A stretch of DNA of 42,306 nucleotides, from NCBI GenBank assembly GCA_014764515.1, contig JACXWD010000025.1, positions 1-42,306 on the forward strand. Reading direction: 5' to 3'. Numbering within the stretch: the stretch's first letter is position 1; every line of letters starts with the position of its first letter. Positions 1-42,306 of the stretch are shown in pieces. The notes beneath the pieces were generated by a model. That model saw only the letters and a list, made by a program, of their open reading frames with translations, was not told the origin of the DNA and searched no databases. The stretch is from Candidatus Polarisedimenticola svalbardensis (GTDB taxonomy: Bacteria > Acidobacteriota > Polarisedimenticolia > Polarisedimenticolales > Polarisedimenticolaceae). The translations under genes and the position numbers were made by a program.

Positions 1-368
1 GAGACGCCGATCCCGAGCCAGATCGCCTGTACGGCGGCGGTAGCGGCCGCTTCCGGATTTTTCTCGCCGATCCGTCTGGAGACCATGGCGGTGGTCGCCA
101 TGGCGAGACCTATGGCTACGGCATACAGCAGGGTCAGGAGCGATTCCGTGAGGCCGACGGTCGCCACCGCGTCGGTGCCGATCCGGGCCACGAAGAAGAT
201 GTCGCACACGGCGAACACCGACTCCATTACCATTTCCAGAACCATCGGCACGGCCAGGAGAATGATCGCCCGGCCCAGGTTCCCCGAGGTGTAGTCGTGA
301 GGTACGCCCTTGATGGCGTCCCGGACGGTGGCGAAAAAACTGTGTTCCGTTGGACTTTCGGCGTTCAC
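1..368 (-). CDS. MATE-family multidrug/Na+ efflux transporter, N-terminal part
   Basis: Reading leftward from a GTG at 368, the frame stays open to the window edge (about 122 residues). The translation has an N-terminal stretch with [20 protein letters not shown], then [16 protein letters not shown], and a long hydrophobic segment followed by [15 protein letters not shown]. This is the usual start of MATE (MatE) transporters, inner-membrane antiporters of about 450 residues that export cationic compounds using Na+ or H+. No ATG is available upstream; GTG 368 follows an AGGCGG ribosome site, and the frame closes at a TGA at 438-440. The C-terminal three quarters lie outside the window. It is divergent from the toxin-antitoxin pair, with 104 bp between. 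Family call is firm; substrate unknown. Confidence 0.85.
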
Positions 369-423
369 GATCCGCCTATGGTAGCCGAAGTTGCGCGCAG
401 GAAACCGGACTGCTTCCGAGAGG

Positions 424-461
424 TTGACAAATCGATCTCATGTGATTACATAGTAATTACA
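424..461 (+). promoter_or_regulatory. Promoter with overlapping palindromic operator for the MazE/MazF-type operon
   Basis: TTGACA at 424-429 is a perfect -35 box. Seventeen bases later TACATA (447-452) can serve as the -10. A 21-bp imperfect palindrome, TGTGATTAC-ATA-GTAATTACA (441-461, 8 of 9 arm positions complementary), covers the -10 box. This is where an autoregulating MazE-type antitoxin would be expected to bind. The GAGG at 464-467 precedes the ATG at 473. Autoregulation is inferred from the family. Confidence 0.65.
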
Positions 462-472
462 GCGAGGATTTC

Positions 473-730
473 ATGCGAGCCAAAATCGTCAAAATCGGGA
501 ACTCCCAGGGCGTGCGGATTCCAAAGCCGCTTATCGAGGAAGCCGGCCTGTCGGTCGAGGTGGAACTCCGGGTGGAAGACGGGGCGATCGTCATCGAGCC
601 GTACCGCGTGGTGCGGGAAGGGTGGTCCGAGGCGTTCGACTCCATGGCTGAGGCAGGGGAGGATCGACTCCTGGACGGGGATCAGCGGGCTGCCACCACC
701 TGGGATGATGAGGACTGGGAATGGGAGTGA
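473..730 (+). CDS. mazE: AbrB/MazE-family antitoxin
   Basis: Eighty-five residues. The N-terminal half (KIVKIGNSQGVRIPKPLIEEAGL, shown in outline) is a standard swapped-hairpin AbrB/MazE DNA-binding fold. The C-terminal tail is acidic and aromatic (WDDEDWEWE), typical of the disordered segment that wraps and neutralises a MazF toxin. ATG 473 follows GAGG by five bases. The stop (728-730) lies inside the toxin gene, a 10-bp overlap that implies translational coupling. The operator at 441-461 is probably its own binding site. The partner toxin directly downstream supports the call. Confidence 0.9.
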   Translation: MRAKIVKIGNSQGVRIPKPLIEEAGLSVEVELRVEDGAIVIEPYRVVREGWSEAFDSMAEAGEDRLLDGDQRAATTWDDEDWEWE

Positions 731-1044
731 GCCGGTTCGAAGTCCACCTGGTCAACCTGGATCCCACAGTCGGGAAGGAGATCCGCAAGACCCGGCCATG
801 TCTCGTGATCTCACCGGATGAGGTGAGCCGTGCTATCCGCACCGTGATTGTCGCGCCGATGACCACCCGGGGAAAGGACTATCCAACCCGGGTCCCGTGC
901 CGCTTCCAGGGAACTACCGGACGGATCGTCCTGGACCAGATCCGCACCGTGGACCAGCGCCGCCTGGTACGAAAACTGGGCAGGGTCAGCAAGAAGATAT
1001 CCGGGGAAGTTCTGCTGGTGCTGGAGGAGATGTTCGCGGAGTGA
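721..1044 (+). CDS. mazF: PemK/MazF-family endoribonuclease toxin
   Basis: One hundred and seven residues, the usual MazF length. The sequence shows the family's beta-barrel signatures: FEVHLVNLDPTVGKEIRKTR, then PCLVISPDEV, VIVAPMTT and GRIVLDQIRTVD near the C-terminus. MazF proteins cleave single-stranded RNA at short motifs and arrest translation. ATG 721 overlaps the antitoxin gene by 10 bp. The RNA recognition site cannot be read from sequence. The gene ends just before a perfect GGGGT/ACCCC hairpin and converges on the TorD-like gene. Confidence 0.92.
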   Translation: MGVSRFEVHLVNLDPTVGKEIRKTRPCLVISPDEVSRAIRTVIVAPMTTRGKDYPTRVPCRFQGTTGRIVLDQIRTVDQRRLVRKLGRVSKKISGEVLLVLEEMFAE

Positions 1045-1048
1045 GGCG

Positions 1049-1069
1049 AAAAGGGGTCTGACCCCTTTT
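1049..1069. repeat. REP-like hairpin A (AAAAGGGGT-CTG-ACCCCTTTT)
   Basis: A perfect 9-bp inverted repeat with a 3-base loop fills the 23-bp gap between the converging mazF and TorD-like genes. Its right end, CCCCTTTTATTT, contains the complement of the TorD-like stop codon (1068-1070). It could act as a bidirectional terminator. The GGGGTCTGACCCC core resembles repetitive extragenic palindromes found scattered in many genomes. Three further GGGAC-type sites occur in this window (11107, 30727, 36842). Confidence 0.7.
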
Positions 1070-1643
1070 ATTTCAGCCTCTTGCTTTCCGAGCCCAGGAA
1101 CCGTTCCAGCAGGTCGAACACCGCCAGCCAGTAGGAGTCGGTGGTGACCTCCCGGCCTTTCCTGCACAACTTTGGAACCCAGGGTATGAGGAACCGATCC
1201 AGGAATTCCGACTCCCGGTTGGCGCACTGGGCCACCAGGTCATCCTGGTGGGTCAGGAACGCGGCGACCTGGTGCTGCAGCAGGAAATGCAGGAATTCCA
1301 TCTCCGCAGGAAGATAATCCACCGGGCCGCTTCCTTCCGCCGACTGCAGCCCCTCCTGGCGGTAGAACTCCGCCAGTTCGATGCTGGACGGTCCCATCAA
1401 CTGACCGTCGATCCACCAGGAGCCGTACGGCGGCAGGGGGATCCCGCCCGGGGCGTTGACGAACATCCGGACACGCTCGGACTCGGTCCGGGCTGAATCG
1501 GCCGGAATCCCCTCCGGGGCATCCCCGGAAGTTCCGGATTGGCCGGCCAGGGTCAACGACATCCAATGGGCCAGGGCGGATCGCTCCTGTAGCTGCAGGA
1601 CCTCGGGTGAGAATGACCGGGTGTGTCCTGAGACCGGCTGCAT
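1068..1643 (-). CDS. TorD/DmsD-family redox-enzyme maturation chaperone
   Basis: 191 residues from ATG 1643, which follows GGGAGG; upstream in-frame codons lack a better start. The centre shows features seen in TorD/DmsD chaperones: NAPGGIPLPPYGSWWIDGQL, a downstream ELAEFYRQEGL, and P-x-DYLPAEMEFLHFLLQ. These helical cytoplasmic proteins bind the Tat signal and apo-form of molybdopterin oxidoreductases, hold them during cofactor insertion and deliver them to the Tat translocase. The likely client is the Tat-signalled catalytic subunit at 5860-8091. It is divergent from the sigma54 activator, and a near-consensus sigma54 promoter lies 43 bp ahead of the start, so it should be co-induced with its client. 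A REP-like hairpin overlaps its stop. Confidence 0.82.
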   Translation of the reverse strand: MQPVSGHTRSFSPEVLQLQERSALAHWMSLTLAGQSGTSGDAPEGIPADSARTESERVRMFVNAPGGIPLPPYGSWWIDGQLMGPSSIELAEFYRQEGLQSAEGSGPVDYLPAEMEFLHFLLQHQVAAFLTHQDDLVAQCANRESEFLDRFLIPWVPKLCRKGREVTTDSYWLAVFDLLERFLGSESKRLK

Positions 1644-1684
1644 GCTTGCCTCCCTGTTCAGTTCGGACCGTGTCCTATAAACTG

Positions 1685-1700
1685 TGCATGTACCGTGCCA
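1685..1700 (-). promoter_or_regulatory. Sigma54 (-24/-12) promoter for the TorD-like gene
   Basis: On the minus strand 1700 to 1685 reads TGGCACGGTACATGCA. The consensus is TGGCACG-N4-TTGCW, so only one conserved base differs, and the required GG-N10-GC spacing is exact. Transcription would start near 1674, leaving a leader of about 30 nt with the GGGAGG site. No activator palindrome of the 3486-3543 type was found nearby. The opposing activator gene has a possible sigma70 -10 box, TATAAA, at 1676-1681. Confidence 0.75.
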
Positions 1701-1715
1701 CCTTAGGGGAGAGCG

Positions 1716-3488
1716 ATGTCGAAGCAACTGATCCAACCGGAACTGATTCTGGATCACATCCTGGACGGCCTGGTGATGCTGGATACCGAGGGCAGGATCC
1801 TGTGGGCCAACCCGGTGTTCCGGCAGATGGTCGGCAGAGCTCCGGATGAGGATCTTTCCAACCTGAAATGCTGTGATATGGGCCTCGGCTCGTTCTGTGA
1901 ACTGCATTGCCCGGCGAAAAACCAGGAAGCGGGTGAGGGTTGTGCCTCCGCCGTGCATTTCAATGTTCAGATCGAGCCCGAAGGCGGCAAGGGAGTGCCT
2001 GGCACCTACTGTTTTGTGACTTCACCGGTGCGAGATCCTGAGGGTAATCTCATGGGTTACATGGAAAACTTCCGGGGCATGGACCAGGTCCGGGAAGTGA
2101 TCATGGACCTGAAAGAGGTCAACGAGGCGATCGAGGCTGAAAGGCGCAAAACCGAAGACCTGGTGGACAGCCTGGCCGACGGTGTGTTCAGCGTGGACCG
2201 GGATCTGAGGATCCGCAAGTTCAGCAAGAACATGGAGAAAATGCTAGGCGTTCCGGAATCTGAAGCACTGGGCAGGGAATGTCGCAACGTGTTGCGTGGC
2301 ACCCTGTGCGACACCGATTGCCCGTTGCTGTGGTCCAGGGAGAACGGCAGCCCGGTCACCGGTTGCAGGGAGCGACTGCTGTCCAGGGACGGCCGGCCGG
2401 TTGAGGTCTCCATCACCACCGGCATGCTGAAGAACGAGCCGGATTTCGAGGGCGGAATGTTCGGTGTGGTCACCGACTACAGCGAGGTGGAAATACTCAG
2501 GACCCGCCTCGAAGGACACTCGGCCTTCGAAAACATGATCGGCGAGTCCAAGGCGATGCAGACCTTGTTTCACCAGATCGAGGGAGTGGCTCCCACCGAG
2601 GCGACGGTTCTGATCCTGGGTGACAGTGGAACCGGTAAAGAACTGGTGGCTTTGGCTTTACACCGTTTGAGCAGCCGCTCCCGTGCCCCGTTTGTCTCGG
2701 TGAACTGCGCTGCTCTGGTGGACGAACTGCTGGAGAGCGAACTGTTCGGCCACGTGAAAGGCGCGTTTACAGGGGCGGTGAAAGACCGCCGGGGCAGGTT
2801 CGAGCAGGCGGCCGGCGGAACGCTGTTCCTGGACGAGGTGGGCGACACTTCGGCTTCCCTGCAGGCCAAGCTGCTCCGGGCGATCCAGGAGAAGACCATC
2901 GAGCCGGTCGGCTCCAGCGTTACGCGGCAGGTGGACGTCCGGATCATCGCCGCCACCAACAAGGACCTGGAGAAAGAGGTGGCGGAAGGCCGCTTCCGTG
3001 AAGACCTTTTTTATCGCCTGAACGTCATTCCGGTCCACCTTCCTGCACTGCGGGAACGGAAAGAGGACATCCCGCTGCTGGTGAACCACTTCATCCGGAA
3101 GTTCCGGGATATCCATTTCAAAGGGAAGGAAGAGACTTTCACCGGGATTTCGGAACGGGCCCTGGCCCTGATGATGGAGTACCACTGGCCCGGGAACGTA
3201 AGAGAACTGGAGCATGCGGTGGAGTACGCCATGATCTCCAGTGACCAGGGCAGGATCGAACGAGCGTTCCTGCCCCTGCCGCTCCGGAAAATGGCGCCCC
3301 CGGCGCCGGCCAGCGCCGGTTCGGCCGAACCGGTGGAGAACCTGGACGCCGAGGAACAGGAACACCGCCAGGTCGAGAAAGCACTGGAACGGAACCACTG
3401 GAATATCGGCCGAACCGCCGTGGACCTTGCGGTCAGCAGAACCACCCTCTGGCGGCAGATGAAACGGTTGGGTATCCAAAAATCCTGA
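1716..3488 (+). CDS. Sigma54-dependent transcriptional activator with two Cys-rich PAS domains
   Basis: 590 residues. Two PAS domains (about 8-120 and 148-260), an AAA+ domain (about 272-500) and a Fis-type helix-turn-helix (about 548-588). Visible motifs are Walker A GDSGTGKE (302-309), GAFTGA (349-354), which contacts sigma54, Walker B GGTLFLDEV (367-375), and WPGNVRELEH. Each PAS holds a cysteine cluster: C52, C53, C61, C65, C76 in the first and C189, C198, C202, C217 in the second. This suggests redox, thiol or metal sensing without a partner kinase; no receiver domain is present. ATG 1716 follows AGGGGAGAG. Its stop codon lies within the first of three palindromes (3486-3543) that precede the sigma54 promoter of the next operon. 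It is very probably the operon's activator. The signal is unknown. Confidence 0.93.
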   Translation: MSKQLIQPELILDHILDGLVMLDTEGRILWANPVFRQMVGRAPDEDLSNLKCCDMGLGSFCELHCPAKNQEAGEGCASAVHFNVQIEPEGGKGVPGTYCFVTSPVRDPEGNLMGYMENFRGMDQVREVIMDLKEVNEAIEAERRKTEDLVDSLADGVFSVDRDLRIRKFSKNMEKMLGVPESEALGRECRNVLRGTLCDTDCPLLWSRENGSPVTGCRERLLSRDGRPVEVSITTGMLKNEPDFEGGMFGVVTDYSEVEILRTRLEGHSAFENMIGESKAMQTLFHQIEGVAPTEATVLILGDSGTGKELVALALHRLSSRSRAPFVSVNCAALVDELLESELFGHVKGAFTGAVKDRRGRFEQAAGGTLFLDEVGDTSASLQAKLLRAIQEKTIEPVGSSVTRQVDVRIIAATNKDLEKEVAEGRFREDLFYRLNVIPVHLPALRERKEDIPLLVNHFIRKFRDIHFKGKEETFTGISERALALMMEYHWPGNVRELEHAVEYAMISSDQGRIERAFLPLPLRKMAPPAPASAGSAEPVENLDAEEQEHRQVEKALERNHWNIGRTAVDLAVSRTTLWRQMKRLGIQKS

Positions 3489-3543
3489 AACATAACGTTT
3501 CGCGAAACATCCTGTTCCAATCAGCCTGAAACATCCTGTTTCA
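3486..3543 (+). promoter_or_regulatory. Three activator-binding palindromes (UAS) for the sigma54 operon
   Basis: Three copies of a 17-bp palindrome occur in tandem: TGAAACATAACGTTTCG (3486-3502), CGAAACATCCTGTTCCA (3503-3519) and TGAAACATCCTGTTTCA (3527-3543). The consensus is TGAAACAT-N3-GTTTCA. Centres are 17 and 24 bp apart and lie about 80-120 bp upstream of the -12 element at 3615, the usual place for enhancer sites of sigma54 activators. The first copy overlaps the TGA stop of the activator gene. Assignment to that activator is inferred from position. Confidence 0.78.
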
Positions 3544-3601
3544 CATCCCCCGGTTTAGCTTCGTTTTCGCTCCCATTCCTTCGGATTCCATCCATTCAAG
3601 C

Positions 3602-3617
3602 TGGCATCGTCCTTGCG
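3602..3617 (+). promoter_or_regulatory. Sigma54 (-24/-12) promoter of the cytochrome-barrel-oxidoreductase operon
   Basis: TGGCATCGTCCTTGCG matches TGGCACG-N4-TTGCW with GG (3603-3604) and GC (3615-3616) exactly ten bases apart. The predicted start near 3628 leaves a leader of about 50 nt before the ribosome site GAGGAGG (3664-3670). The three palindromes at 3486-3543 lie upstream at enhancer distance. Confidence 0.8.
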
Positions 3618-3679
3618 GTAGGGATTACCCCCGGGTGCGGGTGATTCCGCCATGTCGCCCATTGAGGAGGATGAGACCG

Positions 3680-4033
3680 ATGAGAAACGAGCGAAAGATC
3701 AAGTGGATCGCGCTGGTGGTGGTCGGGCTGCTGGTGACGGCGTTTGCCGTGGCCGCCCCCCGGGTCAACCCCCGCAAAGGCAAGGTTTTCTATAAGAAGT
3801 ACTGCCGGGTCTGTCATGACGGCGCAGCCGATGCACCGGAGATGTCGCCGATGACCAAGACCATGGAGCAGTGGAGCCGGGCGTTCAAGGCCGACGGCAA
3901 GGTGGAAAGTCACCTTTCTTCCGTCAAGGACAAGACCGGTTACGAAATCACCGAGCAGGACCTGCTCGACATCCAGGCTTATCTGGTGCAACACGCCGCC
4001 GACTCGGACCAGCCGGCGACCTGCGGCAACTGA
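3680..4033 (+). CDS. Monohaem c-type cytochrome, membrane-anchored or exported
   Basis: 117 residues. The N-terminus has a charged start and one hydrophobic segment (about 9-26) that is either a signal peptide or an uncleaved anchor. One haem site, C42-R-V-C45-H46, is followed by methionines in PEMSPMTK (54-60), which could supply the distal ligand. The small size fits a class I periplasmic electron carrier. ATG 3680 is chosen because GAGGAGG (3664-3670) is 9 bases upstream; the in-frame ATG at 3671 abuts the ribosome site. As first gene of the sigma54 operon it probably exchanges electrons with the NrfD/ferredoxin/molybdoenzyme complex or moves them toward the outer membrane. Confidence 0.88.
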   Translation: MRNERKIKWIALVVVGLLVTAFAVAAPRVNPRKGKVFYKKYCRVCHDGAADAPEMSPMTKTMEQWSRAFKADGKVESHLSSVKDKTGYEITEQDLLDIQAYLVQHAADSDQPATCGN

Positions 4034-4064
4034 TCACGCCCGAACAGGGCTTTAGGGGAAACTC

Positions 4065-5765
4065 ATGAAGAAAGCGATCACGACTTTCGCAGTGCTGGCA
4101 CTGATCGCGATCCCGCTGTTTGGCGGCGTGGTCATGGCCGTCGAGAAAGACAAGGAACAGATCGAGGAGCTGGAAGCAAGAATCCAGAAACTGGAAATGC
4201 AGAACGCCAAGGACCGTATCCAGTTCACCGGCGACCTGCGGACCACCGCCGACAACATCTCCGCCACACTGGCTCCCCGTGTGGACGGCCTGAAACTTCA
4301 GAAGGGCATGGTGGACACCCTGTTCTACGCCGGAGCGAACATGGGTGCGTTCCCCATGAGTTACGGCGACGTGAGCAATTTCATTGCCGCCAACTACGCC
4401 GATTATCTGTACTTCCAGAACGGTCTGAACTTCGACTGGTTGAAGAACCAGGTCAATGGAATCGCCTCCCAGCCCGGTGGCGACATGATGATCGCCGGCC
4501 TGTTCGGCATGCTCATGGACCCGGCGGCCGGCGTTCCCGGCATCATGGTTCCGGAGCAGGACTACAAGAACGACCTCGTTTACACCACCCGGCTGCGGCT
4601 GAACATGAACGCCAAGGTCAAGGAAAACGTCACGTTCACCGGACGTCTCGGCATGTACAAGAGCTGGGGCGACAGCACCGGCGTGCAGGTGTTCAACGGC
4701 CAGACCAACACCTTCAGCCTGGACGGTAGTGACGTCGGCGTACCCAACAGCGACATCCTAAGGGTGGAGCGGGCCTACTTCGACTGGAAACATCTGGGCG
4801 GTTCCGACTGGTACCTGTCCATCGGCCGTCGGCCGAGCACGTACGGACCGCCCCTGCAGGTCAGCGACAACGAGCTGCGCCAGGGAACACCCAACGGCCA
4901 TGTCGTGAACTTCCAGTTCGACGGCATCACCCTCGGGCGAGCCGTTGGCTGGTCTCCGGGCAGCACGTTCCGGTTCTGCTACGGCGTCGGCTTTGAAGCC
5001 GGCATCGGCAGTGGCGCCGAGCTGAAGGCTCCCGCCGACCGCATGGACGACGTCATACTGGGCGGCATCAACTGGGACATCTACCACACCGACGACATGT
5101 TCATCCAGACAACCATCCTGGGCGCCTGGGACGTCACCGACGGCTTCAACGGCACCCTGGTGCTGCCCACCGACCCGGTGAGCGGCAACCCGATCAACGC
5201 CCCGGTGGTGCTGCGCTACACCCCCAGCGCCCATGTCGGCGATATCTACCTGGCCGACTTCCTGGTGGAACGGAACGAAGGTCCTTTCACCTGGTTCGCC
5301 TCTCTCGGCCTCATGACTTCGGAACCGGATCCGGAAGTCACCACCCCGTTCGGCGGTCTGTTCAGCGACCCGCTGCTGGACACCCCCGAATCCCGTGACG
5401 CCTGGTCTGCCTTTGCAGGTATCCGCTTCAACGCTTCCGACAGCGACATGCTCGGCCTGGAATTCAACCACGGCTCCAAGTACTGGTTCAACTTCACACA
5501 GGCCGCCGACGATCTGGTCGGCTCCAAGCTGGCCACCCGCGGCGACGTCATCGAAGCGTACTGGCTCCACGAGTTCAAGGAAGGGTTCGGCCGGGCACGG
5601 CTGAAATTCCGCCTCGGCGCCATGCATTACAGCTACAACTACACAGGGTCCGGCTGGCAGCTGGGCGCGCCCAAAAAGATCGACGACTTGATGCCGGTCA
5701 TTAGCGCATTCCCGACCTACGGCGATGCCCTGGATATCCGGGCGGCGATTACCGCCAAATTCTGA
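4065..5765 (+). CDS. DUF3373-type outer-membrane beta-barrel protein
   Basis: 566 residues with a Sec signal (1-25, cut after VVMA), then a short coiled coil (about 26-50, with EQIEELEARIQKLEMQNAK in outline). A long series of alternating aromatic/polar strands follows, ending in a terminal phenylalanine (ITAKF), as in Omp85-inserted barrels. Family resemblance is to DUF3373 proteins of uncharacterised outer-membrane barrels. The coiled coil plus barrel design also occurs in OprB/S-layer-like porins. ATG 4065 follows AGGGGAAACTC. Lying between a cytochrome and a molybdoenzyme in one operon, it may admit or export the respiratory substrate or product. Electron conduction across the membrane is possible but unsupported. 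Confidence 0.75.
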   Translation: MKKAITTFAVLALIAIPLFGGVVMAVEKDKEQIEELEARIQKLEMQNAKDRIQFTGDLRTTADNISATLAPRVDGLKLQKGMVDTLFYAGANMGAFPMSYGDVSNFIAANYADYLYFQNGLNFDWLKNQVNGIASQPGGDMMIAGLFGMLMDPAAGVPGIMVPEQDYKNDLVYTTRLRLNMNAKVKENVTFTGRLGMYKSWGDSTGVQVFNGQTNTFSLDGSDVGVPNSDILRVERAYFDWKHLGGSDWYLSIGRRPSTYGPPLQVSDNELRQGTPNGHVVNFQFDGITLGRAVGWSPGSTFRFCYGVGFEAGIGSGAELKAPADRMDDVILGGINWDIYHTDDMFIQTTILGAWDVTDGFNGTLVLPTDPVSGNPINAPVVLRYTPSAHVGDIYLADFLVERNEGPFTWFASLGLMTSEPDPEVTTPFGGLFSDPLLDTPESRDAWSAFAGIRFNASDSDMLGLEFNHGSKYWFNFTQAADDLVGSKLATRGDVIEAYWLHEFKEGFGRARLKFRLGAMHYSYNYTGSGWQLGAPKKIDDLMPVISAFPTYGDALDIRAAITAKF

Positions 5766-5778
5766 TCGAACACGCGAC

Positions 5779-5829
5779 GTGCGGGTCGCCCGGAGTACCA
5801 CCGGGTCCGACAGCAGGGGCGACCCGCAC
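5779..5829 (+). promoter_or_regulatory. Strong intercistronic stem-loop between barrel and molybdoenzyme genes
   Basis: GTGCGGGTCGCCC (5779-5791) and GGGCGACCCGCAC (5817-5829) form a perfect 13-bp stem around a 25-nt loop. It lies 14 bp after the barrel stop and 31 bp before the catalytic subunit start. Only TTTATA follows, so it is a poor intrinsic terminator. It more likely stabilises the upstream message or partly stops transcription, setting different levels for the barrel and the enzyme. Confidence 0.7.
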
Positions 5830-5859
5830 TTTATACCCCTCAAATCCGGAGGCATCACG

Positions 5860-8091
5860 ATGAGCGACAACAGCCGCTTTTCCGTCACCCGCCGCGGTTT
5901 TCTCGGAACATCGGCCTGCACCCTGGCCGGGCTGACGTTGACCGGATGCGAATCCGGAGGCCTGCGGTTCTTCAGCGATGCGGAGGCTTCGGAGCCGGGC
6001 GCCGGCGGCAGCTACGAGAAGTTTTCGGTTTGCGCCAACTGTGTCAACAAGTGCGGCATCAAGGCCAAGGTGGTAGCCGGGCGGCTCAAAAAGCTCGACC
6101 CAAACCCTCATTTTCCCAAGAGCCGTTCCATGCTGTGCGCGAAGGGCCAGGCAGGCGTCCAGGTTCTGTACGACAAGGACCGCTTGAAGCACCCGTTGAT
6201 CCGCACCGGTCCCCGGGGCTCGGGTCAGTTCCGGCAGGCCAGTTGGGAAGAAGCACTGGACCACGTGGCGGAGGGCCTGGCAAAGATCCGCGACAAGTAC
6301 GGCGCGAGCAGCGTGTTGTTCAGCAGCACCGAAGGGTTGCAGGAGCATTTCTTCCGTGAATTTTCGGCCGCGTTTGGCTCGGCGAACCATGTGCGGCATC
6401 CGTCCCTGTGCCTCGCTTCGGGCAACGTCGGCTTCTTCAGCGTGTTCGGCACCGTCCCGGCCTTTGACGTCGCCAACACCCAGTACATGATCTTCAGCGG
6501 GGCCAACCGCCTGGAGTCGTTCATCACACCGGACACCATCGATCTAGTGGATGTGCTGGAGAAAAAGAAGGCCAAGCTGGTCTACCTGGACCCGCGTTAC
6601 ACCGTCACCGCATCCAAGGCCGATACCTGGCTTCCCATCAAGCCCGGCACCGACCTGGCGTTCTATCTGGCGCTGATCCACGTTCTGATCACTGAAGAAC
6701 TTTATGACAAGGATTTTGTTGCCCGGTACACCATCGGGTTCGATGAAGTTGCGGCCGGCATCGCAGGCAATACGCCTGAGTGGGCGGAGCAGGAATGCGG
6801 CGTGCCGGCCCGGCAGATCCGGGAGATCGCAAGGGAGTTCGCCTACCATGCCCCCCGGTCCTTCATCTACAAGGGACGCAGGACTTCCTGGACCACCAAC
6901 GACACACCGATGCGCCAGGCCATGGCTATCGCCAACGCCCTGGTGGGGAACTGGGACAGGGAAGGCGGGCTGGTTCCCAAACAGTCCCTGCGCAAGGGTG
7001 AAGTCGACCTGGACGTCTGGCCGCCTCTGCCGGACCAGGACTGCATCGTCTCAATGGAAGAAAAACATCCCCTGGCCAACGCAGGCGACGGCACCTACCT
7101 GGATTTCCGGGAGAAGGTCATGCTGGATGAGCCGTACCCGATCCGGGGCTGGTTCGTCTACAAGCAGAACCCGATGCATTCCCTCCCGGACCGGGGCCTG
7201 ACCAGGCGCATGATCGACAAGATGGAATTCGTCGTGGTGACCGACATCATGCCGACCGATACGGCGTGGCTGGCCGACGTCATCCTCCCCGAGTCCAGCT
7301 ACCTGGAGCGTGAAGACCCGGTGGTCGGGTTTCAGGATCCATACCCGTTCCTGTCCATGCGCAACAAGGTCGTGGACCCGGTGCACGATACGAAACCGAA
7401 TTTCGAAATCATGCAGGAACTGTCCAGGCGGCTCGGGTTTCCGGAGTTCTTCGATTACAAGATCAAGGCGATGCAGCGGGCCCAGCTGGAGCCGTTCGGC
7501 CTGGAACCTGAATCGCTTGAAGCGACCGGTATGTGGTCCGATCGCAAGGAGCGGACCTACGGTAAGAGCCTGAAGGAAGGGTACCGTTTCCGGACGCCCA
7601 GTGGAAAGATCGAGCTGGCTTCCGAACGGTTCCGTCGCCGTGGATACAATCCGGTGCCGGTTTATGAGCCCCAGGATGCGATCCCGGGGAACCAGTTCAA
7701 GCTGCTGGTCGGCAAGAACGCCTACTTCACCCATGCCTCCAACCAGAACAACCCGTGGTTGCACGAACTGATGCCGGACAACGGATTGTGGTTGAACTCA
7801 AAACCGGCCGCCCAGCGTGGTATCAGCAACGGCGATATCGTCCGGGTCAAAAGCGCGGTCGGCGAGGTTGAGGTCCGGGCCATCGTTACCGAAAGGATCC
7901 GCCCCGACTGTGTCCACCTGCCTCATGGCTTTGACCATATAAGCCCGTTGATGTCCAGGGTTCACGGGGCCGGAGCCTGCGATTCCGATCTTTTGATTTC
8001 CCGGGAAGATCACATCTCCGGCAACGCCGCCCTCCACGAAACCCTGGTCACGGTAGAGCGGATCGGCGACGGTAAGGAGGTGCACGCATGA
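5860..8091 (+). CDS. Molybdopterin oxidoreductase catalytic subunit, polysulfide/thiosulfate reductase (PsrA/PhsA) type
   Basis: 743 residues. A twin-arginine signal (SVTRRGFLGTS, 8-18) directs folded export. The 4Fe-4S site is C58-x2-C61-x3-C65-x27-C93. Downstream come the molybdopterin domains; RHPSLCLAS contains Cys184, the expected molybdenum ligand of the PsrA/PhsA/ArrA branch. The C-terminal cofactor-binding domain follows from about 620. The length fits PsrA/PhsA (about 750) better than TtrA (about 1000). ATG 5860 follows CCGGAGG; the next gene overlaps its stop (ATGA). It should form a periplasmic complex with the ferredoxin and NrfD subunits and be matured by the TorD-like protein. 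The substrate could be a sulfur compound or other oxyanion. The signal also ends in LTGC30, a possible lipobox. Confidence 0.9.
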   Translation: MSDNSRFSVTRRGFLGTSACTLAGLTLTGCESGGLRFFSDAEASEPGAGGSYEKFSVCANCVNKCGIKAKVVAGRLKKLDPNPHFPKSRSMLCAKGQAGVQVLYDKDRLKHPLIRTGPRGSGQFRQASWEEALDHVAEGLAKIRDKYGASSVLFSSTEGLQEHFFREFSAAFGSANHVRHPSLCLASGNVGFFSVFGTVPAFDVANTQYMIFSGANRLESFITPDTIDLVDVLEKKKAKLVYLDPRYTVTASKADTWLPIKPGTDLAFYLALIHVLITEELYDKDFVARYTIGFDEVAAGIAGNTPEWAEQECGVPARQIREIAREFAYHAPRSFIYKGRRTSWTTNDTPMRQAMAIANALVGNWDREGGLVPKQSLRKGEVDLDVWPPLPDQDCIVSMEEKHPLANAGDGTYLDFREKVMLDEPYPIRGWFVYKQNPMHSLPDRGLTRRMIDKMEFVVVTDIMPTDTAWLADVILPESSYLEREDPVVGFQDPYPFLSMRNKVVDPVHDTKPNFEIMQELSRRLGFPEFFDYKIKAMQRAQLEPFGLEPESLEATGMWSDRKERTYGKSLKEGYRFRTPSGKIELASERFRRRGYNPVPVYEPQDAIPGNQFKLLVGKNAYFTHASNQNNPWLHELMPDNGLWLNSKPAAQRGISNGDIVRVKSAVGEVEVRAIVTERIRPDCVHLPHGFDHISPLMSRVHGAGACDSDLLISREDHISGNAALHETLVTVERIGDGKEVHA

Positions 8092-8633
8092 GCCGCTACG
8101 CCATGGTTCTGGATCCGGCCCGGTGTGTGGACTGCAAGGCCTGCATGGTGGCGTGCACCGCCGAAAACGACGTCGAGGTCGGATACCATCGCAACTGGGT
8201 TCGCGCCGCAGTGAAAGGGTCGTTCCCCGAACTGTCCATGCATATCGAGCCGGGGCAGTGCATGCATTGCGACGACCCACCCTGTGTGCGGTCCTGTCCC
8301 ACCGGAGCTTCGTACATCAACGAGGCCGGCGGCATTGTCGGGGTTGACGAGAAGAAGTGCATCGGCTGCCGCTACTGCATGCTGGCCTGCCCCTACGATG
8401 CGCGCTATTTCGACGAAGAATCCGGCATCGTGGGCAAGTGCACCTTCTGCGATCACCGGCTGGCGCTGGGCCAGGAGCCGGCCTGCGTCGAGACCTGCCC
8501 CACCAAGGTGCGGGTGTTCGGGGACCTGGATGACCCTGATTCGGAAGTTTCCAGGCTGATGCGGACCCGTAATACGGAGAAGAGGCTGGCCCATGCCGGT
8601 ACCGCTCCCAACCTGAACTACATCATCGACTGA
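8088..8633 (+). CDS. Four-cluster ferredoxin electron-transfer subunit (PsrB/PhsB/NrfC-like)
   Basis: 181 residues with sixteen cysteines in four groups: C13/16/19/23, C58/61/66/70, C91/94/97/101 and C118/121/133/137. This pattern binds four 4Fe-4S clusters in DMSO-reductase-family beta subunits. There is no signal peptide, so it is presumably exported through Tat in complex with the catalytic subunit. The ATG at 8088 overlaps the upstream TGA (ATGA), and a 14-bp gap separates it from the membrane subunit. It should wire the molybdenum active site to the quinone site of the NrfD protein. Confidence 0.95.
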   Translation: MSRYAMVLDPARCVDCKACMVACTAENDVEVGYHRNWVRAAVKGSFPELSMHIEPGQCMHCDDPPCVRSCPTGASYINEAGGIVGVDEKKCIGCRYCMLACPYDARYFDEESGIVGKCTFCDHRLALGQEPACVETCPTKVRVFGDLDDPDSEVSRLMRTRNTEKRLAHAGTAPNLNYIID

Positions 8634-8647
8634 CGAGGAGCAGAACA

Positions 8648-9691
8648 ATGGAACATCACGAATGGGGCTGGATGATCGTTGTTTACCTGTTCCTGGGCGG
8701 GCTGGGAGCCGGCTGCATGGTGCTGAGCGGCGCCGCCCACCTCGGACGCAGGGGACGTTATCAGGGTATTGCCAGGGCGGGAGCAATCCTGGCGCCGATC
8801 CTGGTCGGTGTGGGCTCCGGCCTCCTGATCTTCGATCTGGGAAACCCGCTGAGATTCTGGCGTTTGTTCGTCACCTTCCAGCCGACCAGCCCGATGTTCA
8901 TAGGGTCGTGGCTGCTGATCGGATTCAGCCTGGTCACGATGATCTACGCGGTCCTGCAACTGCCGCCGTCATGGTTGCGGAGCCTGGCCGGACGATTCCC
9001 GAAGGGGAGTTCGGCTCTTGAGACCCTGGCCACATGGAACAAGCCTGCGAAAGTTGAAGTGCAGGCAGGCAAGTCCCTCGAAAGGGATCAGATCGACATC
9101 AACTTTCCCCACAGCCCGAAAGCTGTCCGCCGGCTGCGTTCGGCCATGGCGGGGATCGGCATCCCTCTGGGCCTGGGGGTCGGGATCTACACCGGTGTGC
9201 TGTTGGGAGCGATTCCGGCCCGGCCGTTCTGGAACACACCGATGGTTGCCCAGCTGTTCCTGTTCTCCGCTCTGTCTACCGCTGCCGCGTTGCTCATGCT
9301 TGTGACTCCGCTGGTTTTCAAAGGGGACGCCAGTCATTCCGAACTGCAGCACCGCTCGTTGTTGCGGGCCGACCTGATCTTCATATTTCTTGAGCTGTTC
9401 ATCATCATCCCGTACATCATCCATGGTGAGCTCAGCGTCCTGTCGGCCAAGGAATCCCTGGGCATGATCCTAGGCGGTCCCTACACCGGCCCATTCTGGG
9501 TAGGTGTGGTCCTGATCGGGATCCTGATCCCGGCCGCCGTCGAACTGGTGGAGGCCTCCGTCGGGATAAAAAAATTGCCGGTATTGTTGACCCGAGGACT
9601 CCACTTTGTCGTGCCGGTTATGATCCTGGTAGGCGGGTATCTGCTGCGCTGGGTTTTCGTGCACGCAGGACAAGACACCGCGTTTCTGTAG
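8648..9691 (+). CDS. NrfD/PsrC-family quinone-interacting membrane subunit
   Basis: 347 residues, mostly hydrophobic, with about eight or nine membrane spans. The first span (WGWMIVVYLFLGGLGAGCMV) is characteristic of NrfD/PsrC. A hydrophilic loop of about 50 residues (roughly 115-165, KPAKVEVQAGKSLERDQID) sits between the early and middle spans. PsrC-like subunits oxidise or reduce menaquinone and pass electrons to the ferredoxin subunit. ATG 8648 follows GAGGAG. It is the last gene before a terminator, so the core operon is cytochrome, barrel, A, B, C. Confidence 0.93.
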   Translation: MEHHEWGWMIVVYLFLGGLGAGCMVLSGAAHLGRRGRYQGIARAGAILAPILVGVGSGLLIFDLGNPLRFWRLFVTFQPTSPMFIGSWLLIGFSLVTMIYAVLQLPPSWLRSLAGRFPKGSSALETLATWNKPAKVEVQAGKSLERDQIDINFPHSPKAVRRLRSAMAGIGIPLGLGVGIYTGVLLGAIPARPFWNTPMVAQLFLFSALSTAAALLMLVTPLVFKGDASHSELQHRSLLRADLIFIFLELFIIIPYIIHGELSVLSAKESLGMILGGPYTGPFWVGVVLIGILIPAAVELVEASVGIKKLPVLLTRGLHFVVPVMILVGGYLLRWVFVHAGQDTAFL

Positions 9692-9716
9692 CTTAGACAG
9701 ACTCATTCCTCCTGAT

Positions 9717-9753
9717 GCCCCGGAACGCCCTCAAGGCTGTCCGGGGCGTTTTT
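9717..9753 (+). terminator. Intrinsic terminator after the oxidoreductase operon
   Basis: GCCCCGGA (9717-9724) pairs perfectly with TCCGGGGC (9740-9747), with an inner GCC/GGC pair, followed by GTTTTT. The site is 26 bp after the NrfD stop and closes the operon, so the next barrel gene needs its own promoter. Confidence 0.9.
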
Positions 9754-9807
9754 GTGTCCGGGAACGCTCGTTGTGTTGACCGCCACCCGGTCCCTCTTTC
9801 CAAATCA

Positions 9808-9823
9808 TGGCAGGGTGCTAGCA
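9808..9823 (+). promoter_or_regulatory. Probable sigma54 promoter of the second outer-membrane barrel gene
   Basis: TGGCAGGGTGCTAGCA has GG (9809-9810) and GC (9821-9822) ten bases apart and a TGGCA -24 block. It departs from consensus at two conserved bases. The distance from the -12 GC to the start codon (66 bp) nearly equals that of the cytochrome promoter (64 bp). No activator palindrome is visible upstream. The leader carries near-direct repeats GATTGTAGA (9842-9850) and GATTTGTAGA (9854-9863), plus a distal ACAATC. Confidence 0.55.
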
Positions 9824-9887
9824 TCGGTCCTTGAGTTGAGAGATTGTAGATCCGATTTGTAGACAATCGACCGATGGGGGTTACCTG

Positions 9888-11099
9888 ATGAGCAGAACTT
9901 CGAAGAGCATCCTGACCGCCGCAGCGATCCTGTTGCTTGTGGTCCCGGTCGCTGTTGCAGGCGACGAACTGACAGAGGCCCTTAAAGACGGAAAGGTCAA
10001 CGCCGACCTCCGCCTGCGTTACGAGACCGTCGAGCAGGACAACATCGAAGAGGATGCCGAGGCGCTTACTTTTCGGGTCCGTCTCGGGTACACCACAGGG
10101 AAGTGGTTCAACTTATCTTCCAAGGTGGAATTCGCAGCCAACACTGCCGTCGGCATCGACGATTACAACAGTTCCGCCAACGGCATGGGTCAGTACCCGC
10201 TGATCGCAGATCCACAGGACACCCAGATGGTACAGGCTTACCTGGCCTATAACCTCGCCGGCCACACTACGGTGAAGGCCGGTAGGCAGCGGATTATCCT
10301 GGACAACGCCCGGTTCATCGGCAACGTCGGATGGCGTCAGCTGGAGCAGACGTTCGACGGAGTGTCGGCTGTCACCACCCCGATCGATAATTTCACCGGA
10401 GTCTTCGCACACCTGACCAACACCAACCAGGTCCAGGGCGAACACAACCCGCTGCGTTCCACCGATCTGAACGCAGATGTGGAAGTTCTCAACGCAAGCT
10501 GGAAGTTCGGTGTCGGAACGGTGACCGGCTACGGTTACTTCGCCGACATGGAAGACGCACCGGCCCTGTCCAATCAGACCCTGGGTGTGCGATTCACCGG
10601 CAAACGCGCCCTGAACAACAACATGGCGCTGTTGTACACCGCCGAGTTCGCCCAGCAGTCCGACTACAGCGACGGCATGTCCGTGATCGACGCCGAGTAC
10701 ATCCACGGTATCCTCGGTCTGGGCATGAAGAAGGTGTCGGTGCAGGTCGGATACGAACTTCTGGGCAGCAACGAGGGCATGTTCGGCTTCTTCACGCCGC
10801 TGGCCACCCTGCACGCCCACAACGGCTGGGCCGACATGTTCCTGGGCACCCCATCGGAAGGCCTTGAAGATACGTACCTGAACGTTACCGGGGAGGTCGC
10901 CGGCCTGAAGCTGGTCGGCGTGTACCACGATTTCTCGTCTGATTTTGGCGGAATGGACTATGGCTCGGAGATCGATCTGATGGTTGCGAAGAAATTCGGC
11001 AAGCATTACTCCGGCATGATCAAGTTCGCCGACTACAGCTCCGACGGCTACAGCGTCGACACCACCAAGATATGGGTGATGGCAGGCGCCAGCTTCTAA
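9888..11099 (+). CDS. Porin-like outer-membrane barrel (alginate-export/AlgE-like)
   Basis: 403 residues with a Sec signal (1-24, cut after VAVA). The mature part opens with KVNADLRLRYETVEQDN and continues as amphipathic strands (VKAGRQRIILDNARFIGNVG, YLNVTGEVAGLKLVGVYHDF) to a terminal phenylalanine. This is the look of Alginate_exp-type 16-18 stranded anion-selective channels; an exact family needs a profile search. ATG 9888 has only a weak ribosome site (GGGGGTTACC). It is a separate unit after the terminator at 9717, with a probable sigma54 promoter, so it may be expressed with the molybdoenzyme and import its substrate. Confidence 0.8.
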   Translation: MSRTSKSILTAAAILLLVVPVAVAGDELTEALKDGKVNADLRLRYETVEQDNIEEDAEALTFRVRLGYTTGKWFNLSSKVEFAANTAVGIDDYNSSANGMGQYPLIADPQDTQMVQAYLAYNLAGHTTVKAGRQRIILDNARFIGNVGWRQLEQTFDGVSAVTTPIDNFTGVFAHLTNTNQVQGEHNPLRSTDLNADVEVLNASWKFGVGTVTGYGYFADMEDAPALSNQTLGVRFTGKRALNNNMALLYTAEFAQQSDYSDGMSVIDAEYIHGILGLGMKKVSVQVGYELLGSNEGMFGFFTPLATLHAHNGWADMFLGTPSEGLEDTYLNVTGEVAGLKLVGVYHDFSSDFGGMDYGSEIDLMVAKKFGKHYSGMIKFADYSSDGYSVDTTKIWVMAGASF

Positions 11100-11106
11100 T
11101 AATTAA

Positions 11107-11156
11107 GGGACCGTCCCCGTTAATACCTCATATGAGGCAATAACCGGGACGGTCCC
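11107..11156. repeat. REP-like composite palindrome B
   Basis: Arms GGGACCGTCCCCGTTA (11107-11122) and TAACCGGGACGGTCCC (11141-11156) pair at 15 of 16 positions. Between them is a perfect 12-bp palindrome, CCTCATATGAGG (11126-11137). The unit fills the gap between converging genes: the porin stop is 8 bp left and the next gene's stop codon 5 bp right. Its right flank CCCCTTTTATTT is identical to that of element A. It could terminate both transcripts. Confidence 0.75.
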
Positions 11157-11160
11157 CCTT

Positions 11161-14112
11161 TTATTTGCGGCCGCGGATCTTCGGTTCCGGTTTGACCCGT
11201 GGCTCCCGAGGCTCGGGAGCGGTGATTTCCAGTTCGGTGGTGTGCTCGTCTCCTCCGGCGGTGAGCCGTACGGAATAGGTGCCGGGTGTGATGTACAGCG
11301 GTCGCAGAAGGCGCACCGCCTCCGACCATGGCATGTCTTCCGGTCCGGCTTCCTTGTCTTTCTCGCCGTCCAACCGTTTCTTCTCGGCCTTGAGGGCGGC
11401 CTTTTCGTCCAGAAGCAGGGACCACTCGGCCTGGTTCACGCCTGCCGTCGCCTCCAGCTCCCGGGACCACAGTTCCCGGCCCTCTCCATCCAGTACAGCC
11501 AGTTCCACGCTGCCGGCTTGACCAACCCAGAACGGAATCCGGATGGAAGGGTCGTATTCCGGCCGGTGCCACCAGGGGTCCCGGCGGGATTTCCATGAAC
11601 GGGAGGCCTGCACCGGTTCCAGGGGGAACATGTGCGCCTTCGATTCCCGAATCTTCCGATCCATCTCCTGGACCGGGAGCACATCCAGGATCCAGACTGA
11701 ACGGCCGTGGGTGCCGGCTACCAGTTCCCGTTCCCGGGGATGGATCACCAGGTCGTGCACCGGCACGTGGGGGATGCCTCCGGCCAGGCTGTCCCAGGAC
11801 TCGCCCCGGTTCATGGAGACATAGACGCCCCGGTCGGTGCCGACATACAGCACGTCCGGGTTCACGGGATCTTCACGCACGACGTTGACCGGCTCCGCCG
11901 GCAGCCCGCCGGCGATCGGACTCCAGGTCTGCCCCAGGTTTTCGGTGGCGTAAACGTAGGCGGTCATGTCGTCGTCGCGATACCCGTTCAGGCTGACGTA
12001 GGCCCGCTTCTCCTCATGGCGGGAGGCCTCGACCCGGCTGACCCAGCGCTCCCGGGGCAGAGCGCCGGCAACGTCTTTCCATTCGGAACCTCCGTCGGCG
12101 CTGACCCAGACCTGGCCGTCATCGGTTCCGGCCCACAACAACCCGAATTTCAAAGTCGATTCGGAGATTGAAGAGATCGTGGCGAACGGAACGTCGCCCC
12201 GTTCCTGTGATCGAGTCAGGTCCGGACTGATCGCCTCGAACGTTTCGCCCTGGTTCATGGAGCGGAACAGCCGGTTGCTGCCGAAGTAGAGGATGTCCTG
12301 ATTATGGGGCGATAACGCGATCGGGCTGTTCCAGTTGTATCGCAACGCCGGCTCACGGATACCGTTCCGCGGCTTGACCCGGGTCCCGCCGGCCTTGCCG
12401 ATCCTCCTGTAGTTGCCGAACTGGTACCCGAGGTAGGTGGTGCTGTTGTCACGGTTATCCACCTGCACGTACATGCCGTCACCGCCGCCGATCCTGGTCC
12501 AGTCGGATCCGGCCCGGAGATCGGTCCGGCTGGAGCCTTTCCAGACCCCGTTGTCCTGCAGGCCGCCGTAGACGTTGTAAGGGTCGGCCATATCAACCGC
12601 CACGGTGTAGAACTGACCAACGGGAACCGGGTTCAGCTTCAGCCAGGATTTCCCGCCGTCGTACGACATGTTCAGGCCGCCGTCGTTGCCGTCCAGGACC
12701 CGGTCGGGGAAGGCCGGGTCGATCCAGAACGACTGGTGGTCGCCGTGGACGTTCGGCTCGTTGATGTTTCTCCAACCTTTGCCGCCGTCGTCGGAGGTCA
12801 GGAGAGGCACGCCCAGGATATAGATCCGATCCGGGTTTTCGGGGGAGACCCGGATCTGGCCGAAGTAGTAGCCGTAGGTGTGGACCATCTTCACGATCGG
12901 CTGGTCATGTGTCAGCTTCCAGCTTTTGCCGCCGTCGTCGCTGCGGTAGACTTCGGCGCCTCTCAGATCGCTGTTGAACAGGTTGGAATTCGCATCGTCC
13001 AGGGCGTTGCGGATCGTATCCAGATCCAGGTCGCCCTCTCGCACCATTTCAAGGAGCTGCTCTGCGTCCAGTGCCGGGTCCAGATCGTTGGACCTCAGGA
13101 AATCCTCGATCTCCTCCGGATCGGTGTTCAGAAACTCCTCCCGGGTCATGGTTCTGAGCCGTTTCGGCGTCACGGCTCCGTCGCCAAGGTCCCACATCGA
13201 CTCGGGCAACAGTTCCTGGTTGTCCAGGAAGGCATAGACCGTAGCAGGAGCCGAAGGGGCGATAGCCAGCCCGATACGGCCGACATGCTCTCCATTGGGG
13301 AATCCGCCCTGGAGCCTGATCCAGTTCTCGCCGCCGTCGATGCTTTTGTAGATACCGCTGCCCGGTCCACCCTCAACGAAGTTCCACGGCCGCCGCATGC
13401 GGTCCCAGGAGGCGGCGTAAAGGGTGTCCGGATCGGAAGGGTCCATGACCAGGTCGACGAAACCGGTCCACTCACCGCCTGGGAGGACCAGATTCCAGGT
13501 TTCCCCGCCGTCGGTTGTGCGGTAGACCCCGCGTTCGCCACCGGGTGTATACAGCTTGCCCAATGCCGCCACATAGACCCGGTTGCCGTCCCTGGGGTCT
13601 ACCAGGATCCGGCCGATCCGATCCGTTCCGGCCAGCCCGGCAGGCTCCCAGGTTTTACCGGCGTCCCTGCTGCGGAACAGTCCGAGACCGCCGTAGGAGG
13701 AACGGGAAGAGTTGTTCTCACCGGTTCCCACCCAGACGGTGGAAGGGTTTGAAGGGTCCAGAGCGATATCGCCCATGATCATGGACGGTTGCCTGTCGAA
13801 CAGAGGCTCGAAGGTAACCCCGTTATTGTCGGTCTTCCACAGGCCGCCGGAGGCGAACGCCACGTAAAAACTGTACGGACTTTCCGGCACGACCTCGATG
13901 TCCACCAGTCTTCCGCCCATCTGCAGCGGTCCGATGCAGCGCCACGGCAGACCCTGGAACGGGGAGCTGCCGGCCATGGCCTGGTGTTGCCGCCAGGCGG
14001 CCTCGCTCTGTTCCGGGGTGGATGATCCCTGAGGGTCGGGGCGGGTTGCAGCGGCCGAGACGCCAATGACGAGGAGGGAAAGGAGGAAGCAGGTCAGGGT
14101 GCGTTGCAACAT
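11161..14112 (-). CDS. Secreted VPS10/sortilin-like BNR-propeller protein (copy 1)
   Basis: 983 residues with a Sec signal (1-22, VSAAA). The mature protein carries many Asp-box/BNR-type turns, for example RSRDAGKTWEPAG, YKSIDGGENWIRL, YRSDDGGKSWKLT and TSDDGGKGWRNI, spread over residues 80-800. These form seven- to ten-bladed propellers as in VPS10/sortilin and oligoxyloglucan-reducing-end hydrolases. A helical insertion near 305-365 (EELLEMVREGDLDL) breaks the propeller. A C-terminal beta domain with a charged Lys/Glu stretch (about 915-940) follows. ATG 14112 is used. A homologue lies at 27431-30727. Function unknown; adhesion, polysaccharide binding or protein folding outside the cell are options. 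The stop abuts REP-like element B. Confidence 0.85.
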   Translation of the reverse strand: MLQRTLTCFLLSLLVIGVSAAATRPDPQGSSTPEQSEAAWRQHQAMAGSSPFQGLPWRCIGPLQMGGRLVDIEVVPESPYSFYVAFASGGLWKTDNNGVTFEPLFDRQPSMIMGDIALDPSNPSTVWVGTGENNSSRSSYGGLGLFRSRDAGKTWEPAGLAGTDRIGRILVDPRDGNRVYVAALGKLYTPGGERGVYRTTDGGETWNLVLPGGEWTGFVDLVMDPSDPDTLYAASWDRMRRPWNFVEGGPGSGIYKSIDGGENWIRLQGGFPNGEHVGRIGLAIAPSAPATVYAFLDNQELLPESMWDLGDGAVTPKRLRTMTREEFLNTDPEEIEDFLRSNDLDPALDAEQLLEMVREGDLDLDTIRNALDDANSNLFNSDLRGAEVYRSDDGGKSWKLTHDQPIVKMVHTYGYYFGQIRVSPENPDRIYILGVPLLTSDDGGKGWRNINEPNVHGDHQSFWIDPAFPDRVLDGNDGGLNMSYDGGKSWLKLNPVPVGQFYTVAVDMADPYNVYGGLQDNGVWKGSSRTDLRAGSDWTRIGGGDGMYVQVDNRDNSTTYLGYQFGNYRRIGKAGGTRVKPRNGIREPALRYNWNSPIALSPHNQDILYFGSNRLFRSMNQGETFEAISPDLTRSQERGDVPFATISSISESTLKFGLLWAGTDDGQVWVSADGGSEWKDVAGALPRERWVSRVEASRHEEKRAYVSLNGYRDDDMTAYVYATENLGQTWSPIAGGLPAEPVNVVREDPVNPDVLYVGTDRGVYVSMNRGESWDSLAGGIPHVPVHDLVIHPRERELVAGTHGRSVWILDVLPVQEMDRKIRESKAHMFPLEPVQASRSWKSRRDPWWHRPEYDPSIRIPFWVGQAGSVELAVLDGEGRELWSRELEATAGVNQAEWSLLLDEKAALKAEKKRLDGEKDKEAGPEDMPWSEAVRLLRPLYITPGTYSVRLTAGGDEHTTELEITAPEPREPRVKPEPKIRGRK

Positions 14113-14173
14113 TTCGTAGCCTCCGATTGATCAGCCTGGATGCATAGGGTACTATCCCGCGCCCGGAGGAAAG

Positions 14174-15034
14174 ATGGGCACCAAGGAAAAGAAGAAGAAA
14201 AAAACGACCGGAACGCTCCCAAGCCGCCACGCGCTGTACGAGGCGGCGGTGCAGAACGTCGAAGCCGACATCGAGTTCTTCGAACGGGTCTACCTGGAGC
14301 GGCACGGCAGGCCATTCCGGGTTCTGCGGGAAGATTTCTGCGGCACCGCCACACTGGCCTGCGCCTGGGTGTCGGGGACTCCGGATCACCAGTCCTGGGG
14401 CGTGGACCTGGACCGGGATACGCTGGATTGGGGCCGTGAGAACCGCATCACCCCGCTTCCGAAAGACGCGCAGGTGCGGGTCCACCTGCTGTGCGCCGAC
14501 GTGCTTGCCGCCGACTGCCCGCCGGCGGACGTAGTGGCTGCCCTGAACTTTTCCTATTTCGTGTTCAAGACTCGTGAGGCGCTGCTCTCATACTTCCGAT
14601 CGGCCCTTGCATCCCTGGCTCCCGGCGGCGCCTTGATCATGGACCTGTTCGGCGGCTCCGAGGCCATGGGCGACCTGATCGAGAGCGACCGCAAGGACGC
14701 CATGACCCACCCGGACGGCATCCGCACTCCCGAATTCACCTATACCTGGGAGCAGACCGATTTCAACCCGGTGACCCACGAGCTGCACTGCCATATCCAT
14801 TTCAAGCTGTCGGGAGGACGCAAGATCAAGCGGGCCTTCACGTATGACTGGCGGATGTGGACCATCCCGGAGATCCGCGAGCTGTTGGCGGAGGCGGGCT
14901 TCGCCGACAGTGAAGTCTATATCGAGGGTTGGGACGACGAGGAAGACGAATCCGACGGCGTGTTCACCCGGAAGGATCGGTTCGAGAATCAGGAGAGTTG
15001 GCTGGCCTACGTAGTGGGCTGGAACCGGTCCTAG
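14174..15034 (+). CDS. Class I SAM-dependent methyltransferase
   Basis: 286 residues starting with a lysine-rich tail (GTKEKKKKKTTG). Motif I is shifted from the usual E-x-G-x-G-x-G: VLREDFCGTATLACAW (about 49-64). Motif II is WGVDLDRDTLDWG, then VHLLCADVLAAD and the motif IV region VVAALNFSYFVFK. The C-terminal part (FTYDWRMWTIPEIRELLAEAGF) is usual for small-molecule methyltransferases. The substrate cannot be told. ATG 14174 follows GGAGGAAAG. Its TAG stop is shared as CTAG with the converging NTF2-like gene, a 4-bp tail overlap. Confidence 0.85.
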   Translation: MGTKEKKKKKTTGTLPSRHALYEAAVQNVEADIEFFERVYLERHGRPFRVLREDFCGTATLACAWVSGTPDHQSWGVDLDRDTLDWGRENRITPLPKDAQVRVHLLCADVLAADCPPADVVAALNFSYFVFKTREALLSYFRSALASLAPGGALIMDLFGGSEAMGDLIESDRKDAMTHPDGIRTPEFTYTWEQTDFNPVTHELHCHIHFKLSGGRKIKRAFTYDWRMWTIPEIRELLAEAGFADSEVYIEGWDDEEDESDGVFTRKDRFENQESWLAYVVGWNRS

Positions 15035-15420
15035 CCCCAGAAGTTGTCCACGGCATGCTGGTCGAACGGGTTGGACCAGGCTTCGATGATCCGATTGTCC
15101 TCAACCTGGAACAGCAGCATCTGATACGTGTCCAGCTTCCTGCCGTCCCGCTCTCCGGTGACGTGGTACAGGATCAGGCCCCGATCGTCGTTCACCAGGA
15201 TGTCCCGGAGCTGCAGGTCGTAGACGTCGGTTTCTTCACCGAGGGTTCCCAGATAATCCAGCACCTGGTCCCGGCTGGTCTTGGTTCCGGAAAGCCTGTG
15301 CTTGCCCGGTACGTGCCACTGCAGGTTTTCCGCCAGCAGCTCGTCCAGAACTTCCACGTCACCGACCGAAAGCGCATCCCAGACCGCCTTGGCCAAGGTC
15401 ATGTTCATCTGTGCCGACAT
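15031..15420 (-). CDS. SnoaL/NTF2-like fold protein
   Basis: 129 residues. Pattern of an NTF2-like cone: an N-terminal helix (AKAVWDALSVGDVEVLDELLAE in outline), LQWHVPGKHRLSGTKTSRDQV, then paired strands with YHVTGERDGRKLDTYQMLLF and VEDNRIIEAWSNPFDQ. SnoaL-like proteins act as cyclases or isomerases, or as binding domains; the active residues are not fixed, so no reaction is assigned. ATG 15420 is used, with ATG 15408 as an alternative. The gene ends on the CTAG shared with the methyltransferase. Confidence 0.8.
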   Translation of the reverse strand: MSAQMNMTLAKAVWDALSVGDVEVLDELLAENLQWHVPGKHRLSGTKTSRDQVLDYLGTLGEETDVYDLQLRDILVNDDRGLILYHVTGERDGRKLDTYQMLLFQVEDNRIIEAWSNPFDQHAVDNFWG

Positions 15421-15492
15421 GACTACTCCCTCCCGTTCCGCTATTGCCGGATCGGTATCGGGCTAACCCTATCATGAGTCGGTTGGGCCGGG

Positions 15493-16485
15493 TCAATCGT
15501 GGAGAAACTTGACGAACACATCCCGGTCGAGGCCGCCGAAGACCCCTGCCACGTCGGTTCCCGCCAGGGCCCTGTTCAGCTGATCCGGATCGTACGGAAC
15601 GCCGATCAAGGCGCTCTCAAGGCCTGCCAGATCCCCGGACCCCAGAAAGTCGCCATAGATCCGGACCGCCTTGATCCGACCTTCGTGGACATCGATACGT
15701 GCATCGATCTCTCCGATCGGAAAGCGGTGCACGCGCTGGATATTGAACCGGGGTGACTTGCCGTAGTTCCAGTCCCACTTGCGATAGACGGTGTCCGCCA
15801 GGTGGTGCACCTGCTCCCACTCGCGCCGGCTGAGCCGGTAGACGGGGACCGGGTCTTTGCCCTCAAAGATGGACCGGATCAGGTGTTCACGGAATATTTC
15901 CATGGCGATCGGCTGTGAAAGGAATTCGGAAATGTTGGCGACGCGGCTTCGCACCGACTTGACGCCCTTGGAGGCGATCTTGTCCATTTTGACGGTCAAT
16001 GCCTCGTTCACCCGGTCCAGCATGGAGTCGAACAGTAGTGTGCCGTGGCTGAACATGCTGTGGACCGTGGTGAACTGGGCGTTCCCGGAGATCTTGCGGC
16101 CGTCTACGGTGATGTCGTTCCGGCCGCCCAGCATGGCCTGGACGCCCAGCTCGGCCAGGGCCCTGATGACCGGCCGTGTGAATTCCTCGAACTGAAGCAT
16201 CTGGCCCTGTTCGAACCGCCTGATGAAGCTGAAATTCAGGTTGCCGTGATCGTGGTACACGGCGCCGCCGCCGGAAATCCTGCGAACGACATGGATGCCG
16301 TTTTCCCGCACGTAGGGCAGGTTGATCTCTTCCAGTGTGTTCTGATGCTTCCCGATAATGATGGACGGGTCGTTGACGTAAAACAGAAGGAACGGCTCTT
16401 CGGTGTCCAGGTTGCGGACACAATACTCCTCCAGCGCCAGGTTGACGTGAGGGTCCCTGTTGCCGTCATTGAGGATCAGTTTCAT
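15493..16485 (-). CDS. lplA: Lipoate-protein ligase A
   Basis: 330 residues, the LplA length. Conserved blocks are NLALEEYCVRN (15-25), the ligand site RRISGGGAVYHDHGNLNFSF, and GRNDITVDGRKISGNAQF, whose lysine is the catalytic Lys of LplA. A C-terminal accessory domain follows. The enzyme activates free lipoate with ATP and attaches it to E2 and H-protein lysines in the cytoplasm. ATG 16485 is 2 bp after the stop of the kinase gene, so the two are co-transcribed. Whether the kinase has any link to lipoylation is unknown. Confidence 0.93.
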   Translation of the reverse strand: MKLILNDGNRDPHVNLALEEYCVRNLDTEEPFLLFYVNDPSIIIGKHQNTLEEINLPYVRENGIHVVRRISGGGAVYHDHGNLNFSFIRRFEQGQMLQFEEFTRPVIRALAELGVQAMLGGRNDITVDGRKISGNAQFTTVHSMFSHGTLLFDSMLDRVNEALTVKMDKIASKGVKSVRSRVANISEFLSQPIAMEIFREHLIRSIFEGKDPVPVYRLSRREWEQVHHLADTVYRKWDWNYGKSPRFNIQRVHRFPIGEIDARIDVHEGRIKAVRIYGDFLGSGDLAGLESALIGVPYDPDQLNRALAGTDVAGVFGGLDRDVFVKFLHD

Positions 16486-16487
16486 GG

Positions 16488-17828
16488 TCAGTGCAGCGCC
16501 AGCTTCTTGCCGCACCAGGGGCAGGCTTCCCAGAACCCTTTGGCCACCGGCCACTGGCAGCGCTGGCACTTGTCCTTGGAACGCCCCAGCTTCCATGGTT
16601 TCTTGACCTTGGTGCGACACCACGGGCAATAGCGCATGAACGGCATCAGCACCTTGCGCTCGCAGGATGGATTGCCGCATCGGCCCTCGTAGCGCTTGTC
16701 GGTGAACTTTCTGGACGATGGGTCGTCGAAGCCGGGACCGTAGCACCACGGACAGTAGTGCCAATCCAGCTTCCGGCCGCGCCGGCAGCGGGGGCAGGTG
16801 TCGGGGAACCGGGGGTTGGTCCGGGTCAGCTTTTCCGAGGAACCGCACCAGGGGCAGTAGTTCATGCTGTCGGCCACCGGTCCGTGACATTGTTCGCAGT
16901 GGCCGTCCAGCTTCAGGACCGTTCGGAACTGGGCCTGAAACTGCCGGATGCGGATCTGGCGCCAGTCCAGTTGCTGGGATGAAGTCGGCGCCGATTTTCT
17001 GCCGCGGCTCTGCATGTTCATGAACCGTTTCATCCGCGGCAATATCTTCCAGAAGGCCGCCAGCATCTGGCAGGCGTCCCGGTACCGCTTGCGATGATCG
17101 ACCTGCAGCGAGCGCTGCAGGAACTCGATCATGTCCGGATGGACCTTCTTTTGCAGGCGGGAGTGCCCGGGGAACGGCCAGGTATAGGGCCACTCCGGGA
17201 GCGACCCGGACAGCATGCGATAGATCACCAGCCCTGCAGAGAAGACGTCGGAGCGGAAGGACGGCCTGCCCATGGCCTGTTCCGGCGCGACGTAGCCGAC
17301 GGTGCCGGATCCCGAGGCGTACAGCGTGTGGGCGGCGACCCGGGAGATTCCGAAATCGGTAAGGCACAGGCGGTTGCCGGGAAAAAGGATCAGGTTCTCC
17401 GGTTTGACGTCGCAGTGGATGATCCGCCGGGTGTGGGCGTAATCCAGGGCTTCCAGCAGCTGTTCCGCCAGTTCCAGGGCGACCTGCTGGGTCATGCGGT
17501 GCTGCATGCGGTCGCCCAGGGTTTTCTCCCCCAACGGGTAGGCCACCACCAGACGGCTGTCTATGAACTCGGCGTTTTTGATCGGCAGGATGTTCGGGTG
17601 ATCCAGGCCGGCGGTGAGCCGGACCTCCTTGCCGAGGTCCTTGAGCATCTCGGGCGAGATCAGATGCTGGTGGGGAACACGCAGTGCTACCTGGATGCCC
17701 TCAACCGTGTCGAGAGCCTGCCAGACCTCCATAAACCCACCGGCGCCCAGCCTGCGCTGGATTCGGTATTTCCCCAGATTCTGGCGTGCCTTGATCGGCG
17801 GCGGGAGCTGGCCGCGAGTGCTCTGCAT
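16488..17828 (-). CDS. Ser/Thr protein kinase-like protein with four C-terminal CPWC zinc ribbons
   Basis: 446 residues, no membrane span. Kinase domain (about 19-262): glycine loop LGAGGFMEVW (28-36), VALRVP in which Arg50 replaces the VAIK lysine, catalytic loop HCDVKPEN (138-145), DFG (158-160) and APE (181-183). After a linker come four C-x2-C...C-P-W-C units: C311/314/325/328, C345/348/359/362, C384/389/401/404 and C421/424/436/439. These should bind four zinc ions, perhaps to hold RNA or protein. ATG 17828 follows AGAGG. It sits in a CYTH-kinase-lplA operon. The kinase fold is clear; activity is doubtful because of Arg50, although the Asp and DFG are intact. Confidence 0.88.
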   Translation of the reverse strand: MQSTRGQLPPPIKARQNLGKYRIQRRLGAGGFMEVWQALDTVEGIQVALRVPHQHLISPEMLKDLGKEVRLTAGLDHPNILPIKNAEFIDSRLVVAYPLGEKTLGDRMQHRMTQQVALELAEQLLEALDYAHTRRIIHCDVKPENLILFPGNRLCLTDFGISRVAAHTLYASGSGTVGYVAPEQAMGRPSFRSDVFSAGLVIYRMLSGSLPEWPYTWPFPGHSRLQKKVHPDMIEFLQRSLQVDHRKRYRDACQMLAAFWKILPRMKRFMNMQSRGRKSAPTSSQQLDWRQIRIRQFQAQFRTVLKLDGHCEQCHGPVADSMNYCPWCGSSEKLTRTNPRFPDTCPRCRRGRKLDWHYCPWCYGPGFDDPSSRKFTDKRYEGRCGNPSCERKVLMPFMRYCPWCRTKVKKPWKLGRSKDKCQRCQWPVAKGFWEACPWCGKKLALH

Positions 17829-17873
17829 CGTGCCTCTGTTTTTAAAACGGGACAGGCGATGTTAGCACAGCGG

Positions 17874-18644
17874 CTAGCCTTTCAGCGTCACCCGGATCCT
17901 GCGGTAGGCCTCCTCGGTGAGCCAGTTGTGGCGGTCCAGCAGTTCCGGGGCTGGACCGTTTTCCATCAGTTTCCCGAGCGCCAGGCCGATGGACAGCTTG
18001 CCGTGCAACCAGAGCACCAGGCGGTCTTCGAAGGTCGCAAGGAACAGTTGGGCCACCGGCCCCAGCAGAGCCGGGTCGGCGCCGGGTCTCAATTCCAGTT
18101 CCATTTCGGCGTGGCGGCATTCGTGGCCATCCGGACTGTACGCGACCTGGTCGATGACCATTTCGGCAAAGCTGGCCGATCCGGTTCCTTCGGCGACCAC
18201 GTCCCGGGTCTCGCGAACCATGATGCGGCTCTGGAACGGCTCCAGGCGCGCCCCGGCCATCAAGTCGTCCCGGGAAGGGAGCTCGGTATGGTTCCAGTCG
18301 CCCTTCAGGGTAAGGCCACGGGAGGCCAGTTCACGAAAAACCCTGGCCGTTGACTCCGCGGTCCACGGCAACTCGATCTCGAGCCGGGTTCGGGAGCCGT
18401 CAGGGTTCCTGGTGGCCGGACCCTTGAGGGTGATCCGGGTTTCCTCGTGGAGCTTGCGTATCCGCAGGGCAAACCGTGCGCTCCGGAGCCGTCTTCCGGG
18501 AGTGTCGAGATAACTATCCCGGACCGTTTCCCGCCGGGGATTCAACAGGCTGTAGGGGCCGATCCGGTCCAGGGCCTTGAGACGGAGCAGGGTGTTCTGT
18601 CGCTCTTCTGCCGTGAGGCGGAGTGTTGTCTCGGTTTCGCTCAT
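17874..18644 (-). CDS. CYTH-domain (triphosphate tunnel metalloenzyme) protein
   Basis: 256 residues from ATG 18644. The family begins with an ExExK-type strand, here SETETTLRLT, followed by alternating charged strands: VRDSYLDTPGRRL, ARFALRIRKLHEETRITLKG, TRLEIELPW, MVIDQVAY, AEMELELRPG. These line a tunnel that binds triphosphate and Mg2+, as in thiamine triphosphatase, inorganic triphosphatase YgiF and adenylyl cyclase CyaB. ATG 18668 is an alternative start; neither has a clear ribosome site. First gene of the operon with the kinase and lplA, and divergent from ispH (47-bp gap). Substrate unassigned. Confidence 0.85.
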   Translation of the reverse strand: MSETETTLRLTAEERQNTLLRLKALDRIGPYSLLNPRRETVRDSYLDTPGRRLRSARFALRIRKLHEETRITLKGPATRNPDGSRTRLEIELPWTAESTARVFRELASRGLTLKGDWNHTELPSRDDLMAGARLEPFQSRIMVRETRDVVAEGTGSASFAEMVIDQVAYSPDGHECRHAEMELELRPGADPALLGPVAQLFLATFEDRLVLWLHGKLSIGLALGKLMENGPAPELLDRHNWLTEEAYRRIRVTLKG

Positions 18645-18691
18645 CGCGACGCTAGTGAGTGATTCCATGCCGGGAGTGTACAATCAACGGC

Positions 18692-19720
18692 ATGGTTAAA
18701 AAGATATATCTGGCACGCCCCCGGGGGTTCTGCGCCGGTGTAGTCATGGCGATCCAGGCCGTGGAGGAAACGGCCGACGCCATGAAGGCATCCGGCAAGG
18801 GCGAACTGGTGGTTTACCACTCCATCGTCCACAACGACACGGTTGTGGACCGGCTGGAGCGGGAGCGTGGAGTCCATTTCGTCGAAGATCTGGATGAGGC
18901 CGGACCCCTGGCCCGAAAGGTCCAGGAGCGGGGCTCCCGGCTCTCGGACACCGTCGTATTTTCCGCCCACGGCATCAGTCCCGACGTCCGCAAGCGGGCC
19001 GATGAACTGGGCATGGCGACCCTGGATGCGACCTGCCCCCTGGTGACGAAAGTTCACAGTGAGGCGACCAAGTACGCAGCCCTCGGCTACCACATCCTTC
19101 TGATCGGCGATTCCACACGGCACCAGGAAGTCATCGGAACGGTGGGGCAGGCGCCGGACCGAACGACGGTAGTCAGCGTGATGGGCAATACCAAGGAAGA
19201 CCCTGCACTGGCCGACCCGGAGACGGTGGAGGTGCCGGACCCGGACCGGATCGTGGTTCTGACCCAGACGACATTGAGCGTGGATCTGACCATGCAGACC
19301 GTGGAGATCCTGAAAAGGAGGTTCCCGAACCTGGTGGTCCCCAGCCGAGACGACCTGTGTTACGCAACCAAGAACCGCCAGGACGCGGTCCGGAAGATCG
19401 GCTCCGACGTGAACCTGTTCCTGGTGGTGACCAGCAGCTACAGCAGCAACGGCATGCGACTGCTGGAACTGGCGGAAGAGGTCACCGGGAACGCCCGCCG
19501 CATCGAGCGTGTCAACGATATCCAGGAGGAATGGCTCGAGGGCATCGAGTCGGTGGGGGTGACATCCGCCGCATCCACTCCGGAAGACCTGGTACAGGAC
19601 GTCGTAGCCTGGTTTTCCGGCAGGAACCCGGATCTTGAGATCCTGGAAGAGGGCCAGTGGGAAGGGATTACCTTCCGCAAGCCGGAGAGGGTCCCGGCCC
19701 AGGATCATGAGTCGAGGTGA
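18692..19720 (+). CDS. ispH: 4-hydroxy-3-methylbut-2-enyl diphosphate reductase (IspH)
   Basis: 342 residues. The last enzyme of the MEP isoprenoid pathway, a cytoplasmic 4Fe-4S reductase making IPP and DMAPP. The three cluster cysteines are in [10 protein letters not shown] (C14), [11 protein letters not shown] and [11 protein letters not shown]. Substrate residues appear as [18 protein letters not shown] and [11 protein letters not shown] 18692 gives the standard N-terminus [10 protein letters not shown]. The 3' end overlaps dusA by 14 bp, so ispH-dusA-arfB is one translationally coupled operon. Confidence 0.97.
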
Positions 19721-20699
19721 AATCAGGCCGTTGAGCGTCGCCCCGATGCTGGATCGCACCGACCGGCATTTCCGCTATTTCGTTCGGCGCATCACCGGCC
19801 GCACACTGCTGTATAGCGAAATGGTCACAACCGGCGCAATCCTGCACGGAGACCGGGATCGCTATCTCGCTTTCGATCCTGCCGAGAAACCGCTGGCGCT
19901 GCAATTGGGCGGGGACGATCCGGTTGATCTGGCCCGGTGTGCCGTGATCGGAGCGGGGTACGGTTACGATGAAATCAATCTGAACGTCGGCTGCCCCAGT
20001 GACCGGGTTCAGCGTGGAAGTTTCGGCGCCTCACTGATGGCAAGGCCGGCGCAGGTGGCGGCGGCGGTTGAAGCGATGCGAGCGGCGGTTGATCTGCCTG
20101 TGACGGTGAAACACCGCATCGGAATCGATGACCTGGATCGGTACGAAGACATGTCCACCTTCGTGAAAGCGGTGGCCGCCGCTGGCTGTGACCGGTTCTC
20201 GGTACATGCCCGCAAGGCCTGGCTCAAGGGACTCAGCGCGAAGGAAAACCGCACCGTTCCTCCGCTGCGGTACGAGGACGTCTACAGGTTGAAGGAGGAG
20301 AACCCGGACCTCAGGATAGAGATCAACGGCGGCATCGTCTCTCTGGACGAAACGGAGTCCCACCTCAAGCAGGTTGACGGTGTCATGATCGGCCGCGCCG
20401 CTTACGATGATCCGTTCATGCTGGCGGAGGCGGACAGCCGGATATTCGGGGAGGACCGGCAGGCGCCGAGCCGGGAAGAGATCGTCCACAGGCTGGTGCC
20501 CTACATTCAGGACTGCCGGGATCGTGACGTCTACCTCAGCCGGGTGGTGCGGCACATGCTCGGCCTGTACGCCGGGGTCCGGGGCGCAAGAGCCTGGAGG
20601 CGGATCCTCACGGTGGAAGGTTGCCGGCCCGGAGCCGGTCCCGAAGTATTGCTGAAGGCGATGGAGACGGTGGAACAGGCTATGGCGGAGCAGGCATGA
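19707..20699 (+). CDS. dusA: tRNA-dihydrouridine synthase A (DusA) with Ser in place of the catalytic Cys
   Basis: 330 residues, a TIM-barrel flavoenzyme that reduces uridines in the tRNA D-loop. DusA marks are [28 protein letters not shown] (90-102), [28 protein letters not shown] and [11 protein letters not shown]. The usual FGACLM motif, whose Cys is the proton donor in studied Dus enzymes, reads FGASLM here (Ser109). The codon is TCA and the surrounding sequence is intact. ATG 19707 overlaps ispH; the stop overlaps the arfB start (ATGA). Confidence 0.95.
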
Positions 20700-21085
20700 T
20701 CCCCGACAGTGAACTCCGTTTCGAATACGCCCATGCCGGTGGCCCCGGCGGCCAGCATGTCAACAAGGTCGCCACCAAGGCGATCCTGCTGTTCGACGTC
20801 GATGCTTCGCCCAGTCTGGATGAATATCAGAAGGCCAGGATCCGGGACAAACTGGCCACGCGAATCAACAAGGAAGGGATCCTGAAGGTCAGCTGCCGGC
20901 GATTCCGCTCCCGGACCATGAACCGGGATGCGGCGGTGGCCCGATTCCATGAACTGGTGGAAAAGGCGCTGACCGTTCCGAAAAAGCGCAGGAAGACCCG
21001 GATCACCCGCTCGCAAAAAGCGAAACGCCTGGACGACAAGAAGAAACGCTCCCGGTTGAAACGGGACCGCCGGGCGACGGAATAG
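20696..21085 (+). CDS. arfB: Alternative ribosome-rescue factor ArfB (YaeJ)
   Basis: 129 residues. The GGQ loop (GGPGGQHVNKVATK, about 15-28) hydrolyses peptidyl-tRNA, and the basic tail (KKRRKTRITRSQKAKRLDD and KKKRSRLKRDRR) enters the empty mRNA channel of a stalled ribosome. Its short length separates it from RF1/RF2, which carry a codon-recognition domain. ATG 20696 overlaps the dusA stop. It converges on the amidohydrolase with 5 bp between. Confidence 0.95.
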   Translation: MIPDSELRFEYAHAGGPGGQHVNKVATKAILLFDVDASPSLDEYQKARIRDKLATRINKEGILKVSCRRFRSRTMNRDAAVARFHELVEKALTVPKKRRKTRITRSQKAKRLDDKKKRSRLKRDRRATE

Positions 21086-21090
21086 GCCGA

Positions 21091-22398
21091 TCAGGGCTGC
21101 TTGTAGACGGTCCCTTCCTTCATGACGAACTGCACCCGCTCCATGACGGTGATGTCGTCCATCGGGTTTCCGGGAACGGCGATGATGTCCGCCAGTTTGC
21201 CGGTTTGGAGGGTGCCGAGATCGTCCTGGACGTCCAGCAGTTCCGCCGCCACCCGGGTTGCCGATTCGATGGCCGCCATGGCCGGAACGCCGGCGTCCAC
21301 CATGAGGCGGAACTCACGGCCGTTGGTGCCGTGGGGGGAGACGCCGCAGTCGGTGCCGAAGGCGATCTTGACGCCGGCCCGGTAGGCGTTCCCCAGGGTG
21401 ATCTTCATCTGCGGCCCGATGGCCAGCGCCTTGGGCCGGACGATTTCCGGCAACATGCCGGGCTTCTCGGCCATGTGGACCACGGTCTCGCCTGCCATCA
21501 TGGTCGGCACAAGGTAGGTCCCTCGCTCCACCATCAGCTTCATGACCTCTTCGTCCATGAACGTGCCGTGCTCCACGGAAGAGACGCCGGCCAGGACCGC
21601 CCGCTTCATGCCCTCGGTGCCGTGGGCGTGGGCGGCGACCTTGATGCCGTAGTCCGCCGCCGTTTCGATGATCGCCTGAAGTTCGTCGTCCCGGAACTGG
21701 GGGTTCATGCCGTTCTTGGCTTCGCTGAGGACGCCGCCGGTGGCGGTTATCTTGATCCAGTCGGCCCCGTCCTTGTAACGCTGTCGCACGGCGTGGCGGG
21801 CGTCGGCGACGCCGTTGACCACCCCTTGCAGCGGCCCCGGGTCACCCATCAGTTCGGCATTCAGGCTGTTGGTCGGATCGGCGTGGCCGCCGGTGGTTGC
21901 CAGGGACTTGCCGGCAGAGAATATTCTGGGTCCGGGGATCAACCCGGCGGCAATAGCGTTGCGGAGCGAGATGCTCAGATTCTTGCGATCGCCCAGCTCC
22001 CGGACGGTGGTGAATCCAGCCATCAGGGTCTTCTCGGCCCGGGGAACCATCCGGAAGGCGTAGTCGCCGGGGTTGGAACGGAACCCTTCGTTGTAAGAAG
22101 CCTTGCTGAGCTGCATGCTCAGGTGGGTGTGCAGATCCATCAGCCCCGGGAGGACAGTGCTGTCCTTGAGATCGATGACCGTATCGCCCTCCGCCGGAGT
22201 CGTATATCCGTTCTCGATCCCGACGATGCGGTCTTCCTGGACGATGATCGTGGTTTCGCCGGCGACCTTGGCGGAAACGGCGTCGATCATGCGGCCGGCA
22301 TGGATCACCGTCCGTCCGGCCAGTGCGGTTGCCGGCAACAGTGTGGCGACCAGGAGAAGAAGAACGGTGGATCGAACGATGCGGTAGGCAGAACCCAT
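21091..22398 (-). CDS. Exported metal-dependent amidohydrolase (Xaa-Pro dipeptidase/imidazolonepropionase-like)
   Basis: 435 residues with a Sec signal (1-28). Metal ligands of the amidohydrolase superfamily are visible: H90-T-H92 (GLMDLHTHLS), Lys216 (DWIKITATGG, likely carboxylated), H257/H259 (AHAHG), H277 (SVEHGTF) and D350 (FGTDCGV). Together they suggest a two-metal site. Relatives include periplasmic prolidase-like enzymes and organophosphate-acting hydrolases, so the substrate may be a dipeptide or small amide. ATG 22398 is used. It converges on arfB with no terminator visible. Confidence 0.88.
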   Translation of the reverse strand: MGSAYRIVRSTVLLLLVATLLPATALAGRTVIHAGRMIDAVSAKVAGETTIIVQEDRIVGIENGYTTPAEGDTVIDLKDSTVLPGLMDLHTHLSMQLSKASYNEGFRSNPGDYAFRMVPRAEKTLMAGFTTVRELGDRKNLSISLRNAIAAGLIPGPRIFSAGKSLATTGGHADPTNSLNAELMGDPGPLQGVVNGVADARHAVRQRYKDGADWIKITATGGVLSEAKNGMNPQFRDDELQAIIETAADYGIKVAAHAHGTEGMKRAVLAGVSSVEHGTFMDEEVMKLMVERGTYLVPTMMAGETVVHMAEKPGMLPEIVRPKALAIGPQMKITLGNAYRAGVKIAFGTDCGVSPHGTNGREFRLMVDAGVPAMAAIESATRVAAELLDVQDDLGTLQTGKLADIIAVPGNPMDDITVMERVQFVMKEGTVYKQP

Positions 22399-22481
22399 GA
22401 TGACTCCCGAGTTGAGTTGAAGAATTGAAGCTCCCCGACACGGGATTATGCACAGAACGGTCCTGTCAGGCTACTTCGGCC

Positions 22482-23570
22482 TCATTCGAACAGTTGCAAG
22501 TACTGGCCGTAGCCCTCTTTCTCCAGGTCCTCTTTCGGGATGAACCGGAGGGAGGCGGAGTTGACGCAGTACCGCAGACCTGTCGGTTCCGGGCCGTCGG
22601 GAAAGACATGGCCCAGGTGGGAGTCGCCGTGGGCGGACCGGACTTCGGTGCGCTTGGCGCCCAGTTTGAAGTCTTCCTCGGTCTCGATGTTCGATTCTTC
22701 AAGGGGCCGGGTGAAGGCGGGCCAGCCGGAACCGGAATCGTACTTGTCCCTGGAGCTGAACAGCGGTTCGCCGGAAACCACGTCGACGTAGATCCCGTCT
22801 CGCTTGTTGTCGTTGTACTCGTTACTGAACGGCGGTTCGGTACCTTCGTTCTGGGTGACCTTGAATTGCAGCGCGGTCAGCTTGGCGCGCAGCTCTTCTT
22901 CCGACGGGCGGCTAAATTCCACTTTGTAGCTCCTGTCCTTGCCCCAGACATTTTCAAGGTAGCGGTCTCTTCCGGACCCGGAGCGGTAAGCCTGGTAATG
23001 GTCCGGACTCTTCTTGTAGAAGTCCTGGTGATACTCCTCGGCTGGGTAGAACCTGGAGTACGGCGTGATCGGGGTTGCGATCGGCTTGTCATAGCGTCCT
23101 GATGCTGCCAGCGCTTCCCGGGAGAGTTCTGCCGCGGCTCGCTGCGCCTCATCGTGGAAAAAGATCTCCGGTCGGTACTGGCTGCCCCGGTCCACGAACT
23201 GACCCCCGGCATCGGTAGGGTCGATCTGGCGCCAGAACAGTTCAAGCAGATCTTCGTAGGAGATCCGTTCCGGGTCGTAGTGCACCTGGATCGCCTCGGT
23301 GTGTCCGGTCATGCCGCTGCCGACCTGTTGGTAGGTGGGATTCTCTTCGTCTCCGCCGGTGTAGCCGGACACGACCTCGTAGACTCCGTCCTCTTTTTCC
23401 AGGGGCTTTTCCATGCACCAGAAGCAACCGCCGGCGAAGGTCGCCGTCGCCGCCGTTTCGGGGATCTGTTTTTTGACCGAACCTGATTTATCCATAGCTC
23501 CCGCCCGCTCTACCGGCGCACAGCCGATCGTCAATAGTGCAATAAGGGCCATTCCGAGGCCGATTTTCAT
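22482..23570 (-). CDS. msrAB: Fused peptide-methionine sulfoxide reductase MsrA-MsrB, lipoprotein
   Basis: 362 residues. The N-terminus ([17 protein letters not shown]) ends in a lipobox-like LTIGC17. The MsrA domain (about 42-200) has the catalytic GGCFWC with Cys49. The MsrB domain (about 220-362) has SGSGWPAF and [11 protein letters not shown] with its catalytic Cys near 335; the zinc CxxC pairs of some MsrB are absent. The two halves reduce S- and R-methionine sulfoxide, here presumably in the periplasm. ATG 23570 follows GGAGGTAACACT. It is divergent from the YHS-domain gene. Confidence 0.93.
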
Positions 23571-23684
23571 AGTGTTACCTCCCGATACCTGCTCCAGGTA
23601 CCATACCCGGTTCGCTCCGGGGCTGCATCCTTCGGGAATCAGGAACGGACTGCCGCTGTTTGTTATTCCCATAAGGAGATGATG

Positions 23685-24164
23685 ATGGCCGGAAAGACCC
23701 TGGTACTAGCAGTTTCAGTCAGCCTGGTCCTGGCGGCGGCGGCCGGTGTCGCGCTGGCCAAAGAACCGGTGAACCAGTCGGCCCTGGGCGGGATCGCCAT
23801 CAGAGGCATCGATCCTGTGGCCTACTTCACCGACGGTAAACCGGCAAAGGGCAACAAAAAGTTCGAGGTGGAGCGGAACGGCGCCAAATGGCGGTTCGTC
23901 AGTGCCGGGCATCAGGACCTGTTCAAGGCCGACCCGGAGAAATATGCCCCGCAGTACGGCGGCTATTGTGCCTGGGCGGTGAGCCAGGGATACACGGCCG
24001 GGATCGATCCCCAGGCCTGGAGGATCGTAGACGGCAAGCTGTACCTGAATTATTCTCTGGAGGTTCAGGCAACCTGGGAAACTGATATTCCAGGATTCAT
24101 CCGGCTTGCCGACGGCAACTACCCTGGAATTGTTGCCGGCAAGCGATCTGAGGCGAGGTCGTGA
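23685..24164 (+). CDS. Exported YHS-domain protein
   Basis: Three ATG codons stand in a row (23679, 23682, 23685) after AAGGAG (23673-23678). The third has the best spacing (6 bases) and is used, giving 159 residues. A Sec signal (cut near GVALA) is followed by a YHS domain: [57 protein letters not shown] domains bind metal, often copper, and the single cysteine sits at the usual place. The stop overlaps the GTG of yjbQ (GTGA). Confidence 0.85.
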
Positions 24165-24580
24165 AACAGCTGTCGACGGAATTCCAGATCCGGACGCCGG
24201 GCCGGACGATGATCGATTTCAGCCGCGAAGTGGTGGACTGGGTGCGGAAGTCCGGCATCCGGGAAGGGGTTCTTACCCTGCATGTCCGTCACACGTCCGC
24301 GTCGCTCCTGATCCAGGAGAACGCCGACCCCGAGGTGCAGCGGGATATGGAACGGTTCATGGCCCGCCTGATCCCCGACGGCGACCCGATGCTGCGGCAC
24401 ACTGCCGAGGGCCCGGACGATATGCCGGCCCACATCCGTTCTGCGGTGACCGCCACCTCACTTTCCATCCCGGTGGCCGGCGGTGAGCCGGCCCTGGGCA
24501 CCTGGCAGGGCGTCTACCTGTACGAACATCGCGCCATGCCCCATCGCCGCCGGGTTGCGGCCCACCTGATCGGAGAATGA
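24161..24580 (+). CDS. yjbQ: YjbQ/UPF0047 family protein
   Basis: 139 residues from GTG 24161, which overlaps the upstream TGA. The signature TLHVRHTSASLLIQEN with the downstream HTAEGPDDMPAHIRSA defines the UPF0047/YjbQ family, a compact trimeric enzyme. YjbQ homologues show weak thiamine-phosphate-synthase activity in vitro; the true role is unsettled. The conserved His residues probably form the active site. One base separates it from the next gene. Confidence 0.92.
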   Translation: MKQLSTEFQIRTPGRTMIDFSREVVDWVRKSGIREGVLTLHVRHTSASLLIQENADPEVQRDMERFMARLIPDGDPMLRHTAEGPDDMPAHIRSAVTATSLSIPVAGGEPALGTWQGVYLYEHRAMPHRRRVAAHLIGE

Positions 24581-24581
24581 G

Positions 24582-25004
24582 ATGCCCTGCATGGAAGTGA
24601 CCCTGCCTCGCCTTCCGGAAAACTCAAAAAAAGGTCTGGCAGCGGCCCTCACCGATGCCTACGCCGATTCCACCGGCATGGACAGGGAGCGGATCGGCAT
24701 CCGGTTCCTGGAATACGGCGAAGGGGAAACCGCGTATGCCGGGAAGCTGGACCAGGGTGCCGGCGGCAGGCCTTATGTTCACGTGGTGCTGTACTGCCCG
24801 AAGCAGACACGGGAAGTGAAGCAGGGGATCGTCCGCCGGATCAACACCGGGTTGCAGGCCACACTGGCCCTCTCTGACTGCCGCCCGGTGATCCACATCC
24901 AGGAGCATCCCTACGACAATGTGGGCGTGGATGGCGAACTGCTGTCGGACCTCTTCCCCGAGTTGGTGAAGCGGAAGTTCGATTACCCGCTGGACAGAGA
25001 CTGA
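24582..25004 (+). CDS. Tautomerase-superfamily protein (4-oxalocrotonate tautomerase-like)
   Basis: 140 residues. The N-terminus MPCMEVTLPRLP carries Pro1 after Met removal, the general base of tautomerases, and two beta-alpha-beta units follow (about 1-60 and 65-130). The substrate is not deducible. ATG 24582 lies one base after the yjbQ stop (TGAG-ATG), so YHS-yjbQ-tautomerase form a coupled operon. It converges on the second MazF with 5 bp between. Confidence 0.8.
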   Translation: MPCMEVTLPRLPENSKKGLAAALTDAYADSTGMDRERIGIRFLEYGEGETAYAGKLDQGAGGRPYVHVVLYCPKQTREVKQGIVRRINTGLQATLALSDCRPVIHIQEHPYDNVGVDGELLSDLFPELVKRKFDYPLDRD

Positions 25005-25009
25005 GCGGA

Positions 25010-25348
25010 TCAGGAAGCGACGATCTCGTTCAAGCCTTCGATTACCTTCGCCAGGAATTCGGGGGACGTTCGTGCCAGGCGTCGACCGATCCTTTCCGTT
25101 GAAAGTGTCCGTACCTGACTGATCTTCACCCAGGAGGGCTTGGGGAGTCCTTTGGGAGGTAGTTCCAGAGTCAAAGGGAACCTGGCCCGCTGGGGCCTCC
25201 CGGTAACAGCCAGCGCGATGACGGTTCCGGACCTCTCGTTGAATACGTCATGGCTGATGATCAGTACTGGCCGTTTGCCGGCCTGCTCATTGCCGCGGGT
25301 CGGGGTCAGGTCCGCCCAGCGGATATCCCCCCTCAGTATTCGGGCCAT
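25010..25348 (-). CDS. Second PemK/MazF-family endoribonuclease toxin
   Basis: 112 residues. MazF marks: ILRGDIRWADLTPTRGNEQ, AGKRPVLIISHDVFN, VIALAVTGRPQR, SWVKISQVRTLS. ATG 25348 lies inside the antitoxin gene (16-bp overlap). It differs clearly from the toxin at 721-1044, which is paired with an AbrB-type antitoxin. Cleavage specificity is unknown. Confidence 0.92.
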   Translation of the reverse strand: MARILRGDIRWADLTPTRGNEQAGKRPVLIISHDVFNERSGTVIALAVTGRPQRARFPLTLELPPKGLPKPSWVKISQVRTLSTERIGRRLARTSPEFLAKVIEGLNEIVAS

Positions 25349-25575
25349 TCAGCCGTCTCGCTGCCGATGCTTTCCTCGGCCAATTCCTGCTCTTCCCCAG
25401 GGTGTAGTCTCGCGCATTCCTCGGCCAGGCGGTGACCGGTCATGCGCTGGATTTTTTCGTCAACAGCTGATTGGATCGCCTGGCTGCGGTTGGCGAATAC
25501 TTCCTTCTTGACCAGGTCATCCAGGTATTTCACGGTTTCCTCTGCGAGGGTAATGGCGATTTTTGATTTGCTCAC
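25333..25575 (-). CDS. Ribbon-helix-helix antitoxin for the second MazF
   Basis: 80 residues from GTG 25575, which follows CCGGAGG. The N-terminal part (SKIAITLAEETVKYLDDLVK in outline, then NRSQAIQSAV) is a ribbon-helix-helix DNA-binding domain as in CopG/MazE-like antitoxins. The acidic C-terminus (EEQELAEESIGSETAEW) should mask the toxin. An in-frame ATG at 25605 would put the start inside the operator, so GTG is preferred. The 3' end overlaps the toxin by 16 bp. Confidence 0.85.
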   Translation of the reverse strand: MSKSKIAITLAEETVKYLDDLVKKEVFANRSQAIQSAVDEKIQRMTGHRLAEECARLHPGEEQELAEESIGSETAEWPEY

Positions 25576-25584
25576 GAAACCTCC

Positions 25585-25619
25585 GGTATGATAATAAGTC
25601 ATACCAAGAAAAAATTCAA
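25585..25619 (-). promoter_or_regulatory. Promoter and perfect palindromic operator of the second toxin-antitoxin operon
   Basis: On the minus strand, TTGAAT (25619-25614) and TATTAT (25596-25591) are 17 bases apart, a good sigma70 promoter. A perfect inverted repeat GGTATGA-N7-TCATACC (25585-25605) covers the -10. The ribbon-helix-helix antitoxin probably binds it. The -35 box overlaps the stop of the upstream flavoprotein gene. Confidence 0.75.
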
Positions 25620-26602
25620 GTGAGATCGCCAAGCAATTCCTGATACCCCCGGGTCCGCAGCCGCCGGTTGATCTCATCGGCGGCGTCCACCGCCTCGTCC
25701 CATGCGGTGTAGATCTGCATCTTTCTGCCGGCCACAAGGTCGCCGACTACGAACAGGCCGGGGATCGTCGATTCGTACTTCTCCGAGACGACCGCCTTGC
25801 CCGACCCGTCGACCTGGCCGTCCAGGTTGGTGAGCAACTGGTTGTAGGCGATGATCCCCAGGGAGACGATGGTCCGGGTGGAGTCGATCCGGGCGCCGTC
25901 GGCCAGGACGAACCCTTCCAAACCGGTTCGCGGGGTCCCCAGCACCTCGGTGATGGCAGCGGTGTGCACCGGCATGTCGTAAACGGACATCAATTTTTTC
26001 GAGGACTCACTGAATTCCGGTTCGGCCCCGTTGGTCAGGATCGGAACCTGCTTGTGTTGGTAGCGCTGGATCATCATGGCGGCAATGGAAGCAGCTGTGC
26101 TGTTGTGACCGATCACCGAAAGGGTATGCCCCAGAGTGCGGTGGCCGTCACAGCGAACGCAGTAGATCGCCTCACCCCGGTTGGCGTACGGGAAAATCGG
26201 TTCGATGGATCCTCCGATCTCCGGTTGGACGTCCATGATCCCGGTGGCCAGGATGACGTACCGGGCGTTCAGGGCCTCATCAGCACCGTGGTTCAGGATG
26301 AACCTGTCTCCATCCCGTTGGATGGAAGTGACCACATCCTTGACTGCGGTTCCGATGCCCTTCAGGCTTTCCTGACCATCGATCCAGGCCAGGGTCGATT
26401 TCACCGTGCCGAGGATTGGCCGCTTTGAATCGTGCATCCCCGGAATGTTGTCCACTTCCCCGACCCACATCGCCCGCCCGCGGCGGCTCGTGGTTTTATT
26501 TCCCATGAACAAGACGGTTCGATCACAGTTCAGTACGCTGCGGAGGTACGCCATGGCGCCTGCACCACCCCCGCCGATCACGGCAACGTCAACGGTTTCC
26601 AT
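25616..26602 (-). CDS. FAD-dependent thioredoxin-reductase-like oxidoreductase
   Basis: 328 residues. FAD site VDVAVIGGGGAGAMAYL (residues 4-20), redox pair C148-V-R-C151 (YCVRCDG, compare CATCDG of thioredoxin reductase), a second dinucleotide site LSVIGHNSTAAS, and the FAD-ribityl motif FVVGDLVAG. The thioredoxin partner is not nearby, and the fold also serves ferredoxin- or peroxiredoxin-linked reductases. Two ATGs exist: 26608, which overlaps the methyltransferase stop (ATGA), and 26602, six bases after AGGAG and preferred. Confidence 0.85.
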   Translation of the reverse strand: METVDVAVIGGGGAGAMAYLRSVLNCDRTVLFMGNKTTSRRGRAMWVGEVDNIPGMHDSKRPILGTVKSTLAWIDGQESLKGIGTAVKDVVTSIQRDGDRFILNHGADEALNARYVILATGIMDVQPEIGGSIEPIFPYANRGEAIYCVRCDGHRTLGHTLSVIGHNSTAASIAAMMIQRYQHKQVPILTNGAEPEFSESSKKLMSVYDMPVHTAAITEVLGTPRTGLEGFVLADGARIDSTRTIVSLGIIAYNQLLTNLDGQVDGSGKAVVSEKYESTIPGLFVVGDLVAGRKMQIYTAWDEAVDAADEINRRLRTRGYQELLGDLT

Positions 26603-26604
26603 GC

Positions 26605-27270
26605 TCATCTCCTCACCCCCACGGCCAGGCCGTCGGGAGTCGGAATACAGGCTGCGGTGCAATGCTCCGCCAGCAGCCGGTGTGTCGCCAACACCGAGGC
26701 CCGGGCTTCGGCGTGTTCTTCGTCATCGTCGGCCAGAAGTCCGAACAGGTAGGCGTTGTCCGCCAGCAGCAACCCGCCTGGTCTCAGGTTTAGAAGCGCC
26801 CAGCGGGCATAGGTGGCGTACCCCTCCTTGTCCGCGTCCAGGAACACCGCATCGAACGGGCCGTCCTTGGACAATGTCTCGAGCTGCGCCCGGCCGTCTC
26901 CGGTCAGCTGGGTGACCTGGTCCGCCACCCCGGCCCTTTCGAACACACCTCCCGCCGCTTCGGCGTGGGCCTGCTCCAGTTCCAGTGTCCAGAGCCGGCC
27001 GACCGGGCCCATGCCGGCCAGGAGCCAGAGGGCGGAGTATCCGGAAAGCGTTCCGAATTCCACGACCTTCTTCGCGGAGGCCAATCGCATCAGCAGTTTG
27101 AGGATCCTGCCGTCGTTGGCGGATACCTGGATCTTCGGCATCCCGGTCCGCTCCAGGGTGTCCAGGGCGTCGGCGTAGGCCGGCCCGGGATCGCCGTAGA
27201 TCAGTTCCAGCAGCTGGTTGATATCCGGGTTGCCGTATCGGGTTCCGTCCCGGGATGCGTTGTCGGCCAT
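26605..27270 (-). CDS. O-methyltransferase (catechol/caffeoyl-CoA type)
   Basis: 221 residues. Motif I KVVEFGTLSGYSALWLLAGM and the metal/SAM motif FDAVFLDADKEGY identify the OMT_3 family, which uses SAM and a divalent metal to methylate catechol-like hydroxyls. ATG 27270 follows GGAGGGAAC. The stop overlaps the flavoprotein start region, implying a two-gene operon. Confidence 0.88.
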   Translation of the reverse strand: MADNASRDGTRYGNPDINQLLELIYGDPGPAYADALDTLERTGMPKIQVSANDGRILKLLMRLASAKKVVEFGTLSGYSALWLLAGMGPVGRLWTLELEQAHAEAAGGVFERAGVADQVTQLTGDGRAQLETLSKDGPFDAVFLDADKEGYATYARWALLNLRPGGLLLADNAYLFGLLADDDEEHAEARASVLATHRLLAEHCTAACIPTPDGLAVGVRR

Positions 27271-27307
27271 GGTGTTCCCTCCAGAAGGAGGATTGTACCT
27301 TTACCGC

Positions 27308-27412
27308 CACCTATTTGTAGGTGCCTCACAAATCAAACGGGTACGGTAGGGATTGTGGAATGGGCCCCGGCGATTTTTGAGATATTTGCGGATATACTGC
27401 CGCATTCGGCAG
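27308..27412 (+). promoter_or_regulatory. Inverted repeats and -10 box upstream of VPS10 copy 2
   Basis: CACCTA-TTTG-TAGGTG (27308-27323) is a perfect 6-bp inverted repeat. TATACT (27393-27398) is a good -10 box, with only a weak -35 around 27370. CTGCCG-CATT-CGGCAG (27397-27412) is another perfect repeat overlapping the -10 and start region. Both may be operator sites; no regulator is evident. Confidence 0.45.
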
Positions 27413-27430
27413 TCGATGGAGGCCCTTGTC

Positions 27431-30400
27431 ATGAAGAAGCTGTGCACCCTTATCCTGATCACGCTGGTTCTGGCAGCAGTTCCCGCCATGGCGAAGAAGA
27501 AGGCGGCCGGGGGGAGCAAGGCGGACGAGGGGCCGTGGACTGCATCCACTTTCAGCGGACTGGCCTTGCGCAACATCGGCCCGGCCCTGACCTCCGGCCG
27601 GATCGCCGATTTCGCCGTGGATCCCCGGAACCGAAAGCGCTTTTTCGTCGCCGTCGCTTCCGGCGGCGTCTGGAAAACCGAAAACGCCGGTACGACCTGG
27701 ACGCCGGTGTTCGACAAGGAAGGGTCGTATTCCATCGGTGACGTCACCCTGGACCCGAACGATCCGCTGGTGGTATGGGTCGGCACCGGGGAGAACAACA
27801 GCCAGCGCAGCGTCGGCTATGGCGATGGCGTATACAAGTCGGTGGACGGGGGCAAGACCTGGGCCCACATGGGCCTGAAGGATTCGGAACATATCGGCAA
27901 CATCGTTGTGGACCCACGGAACTCGGACCGGGTGTTCGTGGCGGCCCATGGCCCGCTGTGGCGGTCCGGCGGTGACCGTGGCCTGTACCTGACCGAGGAC
28001 GGTGGAAAGACCTGGACCAACGCCCTTGCGATATCCGAGCACACCGGGATCAACGAGGTGGTGATCGACCCCCGCAATCCGGACGTCATGTACGCCTCGT
28101 CCTACCAGCGTCGCCGGCATGTCTGGGTGCTGATCAACGGCGGCCCGGAAGGGGCGCTCTACAAATCGAAAGATGGGGGCAAGAGCTGGAACAAGCTGGA
28201 AAACGGTCTCCCCAAGGGTGACATCGGCCGGGTCGGCCTGGCGGTTTCCCCGGCAGCACCGGACACGGTCTACGCCATCGTGGAGGCGGCTGGAAAAGAA
28301 TCCGGGTTCTACCGTTCGGTAGACGCCGGCGCCAGCTGGGAGAAGCGCAGCGACTATGTGGCCGGCAGCCCCCAGTACTACAACGAGATCATCGCCGACC
28401 CGGCGAAAGAGGATCGGGTCTATTCCATGGACACCTGGATGCACGTAACGGAAGACGGCGGCAAGACGTTCCACAAGGTCGGCGAGATCACCAAGCACGT
28501 AGACAATCACGCCCTGTGGATCGACCCGGCGGACACCGATTACCTGTTGGCCGGTTGTGACGGCGGCGTGTACGAGACCTTCGACCGGGGTGCGACGTGG
28601 GTGTTCAAGGCCAACCTGCCGGTAACCCAGTTCTACCGGGCGACGCCGGACAACGATGCACCGTTCTACAACGTGTACGGCGGCACCCAGGACAACGCCA
28701 CCCTGGGCGGCCCCTCCCAGACCGCCACGGTCCACGGGATCACCAACCAGGACTGGTTCGTCACCATCTTCGGCGACGGCTACAAGACGGTTATCGATCC
28801 GACCGATGCGGACGTTCTGTACTCCCAGTACCAGTACGGTGGCCTGGCCAGGTTCGATCGCAAGAGCGGTGAGCTGGTGGACATCCAGCCCCAGCCGGCT
28901 CCCGGCGAGGACGGCTCCCGGTGGAACTGGGACAGCCCGGTGATCATCTCCCCCCATGCCAATACACGGCTGTACTTCGCCTCCCAGCGGTTGTACCGCT
29001 CCGACGACCGGGGCAACTCCTGGAAGCCGGTGAGCGGCGACCTCAGCTCCGGTGTGGACCGCAACAAGCTCAAGGTCATGGGCCGGGTCTGGTCGGTGGA
29101 TGCGGTGGCGAAGAACGCATCCACTTCGTTCTACGGCAACATCGTCGCCCTGAACGAGTCGACCCTGGTGGAAGGACTGATCTACGTCGGGACCGATGAC
29201 GGACTGGTGCAGGTGACCGAAGACGGCGGGAAGAGCTGGAGCCGTGTCGACGACATCGCCGGCGTGCCGGCCGACGCCTACGTCTATGATCTGGAGCCGT
29301 CCCTCCACGACGACGCCGTCGTGTTCGGCTCGTTCAACAACCACAAGAAGGGCGACTTCAAGCCGTACCTGATGAAGAGCGGCGACCGGGGCATGACCTG
29401 GAACTCCATCACCGCCAACCTGCCGGAGCGGGGTTCGACCTATGCCTTTGCCCAGGACTCCGTCAACCCGGGCCTGTTGTTCGTCGGCACCGAGTTCGGC
29501 CTGTTCTTCACCGTGGATGGAGGCAAGGTCTGGACCGGCCTCACCGGCGGCATGCCGACGGTGGCGGTGCGGGACCTTGAGATCCAGCGCCGGGAGAACG
29601 ATCTGGTGGTCGGCAGTTTCGGCCGGGGCATCCTGATCCTGGATGACTACACGCCGCTTCGGACCATCGATGAGGAGGCGCTGAAGACCGGTTCGACCCT
29701 GTTCCCGGTGAAAGACGCCTGGATGTACATCCCTGCCGTCCCCATGGGTATAAGGGGCAAGGCGTTCCAGGGCGACGGTTTCTTTACCGCCCCGAACCCG
29801 CCTTACGGCGCGGTGTTCACCTACTACCTGGCGGAGGAGATCGAGACCCTCAAGAAGACGCGCCAGGAGTCGGAAACCAAGGTCAAGGCCGGCAGCGGCG
29901 ACGTGTTCTATCCATCCTGGGACGACCTCAGGGCCGAGGACCGGGAAGAAGAACCGGTGATCATCCTTACCGTAAAAGACGAGGAAGGCGGAATCGTGCG
30001 CCGTGTGGAAGGCCCGGTCACCGCTGGTTTCCACCGGGTGGCCTGGGACTTCCGGTACCCGGCTTCCGAACCGGTGGACCTGACCCCGGACGATCCGGGA
30101 CCGTTCGGGAACCCGGACCGTGGGCCGATGGCGGCGCCCGGATCCTACACCGTCTCCCTGGCCAAGCGTGTCCGGGGCGAGGTCACGGATCTCTCGGAGC
30201 CGACGTCGTTCAAGGCGACTCCGCTGGGCACCGCACTCCTGCCGGCGGAAGACCGGGAGGAGTTGCTGGCTTTCCAGATGAAGACCGGCAGGTTGAACCG
30301 GGCGGTGCTGGGGGCCAACCGTTCCCTTTCCGAGGCGATGAACCGGATCAAGCATCTCAAGAAGGGGATCGACGACACTCCCGGCGCCACCGGCGAACTG

Positions 30401-30727
30401 GCGGCGAGAGTCCGGCAGCTTGAAGTGGAAATTCGGGACCTGCAGATTCTGCTCACCGGTGACGGTACGATCAGCCGCCGGAGCGAGCCGACCCCGCCGT
30501 CCATCACCGACCGGGTGCAACGGATCATCCAGGCTCAGTGGGATTCCACATCGGCGCCGACCGCCACCAGTCGGGACGGCTACCGTTTCGCCGCCCAGGC
30601 GTTCGCACCGGTGCTGGCCGACCTGACCCGGCTTGTTGAAACCGACCTTGCCGGACTGGAACAGGATCTGGAATCGGCCGGCGGCCCCTGGACCCCCGGC
30701 CGCGTCCCGCGCTGGACCCTGGAATAG
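27431..30727 (+). CDS. Secreted VPS10/sortilin-like BNR-propeller protein (copy 2)
   Basis: 1098 residues from ATG 27431, 8 bp after GGAGG; an upstream in-frame ATG at 27353 has no signal peptide and is rejected. Sec signal 1-21 (VPAMA), then a lysine-rich linker. The Asp-box/BNR pattern repeats: WKTENAGTTWTP, YKSVDGGKTWAHM, TEDGGKTWTNA, YKSKDGGKSWNKL, YRSVDAGASWEKR, TEDGGKSWSRV. The propeller core is followed by a beta sandwich (about 840-930) and a C-terminal alpha-helical region (about 940-1098). The copy at 11161-14112 shares the GENNS-rich opening but is shorter, with a helical insertion. It ends on REP-like element C. Ligand or substrate unknown. Confidence 0.87.
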   Translation: MKKLCTLILITLVLAAVPAMAKKKAAGGSKADEGPWTASTFSGLALRNIGPALTSGRIADFAVDPRNRKRFFVAVASGGVWKTENAGTTWTPVFDKEGSYSIGDVTLDPNDPLVVWVGTGENNSQRSVGYGDGVYKSVDGGKTWAHMGLKDSEHIGNIVVDPRNSDRVFVAAHGPLWRSGGDRGLYLTEDGGKTWTNALAISEHTGINEVVIDPRNPDVMYASSYQRRRHVWVLINGGPEGALYKSKDGGKSWNKLENGLPKGDIGRVGLAVSPAAPDTVYAIVEAAGKESGFYRSVDAGASWEKRSDYVAGSPQYYNEIIADPAKEDRVYSMDTWMHVTEDGGKTFHKVGEITKHVDNHALWIDPADTDYLLAGCDGGVYETFDRGATWVFKANLPVTQFYRATPDNDAPFYNVYGGTQDNATLGGPSQTATVHGITNQDWFVTIFGDGYKTVIDPTDADVLYSQYQYGGLARFDRKSGELVDIQPQPAPGEDGSRWNWDSPVIISPHANTRLYFASQRLYRSDDRGNSWKPVSGDLSSGVDRNKLKVMGRVWSVDAVAKNASTSFYGNIVALNESTLVEGLIYVGTDDGLVQVTEDGGKSWSRVDDIAGVPADAYVYDLEPSLHDDAVVFGSFNNHKKGDFKPYLMKSGDRGMTWNSITANLPERGSTYAFAQDSVNPGLLFVGTEFGLFFTVDGGKVWTGLTGGMPTVAVRDLEIQRRENDLVVGSFGRGILILDDYTPLRTIDEEALKTGSTLFPVKDAWMYIPAVPMGIRGKAFQGDGFFTAPNPPYGAVFTYYLAEEIETLKKTRQESETKVKAGSGDVFYPSWDDLRAEDREEEPVIILTVKDEEGGIVRRVEGPVTAGFHRVAWDFRYPASEPVDLTPDDPGPFGNPDRGPMAAPGSYTVSLAKRVRGEVTDLSEPTSFKATPLGTALLPAEDREELLAFQMKTGRLNRAVLGANRSLSEAMNRIKHLKKGIDDTPGATGELAARVRQLEVEIRDLQILLTGDGTISRRSEPTPPSITDRVQRIIQAQWDSTSAPTATSRDGYRFAAQAFAPVLADLTRLVETDLAGLEQDLESAGGPWTPGRVPRWTLE

Positions 30728-30769
30728 TTTCGGGGACAGGCACCGAAACCCGGGTTTCGGGGACACCTA
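30727..30769. repeat. REP-like element C
   Basis: Two direct copies of TTTCGGGGACA (30728-30738, 30755-30765) flank a 14-bp perfect palindrome GAAACCCGGGTTTC (30745-30758). The first copy also folds back, GTTTCGG (30727-30733) pairing with CCGAAAC (30743-30749). It fills the gap between converging genes: the G of the upstream TAG is its first base and the downstream gene's stop (30767-30769) abuts its other end. Confidence 0.75.
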
Positions 30770-30988
30770 TGGTTGGAGGTTGAACTCCCAGGCGCAGGCG
30801 TAATCGCGTTCGCCTTTGTCCGGCGGACAACCAATGCATTTCGTCTCGATCCTGGGATCGATGGTCCTGGCGAAACCGCTGTACTCGATGAGGCCGACCG
30901 GCTTGCAGGGAAAGTCCGGCAGGCCCTTGCGCTTCCGGGCGTCATGAAGCATCCCTTCCAGCTGTTCCCGGGTGTATTGCTCGTACAT
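30767..30988 (-). CDS. Small four-cysteine protein, unknown
   Basis: 73 residues from ATG 30988, preceded by GGAGATCACC. No family recognised. It has a polar helix (1-20), then C28 and a C-x2-C-x10-C cluster: C51-I-G-C54-PPDKGERDYA-C65, enough to bind zinc or an iron-sulfur cluster. It has no signal or membrane span. The stop touches REP-like element C. It is divergent from the 60-residue membrane protein. Real gene status rests on start site, length and cysteine pattern. Confidence 0.6.
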   Translation of the reverse strand: MYEQYTREQLEGMLHDARKRKGLPDFPCKPVGLIEYSGFARTIDPRIETKCIGCPPDKGERDYACAWEFNLQP

Positions 30989-31062
30989 GGTGATCTCCGT
31001 TCATGGGGCCGAGCATCGTTTCAGGTTAGTATCAGGGTCATGATAACTCCCTGGAGAGCCGA

Positions 31063-31245
31063 ATGAGCTTCTTCGACAACCTGGCGGCCCTGGCTGTACC
31101 GCTGATCTGGATCCTGATCATGGCGGGGCGGTTCATGAAGAACCGGAACAAGAAGAAGGCTTATTACGCCGCCGAGGAGAAGGAGGCCGCCAAGCGCCCG
31201 CCGGAGAACAAGCCGATCAACCCTGAAGGAACGAGCTGGCAATAA
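31063..31245 (+). CDS. Small single-span membrane protein
   Basis: 60 residues. A hydrophobic segment (about 7-24, LAALAVPLIWILIMAGRF) is followed by a highly charged cytoplasmic tail rich in Lys, Glu and Pro. ATG 31063 follows GGAGAGCCGA. It runs into the terminator at 31246-31271. No family recognised. Confidence 0.6.
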   Translation: MSFFDNLAALAVPLIWILIMAGRFMKNRNKKKAYYAAEEKEAAKRPPENKPINPEGTSWQ

Positions 31246-31271
31246 AAAGGGCGCCCCGATGGGCGCCCTTT
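31246..31271. terminator. Bidirectional intrinsic terminator
   Basis: AAAGGGCGCCC (31246-31256) and GGGCGCCCTTT (31261-31271) form a perfect 11-bp stem with a CGAT loop. Read on the minus strand it is followed by TTTTTATT, so it best ends pruA; read on the plus strand the T tract is short. It separates the 60-residue gene from pruA. Confidence 0.88.
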
Positions 31272-31296
31272 CCATATCGAACTGTGTCGTTCCCGG

Positions 31297-32925
31297 TTAC
31301 TCCTGCATGAATGGATACCGGAAGTCGGTGGGAGCGTCCAGGTTCTCCTTGATCGTTCTCGGGTTGACCCAGCGCACCAGGTTCAGGTAACTGCCTGCCT
31401 TGTCGTTGGTTCCCGACGCCCGGCCGCCACCGAACGGCTGCTGGCCGACTACGGCGCCGGTCGGCTTGTCGTTGATGTAGAAGTTGCCGGCGGAGTTGGT
31501 CAGGGCGTCGGTCATCTTGACGATGACGTCCCGCTCCTTGGCGAAGATGGCGCCGGTGAGACCGTAGTCCGAGCCCTGGTCGCACAACTGCAGGGTCTTT
31601 TCGAACCGGTTGTCCGGGTAGACGTAGATGGTCAGAACCGGGCCGAAGATCTCTTCGCGCATGAGCTTGAAGTCCGGCTTCTTGGCCAGCACAATCGTCG
31701 GCTCGATGAAGTAACCCTTGCGGGCGTTGCAGCCGCCGCCGTGAAGGATGCGGGCGTCTTTGGAGCGCTTGGCGTAGTTGATGTAACCCCGGATGTCGTT
31801 GAACGCGTTCTGGTCAATGACGGCGCCCATGAAGTTGGTGTACACCGCCGGATCACCCATCTCCAGCTTGTCCAGGTCCTTCTGCATCCGCTTCCACAAC
31901 CGGGGCCAGATCGATTTGGGGATGTAGGCCCGAGAGGCGGCGGAGCATTTCTGGCCCTGGAACTCGAAGGCGCCCCGGATCAGGGCGGTGGCCAGCTGGT
32001 CCACGTTCGCCGACTTGTGGGCGAACACGAAATCCTTGCCGCCGGTCTCGCCGACGATCCGCGGGTAGTACTTGTAGCGGTCGATGTTCTCGCCGATGGT
32101 CTTCCACATCCCCTTGAACACGGCGGTGGAGCCGGTGAAGTGTACGCCGGCCAGGTCGGGACTGGACATCACCGGATCGCCGACGTCGCCGCCACTCCCG
32201 GGAACCAGGTTGATCACGCCGGCCGGCAGGCCGGCCTCTTCCAGGATCTCCATGATGAAGTGCGCCGAGTACACCGCCGAGGATGCCGGCTTCCAGACCA
32301 CCGTATTGCCCATCAACGCAGGCGCCGTCGGCAGGTTGCCGGCGATGCTGGTGAAGTTGAACGGCGTCACGGCGAATACGAACCCTTCCAGGGGGCGATG
32401 CTCCAGGTAGTTCCAGCAGGCGGTGCTGGACTCCGGCTGCTGCATGTAGATCTGCTGCATGTAGAGCGGATTGAACCGCCAGAAGTCGATCAGCTCGCAG
32501 GCGGCATCGATCTCCGCCTGGTGGCAAGTCTTGGACTGGCCCAGGACGGTGGCGGCGTTGAGTACATGGCGGTACTTCCCGGTGAGGAGTTCGGCTGCCT
32601 TCAGGAAGATCGCTGCCCGGTGATGCCACGGGGTTGCTGCCCAGGCTTCTCGGGCGTCCAGAGCGGCGTCGATGGCCCGCTGCACTTCCTTCTTGCCGCA
32701 CTTGTGCCAGTGGGCCAGCACATGGCCGTGATCATGGGGCATCACCGCTTTCGCAAGCTTCCCGGTGCGGACCTTGCGGCCGCCGATACGGGCCGGGATG
32801 TCGATGGTCTTGCCGGAGAGGCGCTTGATCCAGGCTTCCAGCCCTTTGCGTTCAGGACTGCCCGGGGTGTAAGGCAGGATAGGTTCGTTGTACGGTTCGG
32901 GAACGTCGAAAATACCGTTCGCCAT
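31297..32925 (-). CDS. pruA: 1-pyrroline-5-carboxylate/L-glutamate gamma-semialdehyde dehydrogenase
   Basis: 542 residues from ATG 32925; a GTG at 32928 is equally well placed after AGGAG. ALDH-superfamily features are FAVTPFNFTSIAGN, KPASSAVYSAH, VGETGGKDFVFAH (catalytic Glu), and FEFQGQKCSAASRAYIP (nucleophilic Cys). The length and SSTACWNYLEHRPLEG match the P5C dehydrogenase branch, which turns glutamate semialdehyde from proline into glutamate using NAD. No proline dehydrogenase is nearby. Confidence 0.95.
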   Translation of the reverse strand: MANGIFDVPEPYNEPILPYTPGSPERKGLEAWIKRLSGKTIDIPARIGGRKVRTGKLAKAVMPHDHGHVLAHWHKCGKKEVQRAIDAALDAREAWAATPWHHRAAIFLKAAELLTGKYRHVLNAATVLGQSKTCHQAEIDAACELIDFWRFNPLYMQQIYMQQPESSTACWNYLEHRPLEGFVFAVTPFNFTSIAGNLPTAPALMGNTVVWKPASSAVYSAHFIMEILEEAGLPAGVINLVPGSGGDVGDPVMSSPDLAGVHFTGSTAVFKGMWKTIGENIDRYKYYPRIVGETGGKDFVFAHKSANVDQLATALIRGAFEFQGQKCSAASRAYIPKSIWPRLWKRMQKDLDKLEMGDPAVYTNFMGAVIDQNAFNDIRGYINYAKRSKDARILHGGGCNARKGYFIEPTIVLAKKPDFKLMREEIFGPVLTIYVYPDNRFEKTLQLCDQGSDYGLTGAIFAKERDVIVKMTDALTNSAGNFYINDKPTGAVVGQQPFGGGRASGTNDKAGSYLNLVRWVNPRTIKENLDAPTDFRYPFMQE

Positions 32926-33010
32926 CACTCGATCTCCTACGGGTTGGATAAAAGATTGAGGGGCATTCTAGCTGTTTCGGGCAGGATTTGCCGGTAGGCG
33001 GGGGAGCGGA

Positions 33011-33280
33011 TCAGTCGCTTTCCTTCAAGGTTTCCTGGACCAGATCGCTGTACTCCGAGGTCGTCTGTTGCATCTGCTGCAGGTCGGGGAGACCTGATTC
33101 CCGAACGGCCTCCGCCGCACCGGTCTGGCCATGGTCCGAGATCGGGCCGGACCCTTCGGCGCCGGGGAGCTGTGCCAGCGTGGGGGTCACCGATTTCCAG
33201 GATCTGGCCGTCAGGAGCAGGACGATCGCCAGGACCACCAGGAGAACCACCATGCCTATGCCGCCGCCTTTTCCTCTCAT
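33011..33280 (-). CDS. Small membrane-anchored hypothetical protein
   Basis: 89 residues. A glycine-rich N-terminus (MRGKGGGIG) leads into one hydrophobic span (about 9-25, GMVVLLVVLAIVLLLTA), followed by a polar tail. The tail ends with LPDLQQMQQTTSEYSDLVQE, possibly helical. No family recognised. It stands alone between pruA and the CAP gene. Confidence 0.55.
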   Translation of the reverse strand: MRGKGGGIGMVVLLVVLAIVLLLTARSWKSVTPTLAQLPGAEGSGPISDHGQTGAAEAVRESGLPDLQQMQQTTSEYSDLVQETLKESD

Positions 33281-33361
33281 ACGGGGAATGTAGGGCCTTT
33301 AGGCGGAGTGTTCAAGAACCGGACCTCCGGATAGAATAGACGCGGGGGGAGGAGTAGCCGG

Positions 33362-34252
33362 ATGTCATTCTCCAGAAAGCTGTTGCGGCTGATCGTGCTG
33401 GCGGCGGCAGTCTGTCTTCCGGCGGTGGCCGCGAGGTCTCCGTACCCGTCTCCGGAGGATCAGATCCATCGCCGGATTTCTGCTGCGCGGGTACAAGCCG
33501 GCTATTCAGCCCTGGAGCGCCGGGACGAACTGGACGCCTTGGCGCGGAACCGGGCCGCCGAGATCGCGGCCAGGCCTGCCGACAAACGGCTCAGCGAGTC
33601 GATGGCGCCGGGAATGATCCTGCAGAAGGCCGGCATCCGGTACCGCAGGGCTTTGGAGCGCCGGATCCTGCTGAGGAACATCGATCAGGTTTCCGGTGTC
33701 ATGGAGAAATGGAAGGCTCAGGCCACGGCGTGGCGGACCGCTACCACCGCGGAACTGGATGCCGCCGGGTACGGCACGGCTCAAGCGGATGACGGCTGGA
33801 TCGTATTTGTTGCGATCCTGGTCCGGGATCTTGCGGTCCGGGATTCTCCGGAGGAGATAAGGGCCATGGAGCAGGCGGTGCTGGAGAGGATCAATGCGAT
33901 CCGGACCGAGCGTGGGCTGGCCGGGTTGAAGCCTGTGAAAAACCTGGCCATGGTGGCCAGGACCCACTCACGGAACATGGTGGACCGTGACTTCTTAAGC
34001 CATTCCGACCCCCTGGGGACCCGGCCTGCCGGCAGGGTGAAGGCGAGTGGGATCGATTTCCAGGGCGTAGCGGAGAACATCACCATGAACAACCATCCGG
34101 ATGCGCCTGCGGTGCAGGCGGTCCAGGACTGGATGGACAGCCCGGGTCACCGCAGGAATATCCTGAACGGTGACTTCAGAGCCACTGGTATCGGCCTTGC
34201 GGTGTCCGACGATGGCCGCTACTTCTTTACCCAACTGTTCCTGGTCCCTTGA
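33362..34252 (+). CDS. Exported CAP/SCP-domain protein with a degenerate first domain
   Basis: 296 residues with a Sec signal (1-24). The C-terminal half is a typical CAP domain: LERINAIRTERGLAGLKPV, ARTHSRNMVDRDFLSHSDP, GVAENITMN, DWMDSPGHRRNILNGDF, GIGLAVS. The N-terminal half (about 30-160) mimics its opening helices (IHRRISAARVQAGYSALERR) but lacks the later motifs, so it looks like a decayed second copy. CAP proteins bind small molecules or ions, or act as peptidases. ATG 33362 follows GGAGGAG. The last base of its TGA is the first of the gluQ ATG (TGATG). Confidence 0.85.
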   Translation: MSFSRKLLRLIVLAAAVCLPAVAARSPYPSPEDQIHRRISAARVQAGYSALERRDELDALARNRAAEIAARPADKRLSESMAPGMILQKAGIRYRRALERRILLRNIDQVSGVMEKWKAQATAWRTATTAELDAAGYGTAQADDGWIVFVAILVRDLAVRDSPEEIRAMEQAVLERINAIRTERGLAGLKPVKNLAMVARTHSRNMVDRDFLSHSDPLGTRPAGRVKASGIDFQGVAENITMNNHPDAPAVQAVQDWMDSPGHRRNILNGDFRATGIGLAVSDDGRYFFTQLFLVP

Positions 34253-35199
34253 TGAGGCCGGTTCGCGGACGACTGGCCCCCAGTCCAACCGGGGATATGC
34301 ATGTGGGCAACGCCTTTTCCGCACTCCTGGCGTGGTCTTCGGTTCGGGCCCGGTCCGGCGTCGTTGTCATGAGAATGGAAGATCTGGATCTGCCCCGGGT
34401 GCGGCCCGGCTCGGCGGAACGGATTCTCGAAGATCTGGAATGGCTCGGCCTGGATTGGGATGAGGGGCCGATCTACCAGTCGGATCGGTTTTCGCGCTAC
34501 GACGCCGCATTCATGGAACTGAAGCAGGCCGGCCGGGTCTACCCATGTTTCTGCAGCCGCAAGGATGTGGCCGCCGCGGCCAGCGCTCCCCAGGAGCCGG
34601 GTGACGAACTGCGCTACCCGGGCACCTGCCGGGGCCTGGGATCGGATCAGGCGGTGGAAAGGGTCAAACGGGAGCGTCATGTATGGCGATTCCGGGTGGA
34701 GGCTCCCTGCGGACCGCCGTTCCGGGACCTGGTCTACGGCAATCAGGGAGGGCCGGGGACGCCGCCGCCGGGGGACTTCATCGTCCGGCGGTACAACGGG
34801 ACGTCCAGCTACCACTTGGCGGTGACGGTGGATGATATGGAGATGGGGATCAGCGAGGTGGTCCGGGGCGATGATCTCCTCCCTTCGGCGGCGAGACAGA
34901 TACTTCTGTTCGAGGCGCTGGGAGGCGAACCGCCTGCTTACGGACACGTCCCGCTGATCCTGGGAGAGGACGGCGCCCGGATGTCCAAGCGTCACCGAAG
35001 CGTGACCGTGAGAGAGCTGCGGGAGGCGGGCTGGTCGTCAAGCCGGTTGATCGATGAGTTGTTGGAGCTGCTCGGCCCGGGCGGTTCGTCAGGGCTGGAT
35101 CGGCTGGACGCCATGAAGTCCGGATTCAGACTCAACCAGGTAAAAGGCCGGAAAGACGGCATTATATGGGGATCTGGTGCCCCCGACAAATCTTCCTGA
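34252..35199 (+). CDS. gluQ: Glutamyl-Q tRNA(Asp) synthetase (GluQRS/YadB)
   Basis: 315 residues. A truncated glutamyl-tRNA synthetase core without an anticodon-binding domain, which attaches glutamate to queuosine of tRNA-Asp. RLAPSPTGDMHVGNAF holds the HIGH-like motif, GARMSKRH the KMSKS-like motif, and FCSRKD...YPGTC the zinc site. The start is ATG 34252 (TGATG overlap). The last ~15 residues (GRKDGIIWGSGAPDKSS) are unlike the family and run into AT-rich DNA at 35187-35245, so the 3' end may have been altered by rearrangement. Confidence 0.9.
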   Translation: MRPVRGRLAPSPTGDMHVGNAFSALLAWSSVRARSGVVVMRMEDLDLPRVRPGSAERILEDLEWLGLDWDEGPIYQSDRFSRYDAAFMELKQAGRVYPCFCSRKDVAAAASAPQEPGDELRYPGTCRGLGSDQAVERVKRERHVWRFRVEAPCGPPFRDLVYGNQGGPGTPPPGDFIVRRYNGTSSYHLAVTVDDMEMGISEVVRGDDLLPSAARQILLFEALGGEPPAYGHVPLILGEDGARMSKRHRSVTVRELREAGWSSSRLIDELLELLGPGGSSGLDRLDAMKSGFRLNQVKGRKDGIIWGSGAPDKSS

Positions 35200-35210
35200 T
35201 AATTATATAG

Positions 35211-35555
35211 ATTTCTAAGATTCTAAAAACAATATTATGGGTAGACACCAGCTTTGACGGCCATCAGGCTGTTGCCGCTTTCAAGAAGTTCCGCCCACAC
35301 CTGGTCATCATGGATGTGATGATGCCGAAAGAGAACGGCTACCAGGTCGCACGCCGGATCAAGACCGCCTGCAGGGCATGCCGCACTCTTCGGGAGCCGA
35401 AGATCATGCTGCTCACCGCACGGGACCTGAGCCACGACCCTACGAGGGAGAACACCATGCACATGTTCTCCCTGGCCGATACCTACATGTACAAACCGTT
35501 TGTCGTGGAAGAGCTTCTGGGCAAGGTCCGCTCGCTGCTGAATCTTCCCAACTAG
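35211..35555 (+). pseudogene. Broken response-regulator receiver domain
   Basis: In frame from 35211 to the TAG at 35553-35555 the sequence reads KILKTILWVDTSFDGHQAVAA, then FKKFRPHLVIMDVMMPKENGYQ, IMLLTAR and YMYKPFVVEELLGKVRSLL. The phosphoacceptor Asp (VIMDVMMPKE), Thr and Lys of a CheY-like fold are intact. About 25-30 residues are missing between strand 1 (ILWVD) and helix 1, including the DD acidic pair. No good start exists before ATG 35310, which would give only 81 residues. The 5' part lies in unusually AT-rich DNA. Probably a remnant of an internal deletion. Confidence 0.7.
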
Positions 35556-35586
35556 CACGTGCATCAAGGTTCCGGACCGTGCAACA

Positions 35587-35613
35587 ATGATCGGCCATAA
35601 AGGAGCCGATCAT
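35587..35613 (+). promoter_or_regulatory. Hairpin with the ribosome site in its loop and the start codon in its stem
   Basis: ATGATCGGC (35587-35595) and GCCGATCAT (35605-35613) form a perfect 9-bp stem with loop CATAAAGGA. The loop holds AAAGGA of the ribosome site, and the right arm contains the first two bases of the SerK-like ATG (35612). It lacks a T tract. It looks like a translational switch or protein-binding operator. Confidence 0.65.
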
Positions 35614-36841
35614 GATCCTGAAACCGTTCCGGGGTTGGCGACCTGCCACCGGATTGACATCCAAGATCCCCAGCTACCCGTACGATGTAGTCGGGCCGGC
35701 CGAGGCCCGGGAACTAGCGAACGAGGATCCTTACTCGTTCCTCCATGTTGTTCGACCCGAGGTTGATCTCCCGAAAGGGGTTTCTCCCTATGACGCTCAG
35801 GTGTACGCCCTGGGCGGCTCCAATCTACGGGGAATGCAGGAACGTGGCTGGCTGGTCCAGGATCGATCTCCCTCTTTCTACATCTATCGCATGACCATGG
35901 GAGAGCATGTCCAGACCGGTCTGGTCGGTGCGGCGTCCGTCGCGGAATACGATGCCGGCGAAATCAGGAAGCATGAGCACACCCTGCCGGCGAAGGAGAA
36001 TGACCGGGTCCGTCACATGGAAGCGTTATCGGCCCAGGTCGGCCCGGTGCTGGTGGCCTATCCGGACAGCGAGCCGATAGATCAGGTCGTGGACGAGATC
36101 GTTAACGGTGTGCCATCGGCCGATTTCGTTGCGCCGGACGATATCCGGCATCAGCTCTGGCCGGTGAGCGACGCCGGGCTGGTCCATCGTATCGAGGCGC
36201 TGTATGGACAGGTTCCCTCCAGTTACATCGCCGACGGCCACCACCGCGCCGCTTCCTCGTCCCGGGTTGCGGCGAGTCGCCGCGAAGCAGGTGAGGGCGC
36301 AGGCGCTCCATCCCAGTTCTTCCTTACGATCCAGTTTCCGGCCGGCCGGATGCAGGTCCTGGAGTACAACCGGCTCGTCCGGGATCTGGGGGCCCTAAAC
36401 CCGGAGCAGTTGCGGCAGAAGATCGTGGAAGCCGGATTCAGCCTGGAACGGACGGCAGCCGGCAGGAAGCCTCCCCGCCGCGGCAGTTACGGAATGGTCC
36501 TGGAAGGGGAGTGGTACCTGCTGGAAGCAACGGCAGGGTCCGGTGAAGCCAGTCCGGTGGAACGTCTGGACGTATCGGTCCTGACTGAACGGATTCTCAA
36601 ACCGTTGCTGGGGATCGGAGATCCCCGCTCTGACCCGAGGCTCGAATGTGTCGGCGGCATCCGGGGGGCCGGATACCTGGAAGACCAGGTGAAATCCGGT
36701 CGGTTCGCGGCCGGGTTCGTCCTGTACCCGACCAGCCTGCAGGAGGTCATGGCGGTCGCCGACGCAGGAGAGGTCATGCCGCCCAAGAGCACATGGTTTG
36801 AGCCGAAAGCCCGATCCGGCATGGTGTTCAGGGAGATTTAA
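35612..36841 (+). CDS. DUF1015/SerK-family protein (possible free-serine kinase)
   Basis: 409 residues. Family motifs: RGWRPATG near the N-terminus, SKIPSYPYDVVGPAEAREL, YIYRMTMGEHVQTGLVGAAS, IRKHEHTLPAKENDR (119-133), and SSYIADGHHRAASSSR (203-218) with Asp208/His210/His211. Archaeal relatives are ADP-dependent serine kinases (SerK) with a ParB-like fold; bacterial DUF1015 proteins often sit beside serine biosynthesis genes, but none is here. Enzyme activity is therefore inferred only. ATG 35612 follows AAAGGAG, which lies in a hairpin loop. Confidence 0.8.
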   Translation: MILKPFRGWRPATGLTSKIPSYPYDVVGPAEARELANEDPYSFLHVVRPEVDLPKGVSPYDAQVYALGGSNLRGMQERGWLVQDRSPSFYIYRMTMGEHVQTGLVGAASVAEYDAGEIRKHEHTLPAKENDRVRHMEALSAQVGPVLVAYPDSEPIDQVVDEIVNGVPSADFVAPDDIRHQLWPVSDAGLVHRIEALYGQVPSSYIADGHHRAASSSRVAASRREAGEGAGAPSQFFLTIQFPAGRMQVLEYNRLVRDLGALNPEQLRQKIVEAGFSLERTAAGRKPPRRGSYGMVLEGEWYLLEATAGSGEASPVERLDVSVLTERILKPLLGIGDPRSDPRLECVGGIRGAGYLEDQVKSGRFAAGFVLYPTSLQEVMAVADAGEVMPPKSTWFEPKARSGMVFREI

Positions 36842-37102
36842 ATCGGGGACAGCATAAAAGCGTGGCACCCGTACCGCCTAGCCTGAATTCAGCCTCATAG
36901 CCCTATTCAACATTCTCTTATTATTAACCGTCTTGAAGTGACGATTTGAAAACAGTCCCGCGCAAGCGGGACTCTTTTTTAAATCAGCATTTCAAGACGG
37001 TTGCACAAGGGCGCTGCAATCGAAGAGGAGGTGGGATGCTTAAAGCGGGCAGCTTCATAAGCTGACGTACTTCTGCGATGATCTAAGGTGTCCCCGAAAC
37101 TA
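36842..37102. repeat. Composite non-coding element D/E flanked by inverted TCGGGGACA repeats
   Basis: This 261-bp convergent gap holds no gene. TCGGGGACA (36843-36851) at the left and TGTCCCCGA (37089-37097, part of GGTGTCCCCGAAAC, 37087-37100) at the right are perfect inverted repeats. They match the GGGGACA core of element C. The middle contains a 10-bp palindrome (CTGAATTCAG, 36883-36892), the 73-nt palindrome at 36928-37000 and TTGCA/TGCAA (37001-37019). The left part is AT-richer than the neighbours. The right repeat lies 2 bp from the PilZ stop codon. Confidence 0.6.
36928..37000. repeat. 73-nt long imperfect palindrome with an internal terminator
   Basis: The 34-nt left arm (36928-36961) and 35-nt right arm (36966-37000) pair along almost their whole length around a GCAA (GNRA) loop. 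There are only three mismatched positions, one bulged T and two G-U pairs. The inner stem is AGTCCCGC/GCGGGACT (36954-36961, 36966-36973), followed by C and six T, a textbook intrinsic terminator. The outer stem is CCGTCTTGAA/TTCAAGACGG (36928-36937, 36991-37000). It could be an insertion-like element, a structured RNA, or both. Confidence 0.75.
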
Positions 37103-37870
37103 TCAGAGCAGCAGGTTGCGAAGCTTGTTCCGGATGTTGGCGTGCAGGTTCGGTTTCTGCCTTAGCAGCAATAGTTTGGGCCTGGATAATTGTGGGACCA
37201 GATTCTCGGCCAGTGGAAGAGGGGTCCGGACATGGCAGATTATTTCGAACAATACGTCCGGTCTGTTCTTCCATCGGCCGTTCGCGGCGATCTGTTCAAC
37301 AGTCCGGGACAGCAGGTTGATGTTCTTGAGAAGGGCGAGGAGCTCCGATTCCAGCAGGTGTGGATTCCGCGCCAGCGCATCGAGAACCAGGAGATGACCA
37401 TCGTGGATCAGAATCTCCCGGTCCGGTGGCCTGAGGGATCTAAGAGCCAGAGAACTCCGTTCGGAAACCGGGATCGCTTCCAGCGCATTCCGAATCTCCC
37501 TCTCAGGTGAACCCGGATTGATGCCGGCCAGCAGTCCCGGGGCCTGCCCTTCGATCAGGCGCTGCAGGATCGCTTCCAGCTCCAGGCGTTCGTTTTGGGT
37601 AATGGAGTCGAACTCAAGGGCGAGGGCGGTTCCTTTCCGATCTTTATCTTCGGACACCCGGGCGACCCTGCCGGACAGCTCCAGGTGCAGGTCTCCGGTA
37701 GGGGCATCCAGCCGGAACCGGACCGATTCGTCCGAGGGCCAGGGGATTCCGCCGAGCAACATCACGCCGGTTCGGCTGAGATCGTGGGCCGTGCAGGAAT
37801 AGTCCCGGCCCCGGTAGTGCACCACGGCCGGGATGCCCGCCTTGAACCTTGTTTTTCGTTCGGGCGCCAT
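37103..37870 (-). CDS. PilZ-domain protein with a helical C-terminal region
   Basis: 255 residues. The N-terminal PilZ domain (about 1-105) has its arginine region (ERKTRF, Arg5/Arg8) and HDLSRTG (D30-x-S32-x-x-G35), the residues that bind cyclic di-GMP. The remaining ~150 residues are leucine-rich helices (ALARNPHLLESELLALLKN, PLAENLVPQLS, ANIRNKLRNLLL) resembling HEAT-like repeats; similar arrangements occur in motility or secretion regulators. No motility genes are nearby. It converges on the SerK-like gene across element D/E. Confidence 0.85.
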   Translation of the reverse strand: MAPERKTRFKAGIPAVVHYRGRDYSCTAHDLSRTGVMLLGGIPWPSDESVRFRLDAPTGDLHLELSGRVARVSEDKDRKGTALALEFDSITQNERLELEAILQRLIEGQAPGLLAGINPGSPEREIRNALEAIPVSERSSLALRSLRPPDREILIHDGHLLVLDALARNPHLLESELLALLKNINLLSRTVEQIAANGRWKNRPDVLFEIICHVRTPLPLAENLVPQLSRPKLLLLRQKPNLHANIRNKLRNLLL

Positions 37871-37982
37871 GCTCTTCCCCGCTTCCAGACTATCCTACCT
37901 GAAATCACTTCGTGGGAAAGTAGACCAACGTGGGTTCCATTAAGGTTTTGATTATGGTGGATATGGGTGTACTTTCGCGAGC

Positions 37983-39017
37983 ATGAATTTTCAGATCGAC
38001 GTCGACCAGAATATATTGAAAATGGTGGCCCACCTGGATCACTTCCGGGGCGTATGGTCCGGAGGGGCCGGCATCCCCGCCTCCCGGCGAGCCCGGCTCC
38101 GAGAAGAGGCCAGGGTCCAGTCCACCCTGACCGCATGCAGCATGGGCGGTGTCGCCGTGACCGAAGCGGAAATCCGCAACGGTGGATCCGGCGATGCCGA
38201 GGTATCACGCAAACACAAAGAGGTCGTAGGTTTCCTGAACGCGTTGAAGCGGGCCCACAACGACAGCGCCGCCATGGTCACCACCCGCACACTCCGGGAT
38301 TGCCACGCCACCATCCTGGGCCGTGGCGATGACAGCTTCCTGCCCTCGGACTGGCGAACAACCCCGTACGACCGTGAAGCGTTCGATTCCGGCGGCAGCG
38401 CCATGGGACGGGTGTTTACCACCCTGCCCCCGCACGCCGTACCTGAGTCGATGGAAGACCTGGTGACCTGGCTGGAGCTGGAGCTCCATGGCCGGGAGAA
38501 CCATCCGCTCCTGGTGATCGGCGCCGTCAGCCTCGCCCTGACCGCCGCCAGTCCGTTCAGCAAAGGTAACGGCCGCCTGGTCTGGGTCATGATCGCCCGG
38601 CTCATGGAGCGGGCAGGGTACGCCTATGTGCCGTACGCCGGTCTGCTCACCGGTGAGCGGCGGGAACGAACGGCGTACTACGAAGCCCTGGATCGTTCCC
38701 AGAACAGGATATGGAGTGGGGATGCAGACCTGCGTCCCTGGCTGACCTTCTTCCTGGACACACTGGTCGGGCATGCCGATCGGGTTCGGTTCATCGCCGA
38801 GACGGAGCACAGCTCGACCTCCTACTCGCCGCTGCAACGGAAGATCGTTGAGACCGTAAAAAAACTGGGTAGCGCCGAGGCAGGTCTCCTGATGAGGGCT
38901 ACCGGCGCCAACAGGAACACCCTGAAGGACAACCTCCGCCGGCTGGTGGATCAGGGCAACCTGGAGCGGTTGGGGAAGCGCAGGGGCACCCGCTACCGGA
39001 TCCCTGCCGAATTCTGA
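37983..39017 (+). CDS. Fic-family protein with altered core and a C-terminal winged helix
   Basis: 344 residues. Fic domain with LPPHAVPESMEDLVTWLE (flap region) and core SPFSKGNGRLV (190-200). Active Fic AMP-transferases have HPFxDGNGR; here Ser190 replaces the catalytic His and Lys the acidic residue, so ordinary AMPylation is unlikely. The usual inhibitory (S/T)xxxE(G/N) is also absent, the equivalent region reading STLTACSMGGVAVT. A winged-helix segment ends the protein (about 285-340, KIVETVKKLGSAEAGLLMRAT). ATG 37983 has no clear ribosome site. DNA-binding or decoy roles are possible. Confidence 0.85.
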   Translation: MNFQIDVDQNILKMVAHLDHFRGVWSGGAGIPASRRARLREEARVQSTLTACSMGGVAVTEAEIRNGGSGDAEVSRKHKEVVGFLNALKRAHNDSAAMVTTRTLRDCHATILGRGDDSFLPSDWRTTPYDREAFDSGGSAMGRVFTTLPPHAVPESMEDLVTWLELELHGRENHPLLVIGAVSLALTAASPFSKGNGRLVWVMIARLMERAGYAYVPYAGLLTGERRERTAYYEALDRSQNRIWSGDADLRPWLTFFLDTLVGHADRVRFIAETEHSSTSYSPLQRKIVETVKKLGSAEAGLLMRATGANRNTLKDNLRRLVDQGNLERLGKRRGTRYRIPAEF

Positions 39018-39024
39018 GCACGTA

Positions 39025-40698
39025 CTAACCGGCCAGCTTGCCGTACACCACCTTCCGCACTTCTGCGGCGGTCTTCTGCGTCTTCGCCAGGAGTTCGGCC
39101 TGGCGGGCCAGCATCCGGTCGGCCACCGCCCGGTCGGTCAGGGACGGAGCATTGATCAGCACGTTCATGGCCGCACCTTCAGCCGCCGCCAGGGCACAGG
39201 CGCCGGCCACACCGGCGTCGGACACCGAGTTCGGGTTGCCGTCCCTGGCAACACCCAGGGCGAGTTCGGCGGCGAGAGCCGAACGTTCCAGAACGTCCAG
39301 CGGGACCTGGGTGGCGTACTGGTTGGCCGCCTCGATGGCGGCGGTCCGGGCCTCCTTGTCGGCATCGGTGGACCTTGGGAGGCGCATCGCCGCCAGGACC
39401 TGGTTGAAGGCGTCGGTGTCACGGTCCACCGCATCCATGAACCAGTCCTTGAGGTTCTGCCCCTGGCAGCCCACTTCTTCCATGGCGGGACGAGCCGCCT
39501 CCATACCCTTTTTGGACCAGGTCAGGCCTGCAACCATGGCAGACAGACCGGCGGAGAGGGAGCCGCACAGGGCGGCGATGCTGCCTCCTCCAGGCGCCGG
39601 AGAGTCGGATGCGAGCTCGTCGGCAAAATCGGTGAGGGTCATCGATTTCAGGCCGCCGGAGGCGCCGCTGTACTTGAACTCCACGATCTTCTCATCCGGC
39701 TCGAATGCGGAGATTTCGTCAAGGCCCAGGGACAGTGCGGCGGTGTGGATGCGCTCTTTCACCGAGACGCCGGTGGTTTTTCCCTGAAGCTTCAGATAGT
39801 GGTCTCCAGCCGCCAGTGCGGCGTCCAGGGGGATCAGGCCTACCAGCTCGCTGCCGGTGACCCGGAGGCCGAGCCTGGCCGCTTCCTCCCTGCAGGCGTC
39901 GAACACTTCATGGACCGGGGAGACCTTGTAGTTGGTCAGGTTGAATGACAGCTGTGCCCGGCCGAACTCCTCGATGTACCAGCCGACCCCCCGTACGTTC
40001 TTGAACCGGCCGGGGACCCACATCCGCTTGCCGTTATCGTCCTTCACGATCTTGCCGCCGCCGTCCCGTTTCAGTTTGCCCTTTTCCCGAATCTCCAGGG
40101 CGATCTTCTTGGCCAGGCCCTTGTCCCTGGTGTTCAGGTTGATGTTGTAGGCGATCAGGAATTCCCGGGCTCCGATGGCGGTGGCGCCGGCCCGGGCGTT
40201 GAACTCAGCCGGGCCGAAATCCGGTTTGAACTCTGCCTTCTTGAGCTTGGCAGGCAGCGCTTCGTATTCACCCTGGCGAACGTCCGCCAACGAATTGCGT
40301 TCAGGCCGGCTGGCGGCGTTCTCGTAGAGGTAGACCGGGATGCCCAGTTCCTCTCCGACCCGCTTGCCCAGTTTCCTGGCCACCTCCACACAATCTTCCA
40401 TGGTGGCGCCCTGCACCGGAACGAACGGGCAGACGTCGGTGGCCCCCATCCGTGGGTGCTCACCGGTATGCCCGGACATGTCGATCAGTTCCGAGGCTTT
40501 CCGGATGGCGCGGAACGCCGCCTCTTCCACCGCCTCCGGGGTTCCGATCATGGTCACTACCGTCCGATTGGTGGCGGCGCCCGGGTCCACATCCAGAAGG
40601 ACGGCGCCTTCGGTGTTCCGTATTTCCGCGGTGATCGCTTCGATCACCTCCGGGTTTCGGCCATCACTGAAGTTAGGTACGCACTCGATCAGCTTCAT
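39025..40698 (-). CDS. ftcD: Glutamate formiminotransferase/formimidoyltetrahydrofolate cyclodeaminase
   Basis: 557 residues; both halves fused as in animals and some bacteria. The formiminotransferase part (about 1-325) has VPNFSDGRNPEVIE, SGHTGEHPRMGATDVCPFVP, AYNINLNT and QLSFNLTNY. The cyclodeaminase part (about 350-557) has DELASDSPAPGGGSIAALCG. It transfers the formimino group from formiminoglutamate (histidine breakdown) to tetrahydrofolate and releases ammonia. ATG 40698 follows GGGAGC. No other hut gene is in the window. It converges on the Fic gene, 7 bp apart. Confidence 0.96.
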   Translation of the reverse strand: MKLIECVPNFSDGRNPEVIEAITAEIRNTEGAVLLDVDPGAATNRTVVTMIGTPEAVEEAAFRAIRKASELIDMSGHTGEHPRMGATDVCPFVPVQGATMEDCVEVARKLGKRVGEELGIPVYLYENAASRPERNSLADVRQGEYEALPAKLKKAEFKPDFGPAEFNARAGATAIGAREFLIAYNINLNTRDKGLAKKIALEIREKGKLKRDGGGKIVKDDNGKRMWVPGRFKNVRGVGWYIEEFGRAQLSFNLTNYKVSPVHEVFDACREEAARLGLRVTGSELVGLIPLDAALAAGDHYLKLQGKTTGVSVKERIHTAALSLGLDEISAFEPDEKIVEFKYSGASGGLKSMTLTDFADELASDSPAPGGGSIAALCGSLSAGLSAMVAGLTWSKKGMEAARPAMEEVGCQGQNLKDWFMDAVDRDTDAFNQVLAAMRLPRSTDADKEARTAAIEAANQYATQVPLDVLERSALAAELALGVARDGNPNSVSDAGVAGACALAAAEGAAMNVLINAPSLTDRAVADRMLARQAELLAKTQKTAAEVRKVVYGKLAG

Positions 40699-40946
40699 GA
40701 ATAGCTCCCAACGGCGGCGTTTTTGCCGGGTGAAGGGAAATTTTACCGGATCGATACAAATCCTGCCCGGACCTGCTGCGTATAGTTGTTTGTTCCCGTT
40801 GAAATCATTTCCCAAAGTGGTCGTTTATAGAGATATCCGGGATCGGTTGGGAGCATCGTGGAACCATCGGGTGTTCCCGGCCGTTTCAGACACAGAACGA
40901 AGAACATTCGGCCCCCGGCGGCCGAAGGACATAGACGGAGGCGATC

Positions 40947-42242
40947 GTGAAAAGCAGGACCAGGTCTTGGCTAGTTGTTCTATTGGCGGTTTTGTTGCTC
41001 GCAGGCATGGGGGTGATCACCACCGGCTGCAACATGAGCTCCGATTCCGAAGCCTCCGACGGCGACGCCGAGCCGGCCGGCGACAAGGATGCCGAGGGCG
41101 AAGACGACGGGGAAGACGGGGAAGACGGGGAAGACGAGGACAAGGAAGAGGCTGTCCCGGTGGAGGTGGTGAACCTTGCCACCGGCCAGATCGAATCGAT
41201 CCTGCGTTACTCCACCAACCTGGAAGCCGAAAATCACGTTGAAGTCCACGCCCAGGCCGCCCGGCAGGTTGTAAAACTGCTGGTCGAGGAAGGGGACCGG
41301 GTTTCCAGGAACCAGGTGCTTGTCCGCCTGATGGATGACGAGCAGCGTAACAACCTGGCCATGGTTCGCAGTGAGCTCGCCAAGGCCAACCGGGAATATG
41401 AACGCAGCCAGCGCCTCTTTAAGGAAAAGCTGATCAGCGAACAGCAGTTCAACGATGCGACCTACGAGATCGACCAGCTGAAGATCCGGGTTGAAAACGC
41501 CCAGCGGGAACTCGGGTACACCGAAGTCCGGGCGCCTATCGCCGGGACCATCACCTCCCGGCTGGTGAAACTGGGCGACCAGATCACCGTGGGACAGCAC
41601 CTGTTCGATATCGTCGATTTCGAGTCGATCGTGGCCAGGGTGTACGTACCGGAGAAGCATCTCCCGGACCTGCACAAGGGTCTGTACGCCCGGGTCAGTT
41701 CTCCAAGCCTGGGTGACCGCACCTACAAGGGCCATGTGCAGCGCATCGCCCCGGTAGTCGATCCCAGGAGCGGTACGGTGAAGTTGACCGTCGGCCTGGG
41801 AGGCCAGCCCGGCCTGCGTCCGGGCATGTACGTTGATGTCGACCTGGTGACTGCATCCCACGATGACGTGGTCCTGGTACCGAAACAGGCGGTTGTGTAC
41901 GACAACGACCGCATGTTCGTCTTCACCCTGGAAGAAAAAGATGAGGAAAGGCGGGTTCGTCGGGTTCTTCTGGAGGCGGTGCTCACCGACAAGGACAATA
42001 TCGAACCGCTGGAAGGGTTGAACGCCGGTGATCCGATCATCATCGCAGGGCAGACCGGCCTCAAGGACGGCACCCTGGTAGAGCTGCCGGCGCCTCCGGA
42101 AGAGGCGGTGGCGGAGGCCGGTGAGACGGTGGAAGGCGAACCTGAGGCGGCCGAAGCCGGTGAGACGGCCGAGGATCCGGCGGAAGAACCTCAAGATGAG
42201 GCGATGCTGGCCAGCAAGACCGACGAAAGGGCGAGCCGGTGA
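40947..42242 (+). CDS. RND efflux periplasmic adaptor (MFP/HlyD-type), lipoprotein
   Basis: 431 residues. The signal ends in ITTGC28, a lipobox-like site. An acidic Gly/Glu/Asp linker follows (about 30-70). The adaptor part has the barrel-sandwich halves (VEVHAQAARQVVKLLVEEGDRV and LGYTEVRAPIAGTITSRLVKLGDQITVG in outline), a helical hairpin (about 130-190) and beta-barrel. The C-terminus is a Glu/Ala-rich tail. Adaptors join an RND pump to an outer-membrane channel. The downstream gene starts at the overlapping GTGA and begins like an RND pump. ATG 40947 follows GGAGGCGATCG. Confidence 0.92.
   Translation: MKSRTRSWLVVLLAVLLLAGMGVITTGCNMSSDSEASDGDAEPAGDKDAEGEDDGEDGEDGEDEDKEEAVPVEVVNLATGQIESILRYSTNLEAENHVEVHAQAARQVVKLLVEEGDRVSRNQVLVRLMDDEQRNNLAMVRSELAKANREYERSQRLFKEKLISEQQFNDATYEIDQLKIRVENAQRELGYTEVRAPIAGTITSRLVKLGDQITVGQHLFDIVDFESIVARVYVPEKHLPDLHKGLYARVSSPSLGDRTYKGHVQRIAPVVDPRSGTVKLTVGLGGQPGLRPGMYVDVDLVTASHDDVVLVPKQAVVYDNDRMFVFTLEEKDEERRVRRVLLEAVLTDKDNIEPLEGLNAGDPIIIAGQTGLKDGTLVELPAPPEEAVAEAGETVEGEPEAAEAGETAEDPAEEPQDEAMLASKTDERASR
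41110..41136 (+). repeat. Tandem 9-bp repeat encoding Gly-Glu-Asp
   Basis: GGGGAAGAC occurs three times without a break (41110-41118, 41119-41127, 41128-41136). It codes for GED units in the acidic linker of the adaptor lipoprotein. Copy number could vary between strains by slippage, staying in frame. Confidence 0.85.
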
Positions 42243-42306
42243 ATCCGCAGGAGCCTGGAAAGGCTTCACTGTACAGCTTCCCGACATCAAGGCCGGTGGC
42301 GATCCT
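42239..42306 (+). CDS. RND efflux pump inner-membrane subunit, N-terminal fragment
   Basis: GTG 42239 overlaps the adaptor stop (GTGA) and the frame is open to the window edge. The 22 visible residues end in YSFPTSRPVAIL, resembling the start of AcrB/HAE1-type pumps before the first membrane span. With the adaptor upstream, an RND transporter is the natural reading. The rest is outside the window. Confidence 0.6.
   Translation, partial: MNPQEPGKASLYSFPTSRPVAI

Follow-up and report, generated by a model that had tools for sequence, protein, structure and literature searches.

In the window, i.e., the whole 42,306-nucleotide stretch of Candidatus Polarisedimenticola svalbardensis DNA analyzed here, a DUF1015 gene (positions 35612–36841, plus strand) converges on a gene encoding a PilZ-domain protein (37103–37870, minus strand). 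Between them lies a 255-bp unit (36843–37097, plus strand), delimited by a DNA search, its inverted ends and an alignment of oriented copies; the TAA stop codon of the DUF1015 gene lies 1 nt before it and the TGA stop codon of the PilZ-domain gene 5 nt past it. The left end, TCGGGGACA (36843–36851, plus strand), conforms to GGGGWSAS, a motif described for TIRYT ends (PMC3733652). The right end, TGTCCCCGA (37089–37097, minus strand), is the inverted form of TCGGGGACA, and inverted repeats of a 255-bp unit thus bracket a central palindrome, as the initial annotation had proposed. A solitary, one-sided copy of the element end (TTTCGGGGACAGGCACCGAAACCCGGGTTTCGGGGACACC) was also observed at 30728–30767 on the plus strand, directly after a TAG stop codon and with no partner nearby.

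The palindrome itself occupies 77 nt (36926–37002, plus strand), with arms at 36926–36952 and 36976–37002 that are 85% complementary and enclose a 23-nt center. It had been described as a 73-nt palindrome at 36928–37000; its existence and position were borne out, and its length was corrected by two bases at each end. The predicted fold has an energy of −47.5 kcal/mol, versus a mean of −14.8 (sd 2.7) for shuffled sequences (z −12.25), and none of 200 shuffles was equally stable. An inner terminator followed by six T residues had been reported inside the paired arms and was found there: the stem AGTCCCGC-GCAA-GCGGGACT (36954–36973) precedes a C and six T residues, forming an intrinsic-terminator-like hairpin that spans 36954–36980 on the plus strand, and the minus strand of this inner hairpin carries a weaker GTTTTC tail. 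The proposed GNRA tetraloop is present as GCAA in the window copy, but was rejected as a conserved feature because the loop differs among copies (ACAA, CCTG, ACCA and GTTG elsewhere). Two conserved shoulders accompany the palindrome in the alignment. The left one, TCTTATTATTAACCG, is located at 36916–36930 (plus strand), and the right one, at 37007–37025 (plus strand), lies outside the palindrome and matches AAGGGCGNTNNAATCGAAG with at most one mismatch in 13 copies.

A DNA search identified nine copies of the element in the host genome (G000; 3.69 Mb in 180 contigs), located on contigs C126 (the window), C22, C51 (two copies), C149, C85, C44, C76 and C139. Three of the nine lie at or near contig ends, where repeats are often found. 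Among 59 further relatives, the same search returned copies in the congener alone, which is the uncultured acidobacterial MAG CALZKF01 (G001) and, like the host genome, a draft MAG; the window is accordingly acidobacterial. With a covariance model of the core, the host yielded nine copies and the congener five, including one truncated by a contig end; beyond the genus, the model's single match in the other relatives was marginal (21.9 bits, G039). Related genomes therefore do contain the ends together with the same core, a search that the initial annotation had suggested, and the palindrome is not a single, unconserved occurrence. The unit had no match in phages, plasmids or IMG/VR, and a phage, plasmid or viral origin was rejected on that ground. 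Matches to a 19-nt shoulder in other phyla scored about 21 bits or less with the covariance model and were judged to be chance, as were shoulder matches at G001:C44, G001:C283, G000:C93 and G002:C128, where the sequence contained no matching palindrome or ends. In one congener copy (G001:C235:1-5400, positions 4700-5100), the left half is tandemly duplicated, with the repeated stretch running from close to the inner end as far as the left shoulder.

A full-length element measures about 300 bp and is nested: inside outer inverted ends GGGGACAGGCAC lie inner inverted ends GGGTTTCGGGGACACC, and at the center is a core of about 110 bp that is organized around the palindrome. Oriented copies comprise the outer end TTTCGGGGACAGGCAC..AACC, the inner end CGGGTTTCGGGGACACC, two partly conserved spacers and the core, which is ordered as a shoulder TCTTATTATTA[AG]CCG, the palindrome and the shoulder AAGGGCGCTGCAATCGAAG. 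Most complete copies include the outer GGGGACAGGCAC ends; the window copy lacks them and may be immobile today. Shorter forms are also present in the host genome, namely elements of about 40 bp that consist of outer ends only and elements of about 100 bp with outer and inner ends around a short loop. Counts of GGGGWCAGGCAC reached 41 sites in the host and 86 in the congener, versus one for the control in each, and at most seven in 39 other genomes of the class; strong enrichment of the end motif is thus limited to this genus.

The host genome contains four Y1_Tnp genes, one of which, on contig C54, is flanked by inverted TAGTTTCGGGGACAGGCAC-type ends, as in the element. Its product is 220 aa long, scores 54.6 bits against Y1_Tnp (cut-off 23) and carries the motifs NHVH and YIELNP. 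Against the equivalog for REP-associated tyrosine transposases (NCBIfam NF047646) it scores 67 bits, under the cut-off of 80. Subclass 2.1 TnpAY1 proteins have a C-terminal helix-turn-helix domain; in the C54 protein the C-terminal part is present and unassigned, with no Pfam HTH match even at an E value of 10. No relative of solved structure was found by sequence at an E value of 0.001. The stretches examined around the other three Y1_Tnp genes (C15, C10 and C180) contained no GGGGACA ends. In the congener, a homolog that is 68% identical to the C54 transposase (C55) is flanked by the same inverted ends, and a second, more distant transposase gene (C135) sits between GGGGTCAGGCAC ends, so that each end type has its own transposase. 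The latter gene, at G001:C135:3150-4350 (273-974), is TIRYT-like and encodes 233 aa with NHVH and YVEMNP. The GGGGTCAGGCAC end type also fills congener sites where the host has an A-type element. More distant families of the order (G007 and G009) also contain related genes, flanked there by inverted ends of the GGGGACAG or GGGACAG type. An attC-like integron site was considered and set aside because the ends are shared with a transposase gene.

The ends and the enzyme fit the TIRYT/TIRtron group (GGGGWSAS; subclass 2.1) better than GTAG-tagged REP/RAYT systems. Specifically, the GGGGACAG, GGGGACAC and GGGGTCAG ends conform to GGGGWSAS, the TIR end motif given in the description by Di Nocera et al. 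(2013, PMC3733652), and a Y1 (HUH) gene lies between the same inverted ends at host C54 and at congener C55 and C135. The C54 protein, with its NHVH and YIELNP motifs and its length, resembles subclass 2.1 TnpAY1 proteins, for which the description by Quentin et al. (2018, PMC6006769) gives these two motifs and a length near 238 aa. TIR repeats and TIRtrons are also described in the acidobacterium Koribacter (PMC3733652; PMC6006769). The likeness to TIRYT/TIRtron systems thus extends from the ends to a Y1 transposase of about 220–240 aa between inverted repeats and to the dispersal of ends as singles and dimers. What sets the present dimers apart is that their outer and inner ends are nested and that a conserved, roughly 110-bp core lies between them, containing a terminator-like palindrome; in those two accounts TIRs are described as single, dimeric or grouped, with no mention of such a core.

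Other known repeats share some of these properties. The inverted doublet folds into one hairpin, as in REPs and REPINs, and the element resembles REPIN/RAYT systems in its inverted end doublets with a spacer, hairpin, compensatory changes, extragenic position and link to a Y1 enzyme (Bertels and Rainey 2011, PMC3116915). It differs from them in lacking a GTAG-tagged REP (the GGGGACAG ends have no GT[AG]G tetranucleotide, GTAG or GTGG, at the foot of a REP hairpin), in its far longer spacer (about 220 bp) and in its low copy number of nine. As a short, non-coding unit with inverted ends and several dispersed copies it also qualifies as a MITE, and it shares with NEMIS, ERIC, RUP and Nezha, as these are described in PMC3733652, a gene-adjacent position, strong secondary structure and a length within 70–300 bp; here, however, the enzyme presumed to act as its partner is of the HUH/Y1 type, and target duplication was not established. 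The element is a larger variant of a known bacterial repeat kind, and the most fitting name for it is a non-autonomous TIRtron derivative whose core is structured.

Comparison of orthologous sites revealed that the same places can hold different elements. The window site is shared with congener contig C4 (G001:C4:38100-38900), where the flanks encode the same two gene ends and the core belongs to another subfamily, so that a site can exchange what it holds, through either gene conversion or re-insertion. The C51 (8.7 kb) copy shares its orthologous place with congener contig C2, where the right flanks match. At the congener sites corresponding to the C139 and C76 copies, the flanks are conserved and 58- and 40-bp GGGGTCAGGCAC (T-type) hairpins replace the long element. 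No clean empty site was seen among these, and we infer excision and insertion from replacement, since the orthologous sites bear other short elements. Together, the dispersed copies, the ends shared with a transposase gene and the different elements at orthologous sites lend good support to the idea, raised in the initial annotation, of a non-autonomous mobile element.

Element ends also tend to abut stop codons. In a non-exhaustive survey of selected genome stretches, 49 end matches had enough flank to be scored for a nearby stop codon that terminates a frame (mechanical ORF) of 80 codons or more; such a codon lay within 10 bp in 21 of the 49 and within 20 bp in 28, versus about 0.7 per 10 bp further out, a background that was taken from the same list, in which some matches may not be true elements. 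GTAG REP ends are described as often supplying TAG stop codons (PMC3733652), so that a tendency of this kind is already known for the sister group.

Variation within the core bears on what maintains it. Across 13 copies, 93% of cells pair, and eight pairs are changed on both sides, with 18 such cells versus 5.6 in shuffles (0 of 500); because the shuffles ignore relatedness, these numbers are not probabilities. The C4 core departs from the consensus at seven of 21 stem pairs, and in five of these both bases have changed in a matching way; the C237 core, of yet another sequence, pairs perfectly. The element ends covary as well (own-arm identity 0.79 versus 0.61 when shuffled; 0 of 2000). Of 14 copies, 12 retain the terminator-like core, in some cases followed by fewer T residues; in G001:C4 and C237 that core is replaced. 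Mismatches in the stem comprise 11 G-T/T-G cells versus 10 A-C/C-A cells, a balance that does not point to selection on either strand as RNA and, with so few mismatches, is a weak indication. Taken with the covariation of the arms, it favors a DNA palindrome or template-switch repair over a strand-specific RNA. Template switching is documented as both a maker and a mender of hairpins (PMC8794818) and is able to yield such a pattern, so covariation alone is no proof of function.

If the core were transcribed into a structured small RNA or RNA regulatory element on which selection acts at the RNA level, the mobile ends being a mere vehicle, this would account for a stem kept through paired changes, for a hairpin that ends in a terminator in most copies, and for the conservation of both shoulders, AAGGGCGCTGCAATCGAAG above all, even in the C4 copy with its diverged stem. 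The initial annotation had offered a structured small RNA as one option, and we consider this improbable: the mismatches favor neither strand, no Rfam family reached its gathering score (the matches were all sub-threshold and were judged to be chance), no promoter-like site was found inside the 255-bp unit, the inner part of the stem differs in C4 and C237, and the core was found in one genus only, inside the element. The opposite extreme, a passenger core that has no function for host or element and owes its complementarity to replication template switching alone (quasipalindrome correction), appears possible, if doubtful. It agrees with the documented action of template switching on hairpins, with arms that covary across the family, ends included, and with the lack of strand bias among mismatches. 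Template switching does not explain why the non-palindromic shoulders are also conserved, for which common descent may suffice, and the placement at stop codons points at the least to selection of sites where insertion is tolerated. The convergent genes, with their stops so close by, and a GC hairpin with T6 could further be read as a long host terminator of the intrinsic type, acting in both directions, rather than a mobile element. Similar 250-300-bp units at unrelated loci, ends common to a transposase gene and the presence of other elements in its place at orthologous sites render this very improbable indeed, whereas a host-terminator role is possible as a side function.

The reading that we favor, with a probability of roughly 0.78, is that a non-autonomous, MITE-like element belonging to the TIRYT/TIRtron group has the palindrome as its core; this element would be moved in trans by a TIRYT and would place a terminator-like hairpin at gene 3' ends; we infer both transposition and termination. 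The C54 transposase, whose gene shares the ends of the element, would bind GGGGACAG ends in trans, and would presumably cut and join them as single strands in the manner of IS200/IS605. Insertion would occur next to gene 3' ends, where the hairpin may be tolerated, or even useful, because it would act as a terminator, mainly in the plus orientation and weakly in the other. Replication template switching between the arms, selection for the hairpin, or a combination of the two may keep the arms complementary. A further proposal, which we hold to be rather unlikely, is that the core is a functional module carried by the element, in which the covarying palindrome and conserved shoulders would form a specific structure, either a single-stranded DNA fold to which the Y1 enzyme binds or a 3'-end RNA element, allowing a TIRYT element to land precisely at stop codons and to supply its target gene with a functional 3' end. 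If this were true, insertions would be made harmless.

That the ends abut stop codons so precisely, and that a terminator is carried along, suggests a way in which elements of this sort may spread while doing little damage. The near-equal G-T and A-C counts are also a caution, in that covariation in a palindrome need not imply a functional RNA. TIRYT elements are known mainly by their ends, and in the two accounts cited here that name them, transposition is a proposal. With two transposase/end pairs, elements both short and long, and orthologous sites that hold different elements in two species, this genus is naturally suited to tests of which ends each enzyme recognizes.
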